Shown one piece after another: positions 1 through 43,783 of a DNA stretch of 43,783 bases. Origin of the DNA: an uncultured Candidatus Melainabacteria bacterium (GTDB taxonomy: Bacteria; Cyanobacteriota; Vampirovibrionia; Gastranaerophilales; Gastranaerophilaceae); assembly GCA_949915775.1 (NCBI GenBank), contig CATLEG010000006.1, forward strand, positions 1-43,783, written 5' to 3'. A program made the translations under genes and the position numbers. The notes beneath the pieces are model-generated. The model was not told the DNA's origin. It saw nothing but the letters and a program-made list of their open reading frames with translations, and did no database searches. The first letter of the stretch is position 1. Each line of letters starts with the position of its first letter.

Positions 1-1140
1 CCTGTTTTAATTTTGAATTCTTTATATGAACTTTCTGATGAATTAATTTCTGCTATTAAATTAAGAACTATTTTGAATTACAATTCAATTTTTGAAAATC
101 CGCCATTTGAACTTGATATTGACACCTTAAAAGTTGTAAAACATATAAAATATCCGGCAAATAGATTTACATTTACACTTTTTCAATATGATAATATGTT
201 TGCTAAAATTGCACTTGGCGATAATATTTTTGGATGTGTGGAAATTTTTAAAGAAAATTCTTTCACACCAGAAGATGCAACTTGTTTTCAAACTATTGCT
301 CAACAGGTAGCACTGCCTTTGAAAAGTGCAACTTTGTATCAAGAATTAATAGAAACCAATGCAAAATTGGAAAAACTTGAACGTTTAAAATCAGAATTTA
401 TCTCGATTGTTTCGCATGAACTCAGAACGCCATTAACTTCAATAAAAAATTCTTTAGATATTTTAATGAGCGGCCGCTGCGGTGAAGTTACAGCAGCATC
501 TGATAAATTCTTATCAATGGCTATGCGTAATGTTCAAAGACTTTCAGGCATAATAAATGACCTTCTTGATTTGTCAAAAATTGAAGCTGGAAAAATGGAT
601 TTCAATTTTGCCCCGACAAATATAAATTCTGTAATTGGTTATGTAAAATCAGCACTATCTGAAGTTGCAAAAACCAAAGGTCTTACACTCGTAACGAAAG
701 AAGCTGATTCCTTACCGCAGGTAACTGCCGATTCTCAAAGATTGGAACAAGTTTTAACAAATCTTGTTTCAAACGCTATAAAATTTACTCCCGAAAATAA
801 AACTATAAAAATTTCATCAAAACTTGTTAATGCTGAAGAAATAAATATTAATGAATATTTTAAAGACGAAATAAAAAATTTGACAGGTGAATATATTCAA
901 GTTTGTGTAGAAGATGAAGGAATAGGAATTGCACAAAAAGATTTATTGCACGCATTTGACAAATTTGCACAGATAGAAAATTCATTATCGCGTAAAGCCG
1001 GCGGCACCGGATTGGGACTTCCAATTGCAAGACAACTTTTAGAAGCCCACAAAGGTGCAATCTGGTGCGATAGCGAACTTAATAAAGGTTCAAAATTCTA
1101 TTTTATTATTCCGGTTATAAGAGTTGAACAACTTGTGTAA
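1..1140 (+). CDS. Sensor histidine kinase, 5' end cut by window
   Basis: The frame is open from base 1, so the TTG at 13 is probably not the true start and the N-terminus lies outside the window. Residues are counted from that TTG. Residues about 1-110 resemble a GAF-type sensory domain. A short coiled-coil linker follows, then a HisKA dimerization domain with the H-box SHELRTP (His135, the phosphoacceptor) and a HATPase domain with N-box NLVSNAIKFTP, G1 DEGIGI and G2 GTGLGLPI. No membrane segment is visible in the part present, so sensing is probably cytosolic here. It is followed by a single-domain response regulator on the same strand, its likely partner. The spacer has a palindromic repeat and a TATAAT-like box near 1182, so the regulator may also have its own promoter. 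Confidence 0.93.
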   Translation, partial: PVLILNSLYELSDELISAIKLRTILNYNSIFENPPFELDIDTLKVVKHIKYPANRFTFTLFQYDNMFAKIALGDNIFGCVEIFKENSFTPEDATCFQTIAQQVALPLKSATLYQELIETNAKLEKLERLKSEFISIVSHELRTPLTSIKNSLDILMSGRCGEVTAASDKFLSMAMRNVQRLSGIINDLLDLSKIEAGKMDFNFAPTNINSVIGYVKSALSEVAKTKGLTLVTKEADSLPQVTADSQRLEQVLTNLVSNAIKFTPENKTIKISSKLVNAEEININEYFKDEIKNLTGEYIQVCVEDEGIGIAQKDLLHAFDKFAQIENSLSRKAGGTGLGLPIARQLLEAHKGAIWCDSELNKGSKFYFIIPVIRVEQLV

Positions 1141-1197
1141 GTTTACAAAAATTTAACAAAATGGAAGAAGTTTTTTAATATGATATAATACTATTGG

Positions 1198-1262
1198 TCA
1201 TTCTGAGCCGTTTTATTAAAGATTCTTCGCTAATGCTCAGAATGACAGAGGCGAAGAATCTC
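1198..1262. repeat. Palindromic repeat (TCATTCTGAG family), copy 1
   Basis: Perfect 11-bp inverted arms TCATTCTGAGC (1198-1208) and GCTCAGAATGA (1235-1245) enclose GATTCTTCGC. A second GCGAAGAATCTC follows at 1251-1262. It fills the spacer between the kinase and the response regulator, and its right edge abuts the regulator's ribosome-binding region. Related copies occur at 1648-1700 and 4316-4345. Confidence 0.8.
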
Positions 1263-1274
1263 TTAAAGGCAGTT

Positions 1275-1637
1275 ATGAAAAAAATTTTAATTGTTGATGA
1301 TGAACAGGATATTGTAGAAAGTCTAAAATTCGTACTGGAAGCAGCAGATTTTACCTGTTATTCAGCTTATAATGGCGAAGACGGACTTCGTCTTGCAAAA
1401 GAAATTGTACCGGATTTAATCATCCTTGATGTTATGATGCCTAAAATTAACGGCTACAAGATCAGCAGATTATTAAAATATGATGCTAAATATAAAAATA
1501 TTCCTATTTTAATGGTTACAGCACGCTCACAGGAAGAAGACAAAATTATAGGCGAAGAAACCGGTGCTGATGAATATATCACAAAACCTTTTGAATTGGA
1601 TGAAGTAGTTAAAAAAGTTGAACAGTATTTAAAATAA
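1275..1637 (+). CDS. Single-domain response regulator (CheY-like receiver)
   Basis: A 120-residue receiver domain with no output domain. The acidic pocket is Asp8-Asp9, the phosphoacceptor is Asp52 in ILDVMMP, and the switch residues are Thr82 (VTARS) and Lys104 (TKPFE). I chose the ATG at 1275, which starts MKKILIVDD and is preceded by AAAGG. The frame is open further upstream only because it runs through the palindromic repeat. It lies downstream of the histidine kinase and upstream of a type IV pilus-like ATPase. It probably signals by protein-protein interaction, perhaps to surface motility; that link rests only on neighbourhood. Confidence 0.93.
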   Translation: MKKILIVDDEQDIVESLKFVLEAADFTCYSAYNGEDGLRLAKEIVPDLIILDVMMPKINGYKISRLLKYDAKYKNIPILMVTARSQEEDKIIGEETGADEYITKPFELDEVVKKVEQYLK

Positions 1638-1647
1638 TTGCAAAAAC

Positions 1648-1700
1648 GTCATTCTGAGGCAATAAGCTTTTGAGATTCTTCGCTAACACTCATAATGACT
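1648..1700. repeat. Palindromic repeat (TCATTCTGAG family), copy 2
   Basis: CGTCATTCTGAGG at the left and ACTCATAATGAC at the right are imperfect inverted arms around GAGATTCTTCGC. The element occupies the spacer between the response regulator and the next gene, mirroring copy 1 in the preceding spacer. Confidence 0.7.
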
Positions 1701-1714
1701 ATAAGCCGTCTACA

Positions 1715-3118
1715 ATGGAAACAATCTTTATGGAAACCACAGTTACAAACAAAACGCTTGAAAAACTTAAATATGACCTTGTAAGAGCAGGGCTTGTTGC
1801 TTATGAAACAATTGAGCAAGCACAAGAAATCGCCTCTTCTCAAAATATTAATATTGGTCAGGCATTAATAAATTCTGGGGTTATAACTGAAGATTCTATT
1901 TTGAAATTTTTAGAAGCAAAACTTCATATTCCATATGTAAATCTTGACGATTATACTCTGGATACTAAATGTCTTAAATTTATAAGTTTTGCAGATGCCA
2001 AACGTTATAAAATTATACCGCTTTTCAAAATCGAAGATACTTTAACAGTCGCAATGGCTGATCCTCTTGATTTGTTTGCAATTGATAAAGTTATTGAAAC
2101 AGCAGAATGTTCAATTGAACCGGTCGTTTCATCAGAAGCTGCTATTTTAAAGAAAATTAATGAATATTACAAAGAAGAAGCAGCAGTTGCCGATATTTAC
2201 ACAGAAGAAGGAACTGAATATGATTGGCGGGATGAATTGCATAGTGAAGATTTGTCCGATACTCATATCCAAAAAATTATCAGTGCAATTTTAAAACAAG
2301 CAATCTTGGAAAATGTTCATGAAGTTACTTTCCAACATGATGATAACGGTTTTGGTGTAAATTTCAAAAAAAACGGCGAGATTTTGAATAAAGGTAATAT
2401 TCCTGCTGTTTTAATTTCTTCCTTTGCGGCTAAACTTAAAACTCTTGCTGAACTTGATTCTTCAGTAAGTGAAGTACCTCAGCTTGGAAAAATAAATTTC
2501 AATGTTGACGGAATAAATGTTGTGGCAAGTATTTCTACTTTCCCTACAATCATGGGCGAGAGAATTTTCTTAAAAATATACAAACCGCCTAAAGCACTTA
2601 ATAAAATTATTAAATCCGAAAACAATATTAATCTAATCAAATCAGCACTCAATAATCCAGGAATAATAATCGTTTGCGGTTCTCCATTAAGCGGTAAAAC
2701 TCATGTTATTTATTCACTTTTGTTAGAAGCTGTTAACAAAAATAAAAATATTATGACTCTTGAAAGTATTGCAAAATACAATCTTAACAGTGTTCATCAA
2801 TGCGAATTGAACGAAAATGTCGGTTTTAATATGGATAAAGCATCAAGATTTATTGAGTTTCAATCGCCTGATATAATTTATCTTGAAGGAATTAAAACTA
2901 AAGATTCTTTCGATTATTTTTCAAGTCTTGTTTTTGAAGACAAAACTATCATCATGGAATTTCTTGCAAATAATATGGAAGATTTGCGTTATAAATTATC
3001 ATTCTCAGATTTTGAAACATTAAAATCAATCATTAGTTGTTTAATATTTATACATTCGCAAGACAGTATAGAAGTTTTTTCAAAAGAAACTATTCAGAAA
3101 TATCTTGGTGCTTTTTAA
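1715..3118 (+). CDS. Degenerate PilB/GspE-like ATPase with MshEN domain
   Basis: The N-terminal ~150 residues match an MshEN/T2SSE_N domain (GQALINSGVITE, then IPYVNLDDY), a fold that in some relatives binds c-di-GMP. The C-terminal half aligns by eye with the PilB/GspE motor. Walker A is intact (GSPLSGKTH) but other motifs are eroded. The Asp-box EDP is ESI, the Walker B region reads SPDIIYLEGIKT, and the His-box segment near FEDKTIIMEF lacks the usual histidines. The tetracysteine zinc site is absent, and at 467 residues it is shorter than usual (~560). Start: the ATG at 1715 or 1730; a TTG further upstream lies inside the repeat. It may be a regulatory or non-motor paralogue rather than a working pilus ATPase. 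Confidence 0.78.
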   Translation: METIFMETTVTNKTLEKLKYDLVRAGLVAYETIEQAQEIASSQNINIGQALINSGVITEDSILKFLEAKLHIPYVNLDDYTLDTKCLKFISFADAKRYKIIPLFKIEDTLTVAMADPLDLFAIDKVIETAECSIEPVVSSEAAILKKINEYYKEEAAVADIYTEEGTEYDWRDELHSEDLSDTHIQKIISAILKQAILENVHEVTFQHDDNGFGVNFKKNGEILNKGNIPAVLISSFAAKLKTLAELDSSVSEVPQLGKINFNVDGINVVASISTFPTIMGERIFLKIYKPPKALNKIIKSENNINLIKSALNNPGIIIVCGSPLSGKTHVIYSLLLEAVNKNKNIMTLESIAKYNLNSVHQCELNENVGFNMDKASRFIEFQSPDIIYLEGIKTKDSFDYFSSLVFEDKTIIMEFLANNMEDLRYKLSFSDFETLKSIISCLIFIHSQDSIEVFSKETIQKYLGAF

Positions 3119-3126
3119 CAAGCTGA

Positions 3127-4002
3127 TTATTTTTTACATTTTTTAGTAAATGATTGCAAAAATACTGATGCAAGTATTAATACCATTCCAATGTAAAAAG
3201 TAATGGTTAAATCATGCGCTTCACCCATAAACAAAACTGCAAACAAAATTCCATATATTGGCTCAAGATTACCTGTCAAACTTACTGTAAATGCAGAAAG
3301 AGTTTTTAATACCGCAATATGTAAAAGATACAATAACACTGTACAGAAAAATGCTAATATAATTATCCATAACCATTCCACACCTGCCGGCAAAAATCTT
3401 TCGACAGGTGAAAAATAGTTATAAACAGGCAAAAATGCACTCATAAACAAAGCTCCGCCAAAAAGTTCATAAAATAACATACTGCGCGAAGATTTTCCAA
3501 TTTCTACAACCTTATTAAACAATGTATAAAGAGCAAATAAAGCCGCAGAAATTACTCCTAAAATTATTCCAAATCTGTATCCCGAATCAAATTTAAAGAT
3601 TAATAAAATTCCTAAAACCGCTATCAAGCTATATAATAATTCTTTGAATGAAAATTTTGTTTTTAAAATAAGAGGTTCAAAAAATACTGTAAAAAATCCT
3701 ACAAGAGAATAACAAACAACGCCGATTGAAACATTTGAATATTTTATACTTCCAAAAAAGAACATCAAATGTACAGCTAATAAAGCACCTAAACCGGAAA
3801 TTTTTAAAGTATCTTTCAAATTTTCTGACGGTTTCTTTTTCATCATAAAAAACATAACTGCAAAAATTAAAAATGCAAAAACTATTCTATACCAAACGAT
3901 TGCAACTTCGTTTAGTGAAATTAATTTTGCAAAAATTCCTGTAAAACCGGCAAGCAAAACAGAAATATGTAATTTTAAATAATCTAATTTACAACTGTTC
4001 AT
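3127..4002 (-). CDS. DMT-superfamily (EamA) membrane transporter
   Basis: A 291-residue protein with about ten hydrophobic segments in two EamA-like halves, e.g. VAIVWYRIVFAFLIFAVMFF near the N-terminus and YGILFAVLFMGEAHD near the C-terminus. That PIYGILFAV..FGE-type signature is typical of RhaT/EamA exporters in the inner membrane. The C-terminus ends in a basic tail (KKCKK), placing it in the cytosol by the positive-inside rule. The substrate cannot be read from sequence; relatives export amino acids or other metabolites. It converges with the kinase-regulator-ATPase group and diverges from the prepilin promoter at 4076. Confidence 0.88.
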   Translation of the reverse strand: MNSCKLDYLKLHISVLLAGFTGIFAKLISLNEVAIVWYRIVFAFLIFAVMFFMMKKKPSENLKDTLKISGLGALLAVHLMFFFGSIKYSNVSIGVVCYSLVGFFTVFFEPLILKTKFSFKELLYSLIAVLGILLIFKFDSGYRFGIILGVISAALFALYTLFNKVVEIGKSSRSMLFYELFGGALFMSAFLPVYNYFSPVERFLPAGVEWLWIIILAFFCTVLLYLLHIAVLKTLSAFTVSLTGNLEPIYGILFAVLFMGEAHDLTITFYIGMVLILASVFLQSFTKKCKK

Positions 4003-4075
4003 ACTATAATTTTGTTCTTTTATTAAAAAATTGTCAAATAATTTAGGTGATAATTTAAAATTTTTAAAGTCCGGC

Positions 4076-4104
4076 TTGACAAACAGCGAAAAATCGGAAA
4101 TAAT
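4076..4104 (+). promoter_or_regulatory. Sigma70-type promoter for the prepilin gene
   Basis: TTGACA (4076-4081), a 17-bp spacer and AATAAT (4099-4104). It is the only good promoter in the 231-bp gap before the ATG at 4234, implying an untranslated leader of about 120 nt. I see no recognisable riboswitch in that leader. Confidence 0.6.
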
Positions 4105-4233
4105 GGGTTAGAAGAAGAATTGAAGCTTGGAAGAACGGAAGTCAAGAGGTCAGGCTATTAAAGGTGCTTCGCACAAAAATAAGTTTCTGGCTTGTCGTCT
4201 TCTTACAATCTGAGCAACTACGGAGGTAAATAT

Positions 4234-5318
4234 ATGTTTAACAAAACTTCACACATCGCCCCCCCCCCAACAGCCGTTTAACAAGGATTTTGGACTGGTT
4301 TTGGTGTAAAATTTTCGTCATCTTGAGCAAAGCGAAGAATCTCAAACCCACCCCTGCCCCTCCCTTACAAAAGGAGGGAACAAAAGAATTACGTCATGCT
4401 GAATTTATTTCAGCATCTCATGACGAACCCTCACCCGAATTATTGTGTGCGAAGCACGATAAGAACTTATCGACCTATCGTTTTAATGTCTTAAAGACTG
4501 ATAAAACCCCCTCCCTAACCACCTCTCACAAACGATACTCAATCGTTTGTTCGGCAGAGTCCCCTGGAGAGGGGAAAGGATTCACTCTGGCCGAGGTTTT
4601 TTCACCCTGCCGAAAGGTTAAATTAGACTTTGGGTTTACTCTAGCGGAAGTCTTAATCACCCTTGGCATTATCGGGATTGTGGCGGCGGTAACTTTACCT
4701 TCTGTTATTCATAAGTTTCAAGCTAAAGTTCTACAGAGTCAGTTCAAAGTCGCTGATACAATCATAAACGAATCTGTTCAGTATGTTTATAATGAATTCG
4801 GAATTGATTCCTCAGCCAAATCATATAGTAGTTATTGTAGAAACGGGGCGTGTGTTGATAATGGTGTTGCAAAAGAAATGAATGAATATTGGATAAAAGT
4901 TCTAACTGCAAAAGGTGCAACACAACCAAAACCATACGCTAACTTTGCCTGGGGCATAGGATATGATAAAGATGCATCATATTCTTTTATTTTTCCCGGA
5001 ACATGGTATACAGGATTAGATAATAAACCACTTTATATAATGAAAAATGGAATACTGATTTCACCAATACAAATGCTTGATGGATGGCTAATTGGAGTTG
5101 ATATTAACGGTCCAAAACGCGGTCCAAATATTATAGGTGTTGATATATTTATGTGGGGCGATCAACATAGAAATAGAAGTTGGAAAAATGAATGCAAACT
5201 TTATAAAGAAAAAATGACTCAACCAGATTGGCAACAAAGAGGTTGTTACAATTATGCTAAACTAAACCAATATCCGTATGATACTTCAAAAGGTTATTGG
5301 GAAGGTTTAAAATGGTAA
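4234..5318 (+). CDS. Type IV prepilin-like protein, start out of frame across C10
   Basis: The downstream frame (open from 4242) encodes a prepilin. It has G|FTLAEVLITLGIIG at 4632-4676 with Glu at mature +5, a hydrophobic helix, then a C-terminal domain with VDINGPKRGPNIIGVDIFMW and three late cysteines (mature part ~228 residues). No ATG lies in this frame before the motif; a TTG exists at 4290. The only ATG with a strong Shine-Dalgarno (CGGAGG) is at 4234. It reads MFNKTSHIAPPP then stops at 4279 because the C10 tract (4259-4268) leaves it one base out of frame. Eleven Cs would fuse them into a ~361-residue protein. The leader (~134 residues) is built of dispersed repeats and holds a first FTLAEV copy at 4581. 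Likely a phase-variable surface pilin/pseudopilin, or a single-base assembly error. Confidence 0.75.
4259..4268 (+). repeat. Poly-C tract (C10), candidate phase-variation site
   Basis: Ten consecutive Cs lie nine codons after an ATG with a strong Shine-Dalgarno and before the prepilin frame. Tracts of this kind mutate by slipped-strand mispairing. One added C (or two lost) restores the full prepilin frame. Confidence 0.75.
4316..4345. repeat. Repeat fragment translated within the prepilin leader
   Basis: CGTCATCTTGAGCAAAGCGAAGAATCTC, a relative of the TCATTCTGAG family, is read in frame as VILSKAKNL. Adjacent blocks 4352-4380 (CCCCTCCC...GGAGGG) and 4393-4427 (CGTCATGCTGAATTTATTTC...) are two further repeat families in the same open frame. 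Confidence 0.65.
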
Positions 5319-5319
5319 A

Positions 5320-5694
5320 TTAATCTTCAATCAATTCAATTTCATTTCCATCAGGATCTTTAATAAATGCAATTGTAGAACCTGCTTCTTCCATATAAAA
5401 AGGTTCATACAAATATTCATATCCAAAGGAATGCAGTTTTTCGCTAAATTCTTTCATTGATTTGACTGCGAATGCAAAATGTCCGAAAGCATTGCCATTT
5501 TCATAGCCGTTTTCCGGATTCTCAAAATTTGCAGTAAGTTCAATTTGAGTTTGCCCATCTTCATCACTCAAAAAATATAAAATACAATCGTCCAATTTTA
5601 TTGTACGAACTAAATTCATATCTAAAAGTTTTGTATAAAAATCTAATGATTTATTAATATCTTGAGTTCTAATCATTACATGTAAAAATTTCAT
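5320..5694 (-). CDS. VOC/glyoxalase I-like protein
   Basis: A 124-residue, two-module beta-alpha-beta-beta-beta protein of the vicinal-oxygen-chelate fold. It opens with MKFLHVMIRTQDINKSLDFY (metal His5) and ends with DPDGNEIELIE (metal Glu near 122). The internal TQIELT and HFAFAV strands supply the other expected Glu/His ligands. This pattern resembles lactoylglutathione lyase (GloA), which detoxifies methylglyoxal, but a different thiol or substrate is possible. AGGAG precedes the ATG. It converges almost end to end with the prepilin gene. Confidence 0.85.
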   Translation of the reverse strand: MKFLHVMIRTQDINKSLDFYTKLLDMNLVRTIKLDDCILYFLSDEDGQTQIELTANFENPENGYENGNAFGHFAFAVKSMKEFSEKLHSFGYEYLYEPFYMEEAGSTIAFIKDPDGNEIELIED

Positions 5695-5703
5695 TTTCTT
5701 CTC

Positions 5704-6813
5704 CTAATCTGTATGTGATATTACACCATTTGAAGTGTTTTTGTCAATTTCTATAACATGCCTGATAATTGTATGTGACATTAAAAGTAAATATGGATTA
5801 ATCTCATTTGTATTAGACATATTTATTTTTGCCTCAGGTTTTTCTTTGGTTTGTAAACTTGGATTTTTAGAACTTGTTTCAAAAGATATATCAGAATTCA
5901 TCGAATAATGTTTTTCATCAGATTCAATTCTTAAAAGTAATTCATTTTTGGGAAACTCTTTTACACATTCGATATTTACCTGCACAGAATTTGAAGATTC
6001 CAAAACCAAGACAGCTTTTACATTTCCGTAATTCAAGGTAGTAATTGTTATTATTAAAATACTATCAGAGCCATCTTCTTTTGCACCGGCTTCTATCTCC
6101 AAATCAAACCCTACACCTTCCTGTAAAGGCAGCCAGGGAAGGTATAATAGCATTAAGAGTTTCATCGTTTGTGCACTGTCATTTTGAGATGCTGCTGCCA
6201 CACTTGCATTAATAAGTTTTGCTGTTTCCCTCAATTGAGATAAATCTTGAACTCCCAGTTTTGCCGAACTTGCCATTGTCGTAATAAGTTTTGCAATTGC
6301 ATCTTTACCATTAGATTGAATCATTGCCGCAATATCAGAAAGATTAATCATACCGGTTGAGGAAATTGTAAGATTTTTTAATGCAGATTGCATCTGATTC
6401 ATCAAAACTTTATTTCCATTCAACAAAACATTTTGTGCTTCAGTTAAACTCATTCCCTGTAACTGAGCCAAAATTTGAGCCTGAGTTTGAGATACAGAAC
6501 GCATGTTACTTTGAGCAAAACGCTGATTTAATTGGGCAAGTGTAATATTTTTTTGAAGCATGTAAACAAATTCATTAAGATTTTTTGGTAACTTCATCAT
6601 ATCTTTCACATAAACAGATTGGTCTGTGCCGCCCATTTGCTGAAGTGTAATATTTTGAGATATATTCTGAGAAGATGGCTGAGGCGTCGGTTGAGATGCT
6701 GCTTGAGCAGGAGTATTTTGCACAGACTGTGTCTGATTTTTGGGAGTTTGCATGTCTAATTTTTGATAATTTACAAACCTTGATATTAAATGTCCTAAAT
6801 TTAAATCTGCCAT
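5704..6813 (-). CDS. Gln/Pro-rich hypothetical protein, weakly FliK-like
   Basis: I chose the ATG at 6813 (MADLNLGHLIS); upstream extension would overlap the U32 gene. The 369-residue product has a Q/S/P/T-rich stretch at about residues 25-60, an alpha-helical Gln/Leu-rich middle, then a compact beta-rich block starting LLYLPWLPLQEGVGFDLEIE. This order (disordered N-terminal part, then a LP-x-P...L beta domain) recalls flagellar hook-length-control-like proteins, but no flagellar gene is nearby and the similarity is weak. It begins 13 nt after the U32 stop codon. It also has its own TATAAT box only 7 nt before the ATG, so it could be read from a near-leaderless transcript. Function unknown. 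Confidence 0.7.
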   Translation of the reverse strand: MADLNLGHLISRFVNYQKLDMQTPKNQTQSVQNTPAQAASQPTPQPSSQNISQNITLQQMGGTDQSVYVKDMMKLPKNLNEFVYMLQKNITLAQLNQRFAQSNMRSVSQTQAQILAQLQGMSLTEAQNVLLNGNKVLMNQMQSALKNLTISSTGMINLSDIAAMIQSNGKDAIAKLITTMASSAKLGVQDLSQLRETAKLINASVAAASQNDSAQTMKLLMLLYLPWLPLQEGVGFDLEIEAGAKEDGSDSILIITITTLNYGNVKAVLVLESSNSVQVNIECVKEFPKNELLLRIESDEKHYSMNSDISFETSSKNPSLQTKEKPEAKINMSNTNEINPYLLLMSHTIIRHVIEIDKNTSNGVISHTD

Positions 6814-6826
6814 AGCTTTAATTATA

Positions 6827-8869
6827 CTAATTTTTGGAAGTTTGTCCAGCCATAACACACATTTCACAATTTTTGCAGTCAAATTTCAACGGATAACGCT
6901 TGCCCTTTTCATCAATCAAGAAAAGTTTTTTAGGAGATTTACACATATTAAATGCATATTTCAAACAATGTTTTGTACGCATAAGTTCTGTGGGTTTTGA
7001 ACCGCTTTCTGCCGACATCTCGCAAACCTCGCATCCGCATGCTTCGTAGAAACTTTTTGCGGTTTGATTGTGGATGTTTGCACGATAATCTAGTTTTTGT
7101 TTCGGAAATTTAGTGTATTTTAACGGCTTTTGTATTTCTCGTATGTAATTTTTCAATCGCTCTTTCATCAACTGTGCAAGAATTGTACGACGAAGTTCAT
7201 TTATTTCTGAAACAGGCATAAACGGCAAATCATCAACATTTACATCAATTACATAAAAATCGCTGTCGCCTGTTTTTTGAAGTTGTTTGATAAATGTTTC
7301 GCGCATTTTTTCGGGATTTTTGGGAGCCTCGTTTGCGGAAAGCGGAATTTGTACTGAGTTTCCGTCTTCGTCTTTCACACTTAAAACTCCGGCTTTATAA
7401 ATAAATTCAACTCCAATTCTGCGCTTTGTTTTAGAATTTTCAAGTTGTTTTTCAAATTTTGCATCAAAGTTTCTGTAAACATCAACACCAACGGCAATTC
7501 CGTCCATTCGGTTCGGGTAAATTCTTACGGAAACTCCCTCGCCCCTTGCGGCCGGCAACACCGGTTTACATGCCAATAAACTTAGGTTTGATTTTCCCTC
7601 GCCCCTTGCGGGAGAGGGTTGGGGTGAGGGGTATTCTATTTTATTTACAAGACATCCTTGCCCATTAAAATACAAACCATCTTGAGCATTAATTATGAAA
7701 CTAGCTTGCCCTCCTGTCTTCTTGCTATCTGAACTTCCAATTTCAAACCAGTCTTTACCAACCTTTTTAATTTTTCCTAAATATTCACCGACAGCTTTTG
7801 GAGTTTCAAAGTTGTACGGCTCCCCCCTCTCCGGGAAGTGCCAACGAAAGGCAGAGAGAGTAGAATTGCTTTGCGAGTTATGCGAGCTTAGCAATTCGGG
7901 TGAGGACTTGAGGGTCAAAAAATAATCCGTAAATCCGCGGTTAAAACTTTTATTTACATCAGGTTCAAAGTCTAAAAACACTTTGCCAGATGAAATTTTT
8001 GGAGCAAATTTGTCGATTTCTTGTCTGTAAAATGCGACAACATTTTTGACATAATTTTTATCTTTTAATCTGCCCTCTATTTTAAATGATTTTACACCCG
8101 CATCAATCAGTTTTTTTATATGTTTTGAAGCGTTAAAATCTTTCAAACTCAAAAGGTACTTGTCTTTTGCAATAATTTTGCCGTTTTCATCCACAAGAGT
8201 ATATTTTTTACGGCAAGCTTGAGCGCATTCGCCTCTGTTTGCCGAACGTCCGCCGATATAATGACTTAAATAGCACTGCCCGCTGTATGAAACGCATAAT
8301 GCCCCATGGATAAAAGTTTCCACTTCAATTTGAGGAATTAAATATTCTTCCTCGCCCCTTGAGGGAGAGGAGGGGAGCGAATGCGACGAGGTGAGGGGTG
8401 AAACAGCATTACAAATCTTTTTTATTTGCTCTATTGAGAGTTCGCGGGCAAGAATTACACGTGAAACCCCCATATCAGCAAAGAATTTTGCTTTTTCTAA
8501 AGTTCTGTTATCACACTGAGTGCTTGCATGAATTGGTATTGGCGGCAATTTGCCATCAACAGCAAGTTTTAAAATTCCCATATCTTGAACAATAATCGCG
8601 TCAACACCGATTTCATAAAGTTTAAAGATAAGTTTTTGTGCCTCTTTTAATTCATTATCTGTCAAAATTGTATTAATAGTCACATGAACTTTTACATAAA
8701 ATTTATGAGCATAATCTACAACTTCTTTAATATCCTCAAGAGAATTCCCGACAGCCTGACGTGCCCCGAACTTTGGTGAACCAATATAAACAGCATCACA
8801 TCCGCTTTCTATTGCAATAATTGCTGTTTCTTTATCTTTTGCAGGTGCCAGTAATTCAATCTGTTTCAT
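6827..8869 (-). CDS. U32-family protein, RlhA-like, with in-frame repeat insertions
   Basis: A 680-residue U32 'peptidase'. The N-terminal TIM-barrel has LLAPAKD, DAVYIG and HASTQ, the U32 signature ETFIHGALCVSYSGQCYLS, and CAQACRKKY. The C-terminal domain has HCLKYAFNMC and FDCKNCEMC, likely Fe-S ligands. Length and C-terminal domain favour the RlhA/YdcP branch (23S rRNA cytidine hydroxylation with prephenate) over shorter TrhP-type relatives. The gene overlaps the alaS stop by 4 nt (ATGA), so the two are co-transcribed. Three blocks of Pro/Ser/Arg/Glu-rich sequence (SSPSRGEE, FPERGEP, PSPQPSPARGEG) are translated dispersed repeats inserted in frame at 8350-8401, 7819-7912 and 7534-7633. They fall between conserved blocks, presumably in surface loops. 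Confidence 0.85.
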   Translation of the reverse strand: MKQIELLAPAKDKETAIIAIESGCDAVYIGSPKFGARQAVGNSLEDIKEVVDYAHKFYVKVHVTINTILTDNELKEAQKLIFKLYEIGVDAIIVQDMGILKLAVDGKLPPIPIHASTQCDNRTLEKAKFFADMGVSRVILARELSIEQIKKICNAVSPLTSSHSLPSSPSRGEEEYLIPQIEVETFIHGALCVSYSGQCYLSHYIGGRSANRGECAQACRKKYTLVDENGKIIAKDKYLLSLKDFNASKHIKKLIDAGVKSFKIEGRLKDKNYVKNVVAFYRQEIDKFAPKISSGKVFLDFEPDVNKSFNRGFTDYFLTLKSSPELLSSHNSQSNSTLSAFRWHFPERGEPYNFETPKAVGEYLGKIKKVGKDWFEIGSSDSKKTGGQASFIINAQDGLYFNGQGCLVNKIEYPSPQPSPARGEGKSNLSLLACKPVLPAARGEGVSVRIYPNRMDGIAVGVDVYRNFDAKFEKQLENSKTKRRIGVEFIYKAGVLSVKDEDGNSVQIPLSANEAPKNPEKMRETFIKQLQKTGDSDFYVIDVNVDDLPFMPVSEINELRRTILAQLMKERLKNYIREIQKPLKYTKFPKQKLDYRANIHNQTAKSFYEACGCEVCEMSAESGSKPTELMRTKHCLKYAFNMCKSPKKLFLIDEKGKRYPLKFDCKNCEMCVMAGQTSKN
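7534..7633. repeat. In-frame repeat insertion in the U32 gene (third site)
   Basis: Two copies of CCCTCGCCCCTTGCGG flank about 45 bp, followed by GGGAGAGGGTTGGGGTGAGGGG. On the coding strand it reads PSPQPSPARGEG...LPAARGEG. The same CCCCTTGCGGGAG-type palindrome recurs at 13370 and, more diverged, at 8352. Confidence 0.75.
7819..7912. repeat. In-frame repeat insertion in the U32 gene (second site)
   Basis: CCCCCCTCTCCGGG at one edge and AATTCGGGTGAGG at the other surround AGAGAGAGTAGAATTGC...GCAATTC, an inverted repeat. The layout matches 12700-12780 (CCCTCTCTCTTTGTGAGAGGG, then GAATTTG...CAAATTC). Confidence 0.7.
8350..8401. repeat. In-frame repeat insertion in the U32 gene (first site)
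   Basis: CCTCGCCCCTTGAGGGAGAGG followed by AGGGGAGCGAATGCGACGAGGTGAGGGG is translated on the minus strand as a Ser/Pro/Arg/Glu-rich stretch between KKICNAV and IPQIEVETF, which are contiguous blocks in relatives. Confidence 0.7.
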
Positions 8870-11532
8870 ACGATTTTTACAATTTCAAGTTCTACTTTGT
8901 TCAAAATTTCATCAAGTTTTGAGGCATCTTTTACACCGCCCTGTGCAAAATTTGGTCGTCCGCCGCCGTTTGCACCTGTTGCTCTTGCGATTTCGCCAAC
9001 AATCTTGCCGGCATTAACACCTTTTTTAACAAAACTGTCTGAAACTTTTACTGCAACTGTCTTTTCAGAAGCCAAAACAATTATGCTTTCGCCCAACTTT
9101 TGAGACATAAACTCGATACCTGTTTTGATTGCACCGCCGTCAATATCTTCAACTTTTGTTATAAAGAGTTTTCCACCCTCAATATCTTGGGCTTTTGATA
9201 AGAATGTTGCAAATTTAGCACGTGAATTTTCTTCTTTTAATTTTTCAAGCTGTTTTGTCAACTCGCGGTTCTCATCTTGAAGTTTTTGAACACGTTCTGT
9301 TACTTCATCATAATGAACTTTAAACATCAAAGAAAGTTTGTCAATTTCTTTAACTTTTGCATTCATAAATTCAAAAGCCGCACGAGATACCGCAACTTCA
9401 ATACGTCTCGTACCTGCGGCAATTGCGCCTTCTGAGACTATTTTCATCAAGCGTAAATCACGTGTGTTTCTTGCATGAGTACCTGCACAGAATTCTTTTG
9501 AAACGCAATTATGACCTTCACCCATTGAAACAACTCTTACGACATCTTCGTATTTTTCGCCGAACAATGCTGTAGCACCTGTTAATTTTGCCTGTTCAAT
9601 ATCCATTTCTTGAGTAGTAATTTCAAGTCCTTCGGCAATCCATTTATTTACAATAGCTTCTGTTTTAAAGATTTCTTCAGGAGTCATTGCACGTGAGAAT
9701 GTGAAGTCAAAACGCATTCTGTCTTCTTCAACCTGAGAACCAGCCTGATGAACTTCGTCACCAAGAACCTTAATCAAAGCTGATTGCAACAAGTGAGCTG
9801 ATGAATGGTGAAGTCTGATTTCTTCTCTGCGGTCAACATCAATTTTTGCGTGAACTTCTTTTCCTACAAAATCATCACCATTTATAACTTTACATCTGTG
9901 AACAAAAAGTTTATTTACTTTGAAAGTAGTTAGAACTTCAAGTTTGACTTCTTGGCCTCCTGACATCTTGTCCTCTATTATGCCACTGTCGCCAGTCTGG
10001 CCGCCGCATTCAGCGTAGAAAGGTGTTTTATCCAAAACGATATCAACATATCCGTCGCCTTCAACAGTAGCAAGAATTTTTGCATCACATTCGTTTTCTG
10101 TATATCCCACAAATTCGGTTGAACCTACTTCATCTTCAATTTTTGCGTACTTAATATCGCCGGTAACTGAAATCTTTGCTGTCGCAGCTTTCGCGCGGTC
10201 TTTTTGTTCCTGCATAGCTTTTTTATAGCCGGCTTCATCAATATTCAAGCCGTTTTCTTCCGCGATTTCTTTTGTCAATTCAAACGGGAAGCCGAATGTA
10301 TCATAAAGTTTGAATGCACTTTCGCCGTCAATATCTTTTTTGTTGTCGATAAATTCGTCAAGCATTTTGTAACCGCGGTCAAGAGTTTTTGCAAAACGTT
10401 CTTCTTCTTTTTTGATTACGTCAACAATTTTTGCTTTATTCTTAACCAAATCCGGATAAGCTTCGCCGTAATGTTCAACAACAACATCAACAAGTTTATA
10501 CAAGAATGGCAAATCCATTCCTAAAATTTTACCATGACGCAATGCGCGGCGTAAAATCATTCTCAAAACATAACTTCTACCTTCATTACCGGGGATAACA
10601 CCATCGGAAATCAAGAATGTTACACATCTTGCGTGGTCTGTGATAATACGAAGCGAAATATCTGTTTTTTCGCTACCCTCCCTTAAGGGGAGGGTCGAAA
10701 TCTGTGATTTCGGGGTGGGTGTTTTAGAATAAGCCACTCCGCTCATTTCACAAACTTTATCCATAATCGGTTTTAACAAGTCTGTTTCAAAAGTTGAGCG
10801 AACACCCTGACAGACCATTGTAATACGTTCCAATCCCATACCTGTATCAACGTTTTTGCTTTCCAATGGTGACTGGTTGCCCTCTTCATCCTGATAAAGT
10901 TCAGTAAATACAAGGTTCCAAATCTCAACCCATCTGTCGCATTCGCAGGTATCAATTCCGCAATCTGGCGAACATTTTAAGTCTTCACCTAAATCATAGT
11001 GAATTTCAGAACAAGGTCCGCAAGAACCTGAAGCTCCCGGAGGGCCCCAGAAGTTATCTTTTTTACCTTTGCGTTTAATTCTTTCTGCCGGAACACCAAC
11101 ACTTCTCCAGATATCGTAAGCTTCATCATCTGTTTCAAAAATCGTAATCCAAAGTCTTTCTTTATCTAATTTCAAAACTTCTGTAACAAATTCCCACGCC
11201 CAGGGAATAATTTCTTTTTTATAATAATCACCGAAAGAGAAATTTCCAAGCATTTCAAAAAATGTATGGTGGCGTGGCGTTCTTCCAACGTTTTCAATAT
11301 CAGAATCTTTTCCGCCCGCTCTTGCACATTTTTGGCAAGAAGTTGCACGCGCCGGATCATACGGAGATTTAACAATTCCTAAAAATATCGGCAAAAACTG
11401 CAACATGCCCGCAGTTGTCAGTAAAACTGTAGGATTGTCAGGCACAAGGCTTGAACTTTCAACAACAGTATGCTGGTGTTTATCTTTAAAGTAATCTAAA
11501 TATAATTTTCTAATTTCATTTCCGCTTAGCAT
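8866..11532 (-). CDS. alaS: Alanine--tRNA ligase
   Basis: Attaches alanine to tRNA-Ala. I chose the ATG at 11532 (MLSGNEIRKLYLDYF), preceded by GAGAGGA, giving 888 residues against the usual ~875. The class II core has HTFFEMLGNFSFGDYYK and GPPGASGSCGPCSEIHYD. The editing domain has HHSSAHLLQSAL and the zinc motif CAGTH, and the C-terminal C-Ala domain ends GGGRPNFAQGG. Between AYSK and EKTDISLRIITDH there is an extra Thr/Pro-rich block of about 17 residues from a dispersed palindromic repeat (10672-10728). Because the catalytic and editing motifs are intact, the insertion is evidently tolerated. First gene of the alaS-U32-5704 operon. Confidence 0.97.
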   Translation of the reverse strand: MLSGNEIRKLYLDYFKDKHQHTVVESSSLVPDNPTVLLTTAGMLQFLPIFLGIVKSPYDPARATSCQKCARAGGKDSDIENVGRTPRHHTFFEMLGNFSFGDYYKKEIIPWAWEFVTEVLKLDKERLWITIFETDDEAYDIWRSVGVPAERIKRKGKKDNFWGPPGASGSCGPCSEIHYDLGEDLKCSPDCGIDTCECDRWVEIWNLVFTELYQDEEGNQSPLESKNVDTGMGLERITMVCQGVRSTFETDLLKPIMDKVCEMSGVAYSKTPTPKSQISTLPLREGSEKTDISLRIITDHARCVTFLISDGVIPGNEGRSYVLRMILRRALRHGKILGMDLPFLYKLVDVVVEHYGEAYPDLVKNKAKIVDVIKKEEERFAKTLDRGYKMLDEFIDNKKDIDGESAFKLYDTFGFPFELTKEIAEENGLNIDEAGYKKAMQEQKDRAKAATAKISVTGDIKYAKIEDEVGSTEFVGYTENECDAKILATVEGDGYVDIVLDKTPFYAECGGQTGDSGIIEDKMSGGQEVKLEVLTTFKVNKLFVHRCKVINGDDFVGKEVHAKIDVDRREEIRLHHSSAHLLQSALIKVLGDEVHQAGSQVEEDRMRFDFTFSRAMTPEEIFKTEAIVNKWIAEGLEITTQEMDIEQAKLTGATALFGEKYEDVVRVVSMGEGHNCVSKEFCAGTHARNTRDLRLMKIVSEGAIAAGTRRIEVAVSRAAFEFMNAKVKEIDKLSLMFKVHYDEVTERVQKLQDENRELTKQLEKLKEENSRAKFATFLSKAQDIEGGKLFITKVEDIDGGAIKTGIEFMSQKLGESIIVLASEKTVAVKVSDSFVKKGVNAGKIVGEIARATGANGGGRPNFAQGGVKDASKLDEILNKVELEIVKIV
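10672..10728. repeat. In-frame palindromic repeat insertion in alaS
   Basis: ACCCTCCCTTAAGGGGAGGGT (near-perfect palindrome) is followed by CGAAATCTGTGATTTCG (a second hairpin) and GGGGTGGGTG. It lies in the coding frame at a point where AlaRS proteins normally run straight from the YxK segment to EKTDxSLR. Confidence 0.75.
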
Positions 11533-11605
11533 TTTTATCCTCTCTGAAGACATTGATAAATCTTTTGTATCAACAGGTCTTTTTCGTTATATTTCTTATA
11601 AAAAA

Positions 11606-11633
11606 ATTATACAATAAAAAAACTATCTTACAA
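11606..11633 (-). promoter_or_regulatory. Likely promoter of the alaS operon
   Basis: On the minus strand, TTGTAA (11633-11628), 16 bp and TATAAT (11611-11606) lie about 70 nt before the alaS ATG. No T-box-like structure fits in the short leader. Confidence 0.5.
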
Positions 11634-11697
11634 AATACACCGTCGGGTAATACAAAAGTTTTATGTTATTGCAAAAATATATTCAAAGGAGGGAAAA

Positions 11698-11982
11698 ATG
11701 GAACATCATTTAAAAAAAGTACATTACAAAAAATGGTTTTTTATAAAAAGTTTTATTATTAGTTTAATTATTTTAATTTTAACATGCCTAATCTGCACTA
11801 AATGTTTTGATAATATGGCATCAATGGCAGAAAGACTTTATGGTCTAAGTAAAAATGATTATGCAAAAATTTTCAATGCAGTATTCGGTATTTGGAAAAT
11901 TCTTGTAATTCAATTCACTTTAATTCCGGCAATTGCAATGGGTATGATTGAAAAACATATAAAAAAACATTGTGATGAATAA
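11698..11982 (+). CDS. Small two-helix membrane protein
   Basis: 94 residues, beginning MEHHLKKVHYKKW after a strong Shine-Dalgarno (AAAGGAGGG). Two hydrophobic segments lie at about residues 18-36 (FIISLIILILTCLICTK) and 65-82, with basic flanks placing both termini in the cytosol. No family is recognised. Resembles the small DUF2798-like membrane proteins only in general layout. It stands alone between the divergent alaS operon and the convergent prepilin gene. Confidence 0.75.
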   Translation: MEHHLKKVHYKKWFFIKSFIISLIILILTCLICTKCFDNMASMAERLYGLSKNDYAKIFNAVFGIWKILVIQFTLIPAIAMGMIEKHIKKHCDE

Positions 11983-13152
11983 CTATCGAGGCATATTTTT
12001 GAAAAAATCCTTATCTGAGAGAGCTTTTACCGTACAGCCTGCACCGTTCATAGTACTATTACTGTTTGAACAATAATCATCACGTATACTATAATAAAAA
12101 GTACCTTTTGCTCCCATTGGTAAAAACCTGCCTTCATTGTCTATCTGAAACATAAATAGATCTTGCCCCAAATAATTAGGTTTTTTATGAACTCCGTTCA
12201 CATCAACAGAAATAAAAAGCATTTCGGTATCTCCATTTTCAATCATAACAAACATACTATCGTTCATAATAAACTGACCGTCATCAAATCTATTAATATA
12301 AATATCATTTTTCCCGTTAAAATTTTTGTAAAAGTTTTTATTAGCGGGTATACAAGCTTTAGCAACAAATGGTAGTGCGCCATAACCACAGTCTTTTACA
12401 TTTTTTATATATTTCATTAAAATAGGTTTTAATTCATAAATCTTTAATTGGGATGGTTTCAGAGGTTCTCCATTTTCTGCTTGATAAAGCATAAGTGCCT
12501 GACTAATTGTGGAATAAGCTTTTTTTAAACCTGTTTGGAGTTCTCTATTTTGTTTATCTTGTATCAATGATGGCAAAGTCATCGCCGCCACAACACCGAT
12601 TATGCCGAGGGTTATAAGAACCTCCGCTAGAGTAAACCCAAAGTTTAATTTAACCTTCCGGCAGGGTGAAAAAACCTCTGCCAGAGTAAAGGCACATTTT
12701 ACCCTCTCTCTTTGTGAGAGGGTAGAATTTGTTAGTGAGCTAAATGCGAACTTACAAATTCGGGAGAGGGTAGGGGTATTATCAGTCTTTAAGACATTAA
12801 GACGATAGGTCGATAAGTTCTTTAAGGTGTACTTAGCACAGAAAGAGTCATTGCGAGGTGCCGAAGGCACTCTCCACTCTGATATTGGTACATCTTTTAT
12901 GACATTGTGAGGACGTGGCAATCCATTTATTATTGAATATTTTCTGGATTGCTTCAGTCGCCTACGGCTCCTTCGCAATGACGTGCTTAAAATTGCACCA
13001 ACATCTTGAGAAGCTGAAACCACTCCAAGAGGACCCATTTTCCACAAAATCAATAGATTTTGGGAAAAGGAGGCAAGTTCAGCATGACAAATATCGTCAT
13101 TGCGAGCGTTAGCGTGGCAAGCCAGATTCTTAGTGTTGTTTGATTTTTTCAT
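11983..13152 (-). CDS. Type IV prepilin-like protein with a giant repeat-built leader
   Basis: The frame is open for 389 codons from the ATG at 13152 (MKKSNNTKNL, preceded by AAAGGGAAAACT). The cleavage site G172|F173 TLAEVLITLGIIG lies at residues 172-185, with an additional FTLAEV at 155-160. The mature part (~217 residues) has a pilin helix and a C-terminal FISVDVNGVHKKPNYLGQDLFMF motif, matching the other prepilin here. Residues 11-150 are translated dispersed repeats (ARNDD, SLRRSRRRLKQSRKYS, NLSTYRLNVLKTD, LSQRERV), including a block shared with the first prepilin. No ATG lies between residue 40 and the cleavage motif, so either the long leader is made and removed, or translation starts at a non-ATG codon. 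Secreted pilus/pseudopilus subunit by family; partners are not in the window. Confidence 0.82.
   Translation of the reverse strand: MKKSNNTKNLACHANARNDDICHAELASFSQNLLILWKMGPLGVVSASQDVGAILSTSLRRSRRRLKQSRKYSIINGLPRPHNVIKDVPISEWRVPSAPRNDSFCAKYTLKNLSTYRLNVLKTDNTPTLSRICKFAFSSLTNSTLSQRERVKCAFTLAEVFSPCRKVKLNFGFTLAEVLITLGIIGVVAAMTLPSLIQDKQNRELQTGLKKAYSTISQALMLYQAENGEPLKPSQLKIYELKPILMKYIKNVKDCGYGALPFVAKACIPANKNFYKNFNGKNDIYINRFDDGQFIMNDSMFVMIENGDTEMLFISVDVNGVHKKPNYLGQDLFMFQIDNEGRFLPMGAKGTFYYSIRDDYCSNSNSTMNGAGCTVKALSDKDFFKNMPR
12781..12835. repeat. Repeat block shared by both prepilin leaders and 39105
   Basis: ATCAGTCTTTAAGACATTAA...GATAGGTCGATAAGTTCTT corresponds on the opposite strand to 4460-4505 in the other prepilin leader (GAACTTATCGACCTATCG...). 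It is also related to AAGTCATTAAGACGATAAGACG at 39113-39134 outside any gene. Translated in the prepilins as NLSTYRxNVLKTD. Confidence 0.75.
12901..12983. repeat. Large palindromic repeat (TCATTGCGAGG family), copy inside prepilin leader
   Basis: GACATTGTGAGGACGTGGCAATCCA at the left and TGGATTGCTTCAGTCGCC...CTTCGCAATGACG at the right form long imperfect inverted arms around a loop ATTATTGAATATTTTC. Almost the same as 13649-13747, and translated here as SLRRSRRRLKQSRKYSIING. Confidence 0.8.
13093..13130. repeat. Short TCATTGCGAG-family repeat near the prepilin start
   Basis: CGTCATTGCGAGCGTTAGCGTGGCAAGCCAG lies from codon 8 or so of the prepilin and is read on the minus strand as LACHANARND. 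Confidence 0.65.
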
Positions 13153-13199
13153 AGTTTTCCCTTTCTTTTATTACATTATATTTATAATTACATGTAGTA

Positions 13200-13480
13200 C
13201 CCCTCACCTGAAATTCTAACTTTCGCATAATAGCTCAAGTTGAATTTCTTCCCTCTCTTGAATTTGCTCCACGCTCACAGAGTTTCGCTTATTGCACATA
13301 CGTGCACCTCGCTCAATCTGCTCGCTATCCGGACTCGTTTTACTCCGTCCGTCCGCAAATCCGCTCTCCCGCAAGGGGCGAGGGGATATAGCATTGTTCC
13401 CTCCCCATGGGGGAGGGTTAGGGAGGGGGCTATTTTTAATGGATTGCCGCGTCGCTTCGCTCCTCGCAATGACGTTATTT
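13200..13480. repeat. Repeat cluster: CCCTCACC and TCATTGCGAG families
   Basis: Contains CCCCTCACCTGAAATTC..., CTCTCCCGCAAGGGGCGAGGGG (hairpin), CTCCCCATGGGGGAG (hairpin) and TGGATTGCCGCGTCGCTTCGCTCCTCGCAATGACG. I see no independent gene. The long minus-strand frame 13275-13886 is simply these repeats read through. Confidence 0.7.
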
Positions 13481-13560
13481 GAAATGCTAAAATAAATTCA
13501 GCATAATATTTTTCGTCATTTCGGGCTTGACCCGCAATCGCATACTTTTCACGACTATGA

Positions 13561-13640
13561 GATCCTGAATCAAGTTCAGGATGACATAAACCGTCATTGC
13601 GAAGTGCCGAAGGCACTCCCACATTAGGTTTTGGTGCATT
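13561..13640. repeat. Repeat cluster: hairpin GATCCTGAA/TTCAGGATG and TCATTGCGAAG
   Basis: GATCCTGAATCAAGTTCAGGATGAC is a near-perfect hairpin. It is followed by CCGTCATTGCGAAGTGCCGAAGGCACTCCC, which also occurs with small changes at 12850-12880 inside the prepilin leader. Confidence 0.65.
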
Positions 13641-13648
13641 ATTCAATA

Positions 13649-13747
13649 CGTCATTGCGAGGACGAACGAAGTGAGGACGTGGCAATCCATTAATTATTGA
13701 ATATTTTCTGGATTGCTTCAGTCGCCTTCGGCTCCTTCGCAATGACG
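13649..13747. repeat. Large palindromic repeat (TCATTGCGAGG family), intergenic copy
   Basis: A 99-bp inverted-repeat unit: CGTCATTGCGAGGACG...GTGGCAATCCA, loop TTAATTATTGAATATTTTC, then TGGATTGCTTCAGTCG...CTTCGCAATGACG. It is the best-preserved copy in the window and matches 12901-12983 closely, with the same loop. Confidence 0.85.
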
Positions 13748-13815
13748 AATTAAAAGTTTCACCAATACCTAGGTGGAAGGTGTCTTCGACAACCTCTACA
13801 AATATTTTACAAGTA

Positions 13816-13926
13816 TCACCAAGCTTTATCGGCGTGGCTACGCACGTAGTGCCCCCCCCCGACGGGATTTTCCAGCATAAATTCAAACTTTTTCAACTCT
13901 TCAAGCTCACTCGAAAATCTCTTCAT
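13816..13926 (-). pseudogene. Short ORF ending after a G9 tract, possible gene remnant
   Basis: From the ATG at 13926 the minus strand reads MKRFSSELEELKKFEFMLEN-PVGGG and stops at 13816 (36 codons). A G9 run (plus-strand C9 at 13852-13860) sits at codons 22-25. Loss of one G would open the frame through the repeats down to 13275. A TATAAT lies upstream. This repeats the architecture at 4234 (ATG, homopolymer, repeat-filled frame) but no prepilin motif follows. It may be a decayed relative. Confidence 0.35.
13852..13860. repeat. Poly-C/G tract (9 bp)
   Basis: Nine Cs on the plus strand within GTGCCCCCCCCCGACGGG. Only two such runs occur in this AT-rich window, both just downstream of a start codon. 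Confidence 0.7.
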
Positions 13927-13963
13927 ATATTTAGTTTAACATATTATAACAATTTTTTCAATA

Positions 13964-14551
13964 CTAAACAAATTTTATAACGCTTTGACATTTAAAACCG
14001 ATTTCATATAAATCACGTTTTCTAACCGCACAAGTTATATCCGGATGAAATTCCGGTGTGGTTGGTGTTAAAAGAAATTCAACAATGTTATTTGATTCAT
14101 CATAATTTATCATGACATCTTTTATAAGGTTATAATGTCCTCTATCTAATCCATCTGAAATTTTTAAAATTCCGGCAAGCCTTTTTATAATTTTGCGATC
14201 TTTCTTTTCAAAAGTGTTATAAACTTCATGTTCTTCTTTATCAGGCAAACTACCTCGATGATATCGACAAATACATCCGATTATTTTTTCTTCATGACTT
14301 GTAAACCCATTCAATCCATGTTCAATAATCATGTTCATTGAATGTTTATTATGACCTTTGTTATCCACATGATAACCAATATCATGAAGCAACGCTGCCG
14401 CCTCAAGATAAATACGATGTTTTTCTGGCATCTGACAAACTTTCTTATTTGTCTCATCAAAAATTTTTAAACAAAAATTTTTCACAGCAACAGCATGTGA
14501 AGCGGTTTTTGAAAATTTGTTAAGCATCTCTTGCGCAGACAGTTTCATCAT
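13964..14551 (-). CDS. HD-domain phosphohydrolase (Ppx/GppA C-terminal-like)
   Basis: A 195-residue single HD domain. It has LLHDIGYHVDNKGHNKHS with the metal-binding HD pair and following histidines, then a further conserved IGCICRYHRG. This arrangement matches the stand-alone HD domain found at the C-terminus of exopolyphosphatase/pppGpp phosphohydrolases, suggesting nucleotide or polyphosphate hydrolysis. I prefer the ATG at 14551 (MMKLSAQEML) to the one at 14569. A TAAAAT box lies about 8 nt upstream and there is no Shine-Dalgarno. It diverges from a diguanylate cyclase 60 bp away. Substrate not determined. Confidence 0.82.
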   Translation of the reverse strand: MMKLSAQEMLNKFSKTASHAVAVKNFCLKIFDETNKKVCQMPEKHRIYLEAAALLHDIGYHVDNKGHNKHSMNMIIEHGLNGFTSHEEKIIGCICRYHRGSLPDKEEHEVYNTFEKKDRKIIKRLAGILKISDGLDRGHYNLIKDVMINYDESNNIVEFLLTPTTPEFHPDITCAVRKRDLYEIGFKCQSVIKFV

Positions 14552-14609
14552 TATTGTTAATTTTATCAAAAAAATGGATAGATGACAATATTTTTGATAT
14601 TATAATAAT

Positions 14610-15260
14610 ATGAATGATTTATCAACTTTTGAAATTCCAACTGAAATTCTTGACGAAATTCAGCATAATATACAACACATAATTGAAAATTTTGATATAC
14701 CTGATGCTAATAAATTAGATGTTATCAAAAAAATTAATTTTATGTATACTCAAACTAAACAAATGTCAGTGACTGATCCATTGACGGGACTTTTTAACCG
14801 CAGACATTTTGAATCAGAGTTTGAGCGAGAATTTAAAAGAGCTAAACGTTATAATAACAATTTAAGTGTTGCAATTATTGATATTGATTTTTTCAAAAAA
14901 ATTAATGATACATATGGACATCTATGCGGCGATTATATTTTAAAAGAAGCTGCATATATAATTAATGAAAACTTTAGACAAACTGATTATATGTTCAGAT
15001 ATGGAGGAGAAGAATTTGTTATAATTTTAACAGAAACTCCTTTTGAAAATGCACATATTCCACTTGACAGACTTCGTAAAAAAGTTGAAAATCATAAATT
15101 TATATATAATAATGAGCAAATTAATTTAACTATCAGCATTGGATTTTCATCCGATAAAGATTTTGAAACAACATTTGATATGTTTGATAGTGCTGATAAA
15201 GCTCTTTATAAAGCAAAAAATGAAGGACGAAACAAAGTAAGAGGAAATAATGATGATTAA
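14610..15260 (+). CDS. GGDEF diguanylate cyclase
   Basis: A 216-residue cytosolic protein: about 55 residues of helical N-terminal region, then a GGDEF domain (DPLTGLFNRR, IDIDFFKKINDTYGH, active-site loop RYGGEEF, IGFS, ADKALYKAK). The RxxD inhibitory site (RQTD) lies five residues before GGEEF, so product feedback by c-di-GMP is expected. No membrane segment or sensor domain is visible. It has a TATAAT-like sequence immediately before the ATG and no Shine-Dalgarno. It overlaps the next gene by 11 nt. The MshEN-bearing ATPase at 1715 is a conceivable c-di-GMP target, but this is inference. Confidence 0.93.
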   Translation: MNDLSTFEIPTEILDEIQHNIQHIIENFDIPDANKLDVIKKINFMYTQTKQMSVTDPLTGLFNRRHFESEFEREFKRAKRYNNNLSVAIIDIDFFKKINDTYGHLCGDYILKEAAYIINENFRQTDYMFRYGGEEFVIILTETPFENAHIPLDRLRKKVENHKFIYNNEQINLTISIGFSSDKDFETTFDMFDSADKALYKAKNEGRNKVRGNNDD

Positions 15261-15600
15261 AAATATATGCAAATTGTTTATTATGATATTTTTCTTGACA
15301 GGAACTGTAAAAGCTGAAGAATACACAAGTGTTCATGCAAAACACATTCTTGTTAAAACTGCTGCACAAGCTCAAGAAATTAAAAAAGCAATTGATGAAG
15401 GCGGAGATTTTGATTATTACGCAAGAACATATTCTTTATGCCCATCCGGCAGAAACGGCGGTGATTTAGGTTATTTTGGACAGGGACAAATGGTTAGGGA
15501 ATTTGAAAGAGCAGCTTTTAATACTCCGGTCGGAGAAGTTTCAAAACCTGTTTACACTCAATTCGGATGGCATTTAATTAAAGTTATTGACAAGCAATAA
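15250..15600 (+). CDS. Secreted parvulin-type peptidyl-prolyl isomerase
   Basis: 116 residues (or 115 from the second ATG). A signal peptide (ICKLFIMIFFLTGTVKA, likely cleaved after VKA) is followed by a compact PpiC/rotamase domain: VHAKHILVKT, FDYYARTYSLCPSGRNGGDLGYFGQGQMV, FGWHLIKVID. This is a minimal parvulin without chaperone domains. It should assist folding of exported proteins in the periplasm or at the membrane. It overlaps the diguanylate cyclase by 11 nt, and its last 17 nt overlap convergent aroB. Confidence 0.9.
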   Translation: MMIKNICKLFIMIFFLTGTVKAEEYTSVHAKHILVKTAAQAQEIKKAIDEGGDFDYYARTYSLCPSGRNGGDLGYFGQGQMVREFERAAFNTPVGEVSKPVYTQFGWHLIKVIDKQ

Positions 15601-16651
15601 TCTCATCCGGTGTAATATTTAAAAACTTAACTACAGAATAATCTGACGGTAATATGAATGTTATTTCTTTTCCGTCAGATTTTTTATCCATTAACATAAT
15701 TTTTGCAATTTTGTCTAATTTATACTGACAAATTTGCTTAAAATTAAATTTTTTTATTACATCATCTGCAAAAAATTTATAATTTTTATCAATCAAATTT
15801 TTCTTTAATGCAAGATTAAATGCAAACTTAATTCCCTCAATTACAGCTTCACCATGAGTATATTTTTTATAATTAGTAATTTTTTCGATAGCATGCGCAT
15901 ATGTGTGGCCAAAGTTTAGAATTTGTCTTAAATTATTTTCTTTTTCATCTTTTTCAACAACAGATTTTTTCAAATTAATACAAATTTCAATAAGTTTTGC
16001 AAGCGTTTTTTCATCACGTGACAAAATTTCAGAAAACTTTTCGGTTAAAAAATTTGTCAAATTATAATCAATCTCACATTGACAGCTTTTTTCTATAAAT
16101 GAATATTTTACAACTTCACCTAAACCGGATTTAAACTGTTTATCATCAAGTGTTTTCAAAAACTTTGGATTAATATATACGGCTTTTGGCTGATAAAATG
16201 TTCCGACAAGATTTTTTCCGAAATCGGTATCAATAGCAGTTTTACCGCCGACAGAACTGTCAACGCAAGCTAAAAGTGTTGTCGGAACCTGAATAAAATC
16301 AATTCCGCGCATATATGTAGAAGCTGCAAACCCTGCTAAATCACCAGCAACACCGCCGCCAATCGCAATAATTACACTTTTTCGCGTAAGTTTTAATTTG
16401 AGTGCATGTTCTAATATTTTTTTATAATTTTTAAAAGTTTTTTCTTTTTCTCCATCTTTTAAAACAAATTTATTAGTTTTTGGAATTTTTAATATTTTTC
16501 CATACAGTTTTTCAACTTTTTGAGAAATTACAACAAGATAATTTCTGCCATTAATTGATGAAAAAATTTTTTCTCTCAAATCAGCAATAGCTTCATTTTC
16601 AATAAATATTGGATATTTTTTTTCTGAGGATTTTATTTTTACTTCTATCAT
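15584..16651 (-). CDS. aroB: 3-dehydroquinate synthase
   Basis: Second step of the shikimate pathway: DAHP to 3-dehydroquinate, NAD- and metal-dependent. At 355 residues it is of normal length. Motifs: IGGGVAGDLAGFAASTYMRG, QVPTTLLACVDSSVGGKTAID, metal-binding region LNFGHTYAHAIEK and HGEAVIEG. Overlaps aroK by 4 nt (ATGA), a standard aroK-aroB operon, so translation is probably coupled. Confidence 0.96.
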   Translation of the reverse strand: MIEVKIKSSEKKYPIFIENEAIADLREKIFSSINGRNYLVVISQKVEKLYGKILKIPKTNKFVLKDGEKEKTFKNYKKILEHALKLKLTRKSVIIAIGGGVAGDLAGFAASTYMRGIDFIQVPTTLLACVDSSVGGKTAIDTDFGKNLVGTFYQPKAVYINPKFLKTLDDKQFKSGLGEVVKYSFIEKSCQCEIDYNLTNFLTEKFSEILSRDEKTLAKLIEICINLKKSVVEKDEKENNLRQILNFGHTYAHAIEKITNYKKYTHGEAVIEGIKFAFNLALKKNLIDKNYKFFADDVIKKFNFKQICQYKLDKIAKIMLMDKKSDGKEITFILPSDYSVVKFLNITPDEIIACQ

Positions 16652-17148
16652 AATTTTTTCAAAATTTCTTGTACGATATTGTAAGGTGTTTTTTTGTCTG
16701 TGTCAATTGTTATTTTCGCTTTTTTATAATTTTTTTCACGAAGTTTAATTAATGATGCAATTTTTTTAACAGAAAAATCTTTTCTCAAAAGCGGCCGGTG
16801 AGTTTCGTTTTTTATCCGGTCAAAAATTTCTTCAGGAGAAGTTTTTAAATAAATTACCAAAGAATCTTCAAGCATAAGTTTTCTATTTTCTTCACTTTCA
16901 AATGCCCCGCCGCCTGTGGAAATTATTAAATTTTTTTCTAATTTACAAAACTTTCTTATTTTTTTTGTTTCTAATTCTCTAAAAAAAGCTTCTCCATGAT
17001 GCAGAAAAATTTCAGAAATCTTTTTTTGTGTACTTTTTTCAATTTCTTCATCAATATCAATATATTTATAATCAGTAAGACTTTGCGCCAATTCTTTTCC
17101 AATTGTCGTTTTTCCGCAACCCATCATACCAATTAATATTATTTTCAT
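16648..17148 (-). CDS. aroK: Shikimate kinase
   Basis: Phosphorylates shikimate with ATP. A 166-residue P-loop kinase with Walker A GMMGCGKTTIG, the shikimate-binding DIDEEIE segment, STGGGAFE and lid Arg in HRPLLRK. First gene of the aroK-aroB pair. TAAAAT ends 6 nt before the ATG and there is no Shine-Dalgarno, so a leaderless mRNA is plausible. Confidence 0.95.
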   Translation of the reverse strand: MKIILIGMMGCGKTTIGKELAQSLTDYKYIDIDEEIEKSTQKKISEIFLHHGEAFFRELETKKIRKFCKLEKNLIISTGGGAFESEENRKLMLEDSLVIYLKTSPEEIFDRIKNETHRPLLRKDFSVKKIASLIKLREKNYKKAKITIDTDKKTPYNIVQEILKKL

Positions 17149-17209
17149 AACTTAATTTTACAATAAAAAAATAATATTTCTGTTATAATTTTATAAAAAG
17201 GAGAATATT

Positions 17210-17647
17210 ATGACAGTATTAAAAATTGAAAGACTTGAGCACAACAAATTCTTACCTGAATACAAAACAGAAGGAGCAGCAGGCATGGATTTATGTGCTG
17301 CAATTTCAGAACCTGTTACTTTAAAACCGCTTGAAAGAACATTAATTCCAACCGGTTTAAAAATAGAACTTGAACATGGCTATGAAGCTCAAATCAGACC
17401 TCGTTCAGGAATGTCAATCAAACATGGCATAACTTTGATTAACTGTATTGGTACAATTGACGAAGATTATAGAGGTGAAGTCTGTGTTCCCGTTGTCAAC
17501 ATTTCAAATGAAACTTACACAATTCAACCAGATGAAAGAATTGCACAGATGGTAATTGCACGTGTTGAACAAGCTGAAATCAAAGTTGCTGTTGAACTTA
17601 CTGCAACTTCTCGCGGTGAAGGCGGATTTGGTTCAACCGGAAAATAA
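17210..17647 (+). CDS. dut: dUTP diphosphatase
   Basis: Hydrolyses dUTP to dUMP and pyrophosphate. A 145-residue homotrimeric-type dUTPase with all five motifs: AAGMDLCA, PRSGMSIKHGI, GTIDEDYRGEV, RIAQMVI and the C-terminal RGEGGFGSTG. A TATAAT box and an AGGAG Shine-Dalgarno precede the ATG. A strong terminator follows 20 nt after the stop codon. Confidence 0.97.
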   Translation: MTVLKIERLEHNKFLPEYKTEGAAGMDLCAAISEPVTLKPLERTLIPTGLKIELEHGYEAQIRPRSGMSIKHGITLINCIGTIDEDYRGEVCVPVVNISNETYTIQPDERIAQMVIARVEQAEIKVAVELTATSRGEGGFGSTGK

Positions 17648-17663
17648 AATTAGAAAAAATATA

Positions 17664-17695
17664 AAAAAAGACCGAAAAATTTCGGTCTTTTTTAT
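17664..17695. terminator. Bidirectional terminator between dut and the 17695 gene
   Basis: AAAAGACCGAAA and TTTCGGTCTTTT form a 12-bp stem with a two-base gap and T-runs on both strands, so it can serve dut (+) and the convergent minus-strand gene. Confidence 0.85.
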
Positions 17696-18948
17696 TATTT
17701 ATTTTCAAGTCTTGCAGCTGCATAATCGCATAATTTTTCAATTCGATTTAATCTTTCTTCTGTTGATGGTGAATAAAATTTTAATTTACATCTAAGTAAT
17801 TCTAAATCTTTTAAATGTTTTTTTGTTATATTCACAGAATCTAAATAACTTTCCCAATTTTCAGATTTTTCCATACAACATTTAGCAAATTTTTCTAGAA
17901 AATCAATACTATCAAGTTCAGGATGACGTCCATGATTTTGCCATAAAAATCGTTCTGTTAAATCTACATCTTTAAATGCATGTTTATAAAGAAGTGTTTC
18001 TCTTTGCAGCAAATTACCATAGTTATCACAAATATATTGAGGAATATCAAAAACTTTATTATTATGAGGTAATATAGCTTCCAAATCGTATAAACTCATT
18101 GTTTCATATTCTTGATTGCGTAATATAGTATTATTTACACATTTTTCCGGATAAATAACTAAAAATTTTCCCGGACGTATATAACAAGATGGTGTTTGAA
18201 CACCAGGATCATATAATGAACTTGAAACTCCAAAAGAATTAAAATATTTTTTATAATAACGATCATCTTTTATAATCCTAAATCTAGTTTCAGGATTAAT
18301 ATTTAATTCTTTATTTAAAAATTTACACATCTCAAGTTTATTTGAAATCATACAATCAGCAAAGAATTCAGGATAATTATCTATCTTAATATTATGTTCT
18401 TTAAATCTCATAATCATATCTCTAACTTCACCTGCCTCTTTTGAGGTTTCATTCATTTTAGTATATGACCTTAAAATTTGAAATATACCATTATTTCTTT
18501 TATACAAAAGTTCTTTTGATTCTGTATCAAGAAGTTCCATAGGCATAGATTTAGCGAGAGAAGTACGCAAAAATTGATTATACAGTTTATTATTTTCAAC
18601 AATATTACGTTTTGTATTAATCAAATCAACAAGTGCCAAATCACATTTTCCAGCTTTATTTATTGAATAATCTATATAAGGTGAATTTAAAAGTTTATCT
18701 AATCTTTCACTTGCAATTTTTGAATAATTTTCATTTGCAATTAATGAATAGACTTCTTGAACAACATATTTCTTCGCTTTTTGTATTTGTTGTGGAGAAA
18801 GAATTGTTAAATCTGTATTTAAATAAATAGGTTCTGCTTTCTTAAAAATATTTTTTAAGCCGGTAAATTGAGGCTGAGTTTGGTTAACAGGTTTTAACCT
18901 ATTATCAGTATAAACACTATACATATTATTAATTTTTTCAATTTTCAT
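17695..18948 (-). CDS. Hypothetical protein with N-terminal PQFTGL segment
   Basis: 417 residues from the ATG at 18948, preceded by AAGGA. The first ~30 residues are polar and disordered (MYSVYTDNRLKP) and end in QPQFTGLKNIFKK. The rest is mostly alpha-helical and charged, with many aromatic residues and no signal peptide or membrane segment. I recognise no enzymatic motif. Short N-terminal motifs of the form (N/P)-x-F-(T/K)-G occur in many unrelated hypothetical proteins of gut Melainabacteria as I recall them, so this may be a lineage-specific export or localisation tag; that is speculation. Shares a terminator with dut. Confidence 0.75.
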   Translation of the reverse strand: MKIEKINNMYSVYTDNRLKPVNQTQPQFTGLKNIFKKAEPIYLNTDLTILSPQQIQKAKKYVVQEVYSLIANENYSKIASERLDKLLNSPYIDYSINKAGKCDLALVDLINTKRNIVENNKLYNQFLRTSLAKSMPMELLDTESKELLYKRNNGIFQILRSYTKMNETSKEAGEVRDMIMRFKEHNIKIDNYPEFFADCMISNKLEMCKFLNKELNINPETRFRIIKDDRYYKKYFNSFGVSSSLYDPGVQTPSCYIRPGKFLVIYPEKCVNNTILRNQEYETMSLYDLEAILPHNNKVFDIPQYICDNYGNLLQRETLLYKHAFKDVDLTERFLWQNHGRHPELDSIDFLEKFAKCCMEKSENWESYLDSVNITKKHLKDLELLRCKLKFYSPSTEERLNRIEKLCDYAAARLENK

Positions 18949-19038
18949 ACACAAAATCCTTTTTTATAACTAAAACCTATAAAAAAATTTTTTGCTAGTG
19001 TAAAATGCCAGTCGGTTTGATGATTTTGAACAGCAAAT

Positions 19039-19067
19039 TTGACAATCAATTTTTAAATATTTATGCT
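19039..19067 (+). promoter_or_regulatory. Promoter of the zeta-toxin-like gene
   Basis: TTGACA (19039-19044), 17 bp, TATGCT (19062-19067), with the ATG only 11 nt further on, so any 5' leader would be about 4-5 nt. Confidence 0.55.
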
Positions 19068-19078
19068 AAACTATAACT

Positions 19079-19681
19079 ATGCAAGATCGTAAATTATTAT
19101 ACATAATAGCAGGAGCTAATGGCAGTGGAAAAAGCACTTTGGCAGAAGTACTTTTAAAAGAAAAAAATTTAGAGTTTCTAAATGCAGATGAAATTGCCAA
19201 GGAAATTGCTCCTGATGCAATAAATAGTGTTCCAATATCTGCGGGGAAAATTTATTTTCAACGCTTGGATGAGTATTTTAGAAACAATAAATCTTTCGCT
19301 GTTGAATCAACATTATCAGGTAATAATATTGTTAGAATTATTAATAAAGCACGAAAACAAAATTATAAAATAATTTTAGTATATTCATTTTTACAAAATT
19401 GCACAATTTGTATTGAACGCGTAAAAAAGAGAGTAGAAAACGGCGGACACAATGTTCCTGAAGAAGATATAATCCGCAGATATTATAAAAGCGTTGTAAA
19501 ATTTTGGGATGAATATCGTCTTATCGTTGATGAGTGGACAATGTTTTATAATGGATACGAATATGCTCCGATAATTATATCTTTTGGGGAAAAAGATAAT
19601 TTTGACATTATCAATCAAGAAATGCAAAATAATTTTAATAGTATCCTTAAACTAGCAAAGGAAGAAATAAATGACAGATAA
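19079..19681 (+). CDS. Zeta-toxin-like P-loop kinase
   Basis: A 200-residue P-loop protein. Walker A GANGSGKSTLAE is followed by FLNADEIAKEIAP and FAVESTLSG. The last two are hallmarks of zeta/PezT-type UDP-N-acetylglucosamine kinases and their bacterial ATPase cousins. Phosphorylation of a cell-wall precursor is the expected toxic activity for true zeta toxins; many chromosomal homologues are uncharacterised. The small gene following it overlaps by 11 nt and could be an antitoxin, although epsilon antitoxins normally precede the toxin. Confidence 0.85.
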   Translation: MQDRKLLYIIAGANGSGKSTLAEVLLKEKNLEFLNADEIAKEIAPDAINSVPISAGKIYFQRLDEYFRNNKSFAVESTLSGNNIVRIINKARKQNYKIILVYSFLQNCTICIERVKKRVENGGHNVPEEDIIRRYYKSVVKFWDEYRLIVDEWTMFYNGYEYAPIIISFGEKDNFDIINQEMQNNFNSILKLAKEEINDR

Positions 19682-19865
19682 AGATGCTTTAGAATTATTA
19701 AATATGTTTACGATAGCCGCACAACTTGCAAAGTCCAGAAATACACAGGAGTTTCATTTAAAAATGAACGAGACAGTATTAGTGGAATTGCTAAAAAAAG
19801 CTTTCCCTGCAATGAAAAACAATGTTAATATTGTGAATATTGCAAAAAATATTCTAAAAGATTGA
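19671..19865 (+). CDS. Small helical protein paired with the zeta-like kinase
   Basis: 64 residues (MTDKDALELLNMFTIAAQ), predicted all-helical with an amphipathic LLKKAFPAMKNN stretch. It overlaps the kinase by 11 nt, so the two are translationally coupled. No family recognised; a partner or neutralising role is inferred from the overlap only. Confidence 0.65.
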   Translation: MTDKDALELLNMFTIAAQLAKSRNTQEFHLKMNETVLVELLKKAFPAMKNNVNIVNIAKNILKD

Positions 19866-19877
19866 TTGGAGAAATAT

Positions 19878-20246
19878 ATGAATTTTATACCTATTATTAT
19901 CACAATTTGGTTAATTGCGTTTATTCTATAAATATATATTTTTTCCAAACCGAATAAATCAATAATTAAAAGATATGGTAAACCAATACATCATTTTTAT
20001 TCTCAAAAATGTTGGAAAACAATACCTATAAGAGGGACTTGCGTTACTATGGATTTTTATTTAGATTTTATTGTGATTTCCGACGGTAAAAACGAGTGGA
20101 TAATAAATAAAGAATTTAAAGTGTATGAATTTTATGGTTCATATTGGACATTAGTGTTTGAAATAGAATTAAATGAACAAAAAATACAAATGTTAATAAC
20201 GCGAAGACAAAAGAAACTTCTTTGTGAATTTTTAGGAATTAATTGA
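19878..20246 (+). pseudogene. Small membrane-anchored protein interrupted by one in-frame TAA
   Basis: GGAGAAATAT precedes the ATG at 19878. The frame reads MNFIPIIITIWLIAFIL, then TAA at 19929-19931. It continues without any other stop for 104 codons (IYIFSKPNKSIIKRYGKP... to FLGIN). A second ATG at 20049 could restart a 65-residue product. The first 17 residues are the start of a transmembrane anchor that the stop cuts short. Uninterrupted length would be 122 residues. This is either a recent pseudogene, a sequencing error or programmed read-through. Function unknown. It follows the zeta pair by 12 nt and was probably part of that operon. Confidence 0.65.
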
Positions 20247-20475
20247 TTTGATAATAGCATAATTACTCAAATATTTTTTTTTATTACTGTAAAATAATAC
20301 TTTAAAAGCGAAAGAGTTACATTTCAAATGCGAAATTTGGAAAATTTTACTGTTATTAGTATAATAAAGTTCTCATAATATTTCTTAATAATGTAGCAAT
20401 TTTTATTTACTATCAGTTTTATATTAACATGTAGAAGTATTATAATTGTGTCATTCGCACAGAAAGTAGACATAT
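20247..20475. other. Intergenic AT-rich stretch
   Basis: No gene seen. Contains ATTACTGTAAAATAATAC (20284-20301), which loosely resembles the ATTACTCACTGTAAAATGACAG end of the 69-bp direct repeats, and a TATAAT near 20440 likely serving the next gene. Confidence 0.5.
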
Positions 20476-20709
20476 ATGTTAGTAAACGGTGCTAGACCAA
20501 TACCACCAGAACACAAACTTCCACCATCTCAAGGTACACGATTGACTGCTGATTTACAGGACCCTGATGGATTAGCTCGTTATTATAAAAATCTTGCTGC
20601 ACAACGACAGAAGATTAAAAAGGTAATTGAAGAAGCAATTCCTAAACAAGAATATAAAAATGAGACAGAACGACTTGCTTTCATTTTAAGAAAATTTTAC
20701 AAAATATAA
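20476..20709 (+). CDS. Small hypothetical protein
   Basis: 77 residues: a proline-rich N-terminus (ARPIPPEHKLPPSQGTRL) then a basic helical C-terminus (YYKNLAAQRQKIKKVIEEAI). No Shine-Dalgarno close to the ATG; a TATAAT box is about 33 nt upstream. Followed at 15 nt by the EF-hand gene, so probably co-transcribed. No family recognised. Confidence 0.6.
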   Translation: MLVNGARPIPPEHKLPPSQGTRLTADLQDPDGLARYYKNLAAQRQKIKKVIEEAIPKQEYKNETERLAFILRKFYKI

Positions 20710-20724
20710 TCTATGTAGGTTTAA

Positions 20725-21261
20725 ATGAATATTACAGGTGAAACAGGTATTTATAATGCATCGACAAGAGAAGGTTATGCAAGAAACGCAGCCTACAATG
20801 TTATGCAGCATGATAAACAAGTAAAAGAAAGTAATAGCAGAAATCTTGACGAAATTGAATTTGAAAATATTAGATATTCTAAATTACAACAAGGAACTAA
20901 AGACGAATATATAAAAGATGCTAAAATTTATACAGAAGAAACAATAAAAGCTTTATCAGATAATGGCAAAGTGTCAAAAGAACAATTTATTCCTAAAAAT
21001 GTCATTCCAGCCATGAAAGAAATGCTAGAGAAATTCTTTTCAGTTTTAGACCTTAACAATGACGGTTATGTGGACTTGAATGAAAATACTGCACATGTAA
21101 TGCTTATGGATTGTGTAAAAATATCCAATGATTTAAATACTATAAAAATAGAAAATGCTGACGGTGTAATTGATAGCCATAATAAGAAAAACATAGATAA
21201 ATATATCCTTGAAAAACCTGAACAAGCAAGTCAGTTGCTAAAAGAACAGAATATACACTGA
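20725..21261 (+). CDS. EF-hand-containing hypothetical protein
   Basis: 178 residues, charged and helical, no signal peptide. Residues 109-120 (DLNNDGYVDLNE) are a canonical 12-residue calcium-binding loop (D109, N111, D113, D117, E120). SDNGKVSKEQF at 78-88 and NADGVIDSH at 144-152 look like degenerate partner loops. Likely binds calcium; downstream role unknown. Forms a probable two-gene operon with the preceding small ORF, at the left edge of the island. Confidence 0.8.
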   Translation: MNITGETGIYNASTREGYARNAAYNVMQHDKQVKESNSRNLDEIEFENIRYSKLQQGTKDEYIKDAKIYTEETIKALSDNGKVSKEQFIPKNVIPAMKEMLEKFFSVLDLNNDGYVDLNENTAHVMLMDCVKISNDLNTIKIENADGVIDSHNKKNIDKYILEKPEQASQLLKEQNIH

Positions 21262-21495
21262 TTATCATTTTTTTAACTCGTCATAACTTGTTTCCGACTT
21301 TTTCGTGGAAATTTCCGACTAGCGGATTTTCGGTAGGGCGATGTCGAGCGTAAGCGAGCAAGCCCGTAAGGTGTCGGTCGGACGTTACTCCGCCGACGCC
21401 CCGAATAATCCAAGACAAATTTCAAAAGTCCTATTCCAAACTTCGCATTTTAACCGCCCTTTCGCAACAGTCCTGTCAAATTATAATTACTCGGC
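21262..21495. other. Intergenic stretch with GC-rich block left of the island
   Basis: No gene seen. TTCCGACTTTTTCGTGGAAATTTCCGAC contains a direct TTTCCGAC pair. 21331-21402 is markedly GC-rich (CGAGCGTAAGCGAGCAAGCCCG...GTCGGTCGGACG...CCGCCGACGCC) and can form hairpins. A similar GCTTGCTCGC...CTGCTCGCAAGC block lies at 34997-35052. Confidence 0.5.
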
Positions 21496-21564
21496 CGATA
21501 GTTTGTAGATTGGGTGAAACCTAACAAATTTAAAATACTCAAATTACTCACTGTAAAATGACAG
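21496..21564. repeat. Left 69-bp direct repeat, candidate attL
   Basis: Identical to 36772-36840 except one base (G for T in GATTGGGTG/TAAACC). It ends in CACTGT-AAAATG-ACAGTG, inverted 6-bp arms around a 6-bp spacer, the usual geometry of a tyrosine-recombinase core site. Separated from the right copy by 15.2 kb of mostly accessory genes. Confidence 0.85.
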
Positions 21565-21622
21565 TGTAAATAAACTACCAAATAAAGATTAAATAGACTT
21601 TCAGATTGAGATTAATAGAGAA

Positions 21623-22729
21623 TTAATTAAACAAATTTTTGCATTTTTCTTGGATATCTAAAGCAATATTTTTTGCAGATTTTTCACTTAGTCCTATATT
21701 TTTAGCAACAGCCAAAATATCATCTAAAGTCGGATTTTTCCCTTCTCCATTTATTGTTGTTGCATGTTCCCCGTTAAATGATGAACTATAAGTTAAATCG
21801 TATGCGGGAGATAAATGCCATTCTTTTTTATTATCATCATAAAGATAAGAAAAATTCTTTGAATGATCATCACGATTGTGAGCAAACACATTGAAACACA
21901 TTAACCTAAATAATTGTTCAATATCTTCATAATTTCTTGTAAGTTCGAGCGTAAGTTTCATTAACAAATTATAATCAAGATTTGGAAGCCTGTGACTTGT
22001 TTCTAATAGTCCGCTTACCGATACCATGTGTACTTTTTTGCCATCTTTGCGATCGAACCTTTTTATGCCAAAATAACCTGAGCAAATTTCGGATGGAAAA
22101 AGTTTTGTTTCTGTCATATTAATTCCGCAATCTTTTGCACATAGTGAATATTGGTATTCTTTTTCCCCAATATTTTTAGGGTCTGTCGATGACGGGAATT
22201 TGATTATCCAATCTTCATTATTGATAGAAGTCAAAATTTTCGGTCGTGCTCCGCCAGACGAACCGCCTAAGCAGAAAAGCTCATCTAAATTATCTGAATT
22301 TTGTGCTTCTAAAATTTTTGAACATTCTTGAGCTAGAATATCAAAATTAGAAACGTTGTTTGTTGTTTCAAATTTGTGCTCTGGTTTATATGTTAAAGCC
22401 CCCATACCGCTTTCTTGGACAACCGCAAGTCGATTGAGATTGTCAATTTCAACAGGATTTATTTTGTTTTTCAAAAATAACCTGTCAACAAGTAATCTTC
22501 CCCAGCCATCAGGCAAACTGTCATTAAAAACTCCAAATAACCCGTCAAAAGGTTCATGTTTGGGGATAAAAACTTTTTTGATAAGCGGCAAACTAAAAGG
22601 TGATATACTAAACCCGTTATTTAACCAATCTGAATCGTATTCAAATGCGGTCACTCTTTCAGGTGTTTTAGCAAGAGTTCCAACTAAAATATCATTATAA
22701 AATACTTTTAAATATTTATAGTTGTCCAT
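21623..22729 (-). CDS. hipA: HipA-family serine/threonine kinase toxin
   Basis: 368 residues with the HipA layout. An N-terminal HipA_N-like segment (GVFNDSLPDGWGRLLVDR) precedes the glycine-rich loop GGSSGGARPKI. The catalytic motif is FAHNRDDHSKNFSYL (Asp in HNRDDH) and the metal site is PAYDLTYS. Classical HipA phosphorylates glutamyl-tRNA synthetase and induces persistence; the target here is unknown. Overlaps hipB by 14 nt. Confidence 0.92.
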   Translation of the reverse strand: MDNYKYLKVFYNDILVGTLAKTPERVTAFEYDSDWLNNGFSISPFSLPLIKKVFIPKHEPFDGLFGVFNDSLPDGWGRLLVDRLFLKNKINPVEIDNLNRLAVVQESGMGALTYKPEHKFETTNNVSNFDILAQECSKILEAQNSDNLDELFCLGGSSGGARPKILTSINNEDWIIKFPSSTDPKNIGEKEYQYSLCAKDCGINMTETKLFPSEICSGYFGIKRFDRKDGKKVHMVSVSGLLETSHRLPNLDYNLLMKLTLELTRNYEDIEQLFRLMCFNVFAHNRDDHSKNFSYLYDDNKKEWHLSPAYDLTYSSSFNGEHATTINGEGKNPTLDDILAVAKNIGLSEKSAKNIALDIQEKCKNLFN

Positions 22730-23000
22730 TTATAACCTCATCAATAGAATTGTATGTTTTTTGTGTAAACAAGTTTTCAAAATCTTTTTCTAAATTAAGA
22801 GCAATTAAAATTTTTATCAAAGAACTTAGTGAAATTTCATGTTTTGATTCAAACCTTTTAATGGAACCCAGACTAACACCTGATTTTGCAGCAAGTTGCA
22901 CTTGTGAAACTTTAAGCATCTTTCTCTGCCGTTTAATCTTTTCAACAAATTCTTTTGCAATATCATTTGGAGATTTTGGGTTAAAAAGAAGTTTATTCAT
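22716..23000 (-). CDS. hipB: HipB-like XRE antitoxin
   Basis: 94 residues with one XRE helix-turn-helix (VSQVQLAAKSGVSLGSIKRFESK) and a C-terminal tail. It should bind HipA and repress the operon through the palindromes at 22999-23016 and 23040-23059. The -10 box TATAAT ends 9 nt before the ATG and no Shine-Dalgarno is present, so the transcript is nearly leaderless. Confidence 0.9.
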   Translation of the reverse strand: MNKLLFNPKSPNDIAKEFVEKIKRQRKMLKVSQVQLAAKSGVSLGSIKRFESKHEISLSSLIKILIALNLEKDFENLFTQKTYNSIDEVINGQL

Positions 23001-23059
23001 GGATAATATATTATACCATTTTTACCAAAAAGTCAAGATTTAGATAATATATTATCTAA
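22999..23059 (-). promoter_or_regulatory. hipBA promoter with two operator palindromes
   Basis: TTAGATAATATATTATCTAA (23040-23059) is a perfect 20-bp palindrome. GGATAATATATTATACC (23001-23017) repeats its core and overlaps the minus-strand TATAAT (23015-23010). TTGACT lies 15 bp upstream of that box. Binding of HipB at both sites would block the promoter. Confidence 0.75.
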
Positions 23060-23076
23060 TAATGAAGGAGTTATGT

Positions 23077-23442
23077 TTATTCAAAATCTATGACAATAAT
23101 TTCTGGCACACAATTTTTACCTAATTCTTTTGCAATATCTTCAATTGGCATAGACATATTTTTACTATGCCCAGAAACATAATCACCGACTGACAAAACC
23201 AAATCAGGATTTTCTGAATTAATCAATTCAACTATTTTTTCAAGCCTTTTTGTTAATGTAATTTGATATGAAAATCACTTGCAAAAACTTTTTTTACTCC
23301 GTTGAGTTTCGCATCTTGAAGCGCGTAATGATTAATTTCCAGCTTGTTCGGTTCTACAAATAGGCTGTAATAGCATAACCAAATAAATAAAAGTAGCAAT
23401 ATTATAAAACTAATTTTTTTATTATTCTATTCTTTCTATTTT
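23077..23442 (-). pseudogene. Membrane-anchored calcineurin-like phosphoesterase, frameshifted
   Basis: Read on the minus strand: an N-terminal anchor (KKISFIILLLLFIWLCYYS), then VKKVFASDFHIK, where SDFH is the DxH metal motif. After a frame change near 23260 comes LTKRLEKIVELIN, PDLVLSVGDYVSGH (GD motif) and a truncated end at IIVIDFE. This is the start of a YkuE-like metallophosphoesterase with no intact ATG. The C-terminal two-thirds (GNHD, GHxH motifs) are missing. A decayed gene inside the island. Confidence 0.7.
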
Positions 23443-23473
23443 GGATTATTACTGTAGCCGTTCTCGTGTAAAA

Positions 23474-24043
23474 TTAATGTATTGGTAATAATACTTTGTT
23501 AGGCGAATATTTTTCTAACAATTTTGCCTCCGCTATATATTTACTAAATGGTTTACACTCAAATAAAGGTGAAATTAATTCACTACAAAATAGCTTTGCA
23601 TCTACACAAATATCAATGTATTGTGGATTATCAGGATTATCGATTAGTGCCATAACTCTAAAAATTAAAGGCTCAACAAGATTTATACATAAAAAATCTT
23701 TTGGCTTATCTGTAGAAGATACATACACAAGCGAATCCCAAGTTTTGAAACAACAAATTGACTCCAAAAAATTAGTAAAATAAGCAGCGCTTTCAGTTTC
23801 TGTATTGATATTTAAAATGTATCTTTGCTCGTCGATAAGTATAATAATTTGCAATATTTTAGAATCATTTAATACTTTAAATTCAACTTTGAAATTATTC
23901 GTTACTTCAGGTATTTGGTTCCACCTGTCTGACATAAAATATTCACCGGCTTCTAATGCAATAAAAATAACATGCTGATTAAATTGTCTATTGACTATTC
24001 TTTTAAATTTTAAGCGTTTTGTTATAAAATCAAACATTTTCAT
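23474..24043 (-). CDS. Hypothetical protein
   Basis: 189 residues from MKMFDFITKRLKFKR, preceded by TTGGAAG. Mixed alpha/beta with alternating hydrophobic strands (ILQIIILIDEQRYILNINTE) and a cysteine-containing C-terminal half. No signal peptide, membrane segment or known motif is seen. First in a run of three minus-strand unknowns inside the island, so an accessory function is likely. Confidence 0.65.
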   Translation of the reverse strand: MKMFDFITKRLKFKRIVNRQFNQHVIFIALEAGEYFMSDRWNQIPEVTNNFKVEFKVLNDSKILQIIILIDEQRYILNINTETESAAYFTNFLESICCFKTWDSLVYVSSTDKPKDFLCINLVEPLIFRVMALIDNPDNPQYIDICVDAKLFCSELISPLFECKPFSKYIAEAKLLEKYSPNKVLLPIH

Positions 24044-24064
24044 TTACTTCCAATCTTTTGAATT

Positions 24065-24856
24065 TTATTTTTCAAACTTTTCAACATCATTTTTCATCCA
24101 CTCGTCAACTTCTCTTTCGGTTTGTCCACCATTCCAAAAAAGACTATGACGAGTTAAATGTTGCAGCATTATAGCATGCCATTTTTCATCTATTTTGTAG
24201 AAGTAGTCATTATCTAAAGCTCCATCTATATAGCCGTCACCATCATAATAATTTACGTTTTTATCGTTTTCGTCATTATAGTAATATTCAATAGGACCGT
24301 TTTTGGGATAAACTTGTAACCAATAACCCTTACCATTATAAGTTGTATGATATTTGTACATATCAAAACAATCTGATTTCGGTATAATCTTTTCATCTAA
24401 TGAATCAGGATAAACGTCATGTTCTTTTTTATAATTTTTTAAATAATCTAAAACCGACTGATATTCTTTATTTAATATAGAATATTCTTGATTAATTTGT
24501 ACCCGAACTTCTTTTTCACCTTTAAACTCATTTGGAAACGCAAATATAACAAATATCAAAGTAGAAATAAAAAATATTACACCGGCTAAATTTAATCCCA
24601 ATAACCATTTATCAAGTTTATTCTTATTTTTATTTAAAAACTGAAAAATCAAACTTATTGGACAAATTGTATAAACTGAAACAATGCTGCACAATATACA
24701 AATTGTTGATACTTTAAAGTAAAACATATTAACATTGTCTAAAAGAGCTCCAATTATAAGACTGGCAAAACCAATTATGAATACAACAAATGTAATTATA
24801 CAAGGTAAGTTTACTATATTAATTTTATTCTTTTCTGTTGTTTCAATCTTTTGCAT
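24065..24856 (-). CDS. Hypothetical membrane protein
   Basis: 263 residues after a strong GGAGG Shine-Dalgarno. Three hydrophobic segments in the first ~115 residues (IITFVVFIIGFASLIIGAL; VSTICILCSIVSVYTICPISLIF; LAGVIFFISTLIFVIFAF). A soluble C-terminal half of ~150 residues is rich in Tyr/Asp/Asn (YYNDENDKNVNYYDGDGYIDGALD). The C-terminal part resembles pilin-like domains that carry a DxDGD...G loop, so calcium binding is conceivable. Not recognised. Confidence 0.7.
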   Translation of the reverse strand: MQKIETTEKNKINIVNLPCIITFVVFIIGFASLIIGALLDNVNMFYFKVSTICILCSIVSVYTICPISLIFQFLNKNKNKLDKWLLGLNLAGVIFFISTLIFVIFAFPNEFKGEKEVRVQINQEYSILNKEYQSVLDYLKNYKKEHDVYPDSLDEKIIPKSDCFDMYKYHTTYNGKGYWLQVYPKNGPIEYYYNDENDKNVNYYDGDGYIDGALDNDYFYKIDEKWHAIMLQHLTRHSLFWNGGQTEREVDEWMKNDVEKFEK

Positions 24857-24887
24857 AACACCTCCGGCAATTTCATATTATCACAAA

Positions 24888-25652
24888 TTATTCATTGACT
24901 TGCAAACAAACTGTTCCGCTTTTTGTGATAATAGACATATTATAAACATCTTTTGTAATGTATTCAGGAAATACTGTAGTTGCCATTCCAATAAATGCTC
25001 CAAGCCAATCGCCTATTAAAAAACCTAATAATCCACGACTTATAGTTGATTTCGTATTAGGTATTTCAATATTTTCTTCCATCGGATAGAGTTTTACATC
25101 TTCGACTTCTTTGTTTGGAAATTCTTTAAGCAATATGAGCTTAGGTTCAATCAAGTATATTGAAAGATTTTCTGTTCCCATAAAAACTTTACAGGTCTTG
25201 TAGTTATTTTCGCCAAAACTAGCGAGAGTAGTGGCAATAAATTCCCGTTTTGTATTTATCTCATCTATTATTTCTATGGCTCTGTTAATAATTAATTCTA
25301 CTTCAGTATCATCTTCTTTTGGTCTATTGTCATTATATTTTTTAATCTGTTCATCAGTAAGATTTTTTGCATAAATCAATTCATAGGTAGCTGAACCTCT
25401 TTTTTCTTTTAGCTTATCTGTAAATTCGTTTTTCTTACCGGATGATAGTGCATCTATTGTATTTCTGATATCTTTTAATATATATTTTATTGCATCATAT
25501 GTATAAAAATTGTGTGTTAAATACCATTCAAACCCTTTAATATAAGAGATTTGTTCATCATCACTACAATTATCTACTCTCTTTTTATTTGCTTCAAGTT
25601 CATCATTAAAGTATTTAATAAAGAAATGGAGTGAGATATTGATCAACATCAT
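24888..25652 (-). CDS. Hypothetical protein
   Basis: About 254 residues (start uncertain between 25652 and 25649; weak ribosome site). Long charged helices fill the first 140 residues, then a beta-rich domain. Near the C-terminus is a glycine-rich hydrophobic stretch (GLLGFLIGDWLGAFIGMATTVFP) that could insert in or lie on a membrane. No family recognised. Spaced 31 nt from the preceding membrane protein, probably in one operon. Confidence 0.65.
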   Translation of the reverse strand: MMLINISLHFFIKYFNDELEANKKRVDNCSDDEQISYIKGFEWYLTHNFYTYDAIKYILKDIRNTIDALSSGKKNEFTDKLKEKRGSATYELIYAKNLTDEQIKKYNDNRPKEDDTEVELIINRAIEIIDEINTKREFIATTLASFGENNYKTCKVFMGTENLSIYLIEPKLILLKEFPNKEVEDVKLYPMEENIEIPNTKSTISRGLLGFLIGDWLGAFIGMATTVFPEYITKDVYNMSIITKSGTVCLQVNE

Positions 25653-25718
25653 CTTCTTCTATTGAAATTTCAGCACTTTCCATTTCTGCAACATTATCTA
25701 TGCCATTTGTATTCAAAA

Positions 25719-26195
25719 ATGGTTGAGGGAATTTACCACGGCAAGACTAGATTAATCGAACCTCTTGGAATGATTTATGGCGAAAAGATTTATCTTGTTG
25801 CAAGGGAAAAAGCCAAAGGTGATGGAATTTACAACTATTTACTGCATAAATTTGAGGGACTTAAACTTACAGATAAAATCTTTGATAAAAGTGATTTTAG
25901 CTTGCAAGAATATACAAATCTGTCTTTTGGAGTTTATCACGGGGAGATTCTTGATGTTGAACTTTTGTTTTCTCAGGAACTTGCACCGGAAGCGAGTCAA
26001 TTCAATTTCCACCCAACACAAAGAGGTAAATATAATGAGGACGGTAGTTATACCGTAACTTTTAGAGCAAGCGGGAGTTTGGAAATTATCTGGCATGTAT
26101 TCAAGTGGGGTAGCGGCTGCAAAATTATTGCACCAAAATTGCTGAAAGATGAGTATAAAAAGTATTTGGAAGATAATTTAAAAAATTATTTATAA
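25719..26195 (+). pseudogene. WYL-domain regulator, N-terminally truncated
   Basis: The product starts inside a WYL domain (YHGKTRLIEPLGMIYGEKIYLVARE) and continues through its C-terminal extension (GSYTVTFRASGSLEIIWHVFKWG, then IIAPKLLKDEYKKYLEDNL). The N-terminal helix-turn-helix that would make it a DNA-binding regulator is missing. The DNA before 25719 belongs to the antisense start of the neighbouring gene. WYL proteins often regulate defence islands. Here the gene is probably a remnant, although a ~158-residue WYL fragment could still be made from the ATG at 25719. Confidence 0.75.
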
Positions 26196-26240
26196 ATTTT
26201 TGCATATTAAATATGTAAATTGGTTTTATTTACATTTACG

Positions 26241-26340
26241 CGCCTCAGAATTGTGCATATCATTTTTCTTAAATTTAGACATTTCCAGAATTGTGTGTAT
26301 CATTCTGCCTCGGAAATTACACATTTCCAGAATGATATGT
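26241..26340. repeat. CAGAATTGTG/CAGAATGAT repeats before the small integrase
   Basis: CCTCAGAATTGTGCATATCATTTTT, TTCCAGAATTGTGTGTATCATTCTGCCTCGG and TTCCAGAATGATATG repeat one motif directly and inverted within 100 bp (CAGAATGATATG pairs with CATATCATT). They sit 130 bp upstream of a tyrosine recombinase. They may be recombinase arm sites or an operator. Confidence 0.5.
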
Positions 26341-26473
26341 TGTATTTTTTGAGATTGGGGGTAAATGGAAGAGGGGTAAATGGAGTGGGTGCTTGTGTTC
26401 TATTTTGTTGCGAGGCTTTATTTTTGCTGTCTTTTAGGGCATTAATGTTGTGGCTCAAAACCTTGAGGTACAA

Positions 26474-27013
26474 ATGAACATTGTCGAACCCATAAAAAGC
26501 ATAGAAGATATCCAAAATATTAAAAGAGTTTTGTCAAAGAAACCACGCAACGCTCTGCTTTTCAGCTTTGGCATAAATAGTGGATTAAGAATCGCTGATA
26601 TCCTCTCACTCGACGTCAAAGACGTAAAAGACAAAGACTACATTGAACTTAGAGAAAAGAAAACGAATAAGTATAAAAAATTCCCGATTAACGAGAACTT
26701 GAAAGTTGAAATAGAGGAATTCGTAAAAGATAAACCCGACGACAGACCTTTATTTTATACGCAAAAAGGGTATCGATTGGACAGAGCCCAAGCATATCGA
26801 ATCATAAACAAATCCGCCCGAATGGTTGGAATTAAGGGCAGAATTGGAACACATACATTGCGTAAAACCTTCGGCTACCATTTTTACCAACAATACGACG
26901 ATATCGTAATGTTGCAGAAGATTTTTAACCACTCAACCCCATCCATCACCCTCCGTTACATCGGAATTGAACAGGAAGATATTGATGAGGTATACCGGAA
27001 CTTTTACCTATAG
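26474..27013 (+). CDS. Small tyrosine recombinase (catalytic domain only)
   Basis: 179 residues from the ATG at 26474, preceded by TTGAGGT. It contains the catalytic domain with Arg in NSGLRIADIL, HTLRKTFGYH (H-x-x-R) and the C-terminal HSTPSITLRYIGI with the nucleophilic Tyr. It lacks the usual N-terminal SAM-like core-binding domain. Compact integrases of this size occur on some Firmicutes elements. The only candidate recombinase within the island apart from the one beside hsdS, so possibly the island's own integrase. Confidence 0.85.
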   Translation: MNIVEPIKSIEDIQNIKRVLSKKPRNALLFSFGINSGLRIADILSLDVKDVKDKDYIELREKKTNKYKKFPINENLKVEIEEFVKDKPDDRPLFYTQKGYRLDRAQAYRIINKSARMVGIKGRIGTHTLRKTFGYHFYQQYDDIVMLQKIFNHSTPSITLRYIGIEQEDIDEVYRNFYL

Positions 27014-27016
27014 TGA

Positions 27017-27898
27017 TTAATGTACTAAAATTTTACCATATATAATTTGTTCGAGTTTATCATTAGCTCTTCTCATTTCATTAATAAGATTTTGGGTTTT
27101 AGTATTATTCATAACAACAACATCTTTTAGTAAAACTTTTAAAAATAAAGTTACTTTAGTAAAAAAATGAAACATATATTCAGCTTCTTTTTGCGTGAAA
27201 TACGTAGGAATGCTCCAATCTAAAAAGCAACTATGTGCAATTTGTGAACTATCATTGTAAAATCCATACACGATATCTCGTAAACTAAATATGAATTCAT
27301 CCTTGATTTGAAAGCCAATTTCATCAAGTTCTTTGAACATTTTTTCGTATCTCATAAATTGAGGGCGAAAATTAGTAAAATACTTATCAACTTTTTTAAA
27401 ATTTAAACTATCTATCTCATAATCTTTTATACCCAACTCTTTTAAAATTTTATTTTTGGCTGAATCTTGAATTAAGTTAAAACATCTTTTATTTTCAGCA
27501 GAAAGTTCTTCTTTTGTTATAGTTTTTCCATTAACGTCGATTGGCTCACCTTCGCGCATATTTTTATAAACAATAAAATTGTTTTTAATCTTTAAAATTT
27601 GTGCTTCGTCAAGGTAGTCATCTATTTTTTCTGGAAATTGCGATAAATATGTAATTAAAATAACACTTTCAACAGCACTTCGAAGTACAATTTTAGCTTC
27701 TTTAATGTGTCCTTCAAAAATTAATTTGTTTGCAGCATCAGCATTAGAAATAATTTTTTTAATAAGTACTTGAAGTACAATCAAATTCTTTGAATCAAAA
27801 TTAATTGTATTGATGATTTGATCAAAAAAATAAATTAAATTTTCCATTTCTTTGCAAAAAATTGCTTCAGATATTATGTTGTTACAATTTTTTATCAT
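27017..27898 (-). CDS. Hypothetical protein, DUF5677-like
   Basis: About 293 residues, all-helical, with KLIFEGHIKEAKIVLRSAVESVILITYL and later SSQIAHSCFLDWS, which resemble the LxxxG...LxRxxxE and H-containing blocks of DUF5677-type proteins. No catalytic residues are assigned. Start placed at the ATG at 27898. It converges with the small recombinase gene and lies just upstream of, and divergent to, the type I restriction operon. Such proteins are often found in defence islands, but function is unknown. Confidence 0.6.
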   Translation of the reverse strand: MIKNCNNIISEAIFCKEMENLIYFFDQIINTINFDSKNLIVLQVLIKKIISNADAANKLIFEGHIKEAKIVLRSAVESVILITYLSQFPEKIDDYLDEAQILKIKNNFIVYKNMREGEPIDVNGKTITKEELSAENKRCFNLIQDSAKNKILKELGIKDYEIDSLNFKKVDKYFTNFRPQFMRYEKMFKELDEIGFQIKDEFIFSLRDIVYGFYNDSSQIAHSCFLDWSIPTYFTQKEAEYMFHFFTKVTLFLKVLLKDVVVMNNTKTQNLINEMRRANDKLEQIIYGKILVH

Positions 27899-27904
27899 AG
27901 GCAA

Positions 27905-28078
27905 AACTTTCTTGATTAATCTTATTGTATCTTACTTTTTTCTAAAAATATATTTTTTTAATTATTATTTAATTATTTGACCTTGTTTTTCACAATATAA
28001 TTTCGTAATACCAATTTTTATGCTACAATTAAAACAACTTCCTATAAATTTTAATTATCAGAAGTTGCGAGGTGCGGA
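27905..28078. other. Divergent intergenic region before hsdR
   Basis: Very AT-rich, no gene seen. ACAATATAATTTC near 27994 gives a plausible -10 (TATAAT) for the hsd operon. GAGGTGCGGA directly before 28079 is a weak ribosome site. Confidence 0.4.
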
Positions 28079-30421
28079 ATGGCATTATTAGACAAAAAAC
28101 AAATGACTGAAGAAGATATAAAACTTAATTTTATTACTCCAGCCTTGCAAGCCACTGGATGGAAAGATAAAATTACAATGGAAACAAAGGTGCAATTTAC
28201 CGATGGTAAAATTAATTTGCGTGGTAATATAGCATCTAGAGAAAAACCTAAAAAAGCGGACTATGTTTTATATATAAATGCAAATAATCCAATCGCAATA
28301 GTAGAAGCAAAAGACAATAAACATTCCATATCACACGGTCTGCAACAGGCTATGGAGTATGCTAAAAAGTTAGATATTCCTTTTGCATATAGCTCAAATG
28401 GTGATGGTTTTACAGAACATGACTTTTTAACCGGAAAAGAAAGAGAATTTACTTTAGATGGATTTCCAAGCCCAGAAGAACTTATTAGTAGATTTAAATC
28501 TGAGAAAAATAATAGCGCAGGTATTACCGAAGCTGAAGAAAATATTATAGAACAACCTTATTACACAAGCAGTAAAACATATCCGCCTCGTTACTATCAA
28601 AGAATTGCTGTAAATAGAACTTTGGATGCTATTGCAAGAGGGCAAGAACGTATATTGCTTGTTATGGCAACAGGTACAGGTAAAACTTACACTGCATTTC
28701 AAATTGTTTATAGGTTAATAAAAAGTGGATTAAAAAAGAAAATTTTATATTTAGCAGACAGAAATATTCTTGTGGATCAATCTATTCAGCAGGATTTTGC
28801 TCCGTTAGAAAAAACTATTCATAAGGTAAATTTCTCAAAAGATAATAAGACAACGATAACAGCATACGAAGTATATTTTTCTTTGTACCAACAATTAATT
28901 GGTGACGATGATAAAGAACATTATAGTGAATTATTTTTACCAGATTTCTTTGATTTAATTATTGTAGATGAGTGTCACAGAGGTTCTGCAAGGGAAGAAA
29001 GTCGTTGGCGTAGGATTTTGGAATATTTTTCTTCTGCAACTCAAATAGGTATGACAGCAACACCGAAAGAAACTAAATACAATTCAAATATATCTTATTT
29101 TGGCGATCCTATATATACATATAGCCTTAAAGAAGGTATTGATGACGGTTTCTTGGCCCCATTTAAAGTCATAAACGTTACAACCGATATAGGTGATGGC
29201 TGGAGGCCAAGAAAAGGGCAATGTGACGTTAACGGTAATATTATTGAAGATAGAATTTATAATAACAGTGATTATGATTACAACATTATTATTCAAGATA
29301 GAATTGACCAAGTCGCAAAAGAAATTACGGATTATTTAAAAGCAACAAATCGAATGGCAAAAACCATTGTTTTTTGTGCAAATGAAGATCACGCAGAAAG
29401 AATGCGTATTGCTTTAAATAATTTAAATGCTGATAAAGTAAAAGAAAACTCAGATTATGTTGTTAGAATTACGGGCAGTGATACCTATGGAAAGAGTAAG
29501 TTAGATTACTTTATTTCAGTCAGAGCCGAATATCCTGTTATTGCAACTACATCCGAACTTTTATCAACAGGTGCAGATTGCAAAATGACTAAATTAATAG
29601 TCCTTGATAAGATGATTGGCTCAATGACAGAGTTTAAGCAAATTATTGGCCGTGGAACTCGTTTAAGAGAAAAAGAAGGTAAAATGAGCTTTACTGTTAT
29701 GGATTTCCGTAACGTAACACGATTATTTGCCGATCCAGATTGGGATGGACCAATTGAAATTGATCCGGATTATCCTAAGAAAAAAGGACCAGGAACAGAA
29801 CCTGGACCGGGGCCAGGTCCGGAACCGCCATTACCACCAGTTGATAATTATAAACCAATTGTTGATAAAAATGGTTGTTCAGTAAGAATAACAAATAAAA
29901 CAGTATCTGTATATGATACTGATGGTAAGCTCTTAAAGCAAGAAAACATTATTGATTATACTAAATCAAATATTCTTGGCTATTCATCATCCTTAGAACA
30001 ATTTATTAAACGTTGGAGCGAAGAAGATAAAAAAGCTAAAATCACTGATCTATTAAAGGAACAGGGTATTGATTTAGAATTATTGAAAGAAGAACAAAAT
30101 ATGACTGAGGTTGATGATTTTGATTTTATTTGTCATATTGCTTATGGCGCAAAACCATTGACACGTAAAGAACGTGCAAATAATGTAAAGAAAAGAGATT
30201 TCTTCAGTAAATATAGCGGTGTTGCAAGAAAAGTTCTTGAAGCGTTATTAGATAAATATATGAATGCAGGCTTATCGGAATTAGATAGTGCTGATGTCTT
30301 GAAACTTGATCCAATAAATAAATTTGGAAAACCTGCAAAAATTGCACAATTATTTGGCGGAAAAGACGAATACTTCAAAGCGGTAGAAGAGCTGAAACAA
30401 AACATTTATAAGGCAGGATAA
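28079..30421 (+). CDS. hsdR: Type I restriction endonuclease subunit R
   Basis: 780 residues. The N-terminal nuclease domain has the PD-(D/E)xK pattern D61...E76-x-K78. Helicase motor: Walker A ATGTGKT (197-203), Walker B DECH (297-300), motif III TATP. Motif VI region: IIGRGTRLREKEG. A Pro/Gly linker (~565-585) leads to an EcoEI-type C-terminal domain that contacts HsdM. Translocates and cleaves DNA lacking methylation at the HsdS-recognised site. hsdM starts 1 nt after its stop codon. Confidence 0.95.
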   Translation: MALLDKKQMTEEDIKLNFITPALQATGWKDKITMETKVQFTDGKINLRGNIASREKPKKADYVLYINANNPIAIVEAKDNKHSISHGLQQAMEYAKKLDIPFAYSSNGDGFTEHDFLTGKEREFTLDGFPSPEELISRFKSEKNNSAGITEAEENIIEQPYYTSSKTYPPRYYQRIAVNRTLDAIARGQERILLVMATGTGKTYTAFQIVYRLIKSGLKKKILYLADRNILVDQSIQQDFAPLEKTIHKVNFSKDNKTTITAYEVYFSLYQQLIGDDDKEHYSELFLPDFFDLIIVDECHRGSAREESRWRRILEYFSSATQIGMTATPKETKYNSNISYFGDPIYTYSLKEGIDDGFLAPFKVINVTTDIGDGWRPRKGQCDVNGNIIEDRIYNNSDYDYNIIIQDRIDQVAKEITDYLKATNRMAKTIVFCANEDHAERMRIALNNLNADKVKENSDYVVRITGSDTYGKSKLDYFISVRAEYPVIATTSELLSTGADCKMTKLIVLDKMIGSMTEFKQIIGRGTRLREKEGKMSFTVMDFRNVTRLFADPDWDGPIEIDPDYPKKKGPGTEPGPGPGPEPPLPPVDNYKPIVDKNGCSVRITNKTVSVYDTDGKLLKQENIIDYTKSNILGYSSSLEQFIKRWSEEDKKAKITDLLKEQGIDLELLKEEQNMTEVDDFDFICHIAYGAKPLTRKERANNVKKRDFFSKYSGVARKVLEALLDKYMNAGLSELDSADVLKLDPINKFGKPAKIAQLFGGKDEYFKAVEELKQNIYKAG

Positions 30422-30422
30422 A

Positions 30423-31907
30423 ATGAGTAATTTATCAGGATTTATTAAAAGGATTAGAGATATTATGCGCAATGATGCCGGTATAAATGGTGACGCGCAA
30501 AGAATTGAACAAATGGCTTGGATGTTATTCTTAAAAGTCTATGATTCAAAAGAAGAAGATTGGGAATTTGAAGATAGCAACTATGAATCAATTATTCCTG
30601 ATGAATGTCGTTGGAGAAACTGGGCAAAAGACGATAAGTCCAGAAATGCTATGACTAGTGATAAATTACTTAATTTTGTTAATAATACGTTATTTCCCAC
30701 CTTAAAAAATCTTGAAATAACCCCTGAAACACCAATGAGCAAGGCAATAGTTAAAACAACATTTGAAGATGCAAATAACTATATGAAAGACGGTGTTCAA
30801 TTAAGGCAAGTTTTAAATGAAATTGATGAACTTGATTTGGGTGACTATGAGGAAAGCCACGCATTTGGAGAAATTTACGAATCCATTTTAAGAGAATTAC
30901 AAAGTGCAGGCTCTTCCGGTGAATTCTATACTCCCCGTGCCGTAACTGACTTTATGGCACAAATTATTGACCCACAAGTCGGAGAGCAAATGGCTGACTT
31001 TGCTTGCGGTACCGGAGGGTTTTTAACAAGTTGGCTTAAACAATTAAAAGAAAAAGTAAAAACAACTTATGATCAGGGTGCTTTTGATAATTCTATATAT
31101 GGTATTGAAAAGAAACAATTCCCTTATATGCTTTGCATTACAAATATGCTTCTTAATGGAATTGACAAACCACGAATATATCATGATAATTCGCTATTAA
31201 GAGATGTTCTTGATTATACAGAAGATGATCAATTTGATGTTATACTTATGAACCCTCCATATGGTGGCAGCGAAAAGAAAGATGTAAAAAATCATTTTCC
31301 TGATGATTTAGCAAGCAGTGAAACTGCGGATTTATTTATGTCTGTAATTATGTATAGATTAAAAGAAAAAGGTCGTGCTGCAGTTATTTTACCTGACGGA
31401 TTTTTGTTTGGAACAGATAATGCAAAAGTTGCAATTAAGAAAAAATTATTATCAGAGTTCAATTTGCATACAGTTGTGAGACTTCCACACAGTGTATTTG
31501 CACCATATACATCTATAACAACAAATATTTTATTTTTCGATAAAACTAAACCGACAGAAGAAACTTGGTTTTACCGTTTAGATATGCCTGACGGTTACAA
31601 AAATTTCTCCAAAACAAAGCCAATGCAATTAGAACATTTTAACCCTGTTTTTGAATGGTGGAATAATAGACAAGAAATAACTATTGATGAATTTGATAAA
31701 TCAAAAAAATATACTCTCCAAGATATTGTTGATAGAAACTACAATATTGATTTATGTGGTTTCCCTCATGAAGAAGAGGAAATTCTTGCACCCAAAGAAC
31801 TTATACAGCAATATCAAGAAAAACGCTCAAGCTTGAATGCAGACATTGATAGGGTATTAGATCAAATTACAACTATTTTAGGTATTGATTTGGAGACACA
31901 AAAATAA
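30423..31907 (+). CDS. hsdM: Type I DNA methyltransferase subunit M
   Basis: 494 residues. An N-terminal HsdM helical domain (GFIKRIRDIMRNDAG) precedes the N6-adenine methyltransferase core: GEFYTPRAV, SAM motif ADFACGTGGFL, catalytic NPPYGG. Methylates adenine in the sequence chosen by HsdS and forms the M2S core with it. Stop codon overlaps the hsdS start (TAATG). Confidence 0.96.
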   Translation: MSNLSGFIKRIRDIMRNDAGINGDAQRIEQMAWMLFLKVYDSKEEDWEFEDSNYESIIPDECRWRNWAKDDKSRNAMTSDKLLNFVNNTLFPTLKNLEITPETPMSKAIVKTTFEDANNYMKDGVQLRQVLNEIDELDLGDYEESHAFGEIYESILRELQSAGSSGEFYTPRAVTDFMAQIIDPQVGEQMADFACGTGGFLTSWLKQLKEKVKTTYDQGAFDNSIYGIEKKQFPYMLCITNMLLNGIDKPRIYHDNSLLRDVLDYTEDDQFDVILMNPPYGGSEKKDVKNHFPDDLASSETADLFMSVIMYRLKEKGRAAVILPDGFLFGTDNAKVAIKKKLLSEFNLHTVVRLPHSVFAPYTSITTNILFFDKTKPTEETWFYRLDMPDGYKNFSKTKPMQLEHFNPVFEWWNNRQEITIDEFDKSKKYTLQDIVDRNYNIDLCGFPHEEEEILAPKELIQQYQEKRSSLNADIDRVLDQITTILGIDLETQK

Positions 31908-33514
31908 TGAATGCGCAACAATTAAAAAATTCAATATTACAATTGGCTGTGCAAGGTAAACTTGTGCCACAAGACCCAAATGACGAACCTGCAAGTGCTT
32001 TAATTGAAAGAATTAGAGCAGAAAAAGAAAAATTAATTAAAGAAAAGAAAATTAAACCGGATAAAAACCCGTCATATATTTTTCGAGGTCCCGATAATTT
32101 GCCTTATGAGAAAATAGGTAAAAACAAACCTGTTTGCATAGCTGATGTTGTCCCCTTTGATATACCTGATTCGTGGCAATGGGTAAGATTAAATGAAGCT
32201 GTTTTATATACAACTGATTATGTTGCAAATGGAAGTTTCGCAACACTGAGAGAAAATGTAAAAAATTATAAAACTGAAAACTATGCTTTATTAGTTAAAA
32301 CGCAGGATTTTTCAAACAATTTTACAAGAAATCTTACATATATAGATAAACAGGGGTATGAATTTCTAGCAAAATCAAAATTGTATGGTGGGGAATTAAT
32401 GCTGAGTAATATTGGAGCATCAATAGGTAAGGCTTTTATTATTCCAAAATTAGATAAGCCTATGAGTTTGGCTCCAAATTCAATTATAGTAAAATGTATT
32501 AATGATACAATGACTCAATTTGTCAAATATTTAATTTTGTCGCCTTTTGGGCAAGATATATTAAAAAATTTTACTGCTGGAACTGCTATGCCCAAATTTA
32601 GCAAGACTCAGCTTAGAGGAACATTACTCCCACTCCCTCCATTACAAGAGCAACAACGCATAGTCGATAAACTAAAAGAACTAGAATCATATATCAATGA
32701 TTACGATAAAGCCTATGAAAAAATAGAAAAATTAAATACTGATTTCCCAGATTTGTTAAAGAAATCAATATTACAAGAAGCCGTACAAGGTAAACTTGTT
32801 CCACAAGACAGCAATGATGAACCTCCAAGTGTACTTATTGAACAAATTAGGAAAGAAAAAGAGCAACTTATTAAAGAGAAAAAGATAAAAAAAGATAAGA
32901 ATGAATCATATATATTTAGACGGGATAATTCTCATTATGAGAAGGTAGGCACAGAAGAACGCTGTATAGATGATGAAATCCCATTCGACATCCCGGATTC
33001 TTGGGTGTGGACAAGGTTAGGGAGTATTACCGATATATTACGAGGAAAAGGGCCCAAATATGCAGAAAACACAGAATTCAAGATTTTAAATCAAAAATGC
33101 GTGAGATGGGGAGATGTTGATACTTCATTTTGCAAAACCGTTGATAAAAATTGGTTTGAATCTATTCCAACGGAAACTTTAACAACATTGCAAGATATTT
33201 TAATAAATTCTACGGGAGAAGGGACGATTGGTAGAAGTAGTATTGTGACAAGTGATGCAACAAATCTTCCATACGATTCACATGTGTTATTGATACGACC
33301 ATATAAGTGCATAAATAAATACATAGAAATCTTTATCAATGGAGTTGAAGGACAAGCACAAATTAATCGTTCAAAAGGTGCAAAGACAACGAAGCAAACT
33401 GAATTAGGAGTTGATAAAACAAAAAATCTACTCGTTCCTTTACCTCCTCTTAAGGAACAACAAAGAATTGTAGATAAAGTTAACCAGTTAACTCCGCAAA
33501 TTTTAAAGCTTTAA
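31907..33514 (+). CDS. hsdS: Type I specificity subunit S
   Basis: 535 residues in two tandem halves. Each has a conserved region (LKNSILQLAVQGKLVPQD and LKKSILQEAVQGKLVPQD), a PFDIPDSWxW lead-in, a variable target-recognition domain, and an LPPLxEQQRIVDK coiled-coil spacer. Each target domain reads half of a bipartite DNA site. The tyrosine recombinase immediately downstream and the oppositely oriented partial hsdS suggest that one target domain can be exchanged by inversion. Confidence 0.94.
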   Translation: MNAQQLKNSILQLAVQGKLVPQDPNDEPASALIERIRAEKEKLIKEKKIKPDKNPSYIFRGPDNLPYEKIGKNKPVCIADVVPFDIPDSWQWVRLNEAVLYTTDYVANGSFATLRENVKNYKTENYALLVKTQDFSNNFTRNLTYIDKQGYEFLAKSKLYGGELMLSNIGASIGKAFIIPKLDKPMSLAPNSIIVKCINDTMTQFVKYLILSPFGQDILKNFTAGTAMPKFSKTQLRGTLLPLPPLQEQQRIVDKLKELESYINDYDKAYEKIEKLNTDFPDLLKKSILQEAVQGKLVPQDSNDEPPSVLIEQIRKEKEQLIKEKKIKKDKNESYIFRRDNSHYEKVGTEERCIDDEIPFDIPDSWVWTRLGSITDILRGKGPKYAENTEFKILNQKCVRWGDVDTSFCKTVDKNWFESIPTETLTTLQDILINSTGEGTIGRSSIVTSDATNLPYDSHVLLIRPYKCINKYIEIFINGVEGQAQINRSKGAKTTKQTELGVDKTKNLLVPLPPLKEQQRIVDKVNQLTPQILKL

Positions 33515-33553
33515 GCATATTTTCTATAATCGTGGTGAAAGGAGGCTTTTGCC

Positions 33554-34360
33554 ATGACTATTAAAGATTTTGAAAAGTATCTTCAGAGTACTAATTTATC
33601 TAAAAACACAATCGCATCTTATGTATTTGCCATTAAGCAGTTTAAAAATCAATATGATGCTGTATCCAAGAAAAACCTTAGGGCTTATAAGGTTTGGCTG
33701 ATTGAAAATTTTAAGCCCAAAACAGTAAACTTAAGATTAAGAGCTATAAATTGCTATCTTGAGTTTATCGAAAAATCAGCATGGAAAGTTCCATTTGTAA
33801 GAGTGCAACAAAAAGCATTTTTAGAAAATGTTATAAGCGAAGCGGATTACAAATATTTTAAGAGTTCTCTAAAAGAAGACAATGAACAGTTTTGGTATTT
33901 TGTTATCAGATTTTTAGCAGCAACAGGTGCAAGAGTTAGTGAACTTATACAAATAAAAGTAGAGCACGTTAAAATGGGACATATTGATTTGTATTCAAAG
34001 GGCGGAAAACTCAGGAGAATTTACATACCTGAAAAACTACAAGAAGAAGCACTGACGTGGTTTAAAAGTAAAAACCAAGATTCAGGTTTTATTTTTTTGA
34101 ATAAATATGGTAAAAGAATAACTACTCGAGGAATATCCGGACAACTTAAAAAACTTGGTGCCAAATACGGTATAAATCCTGTCGTAATTTATCCGCATTC
34201 CTTTCGTCACCGATTCGCAAAAAGTTTTCTGGAACGTTGTAATGATATTGCCTTTCTAGCTGATTTAATGGGGCATGAAAGTATTGAAACAACAAGAATT
34301 TATCTAAGAAAAACAAGCACAGAACAACGAGCTATTGTTGATAGTATTGTTGATTGGTAA
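33554..34360 (+). CDS. Tyrosine recombinase (probable hsdS invertase)
   Basis: 268 residues, XerC/D-like: an N-terminal core-binding domain (LSKNTIASYVFAIKQF), Arg in ATGARVSELI, H-x-x-R in HSFRHRF, and GHESIETTRIYLRK with the Tyr nucleophile. A strong Shine-Dalgarno (AAAGGAGG) precedes the ATG. Its placement between a full hsdS and a reversed partial hsdS follows the arrangement known from phase-variable type I systems (e.g. in pneumococcus and Bacteroides). Confidence 0.9.
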   Translation: MTIKDFEKYLQSTNLSKNTIASYVFAIKQFKNQYDAVSKKNLRAYKVWLIENFKPKTVNLRLRAINCYLEFIEKSAWKVPFVRVQQKAFLENVISEADYKYFKSSLKEDNEQFWYFVIRFLAATGARVSELIQIKVEHVKMGHIDLYSKGGKLRRIYIPEKLQEEALTWFKSKNQDSGFIFLNKYGKRITTRGISGQLKKLGAKYGINPVVIYPHSFRHRFAKSFLERCNDIAFLADLMGHESIETTRIYLRKTSTEQRAIVDSIVDW

Positions 34361-34363
34361 TTT

Positions 34364-34392
34364 AAAACTCCTGCTTTATGCAGGAGTTTATT
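34364..34392. terminator. Bidirectional terminator between recombinase and hsdS fragment
   Basis: AAACTCCTGC-TTTAT-GCAGGAGTTT, a perfect 10-bp stem, serving the recombinase (+) and overlapping the end of the reversed hsdS fragment (-). Confidence 0.85.
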
Positions 34393-34830
34393 TTAAAAGA
34401 TTTATTTCTGGTAATATTTGTTTTACTTTTTCAACTATTCTTTTTTGTTCGTTTAATGGAGGAAGTGCAAAATATGCATTTTTACCATCATCTGTACCAA
34501 GACGAGGCATTTTTACTCCATATGAGCATTGGTTTGCATATGTAACAAAATATGGAGACATTAGGAATAATTGCGCATATTCGGATAATATATTCCCATA
34601 AAAAGTTATTGGTAATATTTCAGAAGTACAACAACCATCTTCATTTGCTACAATTACTTTATTTAAATATGGACGAAGTTTACTATATAATACTTGTCCT
34701 TTAGAAAATTTATGCTTTGTACTTAAGCTTTTAACTTCTTTTTTCGTTTTCTTTGCTATAAGTTTACCTGTATCCTTTTCGATATCTTCAAGGTCAAGTA
34801 CCCATGATTCGCCTTGAATCTCATCGGACT
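34388..34830 (-). pseudogene. Partial hsdS in inverted orientation (silent target-recognition domain)
   Basis: About 147 residues of an HsdS second half. GESWVLDLEDIEKDTGKL opens a target domain; LRPYLNKVIVANEDGCCTSEILP, YGVKMPRLGTDDGKNA and LPPLNEQKRIVEK complete it. It is cut at its 5' side by a truncated MuB-like gene, so there is no N-terminal half or proper start. As a silent cassette it could supply an alternative recognition domain if inverted repeats with hsdS permit. I found only short, diverged similarity at LPPLxEQ-R between the two. Confidence 0.8.
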
Positions 34831-34983
34831 CTATGCAAGCCACAAGGCAGTTTGCGTTTTGCCGAGCCCAGGCTCGCCATATACAAGTCCCATTTTGGGA
34901 ATGTTTTTGGGTTTGTTGACCAGATTTTCTACAAGTCCGATAAAGTTTTTGACATTATTTGTCCTTATAAATACTTTGTTCAT
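34831..34983 (-). pseudogene. MuB-like transposition ATPase, 5' fragment
   Basis: From the ATG at 34983 (Shine-Dalgarno AAAGGA) the minus strand encodes 50 residues starting MNKVFIRTNNVKNFIGLVENL. The Walker A MGLVYGEPGLGKTQTALWLA follows and then a TAG formed at the junction with the hsdS fragment. Gene order after the MuA-type transposase and the P-loop identify it as the MuB/TnsC-type ATPase of a Mu-like transposon. All but the first 50 residues are lost. Confidence 0.75.
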
Positions 34984-35051
34984 ATTGTCCTTTCTTGGCT
35001 TGCTCGCGTTAAACGGGCACGCTTACGCTTCGGCCCTCTGCTCGCAAGCCG

Positions 35052-36317
35052 CTATTCATATAAAAGTTTGTACTCCTTTGTTTGTTTAAATTCTGCAATC
35101 CAAGGGTTGGTTGGATCGTGCTTGATTAAGTATTCATATTTTTGCGAATTATTCTTGAACAGAGTTTGAACAGTTTTTGAATGCTCTTTGAATGAGGTTT
35201 GAACGGGCGGTGAAATTTCTTCGTCCATTTTGGTTTCAAGATATTTTATTTCTTCGGTCGAAAAGTAATTTTTGACTGCGTTTACGCTTTTCTTTTTTAG
35301 CTGTTTTTGCCGAACGATTTTTTGTTTGTAGTCCTCGTAGTCTTTGACATCGCCCAATAATTTCGCCATCGGGTGGGTTTCGGTTACACGCTCAGCGGTG
35401 CATAAATACTCGCCTTTCGGGGTGAAAACTTTGATTTTGGTTAGATCAAAGAGGTTGTATTTGATTAACACTTTGCTTTTAAAACCGTAAAGCCGTTCGT
35501 CAAAATAGTTGCAACCCAAGAACCTGACTCCGTTTCGCTGAATTGTTTTAACCTCAGTCGCAAGCATCAAATTGTCAAGAGTGTCAGGGTTTATGTTTTG
35601 GCGGTTTCTGTCTTCCAAAACCTCGGCGATTGTTTTGTTTGGAGCGTTTGGGCAAGTTTGGGAGTTTTTGAAATTCAGCCACATATCAATCATTTTTATT
35701 GTTTCTTCAATAGTAGGAATGTAGTCATTGTGCCACGCAGAATGCAGTTTTTCATTTCGCATCAGGTAAGCCGGTTTGTTTGCAATATTGCTTCCGACAT
35801 AGCTTGGCATAAGCTTTTCAAAGACTTCTTGAAACTCTTTGAAAAACCGCTCGATGACTTTTGCTCTGGCATTATATGGTCGGGCAAAAACCGTTTCAAT
35901 TCCGAGTTTTGAATAAAGACCTTGAAACCCGAGTTCGTTAAAACCCTTGTCGTTGGTAAAATATTTCGCCCTGAAGGCTCTGCCGTTATCCTGATAAATG
36001 ATTTTCGGCACCATATCGAGGTTCATTATTGCGTTTCGAAGGACGGATGCGATGCACTGTGTGTTTTCTTCAAGCATAATCTCGTAACCCACAAGGGCGG
36101 TCGATTTCCAATCCAAAAAGCCAACTAAAGTCGCTCGACTTGGCTTGCCAGTGAACGGGTTTATCACCTGAAACGCCAGTTTATGCCCATCAGCTACAAG
36201 AATATCTCCGACTTCCAAAAGCGATGCGTCGCGTTTGATATAAGGCTCAACCTTGTCGGACAAGGCTTTTTCGCCGTCTCTGGCAAGCACCCATTTGTCA
36301 TGCTTACAGTAATGAAT
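35052..36317 (-). pseudogene. Mu-type DDE transposase, N-terminally truncated
   Basis: The reading frame runs from near 36317 (…HYCKHDKWVLARDGEKAL) to 35052, about 420 residues, without an N-terminal DNA-binding domain. Catalytic DDE: Asp in ILVADGH, Asp in IYQDNGRAFR, Glu in VIERFFKEFQ. A Mu-type beta-barrel follows the core. Local GC content looks higher than in neighbours, a sign of foreign origin. The 5' side is replaced by a DUF2971 remnant in the opposite direction, so the element is dead or requires a partner. MuB-like ATPase follows 68 nt downstream. Confidence 0.85.
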
Positions 36318-36545
36318 AAAAGTTCAGATTGGAGTTATGAAGAAGAATATAGACTTTTTTGTCCAGCTAATTTTAACCAAGATTATTTTATGCCAATCTT
36401 GCCATCAAGAATATTTCTTGGACTTAATATAAAAACCAAAGATCAAGATAAAATAATAAAATTTGCGAGAAAATATTGCATTGAAATTCGAAAAATGGAA
36501 ATTAATGCAAGCTCGTTTGACTTATCTCACAAGCGAGTTTATTAA
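36310..36545 (+). pseudogene. DUF2971 C-terminal fragment
   Basis: About 77 residues: SSDWSYEEEYRLFCPAN (the W-x-Y-E-x-E-Y-R block), ILPSRIFLGLN and IRKMEINASSFDLSHKRVY, matching the tail of DUF2971 proteins, which are common in defence islands. The N-terminal part is replaced by the antisense transposase, so it is a remnant. Confidence 0.65.
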
Positions 36546-36771
36546 GACTGATATTAATCTCAAAGATAATTCTCAAAATCTCATTTTATGGAATAAATGA
36601 TTTTTGCGCTTTATTGAACTGTTTTGCACTTGGGAAGAGGTTGATGTGGTGGGGAGTTTGGGCTGTTTATTGCAAAAGATTTAAAAATTTAGTGCAAATC
36701 AGTGCAAGAATAGAGACAAAAGTGCAAAAAAAGACCCGTAAATCTCAACACTAAAAAATCGCCTCAAAGGG
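36546..36771. other. Intergenic stretch with AGTGCAA repeats
   Basis: No gene seen. TTTTGCACTT, TTTAGTGCAAATCAGTGCAAG and AAAAGTGCAAAAA place the motif AGTGCAA four times (one inverted) in about 110 bp (36620-36730). Such clusters could be transposase end-binding sites of the Mu-like element. Confidence 0.45.
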
Positions 36772-36840
36772 CGATAGTTTGTAGATTGGGTTAAACCTAA
36801 CAAATTTAAAATACTCAAATTACTCACTGTAAAATGACAG
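36772..36840. repeat. Right 69-bp direct repeat, candidate attR
   Basis: 68 of 69 bases match 21496-21564. The copies diverge immediately after ACAG (TG on the left, CT here), inside the right arm of the core-like site. It lies 48 bp from the 3' end of tRNA-Met. Confidence 0.85.
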
Positions 36841-36856
36841 CTAGTTATAAAAAATA

Positions 36857-36886
36857 AAAAGGATAGGGCAAATCCTATCCTTTTTA
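36857..36886 (-). terminator. Terminator of tRNA-Met
   Basis: AAAAGGATAGG and CCTATCCTTTT form an 11-bp stem around GCAAAT with T-rich sequence on both strands, directly after the tRNA 3' end. Confidence 0.85.
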
Positions 36887-36888
36887 TT

Positions 36889-36962
36889 TAGCAAGGGAGA
36901 GACTCGAACTCTCGACCTCTCGGGTATGAGCCGAACGCTCTAGCCAGCTGAGCTACCTTGCC
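36889..36962 (-). tRNA. tRNA-Met (anticodon CAT)
   Basis: 74 nt. Acceptor GGCAAGG pairs with CCTTGCT (one G-U), D-arm GCTC/GAGC, anticodon stem TTCGG/CCGAG with loop CTCATAC, T-arm GAGAG/CTCTC with TTCGAGT. CCA is not encoded. The anticodon CAT and absence of the initiator three G-C pairs indicate elongator Met; lysidine-modified Ile2 is possible but less likely. Confidence 0.93.
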
Positions 36963-37014
36963 ACATTCGACAAGATTTATTATCTCATAAAAATTTTTAA
37001 TTTCAAGAGTTTAT

Positions 37015-38025
37015 TTAACAAATTCCTTCTCTTAATCGAACTATTGCACCGCCTAATGTCATTCCGGCACCAAAACCACATAAAATTGCTGTAGTTCCAA
37101 GTTTTACTTTGCCCTTTTCTACACTTTCTGCCAATGCTATTGGAATAGAAGCTGCCGATGTGTTGCCATAATATTTAATATTAGTTACAACTTTATCATC
37201 AGAATACCCTAATCTTTCTTGAACAGCTTGTATTATTCTAATATTTGCCTGATGAGGTATCAAATAATCAATATCATCAGCATTCATACCGGCATTTTTT
37301 ACAAGTTCTTCTACATAATGAGGAAGAACTTTTGCAACAAATGTATAAACACCTCTGCCATTCATTTTAATTTTTGCATCTCTTTTTTCGTTAGGTTCAA
37401 CAAGCGGACAGTTTTGACCGTCAAACGGAAGTTCAATTAAATGTCCAAAGTTACCATCAGCAGTAATATCAATTGCAATAATATCATCAATACCGTCATC
37501 AGATGGAGTTACAACCATTGCACCTGCGCCATCACCGAAAAGAATTGAAGTTCCTCTATCAGTCCAGTCAACAAGTCTTGAATTGTTATCTGTTGCAACT
37601 AACAGAATATTTTTATACATTCCTGATGATATATAAGCTTTTGCGATACTCATCGCATAAATAAGTCCTGAGCATGCCGCTGTAATATCAAATGCTGGAA
37701 TTTGTTTTGTAATACCTAATTTTTCATGAATATGACAAGCGATTGCAGGGTACAAATCTGGCGGAGCTGAAGATGCTGCAATAATTAAATCAATATCTTC
37801 TGCATTCATTTTAGCTTTTTCTAATGCTTTTTGAGAAGCTTCAAGACCTAAATCTATCGCATTTTGTTCTCCAGAAACAACACGTCTTTCTTTAATACCT
37901 GTTCTTGTATAAATCCATTCGTCTGATGTTTCATATAATTTTGTTAAATCATCATTTGTAACAACTGTTTCGGGTAAACTGTATCCTACACCCGCAATTT
38001 TAAGCGGGATTAATTTATTTGTCAT
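37015..38025 (-). CDS. fabH: 3-oxoacyl-ACP synthase III
   Basis: Condenses acetyl-CoA with malonyl-ACP to start fatty acid synthesis. 336 residues with catalytic Cys118 (DITAACSG), His258 (IPHQANIRI) and Asn288 (YYGNTSAAS). The C-terminal GFGAGMTLGGAIVRL is typical. Last gene of the yceD-rpmF-plsX-fabH operon, 3 nt after plsX. Confidence 0.97.
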   Translation of the reverse strand: MTNKLIPLKIAGVGYSLPETVVTNDDLTKLYETSDEWIYTRTGIKERRVVSGEQNAIDLGLEASQKALEKAKMNAEDIDLIIAASSAPPDLYPAIACHIHEKLGITKQIPAFDITAACSGLIYAMSIAKAYISSGMYKNILLVATDNNSRLVDWTDRGTSILFGDGAGAMVVTPSDDGIDDIIAIDITADGNFGHLIELPFDGQNCPLVEPNEKRDAKIKMNGRGVYTFVAKVLPHYVEELVKNAGMNADDIDYLIPHQANIRIIQAVQERLGYSDDKVVTNIKYYGNTSAASIPIALAESVEKGKVKLGTTAILCGFGAGMTLGGAIVRLREGIC

Positions 38026-38028
38026 TAT

Positions 38029-39087
38029 TTATTCCTCATAAAATTTAGCAATTTTTTCGTTAACACCTGTTTCAACAGCGTGTTTTGCAACTCTTACAGC
38101 ATTTTTAATTGCATAAGCTTTACTTCTGCCATGAGAGATTACTGTAATTCCTTTTACACCTAAAAGTAATGCACCGCCAAATTCTTCATAATTAATTTTT
38201 GTGTAAATTCTTCTCATAAATGGTTTTGCAAGAAGTCCGATAATTTTACCGGCTAAATCTGCTTTAAATTCTTGTTTTAACATTCTAAACAACATTGAAG
38301 AAGTACCTTCTGTTACTTTTAATGCGACATTTCCTACAAAACCGTCACATACAACAACATCACATACACTTAAGAAAATTTCCTTACCTTCAATGTTACC
38401 AACAAAGTTAATTTTTTCTTGATGTTCTTCTAATATTTTGTATGTAGCTTGAGCAAGTTCGTTACCTTTACCTGCTTCTTCGCCAATATTCAAAACACCT
38501 ACACGAGGATGTTCAATACCGAGAACATTTTTAGAGAAAGTTGCACCCATAATAGCAAATTGATAAAGCATTTCAGGAGTACAATTACTATTTGCACCAC
38601 CATCAATAACAACAATTGGTTTTTTTATTGTTGGTAAAGTAACAGCGATTGCCGGTCTGTCAATACCAGGAATTCTGCCTAAACCGAATAAACTTGATGC
38701 CATAGCTGCGCCTGTAGAACCTGCTGCAACAACTGCATCTGAACTGCCTTGAGCAACAGCATCAACAGCTAGAACTATTGAGGATTTTTTCTTTTTACGA
38801 ATAGCTTGTCCTGGAGCTTCACCCATTTCTATAACTTCGGAAGCATGAGTAATTTTGATATCAAGTTTTGATGTATCAATTTTTATACGGCTTTTTGCGG
38901 CTCCACCCTTGCCAAAATCAGTCATAAATCCTTCATGAGTAATTTTATCAAGTTCTTGTTCAATTCTATCTTGTTTACCAACAAGTTCAATTGCTACACC
39001 ATATTCTTTTGCAGCCCAAACAGCACCGGCAACTATTTCGTGCGGCGCATGGTCACCACCCATTGCATCTATAGCTATTCTTGTCAT
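38029..39087 (-). CDS. plsX: Phosphate acyltransferase
   Basis: Converts acyl-ACP to acyl-phosphate, the first step of phospholipid synthesis in PlsXYC bacteria. 352 residues opening with IAIDAMGGDHAP, with VDGGANSNC and GFVGNVALKVTEG. Typical neighbour of fabH and rpmF. Confidence 0.96.
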   Translation of the reverse strand: MTRIAIDAMGGDHAPHEIVAGAVWAAKEYGVAIELVGKQDRIEQELDKITHEGFMTDFGKGGAAKSRIKIDTSKLDIKITHASEVIEMGEAPGQAIRKKKKSSIVLAVDAVAQGSSDAVVAAGSTGAAMASSLFGLGRIPGIDRPAIAVTLPTIKKPIVVIDGGANSNCTPEMLYQFAIMGATFSKNVLGIEHPRVGVLNIGEEAGKGNELAQATYKILEEHQEKINFVGNIEGKEIFLSVCDVVVCDGFVGNVALKVTEGTSSMLFRMLKQEFKADLAGKIIGLLAKPFMRRIYTKINYEEFGGALLLGVKGITVISHGRSKAYAIKNAVRVAKHAVETGVNEKIAKFYEE

Positions 39088-39099
39088 TTTATCCCTCTC

Positions 39100-39227
39100 C
39101 GTATATTAAGTCGTTAAGTCATTAAGACGATAAGACGTTAGGTTCTTTTCACAAAATAAGTTAGCAAAAATTTCACCAAAACTATATGTAAAAGACTTTT
39201 CGTCTTAACGTCTATTGACTTAGCGTC
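39100..39227. repeat. TTAAGACGATAAG repeat between rpmF and plsX
   Basis: AAGTCGTTAAGTCATTAAGACGATAAGACG on one side and CGTCTTAACGTCTATTGACTTAGCGTCTTA on the other form inverted arms. The left arm matches the block shared by the two prepilin leaders (12781-12835 and 4460-4505). Confidence 0.65.
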
Positions 39228-39542
39228 TTATTCTTCAGTTTTTTCTTCTTCAACAACAGTTTCAGTTGTTTCTTCAGCTTTTACTTCTTCTACAACAGTT
39301 TCTTCAACTTTTTTTGCAGATTTTTTAGTTGTTTTTTTTTCTTCTTTAGCTGGAACTTCTTCAACTCTGTCTTTCAAGCTAACAGGTTGTCCTTTATAAG
39401 TTCCGCAAGCTGTACATACTGTATGTGCTAATACTGTTTCACCGCAATTTGGACATTTTGTTGTTTCTGGTTTTGTAGCTTTCCAGTTACTTCTTCTGTG
39501 TCCTTGAGCGGAATGTCCTGTTCTTTTCTTAGGTACTGCCAT
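39228..39542 (-). CDS. rpmF: Ribosomal protein bL32 with acidic/Lys extension
   Basis: Residues 1-55 are standard L32: MAVPKKRTGHSAQGHRR, with zinc ribbon Cys30/33 and Cys43/46. The usual protein ends near residue 57-60. This one continues for about 45 residues of alternating Glu/Thr/Lys/Val (EEKKTTKKSAKKVEE, then TVVEEEKTEE), low-complexity and probably disordered. Part of the yceD-rpmF-plsX-fabH operon. Confidence 0.95.
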   Translation of the reverse strand: MAVPKKRTGHSAQGHRRSNWKATKPETTKCPNCGETVLAHTVCTACGTYKGQPVSLKDRVEEVPAKEEKKTTKKSAKKVEETVVEEVKAEETTETVVEEEKTEE

Positions 39543-39576
39543 TTTTCTTTTTCCTTTATGTTTTATGTTACTAATT

Positions 39577-39640
39577 ATATTTCTTCCTTCTCCCCAATGT
39601 GGGAGAAGGTGTCACAAAGTGACGGATGAGGGGTGTTAAC
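39577..39640. repeat. CCTTCTCCC...GGGAGAAGG repeat between yceD and rpmF
   Basis: CCTTCTCCCCAATGTGGGAGAAGG is a hairpin and GTCACAAAGTGAC a second one, followed by GGATGAGGGGTG. It belongs to the CCCTCACC family inserted in alaS and the U32 gene, but here it is intergenic. Confidence 0.75.
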
Positions 39641-40124
39641 CCTTTTTTATTTGGATATTTTTAAAAACATCCAATCTCGGATCTGATAAATTTTCTTCTT
39701 TCAAAAATTTATCTCCATTACAATTTATACCACAAACTTTCTTATTTGGTAAATTTAATATTACAGATTGATACAATAAGTCATAAATATCGATTTCATC
39801 TGCACCTTCTAAATCGGTTACAAACTGTCCGTCTTTAAGCTCAGTTTCCTGTCCGTAATCCTCTAATAGAGCGTTTTTAGCATACATTTCGTCAATATCA
39901 AAATCTAAATTGTAATCAAATTCTTTCAAACACAAATCGCATTCAAGCTTAACAGTCCCCTTAACATTTCCTTTAACTTCAATAAATTCACCAAGAGACA
40001 AAACTGTTAAATCAGAGATAATAGGAGTAACACAATCTAATCCCTCAATTTTTTCATTAAAATGAATTTCGAGAGATTTTGAAGATGTATTTTCCAATTC
40101 TTCAATAGAAATTTTGTGTTCCAT
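39636..40124 (-). CDS. DUF177/YceD-family rRNA accumulation protein
   Basis: 162 residues. The centre has the family signature LECDLCLKEFDYNLD (CxxC) and, near the C-terminus, INLPNKKVCGINCNG (second Cys pair). YceD proteins affect 23S rRNA accumulation and are found upstream of rpmF across bacteria, as here. Confidence 0.9.
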   Translation of the reverse strand: MEHKISIEELENTSSKSLEIHFNEKIEGLDCVTPIISDLTVLSLGEFIEVKGNVKGTVKLECDLCLKEFDYNLDFDIDEMYAKNALLEDYGQETELKDGQFVTDLEGADEIDIYDLLYQSVILNLPNKKVCGINCNGDKFLKEENLSDPRLDVFKNIQIKKG

Positions 40125-40125
40125 T

Positions 40126-40377
40126 TTATCCTACAAATTGTTCTTCCTGAATTGCAACTGATGCTATCTGGTTTGATATAAAACAAACTTTTTTCAAAGG
40201 TCCAGATGTTTCTTTTTCAACAAGAACTGCTGTTGCAGATTTAATTGTTTGTTTTAGTTCTGCATAAAGTTCTTCCGGGTTTTCAACATACAACACTAAA
40301 GGGGCTGTAGAACCTTTTAAAAAAACTAAAACAGAAGTTCTTTTTTTAATATTTTGCGCATTAAATTGTTGTGCCAT
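40126..40377 (-). CDS. Small hypothetical protein heading the yceD operon
   Basis: 83 residues from the second of two ATGs (AAAGGAG lies 6 nt before it). Sequence MAQQFNAQNIKKRTSVLVFLKGSTAPLVLYVENPEELYAELKQ suggests a small alpha/beta domain. It lies 1 nt from yceD and directly behind a consensus promoter, so it is expressed with ribosomal and lipid genes. No family recognised. Confidence 0.8.
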   Translation of the reverse strand: MAQQFNAQNIKKRTSVLVFLKGSTAPLVLYVENPEELYAELKQTIKSATAVLVEKETSGPLKKVCFISNQIASVAIQEEQFVG

Positions 40378-40398
40378 CATACTCTCCTTTGCTAAATA

Positions 40399-40427
40399 AT
40401 TATAGATAAAGTATAGAAAGTTGTCAA
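40399..40427 (-). promoter_or_regulatory. Consensus sigma70 promoter of the yceD-fabH operon
   Basis: TTGACA (40427-40422), exactly 17 bp, TATAAT (40404-40399) on the minus strand; both boxes are perfect consensus. Confidence 0.85.
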
Positions 40428-40475
40428 TGGAATAAGTTATATGTATAGTTTTGATATTTGTAATATAATATCAAT

Positions 40476-42086
40476 ATGGATATAGGAATTGAATTAAATA
40501 ACACGAAAATCATCATCAAATGGGCGGATATTAAAGCTGATTATTATAGAGTTTTGTTTAAAAAAGATGATGTATTTATTGAATGTGCAAGAATTTTTGA
40601 TGAAACACAAATACAATTATCTCTTGTACCTTTTGGTGAAAATGAATGCTTTGTACAAGCCGTTAAAGATGGAAGAGTTATTGATGAATCTTCAAAACGT
40701 CAGTTTACTTTTGATACTATTGACGTTATAAGTTGCTCACAAGATAATAATGAAGTTAGATTTTTCTACAGCAAATACAAAGGCGCTCAAGGCTATAGAT
40801 TATATAAAAATGAGGCAGAACAAGGTTTTTCAGGATGTAAAAATTCTGATACAACATTCATTTCTATTCAAAAAACAGATGAAACAGAATATAAAATTAA
40901 ACCTTATATAAAAGGAGAAAACGGCAGAGAAATTTTAACAAGTTCACCGATTTTTAAAGCCGAAACTGGATTTTTTGAATTTGTAACCATTTATAAATCA
41001 TTTAACTATAATCTTTTCTTATCATGGAATTTTAATGGTTACGCAGATGGTTTTTTGGTTTATCCTCAAAATTCTAATTTCCCGATTTTTGAAACAAATG
41101 ATGGATTACGTCATCATCTTGAATTAACAGATTTTAAAGGCAGTACAAAATTTATTGTAAAAGCTTTTGTTAATACAACTGAAGGAAAAATTATTGTTGC
41201 CGAATCCCAGCCTGCTGCATTAAGCATAAGAAAATACGAAAAACCGGATGTTTCTCTAATTATTCCCGCCTATAATGCCAAAGATTATATAGCAAGAAGC
41301 ATTGATAGTGCACTCGCTTCTGATTTTGCAAATCTTGAAATTGTTATTGTTAATGATGGCAGTACAGACGATACTCAAAAAATTATCGATTGGTATGATA
41401 AAAATTACGAAAATATTGTATCAATTCAAAAAGAAAACGGTGGTGTAGCAGATACTAGAAACGTCGGTATTGAAGCTGCAAGAGGTGAATATATCGCATT
41501 TATGGACAATGATGATTTAATTCGTCCTAATATGATTAGTTCACTTTATAACACAATTACAAAAAACAACTGTGATGTTGCAATTGCACCGTTATATAGA
41601 ATTACAGACAAAGGTTATTCAACTCATTGTAATTTACCATTCATGCCGGATATTCCGCATGACATAGACAAATATTTAGATATCATGTACACTCCGAATT
41701 TTTACAATTGTGCAATTTGGAATAAGCTTTATAAAGCTTCAATGGTTAAAGCTCATCCGCTTGGAAAATTAAAATATGAAGATGTATCATGGACTCCATG
41801 TATAATGTCTTATGTTGAAAAATTTTGTTTTCTGAATACTCCATTTTATGAATGGGATAGAAAAACAAGACCGGAAACTTTTGGCGATATTCTTGCAAAA
41901 CAATCAGAAGATGATCTTTTTGAACATCGAAAACAAGCTATGTTATTTTTCGTACAAAACGGAAATCCATCCAAACATGAATATATGAAAACTATTGCCA
42001 AACGCAGATTAGCGCGTTATGCAAAAAATTCAGCCAATCCTGCATATAATGAATTAATGGAGAAAATTGATGCCGGAAAATACTAA
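40476..42086 (+). CDS. Family 2 glycosyltransferase with novel N-terminal half
   Basis: 536 residues. Residues ~1-245 form repeated beta-rich, fibronectin-III-like units (WADIKADYYRVLFKKDDVF, YKGAQGYRLYKNEAEQ, YADGFLVYPQ). Residues ~250-370 are a GT-A domain: DVSLIIPAYNAKDYI, IVNDGSTDDT, NGGVADTRNVGIE, MDNDD (metal-binding). Likely adds sugar to a surface glycan. TATAAT ends 6 nt before the ATG and there is no Shine-Dalgarno. Followed by an overlapping YkgJ-like gene. Confidence 0.85.
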   Translation: MDIGIELNNTKIIIKWADIKADYYRVLFKKDDVFIECARIFDETQIQLSLVPFGENECFVQAVKDGRVIDESSKRQFTFDTIDVISCSQDNNEVRFFYSKYKGAQGYRLYKNEAEQGFSGCKNSDTTFISIQKTDETEYKIKPYIKGENGREILTSSPIFKAETGFFEFVTIYKSFNYNLFLSWNFNGYADGFLVYPQNSNFPIFETNDGLRHHLELTDFKGSTKFIVKAFVNTTEGKIIVAESQPAALSIRKYEKPDVSLIIPAYNAKDYIARSIDSALASDFANLEIVIVNDGSTDDTQKIIDWYDKNYENIVSIQKENGGVADTRNVGIEAARGEYIAFMDNDDLIRPNMISSLYNTITKNNCDVAIAPLYRITDKGYSTHCNLPFMPDIPHDIDKYLDIMYTPNFYNCAIWNKLYKASMVKAHPLGKLKYEDVSWTPCIMSYVEKFCFLNTPFYEWDRKTRPETFGDILAKQSEDDLFEHRKQAMLFFVQNGNPSKHEYMKTIAKRRLARYAKNSANPAYNELMEKIDAGKY

Positions 42087-42657
42087 ATTAAGTAATTATT
42101 TATTTTACATGAGTTATTTAAACAGAAAATTAGAAGGTTTTTTTGAAAATCAATCACCATATATTTTCTGTAAAAAAGGTTGTTCAAAATGCTGTCAAAA
42201 TGGTGAATATCCATTTTCTAAAGCTGAATTTGATTATTTGATGGTAGGTTTTTTACAGCTGCCAATTGATATTCAAGAAAAAATTAAAGCTAAAGTTAAG
42301 AAAATAAAAAAAGAGAAAAATGGCAAAGAAGGATTTGTTTACGAATGTCCGTTTTTGTTTAACAATCAGTGCAGCGTATATGATTTTCGCGGAATAATAT
42401 GCCGCAGTTTTGGTTTAATGTCAATAAATGACAAAGGTGCTTCAAAAATTCCATTTTGTGCATTTGAAAATCTAAATTATTCCAATGTTGTAGACTTTGA
42501 TACAAAAATTGTTTCTTCAGAAAAGTATAAAAAATTAGGCAATGTAAATGAACCACTGGCTTTTAATACAAGTTATTCATTTTTGACAAGTGAAAATATA
42601 GAAAAAAATTTCCACATAGAATTTGGTGACAAAAAACCGCTTATTGATTGGTTTTAA
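42070..42657 (+). CDS. YkgJ-family cysteine-cluster protein
   Basis: 195 residues from the ATG at 42070 (GGAG upstream). The N-terminal CKKGCSKCCQNGEYPFSKAEF and later ECPFLFNNQCSVYDFRGIICRSFG carry the eight-cysteine pattern (CxxxCxxCC ... CPF...CxxYxxRPxxCRxFG) of the putative zinc or iron chelators in this family. Overlaps the glycosyltransferase by 17 nt, so coupled. Confidence 0.88.
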   Translation: MPENTKLSNYLFYMSYLNRKLEGFFENQSPYIFCKKGCSKCCQNGEYPFSKAEFDYLMVGFLQLPIDIQEKIKAKVKKIKKEKNGKEGFVYECPFLFNNQCSVYDFRGIICRSFGLMSINDKGASKIPFCAFENLNYSNVVDFDTKIVSSEKYKKLGNVNEPLAFNTSYSFLTSENIEKNFHIEFGDKKPLIDWF

Positions 42658-43783
42658 TTTCAAGATGTTCCAACATTTCTTTCAAATTATTTAACGATTT
42701 TTCACGAATAATTTCAGTTGTTTTACTAAGATTAGTGTATAATAAATCATAATCTTTGTCTGTAATGTTTATACAATATTTTAATGCGTTTGTAAAATCT
42801 GAATTTTTTTCATATATAACAGAATTATCGTTATTAAAATAATGATATTTTGCAAATTTTTGAGCAATAACACAGGGTTTATTAAAACCATAAATAAGCT
42901 GAAATGACCCTGAAGTTCCGGTTTTTATATATCTGTCATGTTCTTTATTTTCCGGATCTAGCAATGGCAAAAAGAAATCAGCTTCTTCAAGTTGATTGTA
43001 CATTTGTTTGTACGGTAAACGACCTTTTATATCAAAAAATTTATGTATTTCTTTTGGAATATCATCTAATTTTCCATAACCAATAACTGTTATTTTAAAA
43101 TTATCAATCCCTGCTGTATATAACTCTTTAACAGCATCTATCAACAAATTTGAATTTCTTCTATGAGAAGCTAATTCTCCTACTGTAATAAAATTAATCA
43201 AAGAATTTTTATTATGAATTTCTATTTCGCCAAAATAATTTGGATTACAAAAAACAGGATGAGGAGTTTGAAAATTAAAATCAGCAAGCTGGATTATTCT
43301 GTTTTCAGATAATAATTTTTTATCAATATAATCAAGATGATGTTCTACAAATATATATTTTTTATAATCTTTTTTTGCTTTTTTAAAAATTTCAAAGAAA
43401 GATAATGGTTTATCATTCTTTTTAGAATAGTATAAATGATAAGAATTTATTATAATATGCTTGTATTTTTCAATTTTATCAGAATCCAAAAGACAAATTA
43501 TATCTTGAATTTCTAATTTAAACAGATTATTTATTAAATTTTTATCTAGCCTTATAAACGGATTCTCAAAACAAACTTTTGGAGTAACAATAACATCAAT
43601 ATTGTATCCCAAATCTTTTAAATATTTAATATATCCTGGCAATGTTTCACCATGAGAATTGTTTGCTTCAATAAGTAATATACTATTTTCCAAAACTTCT
43701 TGTTCACAAATTTTTTTTATATTTTTACTATTATGTTTTTGTATTTTTATTTTTAATCCAAAAATATTTATAACTTTTCTTTT
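42641..43783 (-). CDS. Glycosyltransferase (GT-B, family 1-like), 5' end cut by window
   Basis: The frame is open to the window edge (upstream residues read KVINIFGLKIKIQKH), so the TTG at 43693 is an internal start only. The visible ~380 residues have an N-terminal Rossmann half (ILLIEANNSHGETLPGYIKYL) and a C-terminal nucleotide-sugar half (ITVGELASHRRNSNLLIDAV, VIGYGK, ADFFLPLLDP, GTSGSFQLIYGFNKP). Probably part of the same surface-glycan locus. Its 3' end overlaps the YkgJ-like gene by 17 nt in convergent orientation. Confidence 0.82.
   Translation of the reverse strand, partial: KRKVINIFGLKIKIQKHNSKNIKKICEQEVLENSILLIEANNSHGETLPGYIKYLKDLGYNIDVIVTPKVCFENPFIRLDKNLINNLFKLEIQDIICLLDSDKIEKYKHIIINSYHLYYSKKNDKPLSFFEIFKKAKKDYKKYIFVEHHLDYIDKKLLSENRIIQLADFNFQTPHPVFCNPNYFGEIEIHNKNSLINFITVGELASHRRNSNLLIDAVKELYTAGIDNFKITVIGYGKLDDIPKEIHKFFDIKGRLPYKQMYNQLEEADFFLPLLDPENKEHDRYIKTGTSGSFQLIYGFNKPCVIAQKFAKYHYFNNDNSVIYEKNSDFTNALKYCINITDKDYDLLYTNLSKTTEIIREKSLNNLKEMLEHLEIKTNQ

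Follow-up and report, generated by a model that had tools for sequence, protein, structure and literature searches.

The locus raises the question of whether a run of ten cytosines just behind a start codon serves as a one-base switch for a type IV pilin gene. The window, which denotes the whole stretch of DNA analyzed (43,783 nucleotides; contig CATLEG010000006.1 of an uncultured Candidatus Melainabacteria bacterium), contains on its plus strand an ATG (4234-4236) that is preceded at 7 nt by the Shine-Dalgarno (SD) sequence GGAGG (4222-4226) and followed by a C10 tract (4259-4268). At this tract length, the ATG opens only a 15-aa ORF (4234-4281, MFNKTSHIAPPPTAV*). The prepilin frame stays open between the tract and 5318, its FTLAEV motif has no in-frame ATG upstream, and the addition of one C links ATG 4234 to it, giving a 361-aa prepilin. 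A promoter-like sequence, TTGACA-17-AATAAT, is located at 4076-4104 (TTGACA at 4076-4081 and AATAAT at 4099-4104), and an in-frame TTG (4290-4292) with AAGGA only 2 nt upstream represents a poor alternative start. The preliminary description had claimed the C10 tract one base off the prepilin frame, the SD-preceded ATG with products of 15 and 361 residues at ten and eleven Cs, the lack of an ATG in the prepilin frame before FTLAEV, and the promoter at 4076; all of these held when the sequence and its translation were inspected, and the promoter was found to be conserved in other copies of the same module. Nine-base C runs were found at two sites in the window, compared with 0.01 per window obtained by shuffling.

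The leader in the ON state would be 134 aa, as it is lengthened by in-frame dispersed repeats. A leader of this length bearing repeats is probably tolerated, because plain prepilins of this genome also have long leaders, e.g., the one at 11983-13152, whose motif lies at residue 171. Dispersed repeats of the RHAEFISAS and VILSKAKNL types, in frame and open, occur at 4310-4577 of the window and in many prepilin leaders of the same genome, giving leaders of at least 100 aa. A spare FTLAEV motif (GKGFTLAEVFSPCRKVKLDFGFTLAEV, 4581-4598) lies in the long leader upstream of the real cleavage site, and several such motifs are arranged in tandem at locus L033.

The encoded protein and the pilus machinery

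The frame restored by an eleventh C ends in a mature type IV pilin of 227 aa (4635-5318, plus strand; N-terminus FTLAEVLITLGIIGIVAA), as judged from PF07963, a profile match to solved pilins, and a structure model. PF07963 scored above its cut-off in the genome scan (C6:4632-4694), and below it (17.6 against 21.2 bits) when the 228-aa stretch was scanned alone. The prepilin signature is present, comprising G or A before F+1, E5, and a hydrophobic N-terminal stretch, with FTLAE invariant. A profile built from 26 homologues matched a Geobacter pilin (9e-5) and PilA (4.5e-4) over the N-terminal helix only. The structure model (pLDDT 80) contains a 53-residue N-terminal helix (residues 3-55); pilins were among its best structural matches in VIA-align but the matches were weak (Z of 3.5 and 3.1), and Foldseek of the model against the PDB gave no match at E 0.001.

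A PilB/GspE-like assembly ATPase (MshEN and T2SSE by Pfam) is encoded in the window at 1670-3118 on the plus strand. An A24 prepilin peptidase was not detected in the window genome by Peptidase_A24 or its N-terminal domain, despite 70 PF07963 prepilin motifs in the genome scan. One match was found in 22 of 23 genus-mates; the missing peptidase is most likely due to a gap or to divergence.

Recurrence of the tract in the window genome

The segment at 4076-4420 (plus strand), comprising the promoter, 5' UTR, SD, start, leader, C tract, and a following repeat, is a dispersed repeat and is referred to as module A. It has 19 matches in the window genome, its own copy included. The promoter, SD, start, and tract are all kept across aligned copies, with the SD invariant and the promoter kept in 13 of 14; the sequence immediately upstream of the promoter is unrelated among copies, and the copied unit therefore starts at the promoter. 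Some copies lead nowhere.

A second leader family, family B (MKRFSSELEELKKFEFMLENPVGGG...), bears a G run and is present in approximately 20 copies, one of which contains the second tract of the window, and other unrelated leaders bear C15, G10, G13, and further runs. Altogether, 51 distinct G/C runs of nine or more (36 of exactly ten) were counted in selected stretches of the window genome, which do not cover the whole of it; approximately 0.09 runs of ten or more would be expected genome-wide under an order-1 model. A tract in the open frame was found at 14 prepilins among those with a readable upstream region, approximately 20 prepilin motifs were truncated by contig ends, and many others had a plain ATG with SD. 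Switchable and plain prepilins exist side by side in this genome, switchability being inferred from sequence.

The second tract (G9, 13852-13860, minus strand) was claimed to follow a start codon and precede a repeat-filled frame, and this held: it lies downstream of ATG 13926. The frame that it opens, read at G8 as a family B leader ORF of 216 aa (13275-13926, minus strand), consists of translated repeats, but it does not lead into a prepilin. It ends near 13275 without reaching the nearby second prepilin (11983-13152, minus strand; sequence and Pfam), which is plain, with its own SD and ATG and no tract in frame. At L044:300-1520 (minus strand), a 436-aa non-prepilin frame that is open at G14 and has no Pfam match has a G13 run close to its start; this may be a phase-variable gene of a different kind.

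Distribution among relatives

Ten-base C/G runs occur in 21 of 23 genus-mates, mostly by the dozen, and are few or absent in other families of the order. In the genus-mate G007, 50 tracts were found in the stretches examined, 46 of which had a length of ten, and at 48 loci an SD-preceded start is in frame with a prepilin, either as it stands or after a one-base change. Using a strict pattern (G10, 11-41 nt, FTLAEVL), matches were obtained in 59 of the 383 genomes of the family, which represent 12 of its 41 genera, and the reversed pattern used as a control gave 0 matches. The strict tract-prepilin pattern was not found outside the family in the phylum sample, and a G9-prepilin pattern search of viral contigs gave no match. 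The pattern search with the 342-aa frame of the window retrieved no relative in named genome contigs because the leader of this frame is repeat-derived and was missed by the patterns. The suggestion that the arrangement recurs genome-wide is therefore supported by comparison, which revealed dozens of tract-prepilin genes per genome.

In contigs C1 and C2 of G007, long stretches have their C runs on a single strand (the minus strand throughout 21-581 kb of C2), which looks as if linked to replication direction or gene orientation.

Default reading frame of tract-prepilin loci

We pooled 207 tract-prepilin loci from approximately 52 genomes, in which the tract begins a median of 28 nt past the start codon and the residue preceding the cleavage site is G or A (206 of 207 loci). 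The assembled tract length corresponded to OFF in 184 loci (89%) and ON in 23, compared with 67% OFF expected if one-third of the loci were ON by chance (p about 1e-13). A few loci lacking a genome name may belong to genomes already counted. Because loci of the same genome are related by descent, each genome was also scored once by its majority state; this stricter count gave 45 OFF, 3 ON, and 4 tied (p about 9e-6).

The direction of the required change differed among lineages. A length of 10 needs +1 in the window's genus and its allies, a length of 11 needs -1 in SIG30, Zag_111, and Ca. Scatousia, and a length of 12 or 13 needs -1 in others. OFF is the default, with the direction of the needed shift being a habit of the lineage. 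At length 10, +1 was needed in 92 loci, no change in 2, and -1 in none, with all codon phases and both G and C represented (pooled from G007, CALUVV, CALUYO, FR9004, G018, CALURL, and G000, the window genome). This one-sided need is not predicted by selection for default OFF alone. Shared descent of leaders accounts for part of it, and a fast return from 11 to 10, by which the ON state would be brief, can be offered only as an idea.

Integrity of OFF genes and one-base ON/OFF pairs

The OFF prepilins were intact, with a median of 229 aa and 98% of at least 150 aa, compared with a median of 6 aa for the other frames. For three close pairs with both members OFF, dN/dS was 0.12, 0.19, and 0.13, and OFF genes remain under purifying selection. 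Near-identical leaders were found to differ between ON and OFF by exactly one tract base in L218 (G11) and L222 (G10), and likewise in L146 (C10) and L149 (C11) and in L156 (G11) and L167 (G10). The syntenic pilin orthologues L154 and L158 are 94% identical in their mature part, and their leaders are unrelated, both with G10 and OFF. This pair points to leader replacement or very fast leader divergence, with the switch persisting through leader turnover.

Proposed mechanism

The most likely explanation is phase variation of a large pilin repertoire by DNA replication slippage, with OFF as the default. In this model, a leader run of approximately ten Gs or Cs separates the start codon from the FTLAEV cleavage site. 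A tract of the usual length (10 in the window's genus) would put the ribosome out of frame and lead it to a stop after a few tens of residues (OFF), and slippage by one base during replication (to 11 in the window's genus) would restore the frame and give the full prepilin (ON). The prepilin peptidase should cut off the leader, and the mature pilin would then be identical regardless of the residues that the tract encodes; as the tract lies within the removable leader, switching would not alter the mature pilin. With tens of genes switching independently, each cell would make a small random subset of pilins.

The model accounts for why the arrangement recurs, why OFF genes remain intact, why ON/OFF pairs differ by one base, and why the tract is placed in a removable leader. 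The frame rule, the recurrence, the OFF bias, the intactness of OFF genes, and the one-base differences among close copies are shown. A change of length within a population, production of the pilin when ON, and its arrival at the surface are inferred from sequence alone, without data on within-strain length variation or expression. The earlier proposal that slippage switches a surface pilin is thus supported by comparison and not proven, and an RNA route remains possible. Counting against the model are the strikingly uniform assembled lengths (46 of 50 at 10 in G007), the one-sided need for +1 at length 10 (92 vs. 2 vs. 0), the repeat inserts in the 134-aa ON leader of the window, and the lack of a detected prepilin peptidase in the window genome. 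Loss of MutS as a driver was set aside, as two MutS_V matches were found in the window genome.

Alternative explanations

The main rival is recoding at the RNA level, in which slippage of RNA polymerase on the G/C run, or a ribosomal frameshift there, yields a fixed fraction of full-length product from DNA that stays out of frame. In its favor are the uniform length, the one-sided +1 within the clade in G and C runs and all three codon phases, the purifying selection on OFF genes, and the known rescue of frames by homopolymer transcriptional slippage in bacteria (PMC1088944, PMC2831843). Against it, the needed direction varies by genus (lengths of 11 or 12-13 need -1 elsewhere), the same genomes contain ON copies with tracts differing by one base, and the well-described bacterial cases involve A/T runs (PMC1088944). 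RNA recoding is therefore considered unlikely, although it is not excluded. A bolder reading, also unlikely, regards the near-fixed 10-base run as a genus-wide recoding element acting at both the DNA and RNA levels: tens of pilins would be made at a low, set fraction through +1 slippage of RNA polymerase or a ribosomal shift of -1, and DNA slippage to 11 would give occasional full expression.

Alternatively, the tract may be a passenger of the repeat, with a constitutive gene translated from TTG 4290, perhaps through re-initiation once the 15-aa peptide has ended. This TTG is in frame, lies 8 nt past the stop, and is kept in most module A copies, among which a length of 10 is near fixed. However, AAGGA is too near, at 2 nt from the TTG, to make it other than a poor start, and the reading cannot account for relatives with 20-aa leaders, which have no start between the tract and FTLAEV; neutral tracts would moreover be ON in 1/3 of the loci, compared with the observed 11%. 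We regard this explanation as very unlikely.

Undercalling in sequencing or assembly, by which true tracts would be one base longer and the genes in frame, is similarly improbable. Nearly all tracts in the clade need exactly +1, and PCR stutter rises with tract length (PMC4965091). Against this, other genera need -1 at lengths of 11-13, the same assemblies also contain ON lengths, and reported stutter keeps the true length as the main peak for G8-G11 (PMC4965091). Frameshifted pseudogenes heading to loss, for which the out-of-frame state of most assembled loci and the module copies leading nowhere could be cited, are all but excluded by the intact mature frames and low dN/dS of OFF genes and by a shift that is always at the tract.

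Comparison with known systems

Phase variation by DNA slippage, if the preferred reading is correct, would mean that cells probably diversify their surface by chance. Within a sister line of cyanobacteria that lives in the gut and is non-photosynthetic, many genera have apparent switches in tens of pilin genes per genome, and in some species most pilins may be controlled by default in this way. Such control would account for surface variation of an uncultured commensal against phages, hosts, or neighbours. Automated annotation will probably label such genes as broken or misplace their starts. The best-known cases of homopolymer phase variation come from host-adapted pathogens, and no account of phase variation in Gastranaerophilales or Melainabacteria was found in the open-access literature, to which the search was limited.

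Campylobacter jejuni NCTC11168 has 29 polyG/polyC contingency loci, and its G8-G11 tracts switch at measurable rates; PCR stutter inflates the apparent variation (PMC4965091), and read counts therefore need calibration. As in C. jejuni, many G/C runs of approximately 8-12 are present, with ON/OFF changes of one base and combinatorial states. Campylobacter loci span many kinds of surface genes. In contrast to C. jejuni, nearly all tracts here switch one family, the prepilins, and their lengths cluster more tightly at one value.

Phase variation of Neisseria pilC relies on a homopolymer tract in the reading frame (PMC5953494), and both systems have a G/C tract within a pilus gene. The pilC tract lies in the part encoding the signal peptide and leaves the mature protein unaltered. 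Neisseria has one or two such pilus-modulating genes, whereas here the pilin subunits themselves are affected, in tens per genome. As in pilE/pilS antigenic variation (PMC5953494), many variant pilins are kept in reserve, and most are silent at any given moment. However, pilS copies are silent and recombine into pilE, whereas here whole genes each have their own start and switch, and module A genes additionally have their own promoter. The loci do not fit variation of the pilE/pilS type, as module A copies have a promoter, SD, start, and tract and OFF genes are full length. Neisseria Opa proteins (PMC5953494) likewise form a multi-copy surface family in which each copy is switched independently by a repeat near its start, with the CTTCT repeat lying in the leader; Opa genes combine pentamer repeats with outer-membrane proteins, whereas the loci described here combine G/C runs with pilins. 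Homopolymer phase variation and the phase variation of Neisseria pilus genes are thus already known (PMC5953494), and what is likely to be new here is the scale, the restriction to a single target family, and the rule that OFF is the default.
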